A stretch of 64,000 nucleotides of DNA from Hysterium pulicare CBS 123377 (lineage: Eukaryota > Ascomycota > Dothideomycetes > Hysteriales > Hysteriaceae): contig AJFK01000108.1 in the NCBI GenBank assembly GCA_000467715.1, positions 1 to 64,000 on the forward strand. Direction: 5' to 3'. The first letter of the stretch is position 1. Each line of letters starts with the position of its first letter. A program made the position numbers and the translations under genes. Under the pieces are notes generated by a model that was not told the DNA's origin, did no database searches, and saw nothing but the letters and a program-made list of their open reading frames with translations. Shown here piece after piece: positions 1 to 64,000 of this stretch.

Positions 1-1608
1 TCAGGGGTAATAGAAAGGCTTACCGCAATGCAGGCCAATCAGAATAACCTGTTTTTACCTCCAATGAGGGGCGACTTTGATCGATCCCTTGTTCTGGACG
101 CTGGTTGGATGCCGCCTCAGCCGGAGGGACGGCTGAGGCTTTTGACAGGTGGTAGGGAGGCGGCGAATGGGAGTTGAGAAGTGCCCTTTCTTCTCGTAAG
201 GCAGATAGTTCCTCTGGGGAGCATCTTGATAGGTTGCTCATCTGAGCCTGTCTCGTAAGTATTTGCAAACAAGCTTTCTTCGCATCAACGGCAGCCAAAC
301 AGCAAATAGTCCAGAAGAAGCCATGCAGATTCTAAACGACGAACAAGACGACGAGATCAAGGATAGGGATTTTTCATAGCTTGTGTGGCCCGCTGATAGG
401 CTGTTGTTCGGATATGGGAACGGCTGGACGTCCTTCAACTTCATTCACTTTGAGTCAATTGTCTGGCCACACCGCTGGATACTTGTCAAAATCGCGCAAA
501 TTGTTGATGGTCATGCATCGCTTGCGGGTCGAGTAATCGGCAGCGGCTTGTGGGCAACGATGTGACATGACATACACCAAACACGCCGCCGTCCTCATAT
601 TCAGTTCCCTCGATAGACAAACCTCTGCATGTCGAACCTTGATTTTTTCTGCTTGATCTCGAAGGCTAGTACTGGAAATCCCAGCGACTGCTTGCAACGA
701 CTCTTTCTCTCAGCCTACTGAAACATAAGGCTTTGTTAGCTGATGATATTGTGTTGTTGGTTATGCTCAATATGATTCGTGAAAGCTAGAATGTCTCCGC
801 TCCTCGTCTCCTCATCTACGGTTTCGAAAATAAACTCTCATTTGTTCTTGCTCTCCTTCACACGTGGTGGCCTACGGCAGACCGATCAATAGATGAGCAC
901 ACCCTCATATTATACAAACTACGATGATTGGCACAACCTTCCTTTTGAGTTGGATTGGTTGCATGGAGGATTCAGCCGGTGAACCGGATCAGGATGGCCG
1001 TGGGGGTAAATCGTTTTTGTAGCTGCGCCCTAATTTTTGCCACACAATTGGTCGGTTTTTGTCAATTTTCGAATCGTGTGGCTAGCTGCAAGCAGATAAT
1101 ATATCAACATTGTCGTGTTTTAGATGGAAGAAGAAGAAGAGGTTGGATTTGCGTGCGGGTAGTCATCGGTCGGATCAAATCGGGCCGAATATAAACGTTC
1201 CGCGATGACGAAGCTGCCATGCCTCCCATCTCATATCAACCGTCCAGAGTCACGCAGAATCTCGCGAGAATCATTTCACTGCTCAATCAAGAGGGTTTTC
1301 CCAAACTAGACTACATCTACATCTACATTACCGCTAACTGGTGAAACGACTTCAGTGTGCGTGAGGCATACGTGGATCCTCACCTCAACTACGGACTAGA
1401 CGTCTACCGCAATACAGAAGAGACGTTCTGCTTGCCACCTAGGCTGAGAGAGAACGTGCATGGTAGGCAAGACAGTGTCCGAGTATTTCAGGTTTATAGC
1501 TCCTATCGTAAGTCACCTTCTTCGTCGAAGGCCATTTCCTTTTATCATCTCCGTTACCCGATCTCGAGGAGGTTCGGACCGGAGAGCGAAAAATCTTGTA
1601 TCTTCTAG
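1..1608. other. No supportable gene; weak minus-strand open stretches at 20-697
   Basis: On the minus strand, short open stretches cover about 20-298, 238-444 and 455-697. They could be exons of a gene running off the left edge, but I recognise no domain and no convincing chain of splice sites. The stretch 700-1608 has only short overlapping frames on both strands and looks non-coding. It includes the 3' flank of the next gene. Confidence 0.3.
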
Positions 1609-2799
1609 TCATCCTGAACTCGCCTTCAACGCTTTTAGAGAAGCCCATGCTTGCACGACCGAAGCAACAGTTGATACAATTGTGAGTAATAATATGAGTA
1701 ATGCGATCCAGAATGTATACCACTGTGCAGGATTTCGACGGTCTGCCCAAAGTTGATTCCAACTGACTGGCGGGGACTGGAAGACCTCTTCATAGACCTC
1801 AAGCAAACGGTCTCTCCAATGATCAAACTCTCGAATGTTCAGACTACGTGGCGCATCGAAAGGCGCAACACAATGGAAATCCTGGCCATGCTTTCGGAGA
1901 AGATTCTGAGTTCGTGGGTCCCAATGTGGAAAGAGGAGGTTGAGAGACGATATGGTCTCCGACAATACACTCCTAGGTATGACATGTTTAGGCGCATTCC
2001 TACTGATAATCATCAATGGATGGTCACAACGTTGCCCAATATCAACTTACCTCGTACGACTCTGGCTGTCAGAATTGCCCTTTTCAGAGCTCTCCTTTTC
2101 AGAATTCTCCTGTTTAGAGTTCAACTGGCTCAGACGGGCGGCTAGACAACTTTTATATGGGTAAATCCATAAGGTTTTCGTTCTTCGGTCTAGCCTCAAA
2201 TGGTCTTCAAGGCTGTCGGTCCAGTCAAGCTTCAAGTCGCAAATGCGAACCATATTGGTTGCAGTAAAAAATGGATCCAAGCGGCTGTTTTTTGCATCTG
2301 GAGACCACGTAGAAAGAGGAAACTGTGAGGCAACTAACCGCTCTAGCGACACATCAAGTCCCCAACAAATACGGCGCTTGCGCATATCCTGGACTGGCAG
2401 CTTCTCGTCTTTCACGTTCATCATCAGCCAGAGACGCATTGCCAGGTCGATTGAACGGTCGATCGACAGGTCGGCCGCATTTTGAAAATAAGACTGGAGC
2501 TGTTTTCTGAGATCTATCTTGGAGATCTGGCTTTGTGCAGATGCTGTTCGCACGATATGTAGTACATCTTCATGTGTTCTCGCGGCCAGGTCGAAGGCGA
2601 CCCAACACTCAGGTATTCCGATGCTTAGTTTTTTCAACTCCCGTTCGTAGTACTCGAAATAACTATCGTACGCACTTATAGGTAGAACATCTCGGACTTC
2701 GCCAAAGAACGTTGAGAGGATGGCAATTTTCGTTTCTCGGCTTGGAGCTCGAAGCAAGCTATTCGGCATATTCTGAAACCCGGAGGGATTTAGAGTCAT
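1609..2799 (-). CDS. Fungal orphan-family protein with one C-terminal membrane span
   Basis: Two exons (2799-2051 and 1999-1609) join across a 51-base GTAAGT..TAG intron (2000-2050), giving about 379 residues. The intron length is a multiple of three and holds the only in-frame stop. The start is the first ATG in frame; the codon two before it is GTG. The body is hydrophilic, and the end carries the motif WADRRNPAQWYTFW followed by a Leu/Ile/Val-rich span of about 23 residues and a short tail. I know this ending from many uncharacterised leotiomycete and sordariomycete proteins, so the family is real but its function is unknown. A C-terminal anchor with a large N-terminal domain, probably cytosolic, is inferred. 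It lies 355 bases from, and divergent to, the protease-transporter fusion gene, so the two may share a promoter. An upstream first exon cannot be ruled out. Confidence 0.7.
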
Positions 2800-3154
2800 A
2801 AACACAAAATAGTGTGATCGAGCAACAACGGCAGGATCAAAGTTTCATGATATCAAAACTGCGGTTCCGCGTGCGTGGAAAAAGTTGGCAAGAACGTTGG
2901 CAAGAAAGCTGGATGGTGGCTGCAAGGCTGAAACAAGCTGCGCCCAATTTGACCGGTCAACAACGCCACCACTAGCAGTTCTACACAGCCCCTTCAACAA
3001 CGATCGCGCTTCCTAAAGTCAACCATATGGCCTCCCGACACAATCAAAAGCGACCCCAACCACAGAGCTACTCTCACTGTAGCGCACTATTGGTTGCGAA
3101 TCCTATTTGAGGGCGGGAGTAGCAGATCTGATGCTGCTGTAACCCTCACACCCA
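2800..3154. promoter_or_regulatory. Divergent promoter between orphan membrane protein and protease-MFS gene
   Basis: This 355-base spacer separates two start codons that point away from each other, so it must hold both 5' regions unless undetected upstream exons exist. I saw no clear TATA box or named operator in it. Confidence 0.45.
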
Positions 3155-6100
3155 ATGGAGATCCTCCGGCCTGAAAGCTCGCGTTATACTTTAGAGCCAC
3201 CAGACTTTACACCAAGGGTACAAACAGGAAGGGATATTTCTAACGTTCTCCGGGATTTGAAGGGGTTGTTTAGCATCAAGACTCCGTCTCATGATCCGAG
3301 TTCCTACGGACAAAATATTACCACTAGAAAGACCACTGCTGCATCACCAGGAGATTTGGCCAGCAGCTCCGCGGACCTTCCAAGGATTGAGGAAGCATCG
3401 TTCAGCACTAAAACCGGCCGACCTCAAAGCCTCGCTCCAAGCTCATCCGACGGCTCATCGACACGAACTCGTACGGTAGCTCATTCACTTCGTTCTCGGG
3501 ATACAGTTACGTTGAAATCTATTTACGAAATTCAGAAGGGCGCATGGGCAGCACCTCGACATAAAATGGACCAAGTTCACCTTGATGCATGGTTTCAGAT
3601 CAAGCTCCGTCTCGAAGACACACTTCGACATACATTTCGTCCGAAAAGAGGCCTCGACCCATCTATTGCGCTCGAATTCATGGGCAGGTCCATCGGAGAC
3701 TAATCTCAAGCCCACTATTGTCGTTGTCTGCTGCAATGAATCAAATCGCAAGCAGTTAAAGAAGATCTTCAAGCAACAGAAATGGATCGTTGATCACAAG
3801 TACCATTGTATGATCGTTGTCGATTCTATACAGAAACTTGCGAAAGGAGGTGCTTCAACAAACAACGACCGGGTTATTCGAGCGATGCTTCCTGAAGGAT
3901 ATCAGACCTTATGCGGAGTTCTCGCTGAAGTGTCTCCCTCCACTATGTTACAACCACCTCTCGCCTTCACAATTGGAGGGATGATTTTAGTGGACGACCA
4001 GCCATATGGGTTAACGGCTGGCCACATATTGGATCTTCCCTTGCATCATGACTTTCTGGACTCTGAAGAATTGGAGCACTCCGTGTCTGACGATGAATCA
4101 GTGGATCCAGAAGAAAGCTCGTCAGATTCGCCATTTGTGTACGTTGACGAAAGTGATTATGCCACAATATCCAATGAGGACTTCGCTGGTGATGAAACCT
4201 GGAATGAAAAGCAAAATCTTCTCTCATATGACGAAGATCCAGAGGCCTTCGAAGACCCGAGTATTTCGATTGAGGTCTCGCCATCTTGGACATTCATCGG
4301 CTCCATTTATCAGAATGGACAAGATATGTCACCCATCACTCAAAGAAGCGTAGACTGGGCGCTTATCAGAATACCAAATACCGAGTTTTGGCGCACAAAC
4401 CGCATATCAATACCAGCTACACAAACCAGTTTCGAAGTACGCTCCGTTGCTCCGGAGAATCAAACAACCCACGGCCAAGTCTGGGTCCATGCTGGTATTA
4501 GTGGCCTGACCCGAGGTCATTTGAGTGAGTCCCCCGTCTACCTACAGCTGGAGGATGTAACGCTTGATGCTCGACAAATTATAATGGACCGAGGTCTTGG
4601 TATGTCCCACTCTTGCATTGAACATCTCTCTGGCCAATGTGTTAACAAGTTAAGCAGTTCCTGGCGATTCCGGAGCCTGGGTTATCCGAGACGGCAAGGT
4701 ATGTGGCCATATTATTGCCGGCCGTGGATCCGTACCTTGGGCTTATATGATCCCAATGACTCAAATATTGGAAGATATCAAGACAAAAATGAATGCAAAG
4801 CATGTGAAAATACTTGAAGCGGAGGATTTGAATCGACTGAAAACGGTTCCCCACGAAATGGCACCTACACCACGATATGGAACTCAAGCTCCGACTGCTC
4901 CTGTTGCCGAGGCCAGAATAGGATGGCAGTCAAACAGTGCACCCGAAGCGACCTTCATTAGCAGTGATAATGCAACGCGAAGTACGCCTCAAGGCTCATC
5001 TGCGAGCGTTTCCATGCCTGTTCAAACAAACCAGCCTGATGGTTCGATACTTCTCTCTAATATTCACCATCTACCAGAAATATCTCTAAGAAAAGAAAAG
5101 TCCAGACCAGGATGGATTTCCAACCTGATGACGCATTTTTCGAGACCTTACCGAAAATCATCATCAAGTTCTGAGAAAGATGACGACAAATTTAGACTAC
5201 GAGAACCGAAGACTGATGACAGTAATTGGTTTTTTGGGCTTTTGCTCGAATGCTACGTAAATTTTTTGGTGAGTCTAATTCTCACACGAAGATGATGTAT
5301 TTCTAACTGTCACGTTCGTTGAAAGATCGGAGTTGATCAAACGAGTTTTGGTAAGTACGATACTGAGAAGACCACAAACACCCCTCATGTTCAATACTAA
5401 TTAGAAACCAGCCTCCGGGATCCCAGCTGTTCTAAACCATCTCAACTCCTCCGTTGATCTTGATATCTGTGGTTCTGCTAGTTTGCTATTTATTGCAACT
5501 ACATACTTGCTTATCTCATCCAGTAAAAAGAGGAACTGGTTTTCCCTCCCTAGTATGTTGATACTTTTTGGTAAGTCACAGATAGTTTCGTAAATACCAT
5601 GAGTAGTGACAAAATCCCATCTGCTTCCTCTGTCTTAGATGAACATCCGAAAAATGTACGGTCAGATCAGCCATTTCACTGGAGGTTTCAAGCAATGTTC
5701 CCCACCGAGAGTCACTCACATATTTCCAAGGGGGTCCATGCATAGGGTTAAAACAGTTATGCGTTGGAGCAGACACGGTCTCCATCTGCATGATCTTACA
5801 CTAACTTCAGTACAGCCGGAAATATCTTATGTATGCTAAGTCAGTCCTCTACTGAGATTTTGGCTGGGAGGGCGGTAGTTGGTATTGCCTCCGCCATTTT
5901 GCTCCACAAAAAATCTCGATTTCATGTTTCTCGACTCGGTCATGCGTCACGGATCCTCTCGTTTTTGCAAGGAGCTGGTGTTGGAGCTGCGTTCGGTGGC
6001 CTTCATGTGGGTTCTACCGTAATCTTCCATTGATCTTTTTGTAGACGTCTGACGTTCTTACTCAAGGCTCGACCTACCGGGTTATTTATATCGCTCATTA

Positions 6101-7832
6101 TAATCGGGATTATTGTTTCCCTCTCTGAGCTCGCACTACTCCGATTTCGAAAGAAAGACCCAAAGAACCACGAGAGGCGTAGATCCTCCTCAAGCTCCTT
6201 TCGATCCTTTCGAACATTTTATTACCAGTCGACTTGGGGTGTATTTTGGAGAACAGTAATTTTCAGGATGTCACGAAATATCTATGTCAAAAACATTGGT
6301 CTCAGTATGCTACTTTTCGGCGGATTGACATATATCATAGCATCTATTAGTCTGGGAAAAGACGTACGTGGTTTGGAAAGGCTGAGAGTAGTCGCTCTCA
6401 TTTTGGGAATCTTGCTACTTACAAGCTTTGTTCTCCTATTTGCGCTTGGCCGATCAGCCATAATGGCGTCGATGTTTCGGCCAAGAGTATACCTCAAGCG
6501 CAGGCAAATTTTCTTTGCCTCTCTTTACACCGTTGGTCTTGGAAGTGCTTTTTTCATGTAAGTGTCTGGCCGAAATCGTAATTCGATGCACGGCTGACCA
6601 CTTAGTCACATTTACCATCTACCAATCTACTTAAAGGTAAGCAGACTATTTTATTACTAGAACGAAGCTAACATTTACTATCTTAGGATGTGAAAGGCCT
6701 CCCTTTTGGTTTGGTAGGTGTGAATATGCTCGCATATACTCTCACTTTATCAATATCAGCGATCGCATCCTGGTTGTCATTGGTCTATCTTCTTAGAAGG
6801 TATTATGGCCTTCTTCTACGCGCCTCTGCCGCCTTATTTCTCTTAGGATCATGCCTTCTCATGACTTTAGGCCCTTCCAGTACCCGGGCACATTTTATAG
6901 GCTACCAAGTCTTGACCGGAGGTGGTGCTGGTATCGGTCTCCCAGCGTTGGCTCTTTTTCTTTCCAATGTGGAATCTCCATTAGACACGGTTTCAGCCTG
7001 TAAGTGCCTTTTCACAATTCCATAGTGACTTTATCTAACCCTTCGCAGATGTTGCACCACTGCTGTTCTTTACCATCAGCGGAGCCCTTTCGATTTCTGT
7101 GTCTCAAAACATATTTGTGCGATCTTTGCAGGGTGCAATTCAGCCTGCCGTAAGCAACAATTCGTCCACCCTTGACATATCACTCGCAAGGTTCATCACT
7201 CATGCCAATTTCACGAATTTGAGGAATGTAACCGCACCACTATCACCAGAAGAAGAGCTACAATTTCAGTCAACCTTTAGCGAAGCCATTCAAGGAGCTT
7301 TTGTATTGGCAATAATTGCCGCCGGAATCGTTCTACTGGCAACAATGATTGTGGGTATCCCCATACCCCTGCTATAAAAGGAGCAATACTCTTTTCATCG
7401 TTTAGAAACACTAACAACGAGAAGGGAGATTGGGACAGCTTTCTCTTTCATGAAAAATTCAATATTCACAAACGTCACCAAGATTACTCCACTCAATCTC
7501 TGCACGAGAAATTCGAACCATGTCTTAGAAGTACCGGTCATCTCATGTACAATGATCACACACTCAGAAAGGTCTTGCAAGAAGCCGAAGAAGACCTTGG
7601 CATGTTGATATCCAATAACCTACCTCTGGATACTGTGGAGCGTTACATGCATGCATCGGTAGAGATGCGGCTCGCAGCATACGATTACGAATTGCGACGT
7701 AGCGTGCCAAGTCACGCATATAGAAAATGTATGGATATAGACATCGAACGCGGTCTAGGCCTAGATCATCTCCCCTACGATACGCAACATCTGACGCCTA
7801 CCGAACGAGATCATCGAGTATATCATCAATGA
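3155..7832 (+). CDS. Trypsin-like serine protease domain fused to an MFS transporter
   Basis: I read ten exons: 3155-4599, 4658-5268, 5326-5350, 5412-5570, 5816-6018, 6067-6557, 6606-6636, 6687-6999, 7049-7350 and 7422-7832, about 1,330 residues. After a disordered N-terminus comes a chymotrypsin-fold pattern: His in LTAGH (codon 4023), Asp in SVDWALIRI (codon 4353) and Ser in VPGDSGAW (codon 4669), with a very acidic insert between His and Asp. A Ser-rich linker follows. Then come MFS motifs in DHA2/TRI12-like order: GVDQTSFASGIP in span 1, ILAGRAVVGIASA in span 4, HIYHLPIYLKDVKG, GYQVLTGGGAGIG, SVSQNIFV, and a final span near 7320. A hydrophilic tail of about 135 residues ends it. The fusion is supported because span 1 crosses two introns that begin inside the protease-linker exon. 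One oddity is that the frame shifts by one base near 3690-3705. The weakest joins are at 6019 and 7351. Confidence 0.72.
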
Positions 7833-9558
7833 ATTTTACTATTGTAAACAAATATCGATCGTAGGCTGGCCGTATATGAGGTACTATGAGGGTGTTAAGT
7901 CTGGGCGGTAATAGTGTTTTGCTCAGAGGTCCTATTGGCATTTCCCTCCTCCAAACACCATGCCCGTTCCTATGAGACATACACGACACGCCGAACAATA
8001 CGACGTGCTCAGCATGGGTGGATCTTGCAATCAGGCCTTGAGCTTCCATGGGGCCCGTCTTTCATCTAATGGTAGTAATGGTACGGAGATTGGTACTCGA
8101 GAAATCTAGCGAGGTATTTCCGTATGGCATCCGCGATGGAACAAGATGCATGATCCGGAGAACCACGTATTCTAACGAAGGAGTATTTCGCCACATTCGA
8201 TATAGACACATAAGAGAATAGACATATCATTTTATAACGCATACAGAAATCTAATCCCGTGAGATAACGTCCTCATCATTTCCAAAGCGCGAGAGACGCC
8301 AGGTCTGGAGAACTCTGACTTTGCATACCTAGTTCTGACTAATTCTCGCTTCAGGTTGGTGAAATGGGTTTAGTTATTATTTCAAGGCTGCACTAAGCCT
8401 TGTGTGAAAGTGCAAATTTGTAGCCACGGACACGGCTCGGCACTTTCGTCGTGTGCAAAACGTGCCTGGGTCTGCGCCTAAGGCTGATGAGACCGCGCCA
8501 AATGCACACATTGTCTTTTCTGCTTGTACGAAGGCTGGGATCAGCGATGCGTTTGCTCCTATTAGCACGGACACCCCCTTTTACGTCACAGCTAATTGAC
8601 AGCCATCTATTGGCCGAAATTCCAATTACTCAATTATCTGATTGGTGGATTAGAATACAAACTGCAGCATGGAGTCTTAGTAAGGGCACTTTGCTCGAGA
8701 CCAAGCTTTATTTGATAAGCACCTTATCAACTTTCCATACGGCTGGCTCACGCTCGCGTCCTTTTCAGAACGGATTCTCAAGGCTACACTCCCGGAGCCG
8801 CGAGTCGGAGCCGCCTGTGCGCTCGTGCTCCTCTCGGAGGGGCGGTCGTAGCTATCGGCTTGGGTCTTCTCGAAGTTTCTCGCGTTCATATGATTTGCGA
8901 CCACTTCAAGCACTTGGAAAGATGTCCGAGAGTATTTGATGACTTTGATGACTTTGTTCAATTGGTCCTCTCGTCCGAAATAGGCATTTGCAGGAGAACA
9001 ATAACTTAAACCAACAGCAGTGGGATCCAATCCCCCGCACGGATCGTGGCAGTGTTCAGGGGGCACAGGGACTCAGCCATATGACTGGCTTAGTTGGCGA
9101 GTGCCAGTCCCACCCGGCCCGCCTCCGCGGCCCCGATTTTTGCACTTCAGAATTGCACTTTGACAGCTGCAGCACCAACTCTCTGCCTCAACTCGACCTA
9201 CACCTCACCCTTCGCGCACTCGCGCGATTCTCTTTAACAGAGCTATCCCCCTCAGCTCGAAGGACGTCCTCTCTCGTAATGATTATGGCCATCAAACCTC
9301 GATAAAGGGAAAGGCAGACGATGCAATTACGTCGTTGGTAGTCGATCAGTCGCCTTCGTCCTTTCACAGCTTCTTCCGAAGATCCTTCGACCCTAATTGC
9401 AGGACTATACTACCTTTACATCATCTTCATATCCATCACCGTATCCGAGTATTTTATCCATTCAGCTGAGCGACTCCCCGTTTATCTCATGAGTCAATAG
9501 AAACTTACTCCATTACTGAACGACCTCCACTCTCACCGGTTCGCTATCTACTGTCAAG
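7833..9558. other. 1.7-kb stretch without a supportable gene
   Basis: Only short overlapping frames occur on both strands (8377-9305), none with a domain or a splice pattern I trust. The right part must contain the promoter and 5' leader of the Clr5 gene. There is a short GATGACTTT doublet near 8938. Confidence 0.5.
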
Positions 9559-12121
9559 ATGACCAAAAACTGGGACACTGTACAGCACCTCATCCGCGAG
9601 CTCTCTGTAGATCAGAAGAGATGCTTGGAGGATGTAAAAGCTATCATGGAATCAAAGCACTCCTTCAGAGCATCGTAAGTATTTCATCACGTGACCAACT
9701 CCCATTTTGTCCAAGATCGAACCGCACGACTTATAAACTCCTTCGAAGGACAAGAGCATACCGTCTGAAACTCAAAGAATGGGGTTATATGAGACATAAG
9801 CCTCGTCGCCCACGTTCGACCCCCTCCAAGAACGACGATGCCGACCTATCTAGCGAAGGGACGTTGCCGGGAACTCCGTATGTGTAACTTTTGATACCGT
9901 TCTTTGGATTGAACTACTTCTCATTCTTACTCCTAGTACATTCCATAAAGAGCCTGCTCTTCGAATACACGCGGACGCCAATCAGACAGCACAGGTCAAC
10001 TTACGAACTCAACTCAGTTTTCCTGCGGTCGCACCCTGGAGCCCGGCTGCTACAAACACCACAGATGCTACCACCGAGATGTTAGCCACTATCGTTGTCG
10101 GTGATGTGTCGGCACTTGAAACCCTACTCATCACGAGTACCAGCTCGATCAACTATCCTCTCGGCCTACCATTCGAAGGCCAAGGCCAGTTTTTCAACAA
10201 CACCTCGCTCGGAAATTGTGTTGTCTTTCAACACCCAGGACAAACTTTACTTGACATAGCATCAGCGCTCCCTTCCACTATCATCGTCCGACTCTTATTA
10301 AGCCATGGTGCTACGGGATCAACGCATCCCCTAGGAACTGACCTCTCACTTCACAATGCGATAAAGAATGGCCGAACTTCAACTGTAGAGGCTCTCCTGG
10401 AGTCTCATTCAAATGTAAACGGCCTTCCTGGGTGTTCTTGGAAACCGTTAAACCAAGCAGCATTCTGGCATTTTCCTGAAATTGTTCGTGTTCTTCTGGA
10501 AAAGGGCGCCGAAACAAATCCGCCAGCGGATACTGTTCTATCCAAGACCGCTTTGCAGCTTGTCCTGGATAGAAGAGCCACTGATTACAACAACAATGCA
10601 GTGCGAGATGCTACCGAGGAGATATTAAGGATGCTCCTCTATGCTGGTGCAGATATTCTTACCGAGAAAACTGAAGACCTGAATGGGCGGACACCATTCG
10701 AAACCTTCCTGGACCCTTGGCATTTTGATTCGCATTGGTTCTTTCACATTACTCCCACTGGAAAAGACTGCTTTTATCATTTCGTTGTACATGGTGCTTG
10801 TCTTGATACCAGATTCGCACCTGTCCCTTGCTCGAGTTCTTCTGGGCACACATTCATGCACCAAGTGCTCTGGCATGCGCATCCCCAAGCAGGGCGGCGA
10901 ATGATTGATAGCTGTGATCCAGGCCCAGTGGGTAATGGAGCGTATCTTCTACATGAGATTGTTGGCTCATGTCCGGACACGAAGAGGCATCCCGCTGACA
11001 CTCTCCGAGATATCGAAGTACTTATTAAAAGAGGCGCAAGTCCAAACATACTCAACAGCGATGGGTGGACGCCCCTCACAGCTTGCCTCCAGCGTTGTCC
11101 AGCCGTTGATATATTGGATAGGGTCAGGCTACTGGTAAATCGCGGCGCGGAGCCTGGAATATGCGATAAGAACGGCCTTGAACCTCTCTATATGGCGATT
11201 CGAGGATTTGAAGATCCTCTACGTCTTCAACTTGCCGAAGTTCTGCTAAGAAAGTACTGCGCCAACCAGCCCAATGGCTCATACTTCTGGAAAACAGGCT
11301 ACTTCCCAATCTCCGAGGATCCGACTTTCGCAGAAGTGGCATTATACGATGTCGATAACGTCAGATTTAATGAACAGTTACGACAGATGCTTCCTGAAGA
11401 TATAAGGCCAGCATTCCGAAAAGCCGCTTTAAGTGTCGCCAGCACCAATTTTCTTGATGCATGGACCCGGAGATCTGAACTCGGATTGCTTCAAAGGGAT
11501 CAAATCATTAAGGTCATCAGTATGCGCCAAGCCTCGGGACTTCCTACTTATGACTTCGATCAACCATTTGTCATGAAGCTACTGCAACCTCCACCTCACA
11601 CTACCCAGATGGTCCTTGGAGATAGGGCCTCGGCACCTACCTCTTCTACCTACACCTCTGAAGACCTAGGCAGCATAGATAATTCAATGCTCCTTGAAAC
11701 AGCTCACATCACTGGCGTAGATCTTACAATGCTGCAGAATCTGGAAAAGTTCAAAATCCCGTCACTACAGCTGGGCATGCCTAGTACCATGCCATTTGCG
11801 CCTCCTACGACCAAATCGAATACAACACTTATTTCAGTATCGCCTTCGAAAAACATGGGGCCGATGCTTCCTTCATTATCTGAGAAGGTTGGCGATCAGT
11901 ATAAGTGTTTGAGTTGTCATGATGGTCTACTCTTCTCGGCGGAAGATTATGGGTATGTCTGGCTTTTCCCCATCAGGGCTTTACGAAGCCCGTGCGGCTA
12001 ACCTTATCGTAGGAAACACGAAGTAGAACATCTCCACACCTTGGGATGCAATATAACAAACTGCAAACGGAGGTTTTGCATAGCTGAGAGGTTTCCAACA
12101 GCAGTCGTGTCGACGGGGTGA
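9559..12121 (+). CDS. Clr5-domain / ankyrin-repeat protein with C-terminal zinc-finger-like motif
   Basis: Four exons (9559-9674, 9749-9877, 9937-11952, 12013-12121) give 789 residues. All three introns have GT..AG ends and keep the frame. Residues 1-60 match the Clr5 domain, with a tryptophan near the start and the typical basic end YRLKLKEWGYMRHKPRR; the motif is split by intron 1 as expected. From about residue 105 to 480 there are diverged ankyrin units such as TPLTACL, VRLLVNRGAEP and EVLLRKY. The end has paired cysteines and histidines (CLSCHDGLLF, then KHEVEHL, then C-x4-C), resembling fungal C2H2-type fingers completed only after the last intron. Clr5/ankyrin proteins are common in filamentous fungi and mostly unstudied. 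A nuclear or scaffolding role is an inference. Confidence 0.82.
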
Positions 12122-13233
12122 ATTGTGTCCAATCGCTCATACTAATGCTATGATTTCGAGATTCTTACGGACTTGCATGCCACAATACAAAGTAACTAGT
12201 TCACCCCACAATAGGCGCCGTTCTTTCCACGAATCCGACCAGCAAAACACCTCACAACGCTGCCACCCGACTTCCTGACATATCTTTAACATTAGTCACG
12301 CCTATTCAAATAGTATGAAGCCAATACACCAAGTCAACCCTCGGACGCGACCACCCGGCGTTCGTTAGTCCGGTTCCAGGATCTACGTAGGATTAGTACC
12401 GGACCGGTTAACACAAGATTTGGCCAGGGAGCCCGGCAAATTGGCAGTACAACTTAAAGAGATGTTGCGTTATTCTTTTCAGAAAACGCGACGTGACGTT
12501 CGAGAGGGTTTTATTCCGAATCAGCTTATGGAGGTCGTGACAGAGACGTGGTGAAAGGGCTGTGAGTGTTTTACCTTTGGATATAACCTCTTGTAATTTA
12601 TAGATCCTGCCTTTGGATATAATCTCATGTGATTCATGACTTACCGCTTCGAGTCAATTTTCCATCTTCATCCGAACGGAATGGTGTTGTTGTTCTAGTC
12701 ACGTGGCTTGCTTTCTACTAGGTCGGTCACGTATCTAATGCAAATACCCCATCATTGGAGCTGGTAGTCACAGATTAAATAGCATGCTAAACACTCCTTG
12801 CCGACCTTTCGGTAGAATAGCTAAGAAAGGGAGATGATGAATGGTCAAGGATGTAGCCTAGCGAGATAATGGTATAATGAGGCCGGAAAGGACTTGACGT
12901 TAAAGAGATTCAGCTTCACATGCCATATTGCAAGAGGTAAGTCTAACCGAGCCAAACATGCTTCCAATGTCGTTAGACATGCACGTGACGACCATTTTTT
13001 TTGTCCTTGGTAATTTACTCGGCTTATGGAGAGAGCCCGAGAGTGCAGTTTGAGATCTCCTCTTAAGTACTCTTCAATTATTGTAGTGGTTTTGATCCAA
13101 CAATTTTATTCGAAGCCCACATACCTCTACCATGAGAGTCCGGCATTGATGATCTCCCAAAGAGCTGTTTCAAACTGCAACGGATCGGATTATCCAGCAA
13201 GAGCCTTCCTCACTATGACAACTTCCTCATTCC
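12122..13233. other. Intergenic stretch with a short imperfect direct repeat
   Basis: I see no gene. Two 28-base copies beginning CCTTTGGATATAA start at 12574 and 12610, 36 bases apart. Sequences with the CACGTG core occur near 12699 and 12982. The 3' ends of both flanking genes point into this region, so it should contain two terminators. Confidence 0.45.
12574..12637. repeat. Imperfect direct repeat, two 28-base copies at 36-base spacing
   Basis: Both copies start CCTTTGGATATAA and continue with a CTC[T/A]TGT[A/G]ATT[T/C]AT pattern. The spacing and partial identity point to a small local duplication. No function is evident. Confidence 0.5.
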
Positions 13234-14229
13234 TCATTCCTCGTACCGCTCCTTCTCCCCCCTACCTTTCGCCCAATCAACCATAACCCCCTGCAACGCC
13301 GGCCCGGCAAACCCCTCAAAGATATTATCCCCCAAGTCCGTGTTCCCCTTGGGCATAACAACAGCCGCCCTCCCCGTGATCCTCTCATCAGCGGCCATCC
13401 TACACACAGCATCAACCACCAACTCGATGGGCGCAAATCCAAATATAGAGGACTGAGATTTCTCATTCTCAGTCGTCAGTGGCGTCTTGACAAACCAAGG
13501 CGCAATCAGATTAACTCTTACATTAGCCTGCTTCTTTGCTTGCTCCCTAATACCGTGGAAGATACCCCGGACACCGTATTTAGATAGCGAGTACGTGGTG
13601 CTGCTGGTGTGGCCTAGATATCCAGATATCGAAGCCATGAGAATAAGGGATTTCTGGAAGGGTTTGGACTCCGTCAACTGAGCGTGCGAATGTGGTCCCC
13701 CGGTACTAGCTGGTGCAGGCGGAATTTGGAAATAGTGCAGAGCGAGATAAGAGCTGTAATACACGCCCTTTAGATTCACCTCCATAACACTAAGACCGGG
13801 TGCTGGTGGATCGCTATTCAAGTTCGCGGAATGACTAGACGCCATATCGACCAAGTTGTCCTCGGCTACGATACCCGCCATCGGTATCACGATATCGAGT
13901 TTCCCTTTCCCGAACTCGATGGCGGATTTGAAGGCCGAAAGTTGCGATTCGTAGGATGTAACATCGCATTGGACGAATGTTACGCGATGACCTTCGCTAG
14001 TTAGATCTTCGGCGATTTTGGTCCCAGCTGTGGTTTGTAGGTCGGCAATTATGACGATGGCGCCATGGGAGGCGAGAGCTTGGGCGGAGGTGTGTCCCAA
14101 TCCTGAAGCACCGCCTGTGATAAGAACGGATTTGCCTTTCAAGACTGTGGTGTCGAGAGTGGAAGTGAAGTCAATTGGTTGGGTTGGAGTCATGTATTTT
14201 GAGAAGATTGAAGGGAAATTTTGGGACAT
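13234..14229 (-). CDS. Short-chain dehydrogenase/reductase (SDR)
   Basis: This is an uninterrupted frame of 331 residues, NAD(P)-dependent by family. The cofactor motif TGGASGLG lies at about residues 39-46 and is followed by the acidic end of beta-2 (ADLQ), which leans towards NAD preference. An MAGI motif stands where NAGI usually lies, the active-site Ser is in MASISGYLG, and the catalytic Tyr-Lys pair is in YSLSK. The layout resembles 15-hydroxyprostaglandin-dehydrogenase-like SDRs of fungi. An insert of about 20 residues, rich in Pro and Ser, sits between NLKG and the Ser strand. The substrate cannot be told from sequence. The start is the first ATG, and no intron is needed. The neighbours are unrelated. 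Confidence 0.88.
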   Translation of the reverse strand: MSQNFPSIFSKYMTPTQPIDFTSTLDTTVLKGKSVLITGGASGLGHTSAQALASHGAIVIIADLQTTAGTKIAEDLTSEGHRVTFVQCDVTSYESQLSAFKSAIEFGKGKLDIVIPMAGIVAEDNLVDMASSHSANLNSDPPAPGLSVMEVNLKGVYYSSYLALHYFQIPPAPASTGGPHSHAQLTESKPFQKSLILMASISGYLGHTSSTTYSLSKYGVRGIFHGIREQAKKQANVRVNLIAPWFVKTPLTTENEKSQSSIFGFAPIELVVDAVCRMAADERITGRAAVVMPKGNTDLGDNIFEGFAGPALQGVMVDWAKGRGEKERYEE

Positions 14230-14729
14230 GGTGAACTTTACGGTAGATTTGGTAGATCGGATCGTCGTGTATAGAAGAATCTCAGAGGGCTGAGTGAAGT
14301 GCTGACGAAGTGGGTAGAGTATTCCAGGATCGATTCTCAGACTTGGGAGAACACTAATTTTGAGACCAAGTTAAATGAGTACCTCGATACTCGGCCGCTT
14401 GAACATTGAGAATGAGACGTTTGAGCTTAGAAAGGAGCACAGTAAGAGGTGTCGTTCTATATGTAATACAGCTTAAGGTGGTAAGCACTAATCTCTGTGG
14501 CAATGTTAGCATTGACGACTCAGCCTCACACCTCGCTCCTTCGAGCAACGCCCACATTCGGCACTTTCGGGGGCCTAATGGTGAGGTCGTTAGATGGTAC
14601 AAAATTGGACTAAACTACATTTCTTATTATGATGTTGTTGGGAGTGATTGCACTACCTGTCCGAGAACGGAAGTGAAAAAAGCCTGATGCATAAAAAACA
14701 AGACGTTTCACCAATGAGCTCGTTCCGCA
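14230..14729. other. Intergenic region upstream of the SDR gene
   Basis: No gene is supported. It should hold the SDR promoter (transcribed leftwards) and the 3' end of the CorA-like gene. Confidence 0.45.
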
Positions 14730-16515
14730 TTAAACCATGCTAACGGCCATCCCTGGTGACTTTTCTGGTAAGGACTTTTGGAGGTGTCCAGCTCGACAGA
14801 CTGGCCCAATAGTGCTAAGTCCCTGCTCTAAACGTCTGGTAGGGGTGGTGAGGATATTTTCTGAAGCAGGGCTTTGCTGGGAAACTGTGGAGAAAGATCG
14901 CCTAGTGCTCTCGATGATGGGAGAGCTGACGTCCATCCAATGACTCCAATGTACCCAAGCTTTCCAAACACCAAGTACAGCTAATGTTGTGGGAACTGTT
15001 GTAGCCCAATATAGCCAGAAGGTTTTAGCGACCATTACAGTACGAGTTTCGAGGTCGAATGAGAAGAAATTCATGCCGAAAAGTGACTATTGACGAGTTA
15101 GATGTAGGCAGTTGGGGGTAGGCGGGAATGTATACCGATATAAAGGTGGCTGGCAGGAAAAGTAGAGTCGAGTATGCGATTGTTCTCATAGATACGCTGT
15201 CCCGCCGCATTGCTAATGACAGCTGTAGATTAGCATAACTGTCTTTTTGAGAGACGGCGTTATTGAGCTGTTTGTAGTTAGTCCATCATTGCTTGACCAG
15301 TCGAGACTCGGTCGTAGATGTTTGAGAGGGAATATAACGTACGACAGTGCTCAGATTTTCGCTTCTCTTTTGCATGCAGCAAATCTGATGTTCTTGGTTC
15401 TTGAGTAGATGAATGAAGTTCGAAATTCTTTCTTTCATCTGCACATTTGGGCGACCAAGTAGTCTCTTTATATCTGCCTCGAGATTGTATTTTTCAAGAT
15501 CTCCGAGGGTGTCCAAGAGGAATTCAGCATAAGCAGACGCGAAACACGTCCTTCTCTCCAGGTAAACCAGAGTGGTTTTGAAGATATTGACCTCCTTCAT
15601 GCCTCCTCGGATTTGATCGTTGGTCCAGTCCCACACATCGTTGTTCAAGTCCATCCGGGATAAGTTCATGCTTCTTTCAAGCTCGAAGAATTTGGCGTCA
15701 CGGGGTTTACGAATCCTATCATTTAGATACACCATTATAAGATGAAGGATCATTATTGGCAAAGCTAGAGGGTGGGCTAATGAGTTAGAAGCGGCATTGA
15801 TGTGGCCAACGAGCTCCTCGATATCGGTGTTTGTAACACAGTCAACGAAACCAACGGTGCGGCCACTATTCGGATTCCACGAAAGGGCCATTGACCAAGT
15901 CGACTTGAGATCACCGGCGGAGGAATGGGCTGGACGGATGACAAAGTCTGTCGCAACTTAGAACATGTCTCAATTTCAAAATCAAAACAACTTACTAATC
16001 CTTTCGATCTTTCCGCTTTCGTCCATTGGGGTATAAATAGCAAAGACTCCGGATCCAATCGCACTATTTCGATAGTAGATATATTCGGGGGGTAGCGATA
16101 GACTTTTAAAGACGCAGGTAATAAATTGTTTGGACACTGGTAGCCAGTCTGGAAATACATTGCCACCCCTTCCAGTATCTTTATGTCTCGTGAGGCTGAT
16201 AACTTGTTATCTCCATGCACCGTAAAGTTGATATAAACCAACATACATAAGATCAACCCCACTCTTCAAGGCCGTATTTCCAGTTGGTGTGCGCTGTGGG
16301 CCCTTCATCCAAATCCAATCAGCCGTCAAGTCAGGGAAAAGGGGTCCCGAACATACACGCTTTCGCACCCATTTTTCAACGCTATCTCGGGAAATGGGTT
16401 CGGCTCGTGCTGGAGCTTGGGATGGATAACTGTGGCTGATGGTAAAAACTTCCCATTCATCGGGCGGTAATTCGATATAATCGTGAATATGCCTCCAATA
16501 CCATTCTTCATACAT
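14730..16515 (-). CDS. CorA-like membrane protein with GMN motif
   Basis: Five exons (16515-16247, 16195-15996, 15947-15343, 15267-15136, 15086-14730) and four introns of 48-75 bases give 520 residues. An in-frame stop just upstream of the ATG fixes the start. The N-terminal two thirds are soluble and helical. The C-terminus has two membrane spans, the first ending in SSLFGMNFFSFD and the second being FWLYWATTVPTTLAVLGVW. The Gly-Met-Asn triplet is the CorA/Mrs2 signature at the outer mouth of the pore, and it is rebuilt exactly across the last intron. Fungal CorA-like proteins of this type often lose GMN, so its retention argues for real ion transport, probably Mg2+, although the metal is not shown. 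A Ser/Thr-rich tail of about 75 residues follows the second span. Confidence 0.82.
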
Positions 16516-17734
16516 GGCTTAGTTTCGCAACAAAGCATTGAAATCAGTAAGGATCTTCAAAGGAGTAGATAAGTCTTTATTGATTTCATGGGTAGAAGCA
16601 TTCCTCGTGGTTGCCTGCCGTTGGTGGTGGCTGAGCACAATGGATATGCATGATGTATGCAGTTGCACGCGTGATGTCTCAGCTGAATTTTGAGCCGAAC
16701 TCTTTGTGGTTAGGTATTTTAATGTAAAAGGAATTGGTATATTCGAAGTTTTCGAAGATCGAAATACAATTGGGGGCGCTGAGACACGTTGGAAAGATGG
16801 ATTAGGGAGTTATTGAACGTTGCGTTATAAAACCCATTCTAACCGAAAATGGCAAAGTGCTTAAAATCGTGCTTTGTCGTCTAGATAATCATCCGCAATT
16901 TCTATCATCGTTTTTTCTTCGAGTGAAGTAGGAATTGTTTAGTGCACTGTTGAAGCTAGTGGTGCCGGTCGACAGCTCTATAAGAAAGCAGGTTTCGCCG
17001 TCGAGCGTCAGTGGGATTTGTCAGTGCCTGATAAGTTTACGGAGAGGCAAACGGAACGAGCGACCTTTATGATGAGGCCAAGGAAGTGCATGGCTTAGAA
17101 TGAATCTAAAGGTCTCTGTGGTTACGGAATGCGGAGCCGCGACACTTCAGAGTTGTCAGCTGCTTCAAATTATAGAAATAAATATACCAAACGTACTCGC
17201 TTGTTGCCTTACACGATCAACTAAAAAGCTAAGCAGGAAAGCCTCGTTCACATAATCCCACCAATATACTAGTCACGTGACACATACCCCAACATCCACT
17301 GCCATCCCCAGCAATCTTATAACTCCCCAGATCCCCATCCCCATGATCATTCAAGCCATCTGTCTTCTAGAAACCCCAAAGAACACCAACCCACCTAACC
17401 CGTGTCCTATTAATCTATCAAGCACGCACTAAGCCGCGTCTAAACCTAATCGAGGCACTAACGACCCCTGCTATTAATCTGGGAGACGGAAACCTCATGA
17501 GTAGAGGACAGACTGCATGAAAATAATTTCCAACGAGGTGTGGTATATAGCGAGCGAGAAAGAAAGCTATGTAGAAATGAGAGCTGTTCTGGTCGATTTT
17601 TTGTCTTGATTTCGAAGGTTCCTCGCTATTGTTACTGTTGTTAGTCGTTCAATTGAGGGAACGGCAATCGTGATTCTTTCACGCTGAGATAGTAGCTCTG
17701 GTTGGATTTTCTTTGGGAAACCCATCTAGCAAAT
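16516..17734. promoter_or_regulatory. 1.2-kb divergent intergenic region
   Basis: No gene was found. It separates the start of the CorA-like gene (leftward) from a secreted-protein gene (rightward) and so holds both promoters. A perfect palindrome TCACGTGA lies at 17273-17280. Confidence 0.4.
17273..17280. promoter_or_regulatory. TCACGTGA palindrome, candidate bHLH (Cbf1/E-box type) site
   Basis: This is an eight-base perfect palindrome with the CACGTG core, about 455 bases upstream of the secreted-protein start. Such cores are bound by fungal bHLH factors. Regulation here is only an inference. Confidence 0.3.
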
Positions 17735-18522
17735 ATGAGACTTGTAACACTTCTCACTTCGGCGCTCCTCGCCGCTTCCGCCTTCGCCGCCGACGAATCG
17801 TCTTCCTCATCCTCCAGTTCGAGCTCAAGCTCCCGCGCCTCCCCTGCCTCAAAAGCCAGCTCCGCATCCTCCTCCACCGAAACCACCGAGCCAACACCAA
17901 TTGCCCAACTCTGGACGCCCCTCTGGAAGCCCTCGACTCTCTCATCCAGCTACACCACCCACTGCAAAGCAACCACCAAAATCGCCGCCGAGATCTACAC
18001 CCTGGGAGAAATGTACCCCGGGCTAAAAGACTACTCCGCCGAGCTGAAAGTCTTCTACCATCGGCAAGAATACCCCGGATCGTGGGATGGAGTCGACAAG
18101 CATGGGAACGACCGACAACTGATGAAGATGGATTATTATGAAGTGCCGTTCCCGGTCCGGAAATGGATTGAGACGCATCCGGATCAGAAATGGTATAATG
18201 TGCAGAACGGAGTTGTGTTTTTTGCACCGGGGGCTATGTATCCGATTATGCCGCTTTGGGTTGAGGAGCCTGAGGAGGGTGAGTTGGGGGATTGTGAAGG
18301 TATGTATTTGAGAGAGCGGAGTGCCCTGGACTTTGTAACGAATGCTGATGTATTGTTGTAGGCGTTTTTACCGATCTCGAGAATTATACTCGAGAGGCTA
18401 AGGATGGCGGTGTTGTTGCTAGGGTAGTGGAGCACAAGGCTACCGGCAATAACCAAATCGAGGTGAGCCTTGAAGCCATGCAATTGAAATCGAAGGATGA
18501 GGCGAAGCGAGATGAGTTATAG
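17735..18522 (+). CDS. Predicted secreted Ser-rich protein
   Basis: Two exons (17735-18299, 18362-18522) with a 62-base GTATGT..TAG intron give 241 residues. The N-terminus MRLVTLLTSALLAASAFA is a typical signal peptide ending in AFA. It is followed by a run of 12 serines and a Ser/Ala/Pro region, likely an O-glycosylated stalk. The folded part (about 75-241) contains a WTPLWKPSTLSSSY stretch and an aromatic, acidic core, with two cysteines visible before the intron. There is no hydrophobic C-terminus, so no GPI anchor is suggested. I recall similar unnamed extracellular proteins in ascomycetes but no characterised one. An earlier in-frame ATG is absent in the longer open stretch, so this ATG is the natural start. 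Confidence 0.75.
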
Positions 18523-18605
18523 ACTCTCGCAGATATGATTGTACGATTTCAAGTTTCCAATTGGTTATTGGTAATATTTCGGACGTACGGTGTCCTTCAA
18601 TAGAA

Positions 18606-19785
18606 TCAAGCTCCTTTCTTCCTCTCCTGCGCAAGCTTCTCCCTTTCAAACCTCTCTTTCTTGTCATGCGATATTGCTGCCACCATGTTGAAGAAAAATA
18701 CAATGAGATAAATTATCCCCACCAAGCCTAGTACGAGTGCTACACTGACCATGGAGAACACTACAAATCCATATGACGCTCGGTTGAAAGCGGCATTATT
18801 CTGTAGTGGAGGGATACCAGCCCCAACTTGCATAGCTGAAAGGACCAGGGAGAAGAAAACGAAGACAATAAGGATCCAGCTGAACTTTCGTTGGAAGAAA
18901 ACTACGTATCGGTTGTACCCATACAGATACCCGCGTACGAAATGGGTGAACATGAAGCGCGTCCGATAGATAGAGTTGATCCTCCCAAGACGCAGTTCAC
19001 CGAAGTGGTACCGTTTGTTGACTTGATCAAGCGCGTTTACGTCTATGTGGGAGCAAAAGTCCTTTACGAAATCCTTCCACCAACGCCATGTGACGAATGA
19101 TGGCAAAAGGAAGAGCTCATGCGCCATCTTCAAGTCCAATGGTGAAGTTATGAGCCAAACGTACGACAACAGCAGTCCACATGCTGATTCATGAAGCTCC
19201 TTGTGCTCGCAGATATGGCTTTCCCAAAACTGGTAGCTCAGCATGTATTCCGATAGTGGCTTTATCATAATACGAGCGGAAAATAGTAGCAGGTGTAGGT
19301 CTGCTTGCTGGGTCTGAAGAATCGAATACCCCATCATTTTGTATCGATGTAATGGCCTCGCCCGCAGTGGCCGTCCAGCCATCCAAAGTAGATCATGTAT
19401 TCTGTTCAACCGCGAAAGATCCAAATCGTACTGTAGGAAAGACTTTGTGTCATCTTCGACCAAGAAAGTCTCGGAACCTGTTCCGGATATTGTAGGTAAC
19501 GATTCCAATGCTTCGAGCGGGACGGTTGAGGACGGGTGCTGCAGAGGATGGGGTTGTATGTCGCCATTTGGGTGCGCTACACTTGAGGTTGGACTCGAAT
19601 TGTAAGGAGAAGCAGGAGGAGGGATAGGGCGATCTGCGAAGGGTGGTCTAAGAATAGGGTTCTGTGTGTGAGCAGTAAGCAAGGGACAGGTAATGAGGAA
19701 TAGAACAACATTGATGCGTTGAGGGTATTGCAAGCTTCGCGAGCGCCGCCTTCATCAATCGATGACATACCTTGTTCTCTTCCAT
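18606..19785 (-). CDS. Fungal orphan membrane protein with two C-terminal spans
   Basis: A tiny first exon (19785-19771, coding MEENK) joins the main exon (19661-18606) across a 109-base GTATGT..CAG intron, giving 356 residues. The N-terminal 70 residues are Pro-rich and disordered. The rest carries family motifs I know from many unnamed ascomycete proteins: LLWMAGRP, a central GELRLGRIN, RGYLYGYNRY, then two hydrophobic spans (about 280-300 and 315-345) and a Lys/Glu-rich tail. Some databases mislabel this family as a protease; I see no catalytic motif. Function unknown. The longer uninterrupted frame above 19661 is rejected as coding because the intron start and end are good and the extra N-terminus would be odd. 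Confidence 0.72.
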
Positions 19786-20238
19786 CTTTCTTCGGTCGGT
19801 TATGCAGACTGCAGCGACATGAAGATGTGAAAGAGAACAAGAGTACGTGGGTTCTGTTGTTGCACGAGGCAGGCAGCTGAGCAAAGGCTGAGGCTTGCTC
19901 AACCTTAGTGGCCAACCTGTGCCAGCCAATAGTGTGGGCGCTAAGATCTTATGTGATCCAGTAATAATAAACCAGCAATAATTAACGAGGATACCGAGAT
20001 GCCCACTCGCTCTGCACCGGCAAATCTACTTTTAAATAAGAATATGGAGTAGAGAGAAGGGGGCGAAAGTTCATCATTCATGACGCAACGGTTCAAAGTC
20101 CGCATATTTGATCTATACAGCATCAAGGAAATCCATACATGTGCTCCCTCGATACCAAATATCGATAGCGCATTCTTTTTCATACGCCCAAGTCCATGCA
20201 AAATTCCGTAGCGCAATGCATCGCTACGAAAGGAAACC
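19786..20238. other. Intergenic spacer, 453 bases
   Basis: No gene. It holds the promoter of the orphan membrane-protein gene and the 3' end of the BAR-SH3 gene. Confidence 0.45.
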
Positions 20239-21778
20239 CTACTTGCAGTAGTTGGCCGGAAAACTCCCCTTTTGCCCTCTCAGTTCTCCCTCCCACCAAT
20301 CCTGAGAGCTATTAGTCTTCTTCAAGACTTTGATTTTATCACCTTCCCGGAATGCTAAATCGCCCGGAGCCTGTGAATCGAAGTCGTACATGGCCGTAAC
20401 ATACTCGCCTTGCCATGACCCAATCTTTTTCGGTGGGGGCGGCGGAGGCTTCTTCTTGCCTATTGCAGGATTTGGTGATAAAAGAGATGCAGAAGATGAT
20501 GAAGGTATTCGCGGTCTGGCGAAGTAGTCATCATGACCATTGGTGCTAGTTGAAACGGAAGATGCTGTAGAAGTACGTCTTCCCCACGCATCATTGCTGG
20601 GATACGGACTGAGGCCGGGAGAGGTCCCGCCTATCCTGGGTTTGGGAGAATTCAGTGAGTTGATTGATGGTTTGTTTGAAAGAGTTAGAGGAGGTCCTTC
20701 CTCTGTAGGCGGTAAACTATACCCAGGTCTTGGTGATGCTGCGTTGACGGTAGATACACTATTCTGGCTACTCGATCGCCGGCCTGGTATGACCTTGTTT
20801 CGAATTCCCAATCCGGTGAGAGTGCTGCCTTGATCAGGAAGTCTCATGGGCTGATGTATTGCCTTGCCTCTGGCTATGAGATCAATCCCGCTTTCCATTT
20901 CTTTGCGCAAGGACGTGAAGTCGGCATCCCACACTGGTATAACTTCCTCCAACTCTGGCGGTGGATTTGGGAATCCATGGTCGGTCGAGTATTGATGGAA
21001 AACAGTGTACATATTCCCAAGCAGGTTGTTCTGGAGAACGATCTGATTCGCAAGGAGGTGAGGTAAAAGGGAGAATGTAGCAGCGTTGATTCTGGGGAGA
21101 TGAGTCCGGAGGCCCTCGTCTGCTATTTCAAATTCGTAGGCGGAACGTTCAAGATCTGCCTCGTGCTTCGACAATGCAGTTCTCTCGCGTTCGGTCAACT
21201 GCATTTTCTTCCTTAAGGCGTCGACACGACTCTGATACCGTTCGTAGTCGAGCTGGGGATTACTGTCAGTGACACAAAGTCAATTGCTCGAGGAGAAATG
21301 CACCTTCTTGTCATCACGCTTCTTAATCGTTTTCTTCATAGGTTTCAACATATCTTGGGCCGACTTGGCCGGGACGATGAGCTTCAAATCAATATGCTTC
21401 AGATCCTCCATCATGTCCGTCTTCAGCTCCGAGAAGTGGGTATGTAGTGCTTCGACACGCTCCAACTTATCCTGAGGTGTATCTCTGGGAGTATGAGTAC
21501 CGATTTCCGATCCCTTGCCACCTAATGGCTTGTATATTATATGGAATTCCGCAACTATGTCTAGCTGGTGGGTGAGGATCTCGACCCAAGCCTCTCGCCA
21601 TGCTTTCGCAGCGTCTGCGATCTAGTGAAGTATTAGCGCAGATCAACACCAGAGGGAAGATACTTGCCTTGCCTAGCATCTGATCAGACTCCTCAAATTC
21701 GCGCAGCATAGTAGCAATGTCATTCTCGTTGGGTGTCCGTTTGAGGAAGAGCCCAAACTTCCTCTGCACGCGCTGCAT
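20239..21778 (-). CDS. BAR-SH3 adaptor (amphiphysin / Rvs167 / Hob1-like)
   Basis: Three exons (21778-21668, 21621-21304, 21252-20239) give 480 residues. Residues 1-250 are a helical BAR domain with the usual sequence of conserved bits: EFHIIYKPLG, the LDYERYQSR region after intron 2, and the QIVLQNNLLGNMY helix. A Ser/Pro-rich linker with a run of six prolines follows. The last 60 residues are an SH3 domain (TAMYDFDSQ, DLAFREGD, DWWEGEL, GSFPANY). BAR-SH3 proteins bend membranes and link actin patches to endocytosis. The N-terminus differs from canonical Rvs167, suggesting the second BAR-SH3 type of filamentous fungi. Intron 1 (21622-21667) begins with GC, not GT: GCAAGT..TAG. Confidence 0.87.
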
Positions 21779-22287
21779 CGTCGGAGATAGGGAGCAATGG
21801 GGCGCGAGAGAAGTCCGATGTAAGAATAAAGAAGTGAATGAAGGATTCAAAACTCAATGGCTGAGGAGTTGGAGAGGTCAAGCTGGCTGACGGTTGGAGG
21901 AGTGGAAAGCTTATGATGGTGTCCTTACCCGCAGGGATTGCGAAAGGCAGCAACCCCACGCCTCAAACACAGCCTCAGCCTGACCCCCAATGCTGATGTT
22001 AATTGGAGAAAGGATTTTGGGCCTGCACCAGCCTCGCGAATCCTCCTGTCGCTTCGTGTTTTGCATCGCTGATTCAAGAGGGGATGGTGATACGTGAACT
22101 GCGGGGGAAAGGCGTGAATTTGCCTGTCATCCATCCACGGGATCTCGCGTCGTTGCCTTCGCGTCCGAACCTCAACCCCTTCGACATTCACCCCACAAAC
22201 TGCAATCTACTCAACGACACTGGCAGTTTCTAATCCCATGTTCGCGCAATTACGCGCATTCCCTCTCATTGCATACAAGGTTATGAC
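21779..22287. promoter_or_regulatory. Divergent promoter between BAR-SH3 and DUF2439 genes
   Basis: This 509-base head-to-head spacer contains no supported gene; open stretches on both strands are short and mutually overlapping. Confidence 0.45.
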
Positions 22288-24336
22288 ATGACAGCTCCCG
22301 TACGCGGCACACCAAGCCTATCGATACCTCCGTCCCAGAACACTGCACCAGTCTTCGAGTTTCGCTGTCTTTATACCCACGATGTTCGCAAGAAGTCCAA
22401 AAAGTGGCAAGATGGATTTCTACGCTTCCATACCTTTAATAAGAGGATCATGGTTTACGATGTTCCGCGAAATTTTATTGGAGACACCCATTGGAAGGAT
22501 ACCACAGAGCTGCAGGAGGGGGATGAGATAACATTGGATAAGGGCATTCTTGTTGAGGTGGCTGATACTGTTGGAACTACGGAGACAGACCTCACTCCAA
22601 TATTCGAAAAAAAATCACCTAAAAGGCTTCCAGAGGCTCGACCAGGCGGACCAGCTCGACCAACTCCGAGGCCGTCACTACCCAAAGGCGTTGCTCGGAA
22701 TTCTTCTCAACTACGGCATAAATCCCTGAACACTCTATTGGGAACACCAAAAGGTCCAATTGGAAAGGCTGTGCTGCCGTCGAGGTCGCCCTATGAGGCA
22801 CGTAAGGGCAAGGAGAATGAATGGGAAATAGAAAGAGCATCGAAACGACAGAAAGTGGCCAGCCCACCTCTTCCGCAGCAGCGCTCGACAGATGCACCCA
22901 ACCTTCCAAGGAGTCCACTACCTTTGTGGGCAGGAACCGTTGATTCTCAGGAGGGTGTAGCTTCGAATGCACGAGGTCAGAACTCAAAAGCTATCGAGCG
23001 AGAGATCATCGACTTGGATTCTGAGCCAGATAATGTTTTCTCGGATGTAACGTTACCGGGCTCTCCCGTCAGGCTTGAACAACCGCAGCCACCGACTTTA
23101 CCTAGTCGAAAGCTAGGAATTCAACGCAAAGCACGTCCAGCGCCTGTCATAAGACCACCAGAAACACCAAAGCAGCCACCTCGGTCATCACCTCCAGTCA
23201 GCACGACGAATCGACTGTCGAATGTTGACAAAGCCACGCGGCTAGAGCCTGAAGGAAAACATGTAGAGCGGCCTCCAAAATCACCCCCTCGTGATCCTCG
23301 AGCGAAATCTCTGCGCCTTTCAAGTAATCGTGGTCGATCTACTCTTCTCTGCCAGACGATTCCTCTGCAGCGGCCGAAACCTTCCCACCAAGTAACCAAA
23401 TTACCTATCCCAGATCATGTTGAGCGTGATCCTGAAGAAGACACTCTCTTCGGCACATCTGAGCCAGAACTAGCAGGAAAGGGCGACGTGAGTCGACTAG
23501 CAGACACGCGTCAGAAGTCAGACTTCATCAAGCTCCCGCCGAAGCGGAAGGCTGATGAGGAATCCCACAAGATGAAAACGACATCACGCAAATCAAACCA
23601 TAGAGATCGCTCTCCCAGCTCCTCATCTTCTTCTGCCTTCGAGGAAATGACCATGACCCACGGTTGTATGGACCATCGTCTCCTTATCGCAGAGCCAACC
23701 AAAACTTCAACTAGCAGAATACAAAGTCCCACGTCCGCAGCCATCCCCGAATCCAAGAGTGGCAGAGCAAGAGCTAAGCCAGAATCCCAGGGCTCGAAGC
23801 ACGCCGCATCTAAACAGCCACCTTTACCAGAAGCTCGCAAAACTAAGCCTCTGTTAACACCTAACTCTAAAGCATCTCTTCTTCCCCCAAAGCCCCCAAA
23901 GCCACCAACAGCATTCGATCCCATCGAAGACGACACCATAACCATCCCAACCAACCCCTCCCCGACTCGCCCTTTCCGTCGCATTCGCTCCGAAAATGAT
24001 GCACCCATCCCATCTCAGTCCACCGACTGGGAGAAAAGGAATCTTCCGACCACGGAGGTAAAGTCGCGTACTACCTCCTCATCGGATTCGAACCAAAAAC
24101 GGAAATTACAGCGCTCAAAAAGCTTGAACATCATAACTAAACAGAGGCCCACAACTAGTGGTGCCAGACCGCTTTCCCCTCTTCCGCCGTCTCCACCTGC
24201 GGATAAAGATGTTGGGCCTTGGAGTACGGAAGCTTGTGATCTCTTTGATTGGAGGCCGCCGGGGTGGAAGGAAGTGGGTGAGGATGGGGAGGAGGGAAAT
24301 GAGGTGGGTGTGAATGGGTTATTTGTGGATAGCTAG
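22288..24336 (+). CDS. DUF2439 protein (Dbl2/Mte1/ZGRF1 N-terminal-like)
   Basis: Single exon, 682 residues. Residues 20-100 carry the DUF2439 domain: FEFRCLYTHD, a KSKKWQDGFLRFHTF motif, RIMVYDVPRNFIGDTHW and an acidic strand end. In the family this domain binds DNA-repair helicases; S. pombe Dbl2 and S. cerevisiae Mte1 act with Fml1/Mph1 in processing recombination intermediates. The remainder is disordered and rich in Pro, Ser and Lys, with many basic patches suited to nuclear localisation. No helicase domain follows, unlike animal ZGRF1, which matches the fungal form. The assignment to the Dbl2/Mte1 role is from the family, not shown here. Confidence 0.83.
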   Translation: MTAPVRGTPSLSIPPSQNTAPVFEFRCLYTHDVRKKSKKWQDGFLRFHTFNKRIMVYDVPRNFIGDTHWKDTTELQEGDEITLDKGILVEVADTVGTTETDLTPIFEKKSPKRLPEARPGGPARPTPRPSLPKGVARNSSQLRHKSLNTLLGTPKGPIGKAVLPSRSPYEARKGKENEWEIERASKRQKVASPPLPQQRSTDAPNLPRSPLPLWAGTVDSQEGVASNARGQNSKAIEREIIDLDSEPDNVFSDVTLPGSPVRLEQPQPPTLPSRKLGIQRKARPAPVIRPPETPKQPPRSSPPVSTTNRLSNVDKATRLEPEGKHVERPPKSPPRDPRAKSLRLSSNRGRSTLLCQTIPLQRPKPSHQVTKLPIPDHVERDPEEDTLFGTSEPELAGKGDVSRLADTRQKSDFIKLPPKRKADEESHKMKTTSRKSNHRDRSPSSSSSSAFEEMTMTHGCMDHRLLIAEPTKTSTSRIQSPTSAAIPESKSGRARAKPESQGSKHAASKQPPLPEARKTKPLLTPNSKASLLPPKPPKPPTAFDPIEDDTITIPTNPSPTRPFRRIRSENDAPIPSQSTDWEKRNLPTTEVKSRTTSSSDSNQKRKLQRSKSLNIITKQRPTTSGARPLSPLPPSPPADKDVGPWSTEACDLFDWRPPGWKEVGEDGEEGNEVGVNGLFVDS

Positions 24337-24618
24337 GATAGTTCAACTAAAAGTCGAACCATCTCTCTCGTCAAGAATTCAAGAAGAGCTTTGCAGCCTC
24401 TTATACTTCGACAACATAACGTTTAGTTCGCGAATGAATGTTGAGTGGAATAGGAGCTTCAATACTCTTATTGGATTACTCATGGCGGAGTTTAGATTTA
24501 TATCGTCATGCGGAAATAAGCGGCTTTAACTCCAACTCCAAACTATTCAAGCATCTCCAACTTTCAACTTACAAGAAAACTATCCGACTTCCCTAAACCC
24601 CAATCGCCCACATAAAAG

Positions 24619-25757
24619 ATGGCCAGCAAACTACCAACCCGACCTCTAGGAAAAGATGGACCCCAAGTCACTGCATTGGGTACAGTTTCTCTTGTTTAAC
24701 ATACTTTGCGAGGTGAAAATGCTGACATCATAACCAGGATGGGGCTCAATGGGCCTGTCCATATTCTACGGTTCCAAACTTCCCGACTCCTCACGTCTGA
24801 AATTACTAGACTACATTTGCGCATCCGGAACGACATTCTGGGATTCTTCAGACGTCTACGGCGACAGCGAGGATCTCCTTGGCCAGTAAGAAGACCTTCA
24901 ATCACAGCTCCCTCCTCTCCAGCTAACATATACAAAGATGGTTCAAGAAAAGCGGCAAAAGAAACGACATCTTCCTCGCCACGAAATTCGGGAACGTCCG
25001 AAAACCAGATGGAACATCCACAGTCATCAACTCTCCCGAATACATCCGCTCAGCATGCGCCAAAAGCCTTAAACGTCTCGGCTTAGAAGATGGCGGCTGT
25101 ATCGACCTATACTACTGCCACCGCATCGATCCCGCACAGCCAATCGAGACAACAGTCGAAACCATGGCGTCCCTGAAAAAAGAAGGCAAGATCAAATACC
25201 TAGGTCTGAGCGAATGTTCCGCCTCGACGCTCCGTCGCGCATACAAAGTCCACCCCATCGCCGCCGTTCAAGTCGAGTATTCACCCTTCGCTCTCGACAT
25301 CGAGAAAAACGGGCTCCTGGTCGCATGTCGCGAGCTCGGCGTCGCGGTTATCGCGTACTCGCCTCTGAGTCGAGGGTTCCTGACCGGCACGCTCAAGAGC
25401 TACGATGATTTGGAAGAGGGGGATCGCAGACGAGTCATGCCGCGGTTCTCGAAGGAGAATTTCCCGAAGAATCTGGAGCTTGTTGATACGATTACGCGAT
25501 TGGCGGGGAAGAGAGGATGTACGGCTGGACAGTTGACGCTGGCTTGGGTTATGGCGCAGGGAGGGGATATTATTCCGATTCCGGGGACTACGAAGGTGAA
25601 GAATTTCGATGAGAATTTGGAGAGCTTGGAGGTTGAGTTGACGGAGGAGGAGATTGGGGAGATTAGGAAGGCGGTGGAGGCGGCGGAGATTGCTGGGGAT
25701 CGGTATCCGCAGAATATGCTTGCGAATTTGTATGCTGATACCGTGGCTCTGGAATAA
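24619..25757 (+). CDS. Aldo-keto reductase (AKR13/YakC-like)
   Basis: Three exons (24619-24679, 24738-24885, 24938-25757) give 342 residues. The N-terminus PLGKDGPQVTALGWGSMG is typical of the AKR13-like branch and is restored across intron 1. The catalytic tetrad is visible: Asp in FWDSSD, Tyr in DVYGDSE, Lys in LATKFGN and His in YYCHRID. NADPH-binding loops appear late (PIPGTTKVKN). The enzyme should reduce aldehydes or ketones with NADPH in the cytosol; pyridoxal or a xenobiotic carbonyl is a guess. Codon use is markedly GC-rich in the last exon compared with the neighbouring genes. Confidence 0.9.
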
Positions 25758-26096
25758 GTCGCGGTGAAGTACTCCTCCAGATCAGCGCACCCGGTGGGTT
25801 GCAGTAACAGAGTTTAGATAGTGTATCTACGCAACATCCTACATATATACCACTGCCATTCATGATCACGATCAACGATCCACTCAACTTGTAGCGGGTA
25901 TCCGTATTTAAGAACCAAAAAAAAAAAACAGGCTGAAGCATGCTAGAAGCGATCGAAAAGTCAAATATTCGTAAGGGTTGGACCCTTCCCATCACATCCA
26001 GCTCTCTTTTGATCTCCTCCAGAAGTCGTATCTTAAACTCATCCTAACTCCTCATACCCAACCTAATCAGCACCCAAATTCCAACCCCTTCCACAC
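25758..26096. other. Convergent 3' spacer
   Basis: The 3' ends of two converging genes meet here. A run of A lies near 25917. No gene. Confidence 0.45.
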
Positions 26097-26714
26097 TCAG
26101 CCCCCACCCTCCTTCATACCCAAACCCCCAGAACCCAACTCCACAGGCCCCCGTCTACGCGCTTCCTCATCGCTCGACCTGCGACTCTCAGAGACCGGCT
26201 CCGCAGCCATCTCCTTCGGTTCGCCAAACGCCGGTAATTCCACGGCGAAGGAGTGAGGGGGTTCGACGACGTGTCTACTTTTCTCGATCTCACGAGCCGG
26301 TGCAGTCATACTGGCAGGCGGTCCTGCCGGCGGCGCATCCTCGGCGACCCAAACCCACTTCCCCCTCACGGCGATCTCGGTCGGCGTATGCGACTGCATC
26401 TGCTGTATCTGCTGCGGTTCAGGAGAGGGGGCGGCTACGACGGGATTCGAGGACTGAGGTGAGTAAGGCGAGGTTGGGGATTCGTACTGGTATTTGATAT
26501 CGGGGATTGGTGACTGAGTGGATTCCGAGTATTGAGGCGGGGGCAGGAAGGGATTTTGAGGATGGACGAGGTCGCTGACGGGGGTGTTTTCTAGTTGGCG
26601 TTGGGATTCTAGGAGGTGTTGGTCGTGGTTTGAGGAGTCGGCTGCTAGAGAGGCTTCTTTTGCTTCTTTGCGCTTTTTGTATTTTTTGTAGACGTATTTG
26701 CCGGTTATGAACAT
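26097..26714 (-). CDS. Hypothetical disordered protein
   Basis: Single frame, 205 residues, ATG start. The N-terminus MFITGKYVYKKYKKRKEAK is strongly basic, and the rest is Pro/Ser/Gln-rich and low-complexity with one aromatic patch (GKWVWVAED) that may be the only folded or binding element. I recall similar short fungal proteins with a basic head but no function. Antisense frames are open because of the same composition. The coding case rests on the biased composition and the good start context. Confidence 0.55.
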   Translation of the reverse strand: MFITGKYVYKKYKKRKEAKEASLAADSSNHDQHLLESQRQLENTPVSDLVHPQNPFLPPPQYSESTQSPIPDIKYQYESPTSPYSPQSSNPVVAAPSPEPQQIQQMQSHTPTEIAVRGKWVWVAEDAPPAGPPASMTAPAREIEKSRHVVEPPHSFAVELPAFGEPKEMAAEPVSESRRSSDEEARRRGPVELGSGGLGMKEGGG

Positions 26715-27884
26715 TTTTTTCTGTTTTGATGGAATTGAGCCAATTCTTCTCTACTCTATAGTAGGTAGTTGACTGTGTGGTAATTGGACAGATGGCCTTG
26801 TGAGTTTTGAAAGATGAAAAGGTGAATGATGAGTAACGAGTAAATGGAATGCTGGAGGAGAAAATGGGCGGGGTTGCCGAAGGATAACAGTACGAAACGA
26901 ATGCACACGCTTGTTGCAGCACTTGCTTGAAACAGTAAATGAGGCTTATGAGCACGGTGGCTGCAGCAAACTCTCCTGTCTATTGGTGTTTTATCTTAGG
27001 TAAAGGGTAGAGGGTGACGTTTACCTGCGTTACAACGGCGCTTCTACGGGCGTCACTCTTGCTGGGGAGAGGTAGTAGGGCTGATTGTTCAGCCAGCGAT
27101 CGCAACAGCCATGCCTTTCGTAGTTAGGAGTGCGAAGCATGGCGAAGCACCGGCCAAGCAAAAGCTTGGGAAAGGCTTATTTTTGTCTCGGACGGGGCGT
27201 CTGATTGGATACGCTGTGCATACTGTAAATGGTAAAGACGGGTGGGGATAAGCAGCGCAGCCCCCAAATTGTCTGCAGCATCACTAAGGCTGATCTTCAT
27301 TTGCAACAGTCAAGACAACACGAGAGAGCAGGTCTTTGTTAGAAGGGGTTTGGGGCTGGAATGCATCTCGGTCGAGTAGAATGAGTGGCTATTTCTCGGA
27401 CATGAATATCGGAGAGGTGGATGCCATGTTGTTTGAAGGATGCAGCAAGTACGTCGAAATGCACGGACCGACCACCTCCAACACCCTCCTCTTCGCACCA
27501 GCATATCGGGATCCACATGGCTGCGGAACGGTCAGTGCTTGGGCTGCACCGAGTCGACACGGGAAACGACCGCGTCCACCGCCCCGATATTCCACCGTGC
27601 CATTGGCCAACCCACCCACTCCCATGCATCGCAGATCATGAAACGGACAACTCCAAGCGTATCATGGCTGCGCCTTCGCCCGGCGTGAGGCTGCGTTGAA
27701 TGGGAATGCAGCTCGTCCCGGGTTCAGGGCAACTTCCAAGGCAATGGCTTTCGATACTTAAGCATCGAATCCATCCGCAGAATTGACCTTCATCATCATC
27801 ATCATCACTCAACCCACCATTCCACCACCTCTTCAGACATCTAATCCCATTCCGACTTTTCGAAGGCCTGAAGAGTTCATCACC
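26715..27884. promoter_or_regulatory. 1.2-kb divergent intergenic region with CAT microsatellite
   Basis: No gene is supported; frames on both strands between 27310 and 27699 overlap each other and show no domain. A short (CAT)n tract lies at about 27790-27807 just before the OST-alpha gene leader. Confidence 0.4.
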
Positions 27885-29365
27885 ATGGCCTCCTACTCAA
27901 ACTTCAACCCCCTCCACTCCCGCGCCCTCTTCGGATCCAAAGACTCCAATTTCACCTGTGCATACCCGCTCCCCGGCGAACATGGCGAAAAGCTACCCAT
28001 CGGCATAACTTTCAAATGGCTGATGAAGCTCATAACCCTAACGGCACTCGGTCTCACGACGGCCTCCGCACTCTTCCTAATCTGGAAACATCTGCACCGC
28101 TACACGATGCCACGGGAGCAAAAACAAATCATTCGAATCATTTTCCTGCCTGTCTTCATGTGTATGATTTCGGTGCTTAGTATTTTCTTCTACGTCGATT
28201 CCATCTATATAAAGCCTCTTAGCGAGACCTACCAGGCGTTCTGTATCGCCGCTATTTTCTCGTTGTTTCTGGAATATGTGTGTCCGGATGCAGATCAGAG
28301 ACCGAAGTATTTCAACGATCTCCCAAATCTCGATAAGAAGAAGAATGTCATTCCGGGAGGAAGCTTGCTATGGTATAATGTAAGTCTATTCTACCGCCTC
28401 TCACCGCATCAGAGGGCTAACCATCATTCCAGCGCACTTACGCTCTAGTCTTCCAATACCCCCTAACCAAAACCCTCGCCACAATCGTCGAAATAGCCAC
28501 CCAAGCTGGCGGCGTCTTCTGCACCAATTCCCTCTCCCCGAAATACGCCCACATCTGGCTGATGCTCCTGGACATCTTCGTAATCGGCGGCGCCGTCAGC
28601 GCCGTCTTCCGCTTCTACGCCCGGCTGAAACCCGAATTCAACCCAAAACACCACGCCCTCTCCAAACTCGTCGCATTCAAGGGCATGGTCATCTTCCAAT
28701 TCTTCCAGGAAATCCTGTTCGGGCTTTTCAACGGCAAGGTTTTCAAACCGGGCAAACAATACACCTACGACGACTTGTACTACGGTGTCCCGGCCATGTT
28801 GACGGCGCTCGAAGCCATGCTCTTCTGCTTCGCCTTCCACTTCGCGTACCGCAGCCGCGAATACCACGAGGAGCAGCGCGCAGGCGTGAAGCGCATGCCG
28901 CTCTGGAAAGCCGTCCTCGACGCCCTGAACCTCTCCGACATCGTCTTTGGCGTCTTCACCGCGATCAAGATCCTCGTGCTCAAGAGCTCGGATAAGGGCC
29001 GCGGCTTCAATTTCAACTGGCAAGGCGGGAACTTTGGAGGCCCGAAACGCCAGCGGACGAAGGAGTTGAACGATATGGCTTTTGAGCCGCTGAATCGGCC
29101 GGATCAGGACGCTTATGGGAGGAGCCCGAGTCCGATGCCGCAGGCGCATCAGGGACAGCATTTTTATCGTGGCTCGTACGATGCGTCGGCGCCGCAGGAG
29201 TTGGGTGTGTCGCGTGGCTATGATGAGGAGGACGAGGTCAGGCGGCAGCAGGGGTTTCATGGATACGATGAGTATCGGGAAACGCTGTTAGCGGCTGATC
29301 ACCAAGCACGTTCACGAGATCCGTCGCCGGGTCGGCCGGCGCAGATGCCTAGGGATATAGTGTAA
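27885..29365 (+). CDS. OST-alpha / TMEM184 (DUF300) family membrane protein
   Basis: Two exons (27885-28379, 28433-29365) with a 53-base intron give 475 residues. Seven hydrophobic spans are visible from about residue 40 to 330. Family motifs include the PREQKQIIRIIFLPVF stretch, YVDSIYIKPLSETYQAF, and GMVIFQFFQEILFG late in the protein. The C-terminal 130 residues are disordered, with SPSP and RDPSP patches. Animal members transport organic solutes or act as receptors; fungal members are vacuolar or plasma-membrane proteins of unclear function. The ATG after the His/Pro-rich leader was chosen because conserved sequence begins there. Confidence 0.88.
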
Positions 29366-30266
29366 ATATTCCATGACACCAAAAGGTGCGGGGAGGTTGT
29401 GATGGGCATTGAAGCGGAATGGAGCAGGAGAATTCGGCGGAAATAGATCTTCGGAGAAAGCGTTCTTTTTTCATGTTTTTATAGACGACGGTTTAGGGAC
29501 TAGTCTTGGGTACCTCCGAAATAACGAGATTATTTCAAACCACTTACACAGACCACCACTTGTCCCCATTCAATAATGCGTTCAGATCCTAACAAGATTT
29601 GATCTCTTCTCATCTACCTACCCACCTATCTCGTTCAAAACGCATCTATGTTAGTTCCCCCTTGAACCCTTCCATCGCGCAACCACTTGCTTATTACACC
29701 ATCCCCTTTCTCTCCTTTGCATCTCAGCGCTTTTCCTCGCCCGCAGTGAAAGCACTTCGAGATCCTTCCCAACCGCCCATCAACGGCTGCCCCACTAACG
29801 CACGGGGCTTACACGCTTTGCTTCGTGCATTTCTGTTCCTGGAAGGAATTTGCAGATAGGGAATTACGCATGCCTATAATCGAGCTGATACACTCACTTC
29901 TCGAGACCATTCTTTAAGACCATTCCGGGATTTAGTAGTCTATGTGTAGCAACAAACCTCAACTGCAACGACGTAGCATGTTCTTCAAGTTGGTTCATCG
30001 TTCATTCGTAAATGACGGGAGTCAGTACTATTTAAGCTCAACGGAAGAAACCTATAATTTAGCCTTTTTTTCCAGTTCTCCTTTTACTAATCTCCATCTT
30101 ACTAGTTGCCTTGGAATCTAAATACGCCAGCGCCCTACATGTCTACTTTCTAAAGTCCCAAAGGAAAGCTCGCTGATCAGTCCAGCCACATCGAAGTCCG
30201 CGTCCACACATACCACCACATCCACCAATTCCCTATCTAGCTCATACTCCCCGACTCGCCTCTGTA
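29366..30266. other. Convergent intergenic stretch, 0.9 kb
   Basis: Both flanking genes end here. A short open frame near 29599-29859 has no ATG start or domain. Nothing else seen. Confidence 0.45.
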
Positions 30267-32247
30267 TCAAGCTAGTCTGTCACCCACACACTCCCTCCCG
30301 CTCCCCTTCCCTTCCTCCCCCAGCTCTATAGCCACAGCCCCATGCTCCTCCTCCGCCCTCCCACCCGAACCCAGACCACTTCCATCTCTCCTCCCATCCA
30401 ACCCATCCAACTCCTCATCTCGTCCATCCAACCCGCCACAAACCCACCAGAACGCCCCCGTCGCAACCGCCATAACGCCCGCCAGAGCAGCATACGTCGC
30501 CACTAGCTTCGGATCTCTCGCCGCGGGCGAAATCGCTATCCCCAGCGCCGCTCCTATCCCAGCGACCATGAGCGAAATGGCTTGCACGATCGTCTTCATG
30601 TCTTTGGGCGCTTTGGCGTAGGCGTATTCGAGACCCGTGACGTAGGCGAAGATCTCGGCGAAGGCTATGAGGACGAAGACGGGGGTCTGGATCCAGATGT
30701 TGATTTTGTTGGTGATGGAGCCGTTGTTTGAGGCGGGGCAGGCGAGCGGGTGGGTGTAGCAGGGGCCGGAGGTGTAGATGAGGTGTTGGACTACGGCTGC
30801 GTAGGCCATTGCGCCGACGACGAAGATGAAGCCGGTTGTTATGCGGGCGATGGGGCCGAAGGGGATGTGGAAGTGACGGAGGAGGGGGTAAAGGACTGAT
30901 TGGATGAGTGGACCGAGGATTATGCAGGCGACTTGGTTCATGGCGGGGACGAAGTCATTTGGGACGTTGTGGGTTGTCATTTGGCCGGCTTGGGAGACGA
31001 GGTTGTTTTGCATTTGGTTGAAGGAGATATAGAAGGGGATGAATGCGATGCTGGATTTGTTATTAAGTCAGCGGGGGGAATTAAAGGGGAGGATGGGAGG
31101 GAGAGGGTGGTATACAGGACTCGACAGGCGATTAAACCTCGCTTGATCTCTGCGACGAAGTGACTGTCCCATGGTACTGTGTTGCCGTAAGCTTCCATTT
31201 GGTGGACTGGGTCGGCGGTTTCTAGTCGGAACTTGTGCTTGGAGGCTATGAGGAGGACTTTGCTGGCTGTGGGGAGGATGTTGCCTTGTGGAGGGACCTT
31301 GACTGTAATCATTATGTTAATGTTGCGTCGAACGCGCGCATAGAGTATGAGAACACACCGAAGAATCTCTCTCCTGCGAACAGAAGCACAGTTGATATAG
31401 CTAACGAGCAAGTCGTCATGAGAAACGCTGCCCAAAATCCCACTAGCTTTTCAAGATACGAGCTTGCAAACCAAGACAAGGACCCGATGTTGCAGAACCA
31501 GTAGTAGACATTGTAGATATATTGCAGAGTCAGGGTTCTATCCGTAATCACCTTCTCGCCGCTTTTGGTCGTCTTGATGATGGGTGTCATTCGAGTATAC
31601 TGATCGGCGATAAAAGGAGCCATGATAGCTTTGAACCCACCCCCGCCTAGCCCAATAAGTATCATTCCACAAGCTAGACCTGGAATGCCTGAACCTCGGT
31701 GGAGGGCGGCTGGGAGGGAGGTTGTGAACATGACCAGACATCCAACAAGGTACAAACTTGAACAAAGTCAGTATCTACGCTCCGGGGGAACTAAGGGGTT
31801 CAAGAACGTACGTCGCGCTGATACATAGAGTCTTATGCCGTCCCAGTCTTGTATCAGAGATGACTGCCAACGCAAGGGGAGTGATGTAGTAGAAGAGATA
31901 GAAGGCATAATAGATGTTCGTTGCGGTGGATTGGCCGAGACCCAAAGCTCCACGATGAACGGTATCGTCGATATTGTTCTGCATGTAGTTTTCTAGTCAT
32001 GAATCGCCTTCAGCGGAGTCAATTTCAGATCTTTGATAAACATACGCCATGGTGCAGTCATGCCCCAGAAAGTGAACCTCTCCCCAAGATTGATGAACGC
32101 AACTGCCCAGACTCGTTTTGGTAGGTCATCGACAACCCGGCGAAGATCTTGAATTTGCTCGGGAGGGAGATCGCCCACGGGAGCATCCGCTGCATCAAGA
32201 GTGCTGCTAGAAGACGCAGCGATTTCAACGCCGCTAGTGAGATCCAT
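30267..32247 (-). CDS. PTR2-type proton-coupled oligopeptide transporter (POT family)
   Basis: Five exons (32247-32046, 31992-31812, 31756-31359, 31302-31116, 31050-30267) give 583 residues. Conserved bits appear in order: LGERFTFWGM, QNYMQNN (rebuilt across intron 1), GALGLGQSTATN, SDTRLGRHKT, GGGGFKAIMAPFIADQY, the KTTKSGEKVI loop, FYISFNQM with the later DFVPAMNQ, and the last spans around GLEYAYAKAP. Twelve spans are expected. It imports di- and tripeptides with protons at the plasma membrane. The usual ERF proton motif is present as GERFTF. The C-tail is acidic and Gly-rich. The start MDLTSG is preferred, but the frame stays open upstream to 32367, so an upstream exon is possible. Confidence 0.88.
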
Positions 32248-33487
32248 TAGCGTTATAGTGAGAAGAGATGAATGCTTCAACTTACGCTTTCCCCATGGCT
32301 CTAGAAGTAGGGATTCGTCTGCGGCGTTGTCTGCGGCGTTGCTCCCCCTGACATTGAAAAGGATCACGACCTTCCCTAAGCGGTTTACCGGCTGTTTAAT
32401 GTATTTATGCTAGGCACACTACCATCAACAATATAGCTCGAGATGATAGGCCTGGGAAGAGTAGGCTGAAGTAGTATTGTCTTCTGACAGGGTTTCGGTG
32501 ACATCGCAAACCCCGTTTGGTGACGAGACTGGAGAGTTGGTGGAAAGTGTAGCCTTAGAGCATTGACCAGACCATGCTCCACTTTCCCCGAGAAGTTGCC
32601 CTCTGATCAAGGTTATATGGTCCCAGATTCTTCAGTCTCGTTGGTTACAGACCTATAGCCATACACCATCCCGAAGGCACTGCAATTTGAAGCGTCCGAC
32701 GGGCCCTTCAACGATGTTTTCCCAACATGGCGGATGATAAGGCTCGTTCACTGCCGAGTAAAAGCGGGCCGGGTGTTCCTTCCAACTTCGAAATACGCCG
32801 ACCAAGTATGCGAAGAGACTCGACGTTGTGCCTAGAACAGTCTAGTGGCTATCTTATACGGCCTAGTTCCCCAGCCGTAGTCAAGCCCCAACCAGCTAAC
32901 TCCACTCCAAATAGCTCCATCGAATTGAGATGACTGCTGTGCTCACACCTGGGCACTCATCTATGATTTGGTACATTTGCCAAGCTACTACATCACCTGT
33001 CAGCGCATAATGTGAGCAGACGGATACGTAGGTGTAGTAGAAACGCATGGTATTGCGGAGGAAATAGAACCCAAGACGTAGAAAGTAGCTTTACCACACC
33101 AAATGGTTTTCTCCACTATGCGGTTCGGCACATGGCATGGAGGTTTGTAGGTTGCAAGAAAGCCAGGGCATGAGTAAACTTATCATCCCGTGTAAGATTG
33201 CTAGTGAACGATACGATCAGTGGGGCTGTCCCCATGGGGTGTGCGATTCGATAATCTGTGCTCTTACAAACGGCCAATGAAATTTGCTCTCGTATCAGGG
33301 CTCTTGACGAAGAATGATTTGACGAAGGTCAGTCACTTGGACATTTTGGATATTAAGTACAGGCAACGTAATCGACTCGACGAAGATGACATGGAGAATC
33401 ATGAAATGCCGAACTTAGTGGTTTTGTGCGTGACAGGAAAGACAAAAAGGACGAAACGCTGAATGATGCTGCTGACAAGCGTGTATT
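32248..33487. other. Intergenic region, 1.2 kb
   Basis: It contains the PTR2 promoter (read leftwards). A 68-codon ATG frame at 32727-32933 on the plus strand has no recognisable feature, and I do not call it. The right end is the 3' flank of the F-box gene. Confidence 0.4.
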
Positions 33488-34825
33488 TCATGGATTCACC
33501 GTTAAATAGACACCTGCTTCCCGTAGTTTATCGCCCAGCTCGATCCAGTCGACGTTCCCATCATCACTCGAATGAACCTCCATACGCTTCAAGTTTGGAA
33601 ATGACGCCAGGTCATTATCGACGAATTGTCTGAGTTGGCGATAACGAGCATTATGTCGATAAATCCTGTTACAAAGCTTGAATTGCTCAATTGATCGGGG
33701 TAGCAGATTGCCTAAGTGGGCTTGAGAGTCGGGGTTGGGGAAGGCGTTCATGTACTCGTCAAAGTTCAGAATGGCATTGATGGGCACATTCACCATTTTC
33801 AACTTTTGGAACTGGGCCAATGACCGAAGGGAGGAAATGACGCCTGGATCATATGCCCATGCCTGCTCGGCAATTCTGTCATAGAACTTGATTTTCAGTG
33901 TTTCGAGGGACTCGACTTGAGTCAGAAGCGACTCGTCCAGCATGGCGTAGTCGAGACGAGACTGACGAAAGCTACTATCTCCAAGACACTGCAGTCGCAT
34001 GCGGAAGTGCTTCAGGGATTTGCAGGCCCTGAGGACTACTCGAATTGCCTCGTTGCCAAGCTCGCTGTCGTGAAATGTAATGGACTCTACTGGGGAGCTA
34101 CTCGTTGGCCAAGCCGGTTGAGTAGCATGAAGGCCTAGGTCGAGGTCAAAACATTTTCTGGCCTCGAATTCTTTCAAGGCAGGTAGCCGGAATATTGCTG
34201 CAAAAGGTCCAAGTGGGAACCCATTGCGATATTCGGAAAACCACAATTGGACTTTTCGAAGGTTGGGGAAGCCATGGAATTGAATCCTTCTTGGATTGAT
34301 TAGAGCATAATCCAGTAGAGCTGTCAACCACAGATTCCCATGAGTGTCCTTGGGGGTAAGGGACAGGTGAATGTGCTCCACTTTCGGAGTAAGGAACAGA
34401 ATTAAAGCCAGGCTAGCACTGTCGAGCCCGTCGCTTAGTTCGCCTTTCCAACGGTTGATATACGTTCCTGGAAAGCGAAATCGTTCTGCGGCTTGGCGAA
34501 GCATGTCCAGGGAGTCTGCTACATGTGGAGTCGGTCCATTCATTTGAAATCTTACTTTCCTAACATGGGCAGCCAAATGGGATCGGCGGATGAGATTCGT
34601 CGCAAAATATAGGGCGGGAGGATCGACGGGTTGGACGAAGTCATACGTGTGGTAGAGGAAAGTCTCCACAACGGCCCGCAGCCTCTTTGAAGTGAGACAA
34701 AGAGACACAAAATCTCCCTTCTGGAGTCGGGGTATCAAGTTCAATCCCTTATACATCTCATTCGAAGGCAGAAATGAAAAGATGTTGAGGAGGAGCTCAT
34801 CAGGGAGCTCGTTTAATATGGCCAT
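33488..34825 (-). CDS. F-box protein
   Basis: Single exon, 445 residues. The first 55 residues are an F-box: LNELPDELLLNIFSFLP, then LCLTSKRLRAVVETFLYHTY. Leucine-rich, irregular repeats follow (for example LKHFRMRLQCL and LETLKIKFYD), so substrates are probably bound by an LRR-like arc. Such proteins bring targets to an SCF ubiquitin ligase through Skp1. Fungal genomes hold many of these, with targets unknown. The start ATG is the first in frame. Confidence 0.82.
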   Translation of the reverse strand: MAILNELPDELLLNIFSFLPSNEMYKGLNLIPRLQKGDFVSLCLTSKRLRAVVETFLYHTYDFVQPVDPPALYFATNLIRRSHLAAHVRKVRFQMNGPTPHVADSLDMLRQAAERFRFPGTYINRWKGELSDGLDSASLALILFLTPKVEHIHLSLTPKDTHGNLWLTALLDYALINPRRIQFHGFPNLRKVQLWFSEYRNGFPLGPFAAIFRLPALKEFEARKCFDLDLGLHATQPAWPTSSSPVESITFHDSELGNEAIRVVLRACKSLKHFRMRLQCLGDSSFRQSRLDYAMLDESLLTQVESLETLKIKFYDRIAEQAWAYDPGVISSLRSLAQFQKLKMVNVPINAILNFDEYMNAFPNPDSQAHLGNLLPRSIEQFKLCNRIYRHNARYRQLRQFVDNDLASFPNLKRMEVHSSDDGNVDWIELGDKLREAGVYLTVNP

Positions 34826-35599
34826 GGTGCTGGATTAGGACGATTGCGTATTAGATTGGCGAGATCTGTTAAGGATCATGCGATGTCATGCAATGCTTAA
34901 AGAACGAGACTGATGGAGGAGAGACCTGAGGTAGTGTCGTGGGGGCTAGAGATACTTAAAGCGCCGGTCGGTAGGTCGGCACGGGTCTAGCGCCGCTCTC
35001 TCGGGGCCGACCATGATTCGTCTCCTGTTTCAACTCCCGTCGTCTCCAACAACCCTTCAAATCATATCCTAACACCATCGCCCGATAGGCCGATGGCTTC
35101 TCCTAGATGCCCAATACAGATTGAAAGAGCTAGATTCCTGAACCCCTTCTCACATCCGATGATATTTGCTTGCTCTAACTCTCCACTTCAGAAACGGAAG
35201 AAATAGCTGTCAACGGGAGCTCATCCGCGACCGGCCGTTTAGATCTACGGGTCTGCAGATTTCGTGAATTCTGGGGGAGTTTCATGCTTGGTCTCCGCAC
35301 ATAGCTGGAAGCGATGTCGCAGTTCGATTCTGGGAACTATTGCGTCCCATCCATCTACTAACTGTGTTATAGAGAAGCCTGAAGTTTTCCGGATTACGGA
35401 AACTGGCATACAGACCAATGCCAGACCAATCAGAGATTAGATTCGCATGGATACGTGAAATCACGACAGCGACAAATATACCGTAAGAACAAATCCTCTT
35501 CGTCCTGAAACTGAAGATATGTACGTCCTTGGAATCCTCGAATTGCGAGAAATGGATACGTTCCTAATATGCCTTCCTTCGAGCACCACGCAAGAAACA
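34826..35599. other. Intergenic region, 0.8 kb
   Basis: It holds the F-box promoter (read leftwards) and the 3' end of the NO VEIN-like gene. No gene was seen. Confidence 0.45.
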
Positions 35600-38500
35600 C
35601 TATTCCAAAGCTTGTACACTATACGACTCAGCCGTAAACATCATACGACCATTCCTCCTCAAACCCTCAGGATCTACATAGATTCTAACGTTCATATCAT
35701 CCCTCCCAAGATTGAAAACTCGGAAGATGATGTAAACTTCATCATTTCGCCTTTCATCGTTAAAGGCCATTCGTTGCATCTACGATCCCATAAAATTAGC
35801 GCCGAACAGGTTTTGGAAGATTGTCTAGTAGTTCCTGAATGTGTTTTGGAGAATTAGGGGGAGTGAGACTTACCCTACTGTATTGAGATTTACTCATGAA
35901 GAACTTGGTATTGCATTCCTTCGTCGTAGTCTTAACTTCGACGTAATACTTCGTGCGGGCATCTTGCCGTATCTCAGGGACTGGGTATCCGCGAAGGGAC
36001 AGCATCGCGGCGAAGTCTCCACCATTATCTTCGTATACGATGTCTGCCGTCTCAGAACCTTGCCAGGGCTCTAGGTTTCTGTATTGTTGATGGGCTCGGA
36101 CATGCTTTCGAATGGTACTTTGCCAACTATCAGTGTTGAAGCCTGGAAGACCCAACTTGAGAAGCAACTCGAAGACCTAAGTGAGGGTCAGCAGGGCTTA
36201 GGTACTTTTTGACACAGTCTACTTTGCTTACAAAGAGCTCCCCTGCCGCGCCAATGAGTATATCATGCTTTAGCTGATCTTGAGATCGAACTCCAAGTGC
36301 GGAACTAAGATCAACTGCGGGAAGGTTACCGGAGTTTGAATCCAAAGCGCCTCGCAATCCGGAGACGTTGAAAGGCTCATCTGTTGGGAAGTCAATGGTG
36401 CGTGCTTTCTCCAAAACACGATCCAAGAGAGATGCATAAGCTGTGTTGTCCTGGAACCGGTCGGCCTGTTCTGGCAGAGCACGACCGGCAGCCGGTGGAA
36501 GATACTGAGGAATTGGAAGAGGAGTATTCGAAGGAGTCCTTCGCGTTGTGGGGCTAGGAAGAGATTGATGCAACCTTCCGGAACTATCTGCAGATAGCCT
36601 AGGCACCGCCGCAAGCGGTTCTTCGCCAACATCACTGGATACACCGACGAGAGTCTCCGCATCATCTTCATCATCATCCTCCTCCATCGGCTCCCTACTT
36701 TCCCTACGTGCGAAGTGAGAGGTGACTGAAATTGACTCCAAGGTATTATCCAGTGGTGGTTCAATCCCAGGAACTTGAATTATACCTTCTTCTTTCAGAA
36801 TCTCGTCAACCGCGTACAGGGACCGTGCTTGAAGTATAGGGTTTACTGTAGCGCGCGCAGAGTCTGCTACAACCTTGAAAAGAGCAAGCAGGCCTCGAGG
36901 CAATTGTTGGAGGCAAGAGACCTCCTTCTCCTTTGGGTCTTTGGGAACATATAGGCGTATGGGATTGCTCGCGCTGTCCAGATGAAATCTACCCCTGCTG
37001 CTGCGCACCGTGATCGTTGCATCCCCTACAGTCAGGCAGGTCGATTTCGAGAATTCATCGGTCTCATAAACTTCGATTTCTGACAGGCGTTCGAATAGCT
37101 GCCGAGGGCTATCCCCGGCGATGACGCCACCATAATGAAATGCGCATCTGATGATAGAATAAGCGGGCGCAAGTATAAAGGCATTGTATCAACTCACCGG
37201 ACCAGTGCATAAGCCTTGTTTCTCAGCTCCCCCTGAAGAGCGCGTTCCAATGAACCGCCTCGCACAGAGGTTGTTTCTTTGACTAGTGCCGATGCGTATC
37301 GGTGGTCCACTCCGAGAGCAGTGAGAAATGGCGCGAGCTCCCGAATTTCTTCCAAGCTATAATCGAGAGTTGCGACCTGATCTCTAAACATCTGGCGGAA
37401 CTCTAGACGATCCAATATGGCAAAGTTATAGTCCACACTCTCGAGTATAACCTGACTATTAGTGAGTCTAATTGGTAGCACCCGTAGACTTCGTAACTGT
37501 TCCAGATTTATCTTGCGTGGTTCAAGCGCATTGATGTCTGATATTAGAGTTCTTACTAATTGAATTTCGGGGTTCCCATCGAGAATTTGGATGAGTCCTT
37601 GGACATGCATGTTAATATTCGGTTCTTCGACCCCAAGATCCGATTTGAAAAAGTGCTCTAGGTCGGGGTAGATGCCGCTAATTGCATATTTTCCGGGAAT
37701 CCTGATCATCTCTGTCCACAGACAAGCGGAAGGAGGGCACCATATTCCAAGAGCTGGAATAAAGATATGGTTACCCCTTTCAAATGCGGACTTGACGTTA
37801 GCTTTATCTGATTCGGTTGTGGCCTTTTGCGAAATGAAACGATAACTCTCAACAATGGACCCTGCGTCTAGATCTTCACGACCTTCTTGTAGTTCGAGGA
37901 TGGCCTCTCTCCAGGATATGTTGCGAATTCCTAGGCGGCTGCGAAATAATTGCTCAAGACCGTTGTAGTTATCTATATTCGCCAAAATAGTGTACCTCGG
38001 AGGGGACGAGAAGAATGTCGGGCCTTTCCAGAAACAGTCGCTAGGTGTGACCCAGCGCGGATTGTTGAACTCATTCGCTGACAAGTAAACGAGCGCATGT
38101 GTGTTGAAGATCTCCCTATCTTTCGTAAGTAAAACTCGAAACAACGAAGGACATTGACCAACCGTGTGCGTTCTCTATCGCCTTGCGTGCAATGATTTTG
38201 GATCTCTACATATAGAGCAAACAACTTTCGAATGGCTTCAGAATCCCGGAGCGGGCTCTCCGAATATCTTTCCTTCGTGTATCGCAAAACCATCAAAAGG
38301 AAGTTCAAATTCAATTCATGGCTAACGCCGAAACGCTCTAAGAAATGCCAGTCATAGACGGTAGAGGCAGTTTCGGTGTTAGTAGTGGGTAGTCGTAAGA
38401 AAGGAAATCCGTCATAACCTCCCACCCTTTGAAAACAGCCTAGAAGCTGAGGCGTCGGTATGTATGTGTCCTTGAGAGTATATTCGCTATTTTCGCAGGG

Positions 38501-40876
38501 CACGTAAACACATGATAATGCAGCGACAATCTCTGGCTGCATTTGTGGCTGATAAAGAAGCCAGTGCGCCTTTAGTACTCCAAGCAGTTTATCTTTACGT
38601 CGTTCAGTGATAAACTTAAACTCTGCGGATAGTTGTCTCGAGTCAGATAAGTCGACCAACTGTGGGTGGCGCTGTATGCCCACACAACTCTCGATCCACG
38701 ATAGCCAAGACCGTCCGTTGTGGATAATATCTGTCGGGAAGGCCTCCATATATTTAGTATGCAGAAAATGAACAGCAACTCCAGCGGCTGTCGGAAGATC
38801 TGCTTTAAACAAATCATGCGCCTCGTATTCCGCCTGCGACTCGAGATACAGTGTTTCCTTAGAGAAAAGAGTTCGGCTCACCCACTTCACCTCCTGGTCT
38901 AATACTGAGACACAGCCGTCCAGCCGTTGCGTGTTGGATGCTCGATGCCAGAACAAGTACCGAAGATGCGAAATCGAGTTCTCTAAGGTGCAGGGTCTCC
39001 TGCCGAACCTGTAGTATTCCAGAATCGAATCAATGACGGTCCTGGGAACGCACTTCTTGACGCCAAAGTGCCCCAAAAGCCGCCGGCGAGATACATTTTG
39101 GACTGCATTGTTGTGCACTATTGAGAATCCTATGTCGATTGGGACCAGAACACCATCACTTTCGGGGAAAAAGCAAACATGTCGGCCAGTAATCCATTGG
39201 CCTGTTTGTAGTGGAATGAGTTGCAGGCTCTTGATCTGCAGCTGTTGTTCCTCCCGCGCATGGTCCCAAGGTAACATTAGCATTTTCGCCGCCCTTGTGT
39301 GCCAGCTGTCAGTGCTAGTGTTACTCTTCATTCTTGATGAGCGCCTTTCGAGATCTGCCTTTACGCGAGGGATGATGGCCTGAAAACCCAAAGACCTAAC
39401 CCCCAGAGTCCTCAGAGCATTCTTGTTTTGGTACTTGTCTGAGAGGTAGATCTCGTCTTCCAGGTCCTCGAAAAGCGGTTCTCCGACCTCGTCACGAGAT
39501 ACTTCAGGCAACAAACATAATTGACGAGGGAGTTTGAAAGACTTTTCACTCCTTGTCCTAAGAATCGGTGTCTCAGCCAGTTGAGTTATGATCAGCCTTT
39601 TCAGTTCGGCCCAAAAAGGATCGGACACAGAGTCGCCAGGTAAGTATTCGAGCCATCGATACTGTAACTGCGGATGTCGGCAAAATTCAGCAATTGCATC
39701 TCGGAATACCATAGAGATCTCCTTTCGAATTGCAATGTTCCAAGGAGTATGGTAAATGTCTTCACGACTCGCTTGGGTAATGAAATCGGATTGAATCAAG
39801 AACTATGTCAATATTCAGTCATGTGCTACCGGCAATCATGGGAAAACCCTACTCTGAATCCAGCGTCACGCAATGGAAGGAATGCATATATTTGTTGCTG
39901 CCGTATGACTGGCTTTTGCTCTAGATCAACCGGAAATGCCAGTACAATATCGGCTTTATTTATATTCGGTCGACTTTCATGCCTCGGGAGATTCCTCGCA
40001 ATAGTTTTAGTAACAAGATAGGTATATATATCTTCGGTGGCTGGAGAATCCCCGGACCTAGAGCTCTTGGTAATTTTCGCTATGTTGCTATATGTGTCGT
40101 ACACATATCGATAAGTTGTGGTTATAGTAGGAACTGAGGGTGGACGGATGATTATTGTGATGTGCCGAAGTTTCCTCAGAAAAAGGAGTAACGCATCCGG
40201 AACTGCCATGATCTCGGATTCTATGTCATCGAAATTCACGCTATCTTTGATCGTGAGTGAAATCCGAGTTCGAATGTCACTAGGTATATCGCAGTGGTCC
40301 TCGTTGATGGGAGTTACCATTCCCAACCCATCGCCGTCGTTTTCGTGGATGAAACAGAAGGAGAACGGACCAGACTGTATATGAACTTTGGAAGCGACTC
40401 TGAAGACTGATTTGAAGCCGATACCTTTTTCGCCAATGAACCCTTGTACAACCGTCTTTGTGCTATCTCCAGTGCTGCAGATCGCCTTGACGTTTGGTAC
40501 CGTGAAGCCATCCTCATTCGAATCGATATGAATGTAGCGTTCTGAAACGTCAAATCGAACATACGGTTGACGGCCTTGCGCCGTCGCTCGTAGATATGTG
40601 TTATCTTCCGCGTTTTGTATTAATTCGTACAGGAAATGTGTATCTTTGGAGTAGAGATTTGTTGCAAGTCTAATTTCTGTTAGCAGACATGTACTGATCT
40701 CAAGGTCTAAGGCGGCCTTGCGTTTTCGTGGCAGAGCCCAGCTTCCGTCTTACACTATCTAGAGCTTCTAGCACTTCCGGAGGGGTATTCGCACGAGCTG
40801 CGGGTGTTATCCCGCCATTTTCGATACGAATCTTATCAATGATACGTCTGGCCTCTGCCCTTGACAGTTCGTCCAT
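35600..40876 (-). CDS. NO VEIN-like protein: GHKL ATPase plus C-terminal DUF3883
   Basis: Seven exons (40876-40722, 40669-39853, 39802-38163, 38115-37198, 37147-36232, 36176-35874, 35779-35600) give about 1,642 residues, and the total length keeps frame throughout. The N-terminus has the HSP90-type ATP fold: N box ELIQNAEDN at about residues 65-75, G1 as NEDGF and G2 as GEKGIGFKS at about 130. A long central region follows the sacsin/NOV pattern, including GFRFLIQSDF rebuilt across intron 2. An acidic linker at about 1350 precedes DUF3883 (AAGELFVFELLL, then YYVEVKTTTKE, then YIIFRVFNLG), a PD-(D/E)XK-like fold. Plant NOV affects vein patterning; fungal copies are unstudied. Intron 1 is GC..AG, intron 2 begins GTAGGG, and intron 3 begins GTTGGT and is the least certain. 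Confidence 0.82.
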
Positions 40877-41558
40877 AGTGCCAGATACGAGAGAGAAGGA
40901 AGAAAAGAGAGGGAAGGGAGAGAACAAGTTGTTAACTTTGTGTTGAGGCTCCGGGATGAATGAAAGAGGAAACTCTAAAATGAAGACGGACAAGACGAAG
41001 ATTTCAGACGTTAGAGCAAGAAAGAATCTTGAGTGTTGAGATCTTTCATAGTCTGGTGTTCCGCAATATTAGTTTCCAGATGGAATTCGATGATCCGATG
41101 CGGCACAGCAGCTTGACGCCCGAACTTGTGGCGTAGATAGCACCTACATAATCCGAAACACATCATCGATTCATAGATAACCATCTTGTATTCTGGGCGC
41201 TTAATAGCCTGATAATTAGCCAGTAAGGTGAAAGCATGACAACTGTCGCTGAACTCCTAGTTTGGACCGAGGTAGCAGACACACTAAGAACGAGTCATCG
41301 TAAAATAAGATCTTGTAGAGGATGATCTTGTAATGTGAAAGTTAGAAAGTGTGAGGAGGAACAACCTTTCCTTTCGAACATGCGAGCGCCAAGACCCTTA
41401 TACGTAAGCTATTAATAAGCTGACCACGTGCTGGCACACCTATATCAAAATACACGTTCAGCCATTTAAGACACATTGACCAACATGTTGATTGGAAGAT
41501 AGGCTATAAACTCTGTTATTGGGCGAATCCATACATTCATATCTTCAAAATGTTACAT
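40877..41558. other. Intergenic region, 0.7 kb
   Basis: This holds the promoter of the NO VEIN-like gene and the 3' flank of the amine oxidase gene. No gene was seen. Confidence 0.45.
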
Positions 41559-43798
41559 TCAGAGCTTCGACTTGGCCTGCCCACAGCAATCATCTTCATC
41601 CATTTTTTTCGCAGCAGTAGGCAAAGGATCCTGCACCAAAACACTTCGATTCGCCTTCTGCGTACTCTGCGGAACATCAAGTGCCGGGTTTCTATCAAAG
41701 AAGTCCGACGGTTTCAATCTCAAAGTCGTGATATCAACCGGCATGACAGGGAAGTCTTCCACTCGTGGGTTATGCGTCATACCAAAGGTATGCCAAAGAA
41801 CAATATCTTGGTTCCTCACATCCTCATTTCGCGCCGCGTAGTCGAAAACCCCGTCGACTTCCTGGATGGACTGATTCGTCCATTTCCCTCCAGCCCAGAG
41901 GTCGCCATCTCGGTATCGAGTCACCCAGATATGGTGCTCAGCGAAGCGGGCACGGCGTCGAGCAACAGAGTCAGCTCCAGCGAGTATGAGTTGGCATGGC
42001 TGAGGTACAAGCTTATAGCCTACCGGATTTCCGGATATGGGGTTTCGGACATTCTCGTTGACCATCTTGAAGCAACGATTTGCAAATGGATTGGCGTCAG
42101 CAAAACCAGAACGTTCAAATGGAGTTTTAACGACACGCCATGCATTTGCATGGGGATTCTCATGCTCTGACTGAGGCACGGGAACTGAGTCTTCTTGAAC
42201 TATGGTGTTGCTGGGGCCGTCGAGCATAGGGTCTATTCGAAGGCAGAATAGATGCTGATGATTTGGAGCAAGCACGCCGGGTGAAACCACGTTTCCCCAC
42301 TCGGACGTCTTTCCCGGATCGATAAGAGCGGTTGAGAGGATTCCAGTCGCGCGAGTTTCAAATTCAATATTCCCGTTCTGCATGAAGATCCAAGCGAAGA
42401 CGTACTCATAATTACCTACGGTAAGGATCGTTTGGAGCACAAGATTACGAGCCCTGACGACGGACGGGTTTTGCGTTCGATGATTCGTATGTTTCCAGCC
42501 GATACCACCATCCTGTTCGTGGAGGCAGATAACGTTTTCAGCTTTGACCGGATTACCTTTGTCATCGTTTAGCCAGCCACTAAAGTATTTAATTGTACCT
42601 AAGCAATCACAACCGAGTGAGAGATTGTTTGCTGTGCTCCCGGCACCTGCGTCACCGATGTCGAACGCTTGCTTTCGATGATAGGGACTTCTTGGATCTG
42701 GACATCCAATTAGTTTGAGGCTGCTGGAAAGGGAGAGGAGATTCCATACCGCCATATGGTACCGTCATTTCGCTCATACTCAATCTATAGAACACTGGAC
42801 GGCCATCGTATCTTACATCATGCAGAGTCATTCCCTCTCGATAGTGGAATCCCACCCGAAAGCGCCATTTCTGCCATGATATGCAATTAACTTCTGTAAC
42901 GGTGTAACTGGGACCTTCGGGTTGAACCACATTGAGAGGCTTCAAATCTTGGCGGGGAGGGGTTTTCTGGAGCTCATGAAAGTACTCATTCTCGACACAG
43001 TGAGCCATCGGATGGCTACCGCCAGTGTGATATGCTAATCCGTCTTCTTTTCCACCGGAAGCAAGTGGATCAACCCGCACCACCTTGCCTAGGAAGATAT
43101 CGAGGACTGCAGAGATTGGTAACGGAAACGCGTATTGGTTGCTATCCGGATGATTGTGCGGAGCCCTGGCATACAGGAGTGATTGGATGAACTTATGCGT
43201 GTCGGGAGTTGAGTCGCGGTCTGCCCCATACATCCAGGCGTCACATTGGACGACCGCATCCTTTGGCAGATTGAGTTTCTTGATCGCTTCTAAAACCATT
43301 GGATCCTCCAAAATTCTCTTCGCAGAATCACGTGCTTCAACCCTTCAAACCAAATTAGAGCTAGATAAGAGCATGAGACTGACGAGAGCCCTACCTGTCA
43401 ATTGAGCCATGTTGGCCAGGCGCAGCTCGATTTTGTACCACCTCTGTGTTGGTATCCAAGCTTATGACGCTCTCAGTCACTTTGCGTTCATTCTCGCTAC
43501 TCCAGATCACATTTATACACCGTGGAACAAATGGTCTGTCTTCGAGCGGAATCCCGGCGGCTTCGGCATTCAGATAGGGAAGCAGTAGAGCTTTGGGAGG
43601 TTCTTGGAGGGAGATGCTCTTGAATCGAATGGCCGTGCTAGCTCTATTCTCTGCATGTCTCTTCTTCACTGCCCCAATGAGAACAGAACTTGCTCTAAAA
43701 ATTTCAGCATCGCTGAGTTGATGAAGAGGATGATGTCGTGCAGCCATCTGAATCATTGAGTCATTTATAGAGGTAGTAGGGCCCGCTGTAGTCGCCAT
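41559..43798 (-). CDS. Copper-containing primary amine oxidase, predicted peroxisomal
   Basis: Three exons (43798-43395, 43342-42750, 42697-41559) give 711 residues, about the usual length. The general-base Asp sits in FDIGDAGAG, and the tyrosine that becomes the TPQ cofactor is in VGNYEY. Copper ligands are HQH in NHQHLFCLRID and the late His in MTHNPRVEDFPVMP. The enzyme oxidises primary amines to aldehydes, releasing ammonia and hydrogen peroxide. The protein ends in SKL, a perfect PTS1 signal, so peroxisomal import next to catalase is predicted. Intron 1 begins GTAGGG. It probably supplies nitrogen from amines. Confidence 0.92.
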
Positions 43799-44477
43799 TA
43801 TGGAAGTATGGAACTCTAATTGCCGTTAGGCAAGGCTTTGCGGCTTATTGATCTTATATGAGTCTCATGTCGGAGAGAAATTGCGGCGTTGATATAGAGT
43901 CATCCTTCAAACGATGGTGGCAGGGGCTGCGCATGCACCTTCTACGTTTGCTTTTGCGCATACAGACTCACCGTTGAGACCAGGCAAGAGAAACGAATCA
44001 GCTTCCACGAGAAGCATCTAATGTGGTGTCATTCCGTCACCGGCGTGTACAGCGCTTGGATGATCGTGTACGGAGAGATTCCGTTGTTCTGCGGTCCGAT
44101 AAGGCTTGTAACTTACCTTATCGTATCGTTATCGGCAATCCGCCACCGAAATCCTTAACAAGTGATATCAGGCCAATGACTCCTGGGAATGGACTATTGA
44201 AAGCACTCAACTGAATGGAGCGATGGTTACATAGTAGTCCTAATGACCCGACTCTTTAGCATTCATATCCACATAGTCAAACCTTAAAGTCAAGCGGTCC
44301 ACGAAAGAGCCCGCACGGCAGAAAGCCATTCAGGCTGCATAGCTAGTCATACATGCACAACACGGCTGCCTCCTCCTTTCCCTAAATGATAAAACGCCAA
44401 AACTCCTTTCCTTGTGTACATGTCAACTCCGAGGAATCCCCCTTTCAGACGCCTCTATCTAAAGGTAAAAGGTCGCA
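43799..44477. other. Intergenic region, 0.7 kb
   Basis: It holds the amine oxidase promoter (read leftwards) and the 3' flank of the Sin1 gene. No gene was seen. Confidence 0.45.
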
Positions 44478-47130
44478 TCAAACCACCCCCTCCTGAAACC
44501 TCTCGACGCCCTTTCTCACTTCCTTCACAATCTCACTCGCCTCCTCCTTTGTCCCAGCCTCAAAATCGTAACGTTTGGTCTCCCTCTCCTTAAATACAAT
44601 GACTCTAAACATTCTCGGGTGTTTCCTACTGACCTTGCACCCAACAATACTCGAGAAATGGACTGTGGTAGTCTTGCCCGGTTGTTCGAAGAGAGCCTTG
44701 GTGTTTGCGGCATTCTCACCAGGCATGATATGGATGTATTCGTTATCAAGGGCGAGCGTGCGAGATGTAGATGAGGCAAAGGACATAGGTTGTTTGCGCA
44801 TCACCGCATAGCGACGGTAGTAGGAAGTTGTGCTGAAAAGTGTGTTAGGATCATGCTTTTGGGCAAGTGGGTGGACGAGCCCAGTCCCGGAGATGGCGGC
44901 AGCGGTTCGGTCGCCCCTCTTCGTTTTCTTGGGTGCACCACCCGTCGATATAATAAGTGGCGCGTTGGGAGAAGAGCTGCCAGGAGAACCGGCGAGGCCA
45001 AAGGATACAGCGTCACCGATGAAACGACGTCTGGTAAGATCGAGGTCCATGCGCATTCCGAGCGCTTCGACTGTTCGATCAGAAGGTGCCACTGTCGTCG
45101 AGCCAGTGACTTTGAGGACATATAGGGCTTTGTCCAGGTTTAGATCTCGGCACACTCGGTCGAAGATCTCGGCAATGTAAGTGTCAGTTGTGCAATCGAT
45201 TGGGATATTCCTCGTGTTAAAGGTTTCGGTGTTTGTAAAATGTACTGTGACGGTTTTGACAGCGCCGGTTCGTGGTGTCGAGTGCGTGGTTGGAACGGCG
45301 GGAGCATCCAGGAGGTTGCTGGAATTTTTGCGGGTGGCGGTAGGTGCGAAGGATAGACCTATAATGGGATTGCGGAAGCTTCGGGCGCGGGCAGGGAGTG
45401 GTTTCATGGGAGCACCTAGCCTATCTTCTATACCTCGGGGTGTCTCTGTAGCAGATTCTTGGGTGGCTAAAGCTGCGGCCGCCTCACGACTGTATCTAGG
45501 TGTCACCTTTTCGTTCTCGCTTGTTTCTCGCTCAGTGGCTTCGACTAGGGCAAATTCATCCCATGGCTTGTCCCGTGCTCTGGGACGCATGCCGCGATTG
45601 TTATTGGAAGCAAAATCGGTGAGAGCCTTGTTCCTCGTCAAAGGCGGGAACTCATCATCCACCTCATCGTCCTCATACATGCGGAGAACCCAACAATTGA
45701 CATTCATTTTTTCATCAGAGAGCGACGGCTCCAATTTGTCTTCCTGGTATTTCCAAATAGCAAATCCGATGGCTTCGGACACGGTGACTTTTTCGCCTTG
45801 CTCGTCAAATTTCTTGAGTAGGAGCTCAACTGGTTTTGACGGTTTGGAGGAGAATGGACAATATATCTTGATGTAAAGGGGATTGGGATCGCCTTGGGCA
45901 GATAAGGTAGCAAATCTTTGCAGTGGATTCGATGGTTTCTGTTCCTTGGCTTGTAGAGCTTGGGTCAAAGCACTAATTGGCGGTATAACGCTAATCGGTC
46001 TGGGCGGAGGTAATGCTTGTAAGGTAGGAGCTGGTTGCTTTGGTTGCTTCTTGGGAGAAGTGTTGAAGGGGGTGATGGCTGGAGGAATAGCCGCAAGATT
46101 GGTAGGCGGGGACGAATTTAAAGGATCTTCAACGTCTCCTAGGAGTGATCCACTTCCTGCAGTTCCAGAAAACTCTGAAGATAGGCTATCCTCATCTGAT
46201 TCTGCACTATCATCGGGGTGGTTCATTTGATCCTCGCCTTCTCGTTCATCCTCTTGAATTCGCTGAGCCAGTAGATGACTTGCTTTTGCCGCTCGATGTG
46301 GATTGACTTTCTTTCTTTGGAAGACGATGGGATCAAGCTCATTCTCCGAAGACATTTCACTACTAGTTACCGTATCTCTTCGGGCGCGTTCCTTGATTGT
46401 TTCAACCTGACCCAGAGAACCTCTACGCAACCGACTGTCTGGTGGTCTTGATGGGGATGTCACCATAACCGAGGGGCCTTCTGCGTTATTAGTCAACGTA
46501 GAACCTTCTATGAGGTTACTTCGAAGCGCCGAGCCAGGTATGGGAGATGATCCAGCCCTCGTGCGGAGTGGCATCTTGTTGAACTTGATCTGGTTGGCAG
46601 GTCTGTCGGCACAAGGCAATCAGCATTGGGCCTGATAAGTGAGAAGTATGACCATACCGATGTGTTCCCTCGCCTTCATCATCACTCTCATCGCTAAGGT
46701 CACTACTATCTTCCTCTTCTAATTGTTCTTTCCTTCTTCTTCGCTTTGTGTTCAGCGCTGGTCCCACCGTATCATTGCTTCCACCCACCCCAGTCACCAT
46801 ACCTCCTTCTTCTTCATCTTCCCCAAAGCCTTCGGGTGCTTTGAGGCCTGCGGATCGAGGGGCTTGGAAATATTCAGAGGTGATGACGGTAGGAATAGGC
46901 GGGGAGTAGGTGCGTTTGATGTCGGCTGCATTTGGGACCCAACCTGCCGCGCGAAATGCGGGATTGTTGAGCACGGAAGTATTGACGTTGATCAATCGCT
47001 CACCGACACCATCTTTGATCGAGGAGAGGTATGCTGTACGTAGTTGGTAAAGCACAAAGCTGTAGAATGTTAACTCGGTGGCATGCGGAGTGGACTGCGG
47101 GGCTTACTCTTCGTTCTGCAGGAGAGACAT
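44478..47130 (-). CDS. sin1: TORC2 subunit Sin1 / Avo1 homologue
   Basis: Three exons (47130-47108, 47059-46658, 46602-44478) give 849 residues. The 23-base first exon codes MSLLQNED and joins FVLYQLRTAYLSSIKDGVGE, the conserved Sin1 N-terminus. A long acidic, Ser-rich disordered region follows. The CRIM domain lies at about 375-520 (PLYIKIYCPFSS, the EAIGFAIWKYQED region, VLRMYEDD), then a Ras-binding-like region (TVHFTNTETF), and a PH domain ends the protein (YYRRYAVMRKQPMSF, RKHPRMFRVIVF). Sin1 holds TORC2 together and presents AGC kinases through CRIM. It is head-to-head with a PRCC-family gene 254 bases away. Confidence 0.93.
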
Positions 47131-47384
47131 AGTGAATCGGCAGTAGTAACATGGTATTGTGGTACGACAGGATCTCGCTCGTATGCGAAAGCTTTCAGTC
47201 CAGCTGAATAACTAATGTCGAGGCATGGGAGTGTGGTGGAAGGGTGAATGCTGCGGCTCATTCGCCTGCTGGTGAAATCGCGGAGATCCCTGCGTGCGCC
47301 TTGACATTTCAGCCTCAACTTGGACTAAAACTTCAACACCAACCCAAGGCCCACATTCACGCCCTATACTTGCATACATTCACC
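47131..47384. promoter_or_regulatory. Compact divergent promoter between sin1 and PRCC-family gene
   Basis: Only 254 bases separate the two start codons, so the genes must share one short regulatory region. No specific site was identified. Confidence 0.6.
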
Positions 47385-48584
47385 ATGAATCTTGTCGGCT
47401 ACTCGGATTCAGAAGGCTCCGATAATGAAGCTCCGCCAGCTCCGAAACCTTCCGCCAAAGCCTCCGCCACCTCAGCGAAGCCCACTTTTCAAAAGCTCAT
47501 CGACCGCGCAAACCCTAACAAGATCAAAGTCAATCTACCTTCCGCTCCGAAACCAAATACGGGAAAGGATGATATCGAGGAGGATGCACCCCCTGCTAAG
47601 AAGGCGCGGACAGGAGGTGGTGGGTTTGGTGGGTTTAATGCGATGCTACCGGCACCGAAGAAGTCAGCGCCAGCCGCTGGGGCAATATCTGCGGGAAAGA
47701 GAGGCCTAGGGAGAGGGCTAGGAGCTGGCATCAGCTTGAAGACGGGAGCGGAGCCTGCATTTAGCAGGGAGCCCGTCAGTGTGCCTGATTACGGGGGGGA
47801 TGGTCCTCCATTGAAGAACGCTCCTGCGAATGGAACATCCAATCTGCCGTCTCCGATAAAAGAACAGAAACAGGAAGAACCTGAGATCAAGCTCGTTGGA
47901 AGGCCAATGAAGTTCATGCCCCTTTCAGTTACCAACAAAAAGAAAAAGAAGCCCGCTGTGATCCCTCAACCATCCGGTGTTGCAGCGGAAAAGCGTGCCC
48001 CCGCGGCAATCCTTCCAACTGCTGAGCCAAAACCAGCGCCCAAACCCAAGGTCTCTCTATTCTCCATAACTAAAGAGGAACCAGCGGTCCCCTCGAATCC
48101 CTCACTGAACGAGAAGTATGAACCTATGCTTTTCAGTGGAGAAGAGGAAGACGAAGTCGGCATCCCTGACGAGGCGCTCGAAGACACAAACACACAACCA
48201 CGTGGATCTATGCATGCTTTAGCTACCTCGTCTAATGCAGCCGGTGGTCCTCAAACTCTTACCCAGATAGCGTCCTCCCTGAATCTCTCAGAGGCAGAGA
48301 AACGTCAACTGTTCGGTCGCAAAGGTAAGGGGGACAAATTCCCAGATTTGTCCGGTGTCAATATCGTAGACTTCAACACAGACGCAGAGTACGCCCACAA
48401 CGAGCAATTACGAGCTGCAGGCGAAACCGTCCAACACAATGCGCTCAAATCCATCTCCGGTACTGGTAAGAACAGTTTGAGGAGCTTGATCAATGTGGCT
48501 GCGACGCAGAAGGATGCGTTGGAGGAGCATTTTGCAACTGGCAGGAGAAATAAGAAGGAGGCGGGGAATAAGTATGGTTGGTAG
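47385..48584 (+). CDS. PRCC-family protein (mitotic checkpoint regulator, MAD2B-interacting type)
   Basis: Single exon, 399 residues. It starts MNLVGYSDSEGSDNE, the typical acidic head of the family, then a basic, Pro/Ala-rich middle with KKAR and KKKKKP patches suggesting nuclear import. The conserved C-terminal block is complete: ESLNL-like SSLNLSEAEKRQLFGRK, VNIVDFNTDAEYAHNEQLR, and the ending FATGRRNKKEAGNKYGW. Human PRCC binds MAD2B and associates with splicing factors; the fungal role is inferred to be nuclear. The upstream open frame was not used because the conserved head begins at this ATG. Confidence 0.88.
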   Translation: MNLVGYSDSEGSDNEAPPAPKPSAKASATSAKPTFQKLIDRANPNKIKVNLPSAPKPNTGKDDIEEDAPPAKKARTGGGGFGGFNAMLPAPKKSAPAAGAISAGKRGLGRGLGAGISLKTGAEPAFSREPVSVPDYGGDGPPLKNAPANGTSNLPSPIKEQKQEEPEIKLVGRPMKFMPLSVTNKKKKKPAVIPQPSGVAAEKRAPAAILPTAEPKPAPKPKVSLFSITKEEPAVPSNPSLNEKYEPMLFSGEEEDEVGIPDEALEDTNTQPRGSMHALATSSNAAGGPQTLTQIASSLNLSEAEKRQLFGRKGKGDKFPDLSGVNIVDFNTDAEYAHNEQLRAAGETVQHNALKSISGTGKNSLRSLINVAATQKDALEEHFATGRRNKKEAGNKYGW

Positions 48585-49324
48585 ATTAGATCATAGTCCA
48601 TCCTTTGCAGAGGATTTGACATGCAGTCGACCGGCATATTGCTCTAATGGAGGTTTGTTGGACTTTCAGCCCAGATTTCCCTGGGTAAGCTAGCCGTTTG
48701 GGAATATTACACGAGATTAGCATTGGGTTTTCGTTAATGATGGTAATCATCAGTATTCCTCAATCATGTTAATGGGCAGCGATCTTCTTGACTTTGGCAC
48801 TCTTCTCGCATGTTTTACTGGAATACTTTTTTGCAGTGGCACCTTCACCTCCTCCCCCGTCTTTCCATTGCCCTATATTTGCTGAGGAAAAGCAGAATTC
48901 CCGTCTATGGTCAATGGGCTACTATTCCTTGTGCACCAAGCCAATTAGTAAGTATCTTAGAAATTGAGTGTCCGTAAACTTATCTAACTAATACTAGGTG
49001 ATGGCTTCTAGAACGAGAAGTACGGATAACAATGGACAATTTAGATGGATTGACTCCCTTGCTGCAAAGAAGAGTAATAGAGACAGTGCACCGCTATCTT
49101 AAGTATGACCAGCTAAAGTGAACTTTGGTGAATCTTGTTAGACAATCACCAAACATGAAGGTAGTAAATATCGCGACGATTATAGTTGACCGACAGTTTG
49201 TTGTTTGACCTCACCATATATGACAGCCAATCTGGATCTACATGACTTACTTTTCTATCTCATTGTCCTACTACTTACCTTAGCATCGTCTTACTTCCAA
49301 TACACCTCTACCTTCTTTAACAAG
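48585..49324. other. Intergenic region, 0.7 kb
   Basis: It holds the PRCC terminator and the promoter and leader of the SET gene. The open frame continues upstream of 49325 to 49205 with a hydrophobic stretch, which I take as leader. Confidence 0.4.
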
Positions 49325-50722
49325 ATGAGCTCCTCGGATGCAACCGACCTAGCTAATGGGCTCAACACAGTTCATCTCAGCCATTCCCCAGACGATAAGC
49401 TAAAGGAAAAGGCGAAGAATTCGCGCAAGGACCATCGCAGAGGAAGGAAAAACAAGAAAAAGGCAGCTCAAGGCAGCGAAGCAACAGCAACTCCTACGGA
49501 CGCTTCCTCGGAAAGGGCAGCCTCTGAGCCCTCTGGCGGACAAGATGCTGGCAATAGCAAACACAGCTCAATGTCTCCTCGCAACTACAAACGTTATTTT
49601 GAAATGAGGTCCGCACCAGATCGTGGATTTGGTCTCTTTGCCATCACGGCTATCTCGACAGGCACACGAATCATCTGCGAGCCACCACTCATGATCATTG
49701 ACGAAACTGAAAACACCACCGATGCCATATGCGAGCAGTTCTTTGCTTTGTCTGCCTCCGATCAGCAACTGTTGCTCTCACTCGAATCTACTGAGGACGA
49801 AATCAGCAGTGCTTTCCGTCACCGCATTGAGGCTCTGGAGAAAACTATCGAGAGTGAGAAAGACCAGACCACTCTTGAGGCATGCCAGGAAGAACTGAGC
49901 AGATGCACTATGGAATTCAAAGCGGTAGCCACATTCCGTACAAACTGCATCAACATGCAAGGCTCTTCAAACCAGACGTTCAACTTACCCGTCGCAACCG
50001 TGCAACCCTTCTCCCAAACCGAGCAACAAGAAGAAGGCTCCGATGACGACTCCGACGACGTAGAACCACAAGCCGCCGGTGTCTTTCCCACCGTCGCCCG
50101 TCTCAACCACTCCTGCCTCCCAAACACCTATCTCTACTTTAACTGCCGCACCAACCTCGCGACCGTACACGCCACCCGCGCCATCTCCGCCGGTCAAGAA
50201 CTCACCTTCTCATACCTAGGCGGCTCAACCTTCTACCAGCACCAATCCCTCCGCCAACAAACCCTCACGCGCTGGGGCTTCATCTGCACCTGTCCAGCAT
50301 GCGTGCAACCGAACGCGCACGAAGCAAACCGTCGCCAGATCTGGAAAAATCAATTTAACCTCCAACTCGTGCTGAAAGCGTATGCGGAGCGGGAAGACTC
50401 CACCATGACGGCCGATGAGGCGGACGCGGTGCTCCAGATGGCGTTGCAGAATATCATTCTACTTGAGAAAGAGCGGTGTGCGGATTTTGAGATGGCGCGG
50501 GTGAGACAAAAGGCTGCGGAGATGTGTGCGGTTTTGGGGAAGTGGAAGGCTGCGGCCCTGCATGCGAAGAAAGGGCTGCAGGTTGTGGAGACTTGTGTTG
50601 GGAGGGATAATGAGGAGTTCGTAAGGTTTGAGGCGTTTGTGGGGGAGATTGAGGAGAGGGTTGAGGAGCAGATGGAGGCGGAGAAGGGGAAGAAGAGGGG
50701 ACGGGGGAAGGGGAAGAGATGA
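49325..50722 (+). CDS. SET-domain protein
   Basis: Single exon, 465 residues from the ATG that starts MSSSDATD; an upstream ATG at 49220 would add a hydrophobic head. A Lys-rich N-terminus is followed by a split SET domain: RYFEMRSAPDRGFGLFA (start), a helical insert of about 110 residues, then ARLNHSCLPNTYLYFN (the NHSC core), ISAGQELTFSYL (with the catalytic tyrosine), and a post-SET-like Cys cluster RWGFICTCPAC. The C-terminus is helical, TPR-like, ending in a basic Lys/Arg/Gly tail. The arrangement fits SMYD-like or fungal SET proteins lacking the MYND finger. The target is unknown. Confidence 0.87.
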   Translation: MSSSDATDLANGLNTVHLSHSPDDKLKEKAKNSRKDHRRGRKNKKKAAQGSEATATPTDASSERAASEPSGGQDAGNSKHSSMSPRNYKRYFEMRSAPDRGFGLFAITAISTGTRIICEPPLMIIDETENTTDAICEQFFALSASDQQLLLSLESTEDEISSAFRHRIEALEKTIESEKDQTTLEACQEELSRCTMEFKAVATFRTNCINMQGSSNQTFNLPVATVQPFSQTEQQEEGSDDDSDDVEPQAAGVFPTVARLNHSCLPNTYLYFNCRTNLATVHATRAISAGQELTFSYLGGSTFYQHQSLRQQTLTRWGFICTCPACVQPNAHEANRRQIWKNQFNLQLVLKAYAEREDSTMTADEADAVLQMALQNIILLEKERCADFEMARVRQKAAEMCAVLGKWKAAALHAKKGLQVVETCVGRDNEEFVRFEAFVGEIEERVEEQMEAEKGKKRGRGKGKR

Positions 50723-51371
50723 AGGGTTTAACAGCTAGTTTTGGCTTGGGGAATGCGATACTGGAGCTCTGCGGGATTGTGGGGATCAAGTTTTCATGAC
50801 TACGGCTCAAAACACACATATGCGCGTCGGTCTGAGGCTGGATGAGCTTCGGAAGGGAAATCTGAAAGTGTGGCATCACTATACTAGGTAATATCTTTAG
50901 TCCTTCCATATTCATGTACAAATTGACAATGCTTCTACGAATCGCGTCCTTAATGGTCCGCCCAAAGCCCTACTTATCCAAAATACCTGCTGATGGCGTG
51001 GGCACAGTTTCTTCTCGGATTTCCCAGCATACGATCTTACAGCAGCCAGAATGAGATGGCCGTATCCTTTCCTATGATCCTCACCAATGTTCGATTTATA
51101 GGCTTAATCACGTGAAAGCCTGTCACTACCGCGAGTCTGGTACCGCAATCGATAACCCTACAATGCAGGCCGCAAACTTAGAGACAAGCTTGAAGCTCAA
51201 CCAAGCTCCCAAACTATCCCTCCCTTCTACAATTCCCCCTCACAGTGTCAAAGGCCAGGAGGCTTATCACAATGCTTTCCCACTTATAATTTATTAAGGT
51301 TATAGAATTTAGTTACTTATTTCTTACTAGTCTAGAATGGTGAATAGATTCTACTTGGTATCTAACGCTTA
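50723..51371. other. Convergent intergenic region, 0.65 kb
   Basis: Both flanking genes end here. A perfect TCACGTGA palindrome lies at 51108-51115. No gene was seen. Confidence 0.45.
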
Positions 51372-52687
51372 CTAGTCTTCATGGACTATTTCCGTAGTCA
51401 TGTCAATGACTTGGGGAAAAAGCACTTCCAGCTCCTCGTCCGGATCTGGCTTTCCCTTCGAATCCGACTCGTCGCTCTCGTCTCCATGCTCCTTCTTCTC
51501 CCCTCCCTTCTTCTTCTCCCCTTCGTTCTTCTTCTCTCCTCCCTTCTCTCCATCCTCCTTCTCAACCCCTTTCTCCTCCCCTTCCTTCTTCCCATCTTTC
51601 TCCTCCCCCCCAACAATCTTCTCCTCAACAACATCTTCAACAACATCCTGAACAACTACCTTCTCCCCCTTCGCTCTTTTCGAAACCTCTTTCTTGTCTC
51701 CATCCCCCTTCTTCTCTCCATCACCCTTCTTCTCTCCATCACCCTTCTTCTCCCCATCCCCCTTCTTCTTCCCATCCTTCTCCTTCTCCTTCTCCTTCTT
51801 TCCCTCCTCCTTCCCCTTCTCAAAAGTCTTCTCAAGAACATCACCCGGAATAACCCACCCCTTGTTTTCCTTGTCATCGTTCAAACCTCCCCCCAATCCA
51901 TCCACCCCCTCCACAAACCCCACAACGGCCACAACCTCCCTCTTCGAAACCCCTCCCTTCACCATCCGCTTCACATCCCGCAACTCGTACGGCGCATCGG
52001 CTGGCGCAATGAAGCAGCATCCAGCCGTGGTGACCAGCCCCTGGTCCATGGCCGCATAGTAATCTTTCGGCTTCATGTGCGCCCAGGCGTCGAAGGCGCA
52101 CGGGTGCGGGTGCTCGAAGCAATCTTCGGCGTAGTGGCCGCCGCGGGCGATGGGGCGGACGTGGAGGGCGCCTGTGTCGGGTGCGGTGACTGGATGGGGT
52201 TAGTGGGTTGATCTTGGGAGGGGTGGGCTGGTTGAAGTGGAGGGGGTAGGAAGAAGGGAGGAAGGAAGAAGGGAGGAAGGGAGAGAGAGGAAGTCTGTGG
52301 AAAGAGGCTTTGAGAGCTTTTACGCAAGGGGCTTGGGGGCTTTGGGGGATGGGTGGACAGGCGGGACTTGTGCTAGCACCTGTAGGATAGATGGGGGTAT
52401 AGGAGGGAGAAGTAAGGAAAGTTTAAAAGATTTGAGGCCAGTTAATATATGGAGATGAAAGGAGAAAGGAAAGAGTAGCTTTGCAGTAAAAGGCTTTGCA
52501 CATTGCTGCTCAACGCCCTCGTAGGCTTTGAACTCATGGTGAAGACGCAAGACTTGTGCCAGACAGAGAGAGGAAGAAATAGATGGACAGGCTTACTGCT
52601 TTCAGGTTGGGGGACAAGAGCAACAGGGGCAGCGAGCGCAACTTGGGCTGCGGCGGCGGCTGCGAGGAGAGCACTTGGGAAAATCAT
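51372..52687 (-). CDS. Predicted secreted protein with Lys/Glu/Gly-Asp repeat tail
   Basis: Exon 1 (52687-52597) codes a signal peptide, MIFPSALLAAAAAAQVALA, followed by APVALVPQP. Exon 2 starts at 52552 after a 44-base intron and codes ILRLHHEFKAYEGVEQQ. A last exon beginning near 52191 codes a Cys-containing domain (GGHYAEDCFEHPHPC, TTAGCCFIAPADAPYELRDV) and then an extremely charged tail with repeated KKGDGE units and an acidic end. The joins between about 52520 and 52191 are unresolved and may include another exon. I do not recognise the family. A secreted, highly charged protein could bind surfaces, metals or nucleic acid, but that is speculation. The tail is encoded by the 18-base repeat at 51700-51771. 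Confidence 0.55.
51700..51771. repeat. Tandem repeat, four 18-base units in coding sequence
   Basis: The units start at 51700, 51718, 51736 and 51754, each CCATC[C/A]CCCTTCTTC with a variable end. On the minus strand they code KKGDGE-like hexapeptides. Near-identity suggests recent slippage and possible length variation between strains. Confidence 0.75.
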
Positions 52688-53461
52688 TTTGATTAATTTG
52701 TGGTTTGCGGTGTATTGGAAAATTGATTTTGTGGTGATGAAGAAGTGGTAGGAAAAGTGCGGAGGGGAAACTCCTACTTATACTACCCGCTGAACTCTGA
52801 ATAAAAATTAGCGCGCCAACAATTCGTCGGTTTCGAGCTATTGTTGGCTCACTTTTCATCATGTGCTGTTGAAAATGAGATAACGGTATAGTGTTCATGG
52901 AACCGTGTGCTGGGCTATGATACAACAGGCAAACTCTAAGATGGACTGGTCTGACCATCCTTGGTCCGGTATATGGCTTTGCCGTCACGGTGCCGAGTAT
53001 TCACGTTCCATGTGGAATGCCTTCATCATCCTTTATGGTGGAAAAATCTTGGCCCCATGTGGAATGCCTTCATCATCCTTTTTGGTGGAAGAATCTTGAC
53101 CCCAAGAAGTCCAAGGGGGTCTTCGAAGTGGAAACCAAAGCATGTATATTAAGATGATGCGAAAGAAAAACTGGATAGCATGAAAAGCATTCATTCAGAA
53201 TATTCGTTCAGTGCATAAGCTCTATTGTGATGAACTCTGATTAAATTCGCTTGAAGCGTCATCATGAGACGATAGTATATTCGCCTCCTCCACCTCCTAG
53301 CAATACGCTGACCCATTTGAGGCATTCACGCTTCACTGTGTGGCATGATCCATTAGTTCAAGAACTACTTGCAATCATCAAAGAATAGACGGAAGAGTAC
53401 CGAGATCATCATCAAGGAGTTCCGAGTGCGGCTCCTCGCTTGGGCCGAGCGACCTGAATAT
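52688..53461. other. Intergenic region with a 47-base tandem duplication
   Basis: It holds the promoter of the Lys/Glu-repeat secreted gene (read leftwards). A duplication lies at 53008-53101. No gene was seen. Confidence 0.45.
53008..53101. repeat. Direct tandem duplication, two 47-base units
   Basis: Both units start CCATGTGGAATGCCTTCATC and differ at only a few positions (53008-53054 and 53055-53101). They lie about 320-410 bases upstream of the secreted-protein start, so they may duplicate a regulatory element. Confidence 0.8.
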
Positions 53462-53692
53462 CTAGTGGATTGGCAAACCGTGGCGCTTATCCGGGTGACC
53501 TAGTTATATCGATGAGTTCATGATGCACTTCATGGAGGTAATGAGAGGAGAGTTACCATCCGGCATTTTGTCATCGACTATTGGTTTGTTTCTGCCAGGC
53601 GCAATCTGGCCTCCAACCGGGTTAGCCACGGGAGCGGCGAGAGCGACTGAGCAAGCGATGAGGAAGGCTATGATGGTCAAATGGAAATGCAT
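53462..53692 (-). CDS. Small secreted peptide precursor (57 residues)
   Basis: Two exons (53692-53557, 53499-53462) with a 57-base GTAACT..TAG intron give 57 residues. MHFHLTIIAFLIACSVALA is a clear signal peptide; the mature part starts APVANPVGG and ends DGHPDKRHGLPIH. It has no cysteine after the signal and one dibasic Lys-Arg that a Kex2-like protease could cut, leaving HGLPIH. The frame through the intron is open for a while and gives a longer alternative end; the spliced form was preferred because it has good splice ends and a short hydrophilic finish. The VALAAPVA junction is shared with the secreted protein 0.8 kb away on the same strand. Function unknown; effector or signal peptide is a guess. 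Confidence 0.55.
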
Positions 53693-54457
53693 TGTGGAGG
53701 TTCTGTTTTCTGGAAAGATGATTCGTGATTTCTTGAGATCTGGGTGGAACTCAATGTTGAGGGATGAGATGTGCAATATACACCTCGGATTAAACAGTTT
53801 CGGTTCGCCTTGGTTCGAAAACGAGATCCAGTTTCGGAGAGGCCAACTGTCCCGTGGTTAGTGCTCGCAATAAGTGACTGCACCATTATTGTTCAAGCAA
53901 TGATTTTGATCGCCTCGCGTAGTTTTGCTGCCCGCCGATGCGCCCATCTCCAGTAGAGAGTTTGATTGGAGTTCTTTTCGGAGCGATGAATAGATGCGGA
54001 CTCCGGCTTTGATAAATTGGACCCTATGTTTCAGCATGATTCAGAACCAAAGAAACAAGACCAATGAGAACTCAACGCAAAATCAAAGAAACACCGTTAC
54101 ATCATTCAACGAAATCAACCATAAATGGGAGCTTTAAACATAATCACCGCTTACGCGTGGTTGAGCTTTGCAAACTCTTCTTCAGCATGATTCATAGTCC
54201 CAGTGCCAAGTAGGGATAAAAATCAGGGCCTTGATATATTGGCAATGAAACATGGTTCAAATTGCGAAGGTGGAAAGATGTGATGAAAAAGGATGAGGCC
54301 AGGAAGACGGGAATGAGTCAGCGCCAAGCGTGCGGCCACAAGAGAGATTGTCCCTCAGGACGGCATCATAGAATGCCCATGAATATTCAAATTCCCTATC
54401 AAAAATTGATTATGGATATCAGTATAGGCTCATAAGAACATTACAAAACCGAATCTG
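53693..54457. other. Intergenic region, 0.8 kb
   Basis: It holds the promoter of the small peptide gene (read leftwards) and the 3' flank of the FHS permease. No gene was seen. Confidence 0.45.
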
Positions 54458-56186
54458 CTACTCAACAACCTCAACCCCCCTTGCACTGCTCTTCGGGCCC
54501 TGCTCCAGGGAAACCTCCTTATGAATCACATTATTCGGCGAAACATTCAAGTCAGTCTCACGATGACCATCAAGGACCTTGCGATTGTAGACGTTTGCGT
54601 AAACAGGGAAGACCCAAGCAAGGACGTAAAAAGCCGTTGGGATGGCCATTGCGGTATGGAAGTTGCCGGTATGTGTCGCGATTGCGCCGGTCATGGGTGG
54701 AATTGCAGCTCCACCGGAGATGGCAGCGACGAGCATACTGCCGCCAATTTTGGTGTGGCGACCGAGGCCGCGCAGGGCGAGGGTGAAGATTGTTGCGAAG
54801 CATGCCTAATGGATATATGATTAGTATGCTTGGGAAGAGATCCAGCATGTAGATTGGGAGCTGCGCTTACACTTTCGAAACAGAGTACTAATATTAACAA
54901 AGTCACACTTGTGTGTCCACGCGTCAAGGTGGCAGAGAGACCGAATACGAAGCAAAGGCCGAGGTAGACTGCCATAATGTAGCGGGGTTTAAATGTTCTT
55001 ATGGTCATGAGATAGGCAGCGAGAAAACGGTTGAAGGCGTAAAGACCTTGACCAACTGCTAAAAGATCGGCTACGGAGTTTGTCAGCATTACCGTTGAGA
55101 TATAATCTAGGGATTGTGGTGGCCCTTACAAGAGAACGACTTGCTATACCCAACCTCCTCGCAGAAATTCACGAAGTAATTCGCGACAGCGACTTGGGCG
55201 CCGACATAGCAGAACTGACTCCAGACCCCAAGGAACAGGTTATACTGCTTGCGGAATGGCCCAACATCTTGTCCCGCGATATCTTCTTCTTGAAGGTTCA
55301 TGTCTGCATCCGTGACTTCAGGCATAGGTGCGAGGTAGAAAAGGATGATAAGGAGAGCAACAAAGCAGGCGACACCAAGATAGACCCATTGAACGTTCTT
55401 CAATCCCTGCTTGTCATTGACAGTCTTTGCGAAGAACACGCGGGAAGCCAGGAGGGGTGCGACGAAAGATCCGACACCTTGAATCCCTTGAGCAAGATTG
55501 AGTCGAATCTCAGAGTAACGCGGTGGTCCACAAATGGCCAGGAAATTATCAGCGCCTGTCTCAAGTGTGGATAGACCAGCTCCGACCACGAACATGCTAC
55601 CGCAAAATCCGCCGAAGGACTCCTTGACTCCGCTTGGCCAGAACAGGAGACAGCCAACCGTCAGCACGGCCAGACCTGTAGATTGTCAGCATCCCTTTCT
55701 TCACGAATACAACAATCTTTCATGTTGTTGCTGTTGCCCTACTCTACTTGTTAAGGCAGGGATTGGCCGAAGGGTTACCCGGTGTTGGATTTACCCGCCA
55801 ATAGCATCCTCTGAGAAAGTAGACGAAGACTTGGGTACATACCAGTCATAAATGTGACTCTAAAACCATACCGTCGAAGAATCCAACCAGAAATCGTCAA
55901 GGGACAAAGGAAGTAGGCCCCAAAATAGGCAGCAGAGAGGCCAGATGCTTCACTCGCAGAGATGTGTAGCGTCGACTGGAAATGGGAGTTCAATACATCG
56001 AGGAGACCGTAAGCAAATCCCCAAAGAAAGAAGAGGATGGTAACTTCAGTATGGTAAGCAATAGTTCTCATTTAGTCTGAGAAGAGACATACCAAGGCCG
56101 CATGGAATGAGGGATTGTTTAAGCGTAAGACCTGCACCCTCTGTGATGGCTTTGTCGTCGACGACAATTTTGCGCCTGTAACCCAT
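54458..56186 (-). CDS. FHS-family MFS permease (fucose permease-like)
   Basis: Five exons (56186-56093, 56043-55843, 55675-55130, 55070-54871, 54805-54458) give 462 residues and twelve expected spans. Features of the fucose:H+ symporter family are FFLWGFAYGLLDVLNSHFQ in span 1, SGLSAAYFGAYFLCPL in span 2, the GLSTLETGADNFLA stretch in span 4, LNLAQGIQGVGSFVAP in span 5, and GGAAIPPMTGAIA late in the protein. It should import a hexose or deoxyhexose with a proton at the plasma membrane; the sugar is not shown. Intron 2 is unusually long here (167 bases). It opens the putative cluster at the right end of the window. Confidence 0.88.
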
Positions 56187-57299
56187 GATGATCGGTGATT
56201 GATTGAGAACGATAAGACGACTGGTATCTGCAGAATTGGCCAAAAATATGTCCGGATGGCTCTCGTGGATCCAAAGCGACTTATACACACTCTTCCTTCG
56301 TTGCTACTATGCCTGACTCAGTGCAGAACCAACGATAGGAGGTGCTGTCGGTCGATGCAACACCGAACAACCTCTGTGGAGTTGTGCAATGGTCGACGCT
56401 AGACGAACGCCTCACGGAATTGTCGTCTGGATGCAGTCCTGGCCGTCTCGAAGTCGCGTCTGATGCTCTGGGGAGATGTTCAACAGCTGTCCTTCCCCAC
56501 ATCCTGGGTTTGCACTCGGGTTAATAACATGGCGAGTGTCCGGGGTATGGGTCGTAAGTTCATCTAGTCTGCGGAGATCCCAGGCGGAATTTGTTTAGAT
56601 TGATGTTATTGGCAATTCAAGCCGTTGAAGCATGTTAGTCTAGCTGTAGCACAGGGATACTTCCCACATCCTCATGTCCGGAAAGCAAAGGCGTGTTCGA
56701 CCCGTTTTCTGGACGGTTCATGTGCTATGGTAGTCGGTATGGTTGTGCTGTGGTGTTGCGAATCCTGGATTTGGCACCAGCCTCGCCTTCAAGGGATTCA
56801 CCCGGGGCCGAGGTCCTGCGAGTCAGCGTAGCTAGGGCTGGGATAACATGCACCGAAGCACCTTGGAAGTTTGTGAGGAACACGGATTCCTGGCGATTGG
56901 AATCAGAGCATTCCAAAGGGATCTTGGTCTATATATTTACAGTCGAATTTTCCATGTGTTGTGAATACAGAATCTGGTGAAAGGTTGAGTTCTCTAGGTA
57001 GATAGCGGGTAAATAGCTTGCATACATCCACGCGACTTAAATTTGGCACGCATCAGGATTAAATTAACTTGGACGCTTTGATGTTGTTGAAAAGTATTGA
57101 GGCTTTGGTATCGAGTCGAGTAAATATCGGAAGGACATTGATTCGCATGACAGTCATGTGAGATCGTGACGCGTTCGCATCTCTGTCCTACCCTTCGCCA
57201 ACGCAAACATGATCACACCAACATTCATCTCAGCGCTTCTTGAACGCCTTGCCTGCATCTATTACAAAGGCTTTCTTCCCATTGGTTTGTATTGGATAC
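56187..57299. other. 1.1-kb region without a supportable gene
   Basis: It holds the FHS permease promoter (read leftwards) and the 3' flank of the C45 gene. Short frames on both strands overlap and show no domain. Confidence 0.45.
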
Positions 57300-58496
57300 T
57301 TAGATGGTCAAAGTAACGGTTTCCTCCACCTCACACGGTCTTCCCATCCGAACGACAGCGCTTTTGCTCTTCAAATCCATGACGATGTTGAACAAAGTTG
57401 CCGAAGTGCTCTCGCCCTTTTGAGCACGGCAAATGGCGGCTGGGTAATTGGTTTCGTCTTCGAACAATCGACTGAACTCTTCCCAAGAAGGCTGATGCTT
57501 CTCACCTCCTATTTTACTGGACAGATCATCCATCTTCTGCACTCGAAGTGCAGAATCTTTCAGCCACACGGTGTCCACAACTCCTGCATGGTCAACCAGG
57601 AGATGGTTGGCATGAATGACACGATTAAGCTGATCGGGTAGTAGTCTAGCGAACGTCGATGATGAGAATTCCAAGCCGATGGCCGTTGTTGGATCCGCGA
57701 TGAGGATATGCGCTGAGGAAGCCATCCCATGACTTTCCAACTTTTCCACTGCTTCTCCAGTAGACCTACTCTCAAGAACCATTCTCAAACCTAGATGTAC
57801 CGGCAGGTGCGATGCATTTACGCCTTTCACTTTAATGGCATTCAACAAGCATCCTACTCCATTGGAGTTGAAACCAATCTTGCCAATAATTCCGGCTTCA
57901 GTAATTTGCTGTATTGTTGGCTTGCCGGCCTGGGAGATCTTGGTGATTATGAGATTCTCCTTTTGTGGTTCCATCCACTATATATCTCGTCAGTAACGAA
58001 TTTGATGACGCTTCTCGACACTTCGAATTTATCGCCTGCACATTTCACTCACAATCATGAGATAATCGGAATTGACTTACATCCCAGTTCTGTCCAAGAA
58101 AGGCTCTCTTCTCTGTATGCCATGCCAAACTTGTGCAGCCGTCACTGAATTGGCCGAAAGCTATCTCGGTTCGGACGTTCAACGCGACAATGTCCAATAT
58201 GTCCTTTCCAGAGCCATCTGCAACCCCTTGCATTTCCTCATGGTATGCCGGCCAAGTCTGTTTGATGTGCTGCTCGAAGCTGGAAGCTGTCTCTCGAACC
58301 TGCGACCAACTCTGCTTGCTGTTCTTCTGGAAAACGCCGGCATAGAAGTCAATGCTTCGAGCGACATGCACCTTTGCCGCTGTACCATGCTGGTGGCCTA
58401 TCTATGTCTCGTCAGTACCACATTTTCAAATTTCGTGCTTCCTGTCTCCGGGTGGCAAACCTCGTATGGTGTTCCTTTGCAATCCACAACGAGCAT
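57300..58496 (-). CDS. Peptidase C45 family (acyl-CoA:6-APA acyltransferase-like)
   Basis: Three exons (58496-58461, 58401-58081, 57977-57300) give 344 residues, close to Penicillium acyltransferase (penDE product). The start MLVVDCKGTPYEIGHQHG is typical once intron 1 (GTTTGC..TAG) is removed. The autocatalytic nucleophile Cys is in DGCTSLAW, followed by GQNWDW (rebuilt across intron 2), GKIGFNSNGVG and a late FSRLFEDETNYP region. C45 proteins are N-terminal-nucleophile enzymes that cut themselves and hydrolyse or transfer acyl groups on amides. No peroxisomal SKL-type end is present (it ends TLTI), unlike penDE. The gene is head-to-head with a NodB deacetylase gene. Confidence 0.86.
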
Positions 58497-58929
58497 CTTG
58501 AAAGTTTCGATTATGATATTCGATATTCTGAATCTATGCCTCGGCGTGTTTTTCTTATCAATCCACCCTTACTCCACGTCAGTGTCAGTTTTCCTATCGT
58601 ACTCCACAATCATCCATCGTCCACCTATCTTCAGCCAGACGGCAAACGGTGCTATCTCGGCGCAGCCCCTCTGCGCGCATCTCCGTTGTAGATCCTCGTC
58701 ATACCCCGCTCTAACCGCTCGAATGTGGCTGAACAGTTTCCTGTCATAGCTCCTTGCATGGTGGACCCTTTTGGCGCGTAGCTCCGCTGTATTTTTATTG
58801 CGATAGTGATTGCTTGTTTGTGCAATTCCTGCAATTCTTCAGAATCTTTTGGTGACTTCTCATAGAATTGGTCGCAAATAGAAGTCTTTCATTTTGCCTT
58901 CTATACAAGCTGAGAGATAGTTAATCATC
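58497..58929. promoter_or_regulatory. Divergent promoter between C45 and NodB genes
   Basis: This 433-base head-to-head spacer could co-regulate the two amide-active enzymes. No specific site was identified. Confidence 0.45.
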
Positions 58930-60094
58930 ATGCCAAAGCGCGTGCTTGTAGGATATGGAATCGACGTTGACGCCGTGAGCGGATGGTAAGATTGAACCTT
59001 TTTACTGAATCAAACGAACCTTGAAAGCTCCTTGGCCGTCCTTTTCAGTCCTCTTCCAAATCTTACCAGTATTCACAATTGCTAACTCCACGGCAACATT
59101 TAGGATCAATACTCGCGATGGCCGAACTGCAAACCCCACCGACGTCTCGCGAGGCATCTTCGGCGCAACAGTAGGTATCGACAGACTCCTCAAGCTGTGG
59201 GACAAGTACGGCATAAAAACGACATGGTTCGTTCCCGCGCACTCACTAGAGAGCTTTCCCGGGCAGATCAAGAAGGTCATGGATAAGGGGCATGAGATGT
59301 ACGTACCACAATCGCTTCATGGCAGGAAACATCTTGGAAAGTCTAATAAAGGGCAGCGGTCTTCACGGCTACACCCACGAATTCGTCTCCACTCTAAACG
59401 AGCAGCAACAGCGCGACGTCCTATCGAAGTCCATCAAAGTCCTCACGGACTTCACGGGCAAGAAGCCTAAAGGATGGACGGCACCCGCCTGGTCCACTTC
59501 CCCGGAAACAATCAAGCTCTTAGAAGAGCACGGAATCGTGCGTCTCACTTCCCTTACTAACTCTCCCTCCACGCACTCGCAGCATCTAACCCGCTTACCC
59601 AGGAGTACGACCACTCCTTCATGCACCACGACTCGCAACTCTACTACGTCCCCGACCCAAGCCAAAGCACGCTAACAACAACCGACGTCTCCAAACCCGC
59701 CTCCCACTGGATGCACCCCATGAGCTCGCTGATCCCCTCCTCGATCGTCGAAGTCCCCGCAAACTGGCACCTAGACGACTGGCCGCCGTTCCAGCTCTCG
59801 CTCTCGCAACCTAGCACGCACGGCTACGTCGACACGCACGTCATCGAGCGGTTGTGGAAGGAGCAGTTTGATTTCTTGTATCGAGAGTGTCCGGATGATG
59901 GCAGCTTTGTTTTTCCGATTAGTATTCATCCGCAGGTTAGTGGGAAGCCGCAGGTTGTGCTTATGCATGAGCGGTTGATTGAGTATATCAATGGGCATGA
60001 GGGGGTCGAGTGGTGTACGATGGAGCAGATGGTGAAGGAGTTTAAAGAGGGGAAGCTGAGCGGTGTGACGGTTGAGGGAGGTGTCGATTTCTGA
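58930..60094 (+). CDS. NodB/polysaccharide deacetylase-family protein
   Basis: Four exons (58930-58985, 59104-59298, 59357-59537, 59603-60094) give 307 residues. The N-terminus VGYGIDVDAVSGW carries the motif-1 acidic pair, and GHEIGLHGYTHE (rebuilt across intron 2) gives the His-x3-His metal site. PKGWTAPAWSTS and EYDHSFMHHD follow, and FPISIHPQVSGKP holds the late catalytic His. There is no signal peptide, so it is intracellular. The sequence type resembles Helicobacter PgdA/PuuE allantoinase-like members rather than secreted chitin deacetylases, so a small cyclic or linear amide is a plausible substrate. The third intron begins GTGCGT. Confidence 0.88.
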
Positions 60095-60629
60095 TTTTTC
60101 AAGGGGACCTGGAGTGGGGACATGAGCCGATGAGGTTTGTGTGTGTAATTGGAAATAGGGTGTGATTTCATATAACGAGCGAGTTTATTCTATTATTCGG
60201 GAATGTGTTTTCGTGTCCTAGAGCCTCGTGAGCACACTTTCCACTTCCGTATCAAGATATCCACTCACTTTGATGCTCTTCACCGAGTCCGAATTGTCTA
60301 TGAAGCATAGTAGAAACAACCGTCGCAAGACCGCGCACACTTTGTGATTTGAGCAGATTATGATACTCGTATAAGCCAGTAGTTTAAGCGATCAAGTTCT
60401 CAGAAGTAGTCTTTGTTAGATTTTCGAATATGAACGCCTTGCGGACTTGACTAGGTAAAAAGTCATACAGCACGCCATTCGATAAAATTTCCAGCAACCA
60501 AATACAGCAAGTCTCAAACCACAAACCCAGGAGCATCCAGCCGTCCCTACCACCAACCCTCAGACTTCAGAAAATCCTAGCACAGCAAATCAAGCTCCAA
60601 AAAACCCAAAAAACCCTCTCCCCCTCCCC
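60095..60629. other. Convergent intergenic region, 0.5 kb
   Basis: The NodB and 2OG oxygenase genes both end here. No gene was seen. Confidence 0.5.
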
Positions 60630-61817
60630 TCAAGCCTTCGCCTCAAGCACCGTCCCCCCAGCCCCATAACTTTGCAAATACCTCTGCACAATATGCGTCT
60701 CGACCTTCAACGGCCCATAATTCGGCCTCTGGCCCTCAGGCACACACCCTGGAAGAGCCTCGACAACCGTATCCAAAGCGCCATCATTAAAGAAAGCACA
60801 AGAATAGCGATCCGTGTTGGAGAGCGGAGAGATGACGCGGTGCATGGTGCTCTTGTAGCGGTCGTTTGTCCAGCGCTGCATTAGGTCGCCGATGTTGCAG
60901 ACGTAGGCGCCGGCGATGGGCGGCACGGCGTGCCAGGTCGAGGTACGTTTGTGCAGGACTTCGAGACCGCCGACTGGAGAGGGGTGGTGTTAGTGGTATT
61001 GGGTGGAGTTGAGGGAGAGGGGGCTTTCTTACCTGTGTCTTGGAGGAGGAGCGTCATGGCTCCGAAATCGGTGTGGGCGCCGACTCCTCTTGTTCGGCCT
61101 GCGGCATCCTTGGGTGTTGGAGGGTAGTGGTGTGCGCGACAGAGACAGAGGCCTAATTATTCGTTAGATTTTCTTCGGGAAGAAGTTGTCGCAAGGAGAA
61201 CTATATAAGGACACACATACCATCTGGATCGGCAGCAAAGGCGTCGAAGTGAGTCTTTTCTAGTCCCAAGCTCAATGCCATCAACTGGAACATGCTTTTG
61301 CTCAAAGAATGAACCGCCCTGAAAGAGCATTAGCATGGTGAATCCAACAGCTTGGGTTATGTCCCTACCGGAAATAGTCCATGTACGCGTCCTTGAATCC
61401 AGGCACGACGTTCTCTTCCGGCCACTGATTCGGTCCCTGCAAAAACCTCCCAAGCTCTCTCTCCGGACGAATACTGAATCCCTCTTTCTGATCCGGAGTA
61501 GCGCTATCATCCAGCTCATCCAGTTTCTGGCCGCCGATTCTCTCATAGCCCCTATAGCAGGGACTATTGCTCTGGCTAAGTTTCTCTTTCTCGGAAAGAG
61601 GCAGAGCAAAGAAAGATGCGATGGCTGAAAGAAAGCGCTCTTGGACCTCCTTGGGAACAGAGTGTCCAATGACTTGGAGAAAGCCTTGGTTTTCGCATGC
61701 TTCTCGTAGCTCGGCAGCACAGGCTGCTGTTGCTTTTGGGTCGCCGGCTAGATATCCCGATAAGTCGATCACGGGGATGGTGACGGTGGGTTTAGTGTCT
61801 TGTATGATGCTGCCCAT
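60630..61817 (-). CDS. 2-oxoglutarate/Fe(II) oxygenase, isopenicillin-N-synthase-like
   Basis: Four exons (61817-61369, 61318-61221, 61152-61033, 60973-60630) give 336 residues. The N-terminal DIOX_N domain has PVIDLSGYL and GFLQVIGHSVP. The jelly-roll core has Fe ligands His and Asp in GAHTDFGAMTLLLQD, the third His in TMHRVISP, and the 2OG-binding Arg-x-Ser in TDRYSCAFF. It uses 2-oxoglutarate and oxygen to hydroxylate or desaturate a small molecule. The family includes IPNS, gibberellin and flavonoid oxidases and many fungal secondary-metabolism enzymes. Intron 1 begins GTAGGG. Confidence 0.92.
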
Positions 61818-62652
61818 GGTGGACGAAAGAACTGCGGTTGAAAATTGCTAGGAGATATTTCTGAATGGTAGTTCTGGACTGAGCTTGGTTGGAGAGATAA
61901 GAATTCCACGTATGTCTCGTTCTCACGATAGCTAAATATCTTTCTTTCATACGGCTAGACTCTGCAGCTGCATTAGCTTATGCGGGGAAAGTTTTCTTTT
62001 GGGACACAAAGCTATGACTCCCGCGGAGAGGTAGCGGAGGTAGACGCAGTTGTGATACTGGTACAGCATGATCAGCTTACAACGACAGTTTGATACTCAC
62101 TCAAACTCATTCTGTCGGGTTAATGTCGATATTCCGAACCATTAGTGCTCTTCAGCTGCATTTTCTTTTGACTTCCTATCTCATCAGTGCTAAAGCCCTT
62201 ATCACACCCCAACCGTGCTTATGGTGGAGGTCGTTGGCCTGTATCAGACGCAAGATGTTGAATTATATACTGTCTAATTGGTTCATGTGGGACGCCCCCA
62301 GACAAGCTTTGGCGTTCGTTGCAACCGTCGGACGGAGTCGGGCGCAGGAAACGGAGCTGCGCGCACGCCACGTCAACAATTTGTGGAGCCCGCGCAACAC
62401 CATGACAAGTCCGGAAGAGATCATTGTCTTTGAGTCTTGGTTCTAAAGTGTTAGCCGGCAGCCTATTCGGCGCGAACCTCCGTAGTATTGATAGGAGTTT
62501 CGCACTATAGTATGGGGAGTCTTAGTACAAATATCAGACAAACTGTATCCACAGTCCTGGGTAGGCAAAGCTCTTGTTGACGCATTCAACGTCCGTGGAG
62601 CAGCTTATTATTTTGAACTATTGTTACCATTTGTTGGAATTCGACAGCAGCA
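61818..62652. promoter_or_regulatory. Divergent intergenic region, 0.8 kb
   Basis: It lies between the 2OG oxygenase and UNC93-like starts. A 118-codon plus-strand frame at 62090-62446 has no domain and is not called. It may carry both promoters. Confidence 0.4.
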
Positions 62653-64000
62653 ATGGCGATCAAAATACCTGGTCTTCCGGAATTGAGACTGAATTCGCCG
62701 TATTGGCAAAAGTAAACCCTTACACTACCCTGTGGATAGTGCATCAAACGCTAACAGAAGAGTCCAGTGTCATCATGGGCGTCCTTGTGGGCTTGACAGC
62801 TGGGCTGTATGTTGCCCTTAACCTTCTTGGAGCCGGCGGTGGCAAACCCAGCTCTGCGACGATGGTTCAAGTTGTCAACTCAACTCTCTGTGCAGTATGG
62901 CCCAGCTCCAACCAGCTCTCTGATGGATGATACTAACTTGTATAGGTATGGTTTTTTAGTGCGAGTTTTGGCGGTACGGTTCTTAACAAAGTTGGGCCTG
63001 CCATCACCGCCTGTTTGGGTGTCATCGGATATATTATTTACGTCGGAAGCCTGTGGTATTTCGATCAACATGGCAAGATCGGCTTCCCAATCTTCGCAGG
63101 TATCGCCATCGGTGTGAGTATGACCGATTTCGCAAAGTGAAAAGAGACTTCTAACGATCCAAAGCTTTCCGCGGGGTTGATCTTCGTCACCATGGGCTAC
63201 ATCGCCATGTCGTACTCCGAAGAACAAGATCGCGGAAACTATATCACAATGTCCATAAACCTCCAGGCGGTAGGAGCTGTTGTTGGAGGAATCATTCCGC
63301 TCATCATTAATCGGAATTCAGTGAGTACAAAATATCGGATATGATTTCGAAGGATAGCTCCACTAATAAGACAAAAGACCGAATCAGCTGGTGTACCCGC
63401 TCCGGTGTATATTGTCTTCATTGTCATGATGGGCATTGGTGCCATTGCCGCATTTCTTTTGCTACCGCCAGATAAGATCATTCGTGATGACGGAACCCTG
63501 GTTGCCACAATTAAACCACGTAGCTTCCTCGAGGAACTCAAAGCCAACTTGGAGATCTTCAGGGATTGGAAGCTGCTTATGATGGTATGCAACTCCTCTA
63601 TTCCAGTGTTCAGCACTTACTGATAACGTGCAGGTGCCCGCATTTCTTCCTGCTGAATGCTTCCTCGTGTACGGCGGTTCCGTGAATGCGTTCCACAACA
63701 ACCTTCGTACTAGAAGTCTACTCTCGTTCGTCGCTGTTGTTCTTCAGATCCCCGCCGGATACCTCTTACAGCTGGTTCTAGACCATAAGATATGTTAGTC
63801 ATACACTTCGCTCACAGTTCTGAGGTATCTGGTACTAACAGGCTCCTAGGGAAACGAAGAACTCGGGCCCTTCTCGGTCTAGCTGGTGTTGGTATTCCTC
63901 TCATTGGTTTCTGGATTTGGGAGATCATCCGCACACGAAACTACGACCGTTCCAACCCATCCAAGACACCCCTTGACTGGAGTGACGATGATTTTGTGTC
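62653..64000 (+). CDS. UNC93-like MFS transporter (3' end beyond window)
   Basis: Seven exons are visible (62653-62711, 62758-62894, 62946-63113, 63165-63320, 63378-63594, 63634-63793, 63850-64000+). It starts MAIKIPGLPELRLNSPYWQK, leads into span 1 VIMGVLVGLTAGLYVALNLL and the family motif GAGGGKP. Later motifs are SFGGTVLNKVG, FVTMGYIAMSYSEEQDRGNY and ECFLVYGGSVNAF. This is the fungal UNC93/DUF895 branch of MFS, whose substrates are mostly unknown. One intron is only 39 bases (63595-63633). The protein is open at the window edge, so the last spans are missing. It closes the suspected cluster. Confidence 0.86.

What the first reader, a model, noticed from the sequence alone, without database searches (positions are those of the whole stretch)
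3155..7832. In-frame fusion of a trypsin-like protease domain to a whole MFS transporter
The sequence shows a full His/Asp/Ser triad in trypsin order (TAGH, DWAL, GDSGAW) upstream of a complete set of DHA2-like MFS motifs. The join is not two adjacent genes: MFS span 1 starts in the same exon as the protease linker and continues through a 25-base exon, with phases matching at each junction. I know of no described protease-MFS fusion. Possible roles are a transporter gated by proteolysis, a membrane-tethered sensor protease, or a defence receptor built on a transporter body.
Basis: partly seen in the sequence, partly recalled or inferred. Interest (0 to 1): 0.88.

Follow-up and report, generated by a model that had tools for sequence, protein, structure and literature searches.

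The report
Protease fused to a transporter-like membrane protein
One fungal gene appears to encode a trypsin-type protein-cutting domain joined to a 14-pass transporter-like membrane body, an architecture that suggests a membrane sensor whose signal is a cut, although no transcript or second species has confirmed it.

Summary
From about 3702 to 7832 (+) one reading frame can be followed through nine plausible introns. It joins a His/Asp/Ser triad domain (TAGH, DWAL, GDSGAW) to a 14-span MFS body with its N-terminus inside. The exon carrying the catalytic Ser runs 450 stop-free bases into MFS span 1 (0 of 3000 shuffles do).

Three parts of the claim are weaker. No library HMM finds a trypsin domain. 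MFS_1 scores 33.3 bits, just under its cut-off of 33.4, and the motif A loop is gone. The first 546 bases are in another frame, and the change near 3690-3710 is unexplained.

The protease most resembles the fungal signalling proteases Ssy5 and SltB in layout: the intron beside the Ser lies in the same codon, four before it, as the sltB intron (PMC4557415), and the His-Asp spacing of 110 equals one published SltB assignment. Yeast pairs Ssy5 with Ssy1, a receptor evolved from transporters. I therefore read this gene as a probable single-chain receptor-protease. The function is inferred, no fungal relatives could be searched, and transcript proof is missing.

The parts
3155..3700 (+). N-terminal segment, 182 codons from ATG 3155 to the stop at 3701-3703, S/T-rich and without hydrophobic spans; in a different frame from the rest and not safely connected to it
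   Evidence: (max hydropathy -0.01)
3702..4599 (+). Exon 2 (from where the main frame is clear): protease domain with catalytic His and Asp
   Evidence: open in 0 of 1000 shuffles (3702-4598)
4023..4025 (+). Putative catalytic His (LTAGH)
4029..4277 (+). 83-residue acidic insert between the His and Asp motifs (14 D, 14 E, 1 K, 0 R)
4353..4355 (+). Putative catalytic Asp (VDWALI)
4600..4657 (+). Intron 58 bases, phase 1, splitting the codon four before the catalytic Ser
4658..5268 (+). Exon 3: GDSGAW and the end of the protease domain, linker, and the first 15 residues of MFS span 1, in one open frame
4669..4671 (+). Putative catalytic Ser (PGDSGAW)
4792..5223 (+). Linker, 144 residues, rich in S, T and P
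5326..5350 (+). Exon 4, 25 bases: middle of span 1 (IGVDQTSF)
5412..5570 (+). Exon 5: end of span 1, spans 2-3, loop without motif A
5571..5815 (+). Intron 245 bases, much longer than the eight others (48-71)
5816..6006 (+). Exon 6: spans 3-5
6067..6557 (+). Exon 7: spans 6-9
   Evidence: open in 0 of 3000 shuffles (6067-6555)
6606..6636 (+). Exon 8, 31 bases
6687..6999 (+). Exon 9: spans 10-12
7049..7350 (+). Exon 10: spans 13-14 and the 66-residue outward loop (unspliced, the frame stops at 7375-7377)
7422..7832 (+). Exon 11: cytosolic tail of 136 residues, no known family
   Evidence: 7422-7829 open in 2 of 3000 shuffles; intron 7351-7421 is the weakest of the nine (12.2 bits); no Pfam match

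Best explanation
One gene encodes a membrane protein with a cytosolic, N-terminal trypsin-fold serine endoprotease that resembles the Ssy5/SltB signalling proteases, a flexible linker, a 14-span DHA2-like MFS body that has diverged from true transporters, and a cytosolic tail. It most likely works as a single-chain receptor-protease: the MFS body senses a small molecule or ion, its change of shape (or a modification of the N-terminal part) releases or activates the tethered protease, and the protease cuts a cytosolic target, most plausibly a latent transcription factor, as Ssy5 cuts Stp1. Shown here: order of the parts, an open frame from 3702 to 7832 under the splicing model, predicted topology, triad motifs. 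Inferred: catalytic activity, sensing, ligand, substrate.
For: Triad motifs in order with trypsin-like spacing and a block-profile score reached by 12 of 20,000 shuffles. Open Ser-to-span-1 exon, 0 of 3000 shuffles, with no splice donor of 5 or more after 4699. MFS_1 E 3.4e-8, 14 spans, 55 K+R on one side against 11 on the other, so protease and tail are predicted cytosolic. Motif A loop missing, as expected if transport was given up. Intron four codons before the Ser as in sltB, His-Asp 110 as in the H939-D1049 assignment. Ssy5 works beside a receptor evolved from transporters (PMC12958826 abstract and passages).
Against: No trypsin or S64 match in Pfam at E up to 10, none in NCBIfam or PDB; HMMER with fetched trypsins does not separate the query from shuffles. 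AlphaFold of the His/Asp exon alone is uninformative (pLDDT 34). Frame change near 3690-3710. The region next to span 1 (5131-5268) does not score as coding. [quoted passage not shown] No homologue, transcript or substrate is known.
Confidence: 0.45

Rival explanations
1. A real fusion, but the MFS body still transports and the protease domain regulates it or its turnover (a protease-controlled transporter, or a protease merely anchored to a membrane).
For: The span-1 D-T-P pattern, span-4 Arg and the glycine-rich span 5 are kept in the alignment with EmrB.
Against: Motif A is missing and MFS_1 scores 33.3 bits against 187.5 for EmrB.
Confidence: 0.2
2. Two adjacent genes, a cytosolic protease and an MFS gene starting near ATG 5128, read together only because the exon happens to be open.
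For: In-frame ATGs exist in exon 3, the last at 5128; 5131-5268 does not score as coding in the model frame; MFS genes of this type are commonly free-standing (recalled).
Against: The Ser exon has no in-frame stop before span 1 (0 of 3000 shuffles of 4819-5268 open), and the linker 4819-5130 scores best in the model frame among six (0.046). No splice donor of 5 or more that could divert the protease end lies after 4699.
Confidence: 0.2
3. A decaying or disabled copy: the change of frame near 3690-3710 stops translation after 182 codons, and the rest is not made as one protein.
For: Among the candidates enumerated no acceptable intron explains the frame change: best 8.5 bits against 12.2-18.3.
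Against: From 3702 to 7832 no exon of the model holds a stop before the last codon. Frame-0 ATGs at 3585 and 3810 could start translation downstream, and an assembly error is possible.
Confidence: 0.15

Closest known systems
SltB of Aspergillus nidulans (pseudo-kinase plus S64-like protease; PMC4557415, section 3.4 read and passages of other sections)
   Same: His/Asp/Ser order; intron in the codon four before the Ser (with splicing type A); His-Asp 110 for H939-D1049; domain missed by standard prediction; SltB is confined to Pezizomycotina
   Different: No kinase-like region found here; MFS body instead; other published assignments (H925, D1037, D1046) give other spacings; no sequence of SltB was compared
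SPS sensor of Saccharomyces cerevisiae: Ssy1 (receptor evolved from transporters), Ptr3, Ssy5 (chymotrypsin-like protease); PMC12958826, abstract and passages
   Same: A transporter-type membrane body working with a cytosolic trypsin-fold protease; Ssy5 has a long, largely disordered N-terminal prodomain
   Different: Three separate proteins there; Ssy1 is an amino-acid-permease relative, not an MFS protein (recalled); triad spacing 80 and 95 against 110 and 86; no Pfam S64 match here
DHA2-family MFS transporters (E. coli EmrB as yardstick)
   Same: 14 spans, span-1 D-T-P pattern, span-4 Arg, glycine-rich span 5, long outward loop between spans 13 and 14
   Different: Motif A loop absent; blastp with EmrB only E 0.09; no NCBIfam match while EmrB matches TIGR00711; fused protease and tail
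S1 trypsins and HtrA/Trypsin_2 proteases
   Same: Three active-site blocks in order
   Different: No significant HMM match; 83-residue acidic insert between His and Asp

Membership tests
Peptidase_S64 (Ssy5), PF08192 | Match to the Pfam S64 profile | tested here: not met
   Not listed at E up to 1 or 10; HMMER's filters drop most weak matches. A search of one bacterial genome and the controls with PF08192 rang nowhere and says nothing
Peptidase_S64 (Ssy5), PF08192 | His/Asp/Ser triad of the chymotrypsin type | tested here: met
   Motifs and order only; activity not tested
SltB | N-terminal pseudo-kinase region | tested here: not met
   No Pfam family in 3143-3703 or the whole model at E up to 1
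SltB | Intron next to the catalytic Ser codon | tested here: met
   Codon four before the Ser, phase 1 here; SltB donor 3413-4 gives codon 1138, phase 1 if these are the GT, phase 2 if they flank the junction
MFS (Pfam MFS_1) | Profile match | tested here: inconclusive
   E 3.4e-8 but 33.3 bits against the cut-off 33.4; whole model 30.9 bits
DHA2 transporters | 14 spans, N-terminus inside | tested here: met
   Hydropathy and charge count with a cut-off I chose (1.1)
DHA2 transporters | Motif A between spans 2 and 3 | tested here: not met
   Loop reads SSSKKRNW; motif recalled
DHA2 transporters | NCBIfam efflux_EmrB (TIGR00711) | tested here: not met
   No NCBIfam family at E up to 10; EmrB control 729.5 bits
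Trypsin S1 / Trypsin_2 | Pfam profile match | tested here: not met
SPS-type sensor | Ligand binding triggers protease release and processing of a latent transcription factor | not testable with these tools
   Needs an experiment; claimed only as 'works like'

The most novel reading that the evidence does not exclude
A one-polypeptide nutrient, ion or chemical receptor in a filamentous ascomycete: an MFS body that has stopped transporting and instead switches on a covalently attached Ssy5/SltB-type cytosolic protease that releases a transcription factor.
Probability: 0.3. Interest if true: 0.85.

Novelty: new variant of a known kind. Interest (0 to 1): 0.6.

Why it matters
Pezizomycotina have the signalling protease SltB, but the SltB study reports that its searches found no identifiable homologues of the other two SPS elements or of Stp1 (PMC4557415, passage). 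A gene that physically joins such a protease to a transporter body would offer a candidate receptor for this class of protease, make 'a transporter-like receptor controls a protease' testable in one molecule, and point to a protease domain that profile libraries miss.

Tried and rejected
Own genome: none held. Relatives of the protease exon in genome contigs (11 pattern matches, 0 relatives) and viral contigs (5, 0), of MFS exon 6067-6555 in viral contigs (40, 0): nothing. I had no fungal collection, so this says little about fungi. PDB by sequence: 0 for the MFS part at E up to 1 and 0 for the protease part at E up to 10. Paralogue inside the window: tblastn found only self matches and chance hits (E 1.8 or more). 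Rfam at gathering scores: 0 in the window.

Trypsin profiles: a first profile of 18 poorly extracted sequences gave the query 0.5 bits, below several shuffles. A second attempt used 16 S1 sequences (17 of 21 ids gave a domain) and 4 HtrA sequences (5 of 56 ids): HMMER gave -0.6 and 1.5 bits, with shuffles above it in both cases; hhalign gave probabilities of 3.1 and 0.9 percent, above the best of 40 shuffles each (1.7 and 0.4) but far from significant. Block profile: with an 18-column Ser block the best placement missed GDSG and 10 of 3000 shuffles reached the score. I then cut that block to 10 columns, because the query has one residue fewer after the Ser, and 12 of 20,000 reached it. That choice was made after seeing the first result. 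The 61 training rows (of 72 loci, L082-L153) include at least one wrongly cut His block, seen.

Codon score trained on 14 window ORFs: weak; it favours the model frame for exon 2, the linker and the tail, not for 5131-5268 nor for MFS exons 6, 7 and 9, whose hydrophobic composition differs from the training set (exon 5 was scored in a wrong frame and is not used). AlphaFold of 3702-4598 alone: pLDDT 34, so no fold search was made. Rejected for the first junction: 49- and 79-base introns (donors GTCCGA, GTCTCG); a 235-base intron 3476-3710 (5.9 bits, branch motif at 7) remains possible but weak.

Papers: seven searches looked for a protease-MFS fusion (they returned 0, 0, 5, 3, 14, 1 and 82 papers, of which 0, 0, 5, 3, 10, 1 and 12 were listed). 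I saw listings only; no listed title or abstract start names one. The other three searches were on gasdermin/NLR and on Ssy5.
Full report
The finding concerns 3155-7832 on the + strand of a 64 kb window. Gene content (ZGRF1-like_N, Sin1 CRIM, PRCC, DUF6601 and others) and the short introns fit a filamentous fungus; the taxon is inferred and Leotiomycetes was not tested. No whole genome is held and I had no collection of fungal genomes, so the work rests on the sequence itself, profile libraries, bacterial yardsticks and papers.

Gene structure. From 3702 the model is E2 3702-4599, E3 4658-5268, E4 5326-5350, E5 5412-5570, E6 5816-6006, E7 6067-6557, E8 6606-6636, E9 6687-6999, E10 7049-7350 and E11 7422-7832. 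Each of the nine introns carries a branch-site motif, and their summed donor and acceptor scores run from 12.2 to 18.3 bits. The scoring matrix was made from the same nine introns, and where acceptors competed I took the one that keeps the frame, so this is a yardstick and not a proof. Shuffled sequence is never or rarely open over the four stretches tested: 0 of 1000 (3702-4598), 0 of 3000 (4819-5268), 0 of 3000 (6067-6555), 2 of 3000 (7422-7829). The first segment, 3155-3700, is open in another frame. Introns that would connect it were enumerated (42-260 bases, GT or GC donors); the best scored 8.5 bits and had no branch motif in range. The cause may be a sequencing error, a disabling change, a poor intron, or a start at the frame-0 ATG 3585. 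It does not touch the protease-MFS join.

The join. After GDSGAW the frame stays open through the end of the protease domain, a 144-residue linker (21 S, 10 T, 13 P) and the first 15 residues of span 1. In 4660-5268 the only donor scoring 5 or more is at 4699 (AAG|GTATGT, 8.6), inside the GKVCG strand. The linker 4819-5130 scores best in the model frame among six, but 5131-5268 does not. An independent MFS start at ATG 5128 cannot be excluded.

Protease domain. Pfam and NCBIfam show no protease family and PDB sequence search no chain (the one weak Pfam line, tRNA_anti_2 at E 0.19, is taken as chance). Profiles of fetched S1 and HtrA proteases do not separate the query from its shuffles by HMMER; hhalign ranks it above 40 shuffles each, but at probabilities of 3.1 and 0.9 percent. 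A three-block test does better: the best collinear triple falls on LTAGH, VDWALI and PGDSGAW with 25.7 bits, reached by 12 of 20,000 shuffles; of 60 natural ORF pieces of the window the top one is this locus without its Ser exon (16.4) and the best other 13.8. The Ser block was shortened after a first run in which 10 of 3000 shuffles reached the score and the Ser was misplaced. Motif order, spacing and GDSGAW make a trypsin-type fold likely, but it is not proven.

Kinship. In the SltB paper (PMC4557415; section 3.4 read in full; passages), domain prediction in the C-terminal part was at first unsuccessful; similarity to S64 came from MEROPS at E 0.09 and identity with Ssy5 was 25 percent over 68 residues. 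[quoted passage not shown] The single sltB intron has its preferred donor at nt 3413-4 (an alternative at 3417-8 exists), and the proposed Ser is 1142. If 3413-4 is the GT, the intron splits codon 1138 in phase 1, four codons before the Ser; if the numbers flank the junction, it is the same codon in phase 2. Here the intron splits codon 300 (counted from 3702) in phase 1, four codons before Ser 304. About 708 base positions were available between the His and 40 residues past the Ser, so a chance match is unlikely; but this is one published gene, seen as numbers and not as sequence, and the paper's acceptor differs by one base between text and legend. His-Asp is 110 here; in SltB it is 110 (H939-D1049) or 124 (H925-D1049), and less with D1037 or D1046, which the authors also consider because D1049 is poorly conserved. 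Asp-Ser is 86 against 93. Ssy5 has H465, D545 and S640 (PMC12958826, passage), that is 80 and 95.

MFS body. MFS_1 gives E 3.4e-8 at 33.3 bits for the MFS part (cut-off 33.4) and 30.9 bits for the whole model; EmrB gives 187.5. Fourteen spans pass the hydropathy cut-off of 1.1 that I chose; the weakest has 1.23, and one stretch of the protease-plus-linker part reaches 1.14 and would also just pass. Loops on the N-terminal side hold 55 K+R in 276 residues and the others 11 in 145 (sums). The protease and tail are therefore predicted cytosolic, and the 66-residue loop between spans 13 and 14 faces out, with four N-glycosylation-type sequons by reading. The alignment with EmrB is collinear but weak (blastp E 0.09). 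The motif A loop is replaced by SSSKKRNW.

Mechanism. [quoted passage not shown] The present gene joins comparable parts in one chain. I favour a receptor-protease (0.45), with a fusion that still transports (0.2), two genes (0.2) and a disabled copy (0.15) as rivals. No step of function has been shown.

Literature. Seven of the ten paper searches looked for a protease-MFS fusion; no listed title or abstract start names one. Only listings were seen, in an open-licence library, so absence from print is not shown.

Noticed in passing
4699 (+): A donor-like site (AAG|GTATGT, 8.6 bits) lies inside the conserved strand after the catalytic Ser; use of it would remove the end of the protease. The sltB intron also has alternative donors.
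   Followed up: partly
5571-5815 (+): One intron of 245 bases among eight of 48-71; it might hold an insertion.
   Followed up: no
2047-2844 (-): 265-residue open frame upstream on the other strand, no Pfam match.
   Followed up: no
36130-40749 (-): Several long frames in a row; the first, 39826-40749, matches the sacsin domain (E 6.9e-10), the next ones have no convincing match. Possibly one large sacsin-like gene.
   Followed up: partly
51372-52199 (-): Open frame with a long K/E/G low-complexity stretch containing repeats of KKGDGE.
   Followed up: no
55107-55685 (-): Part of another MFS gene in the same window, MFS_1 33.6 bits over 192 residues.
   Followed up: no
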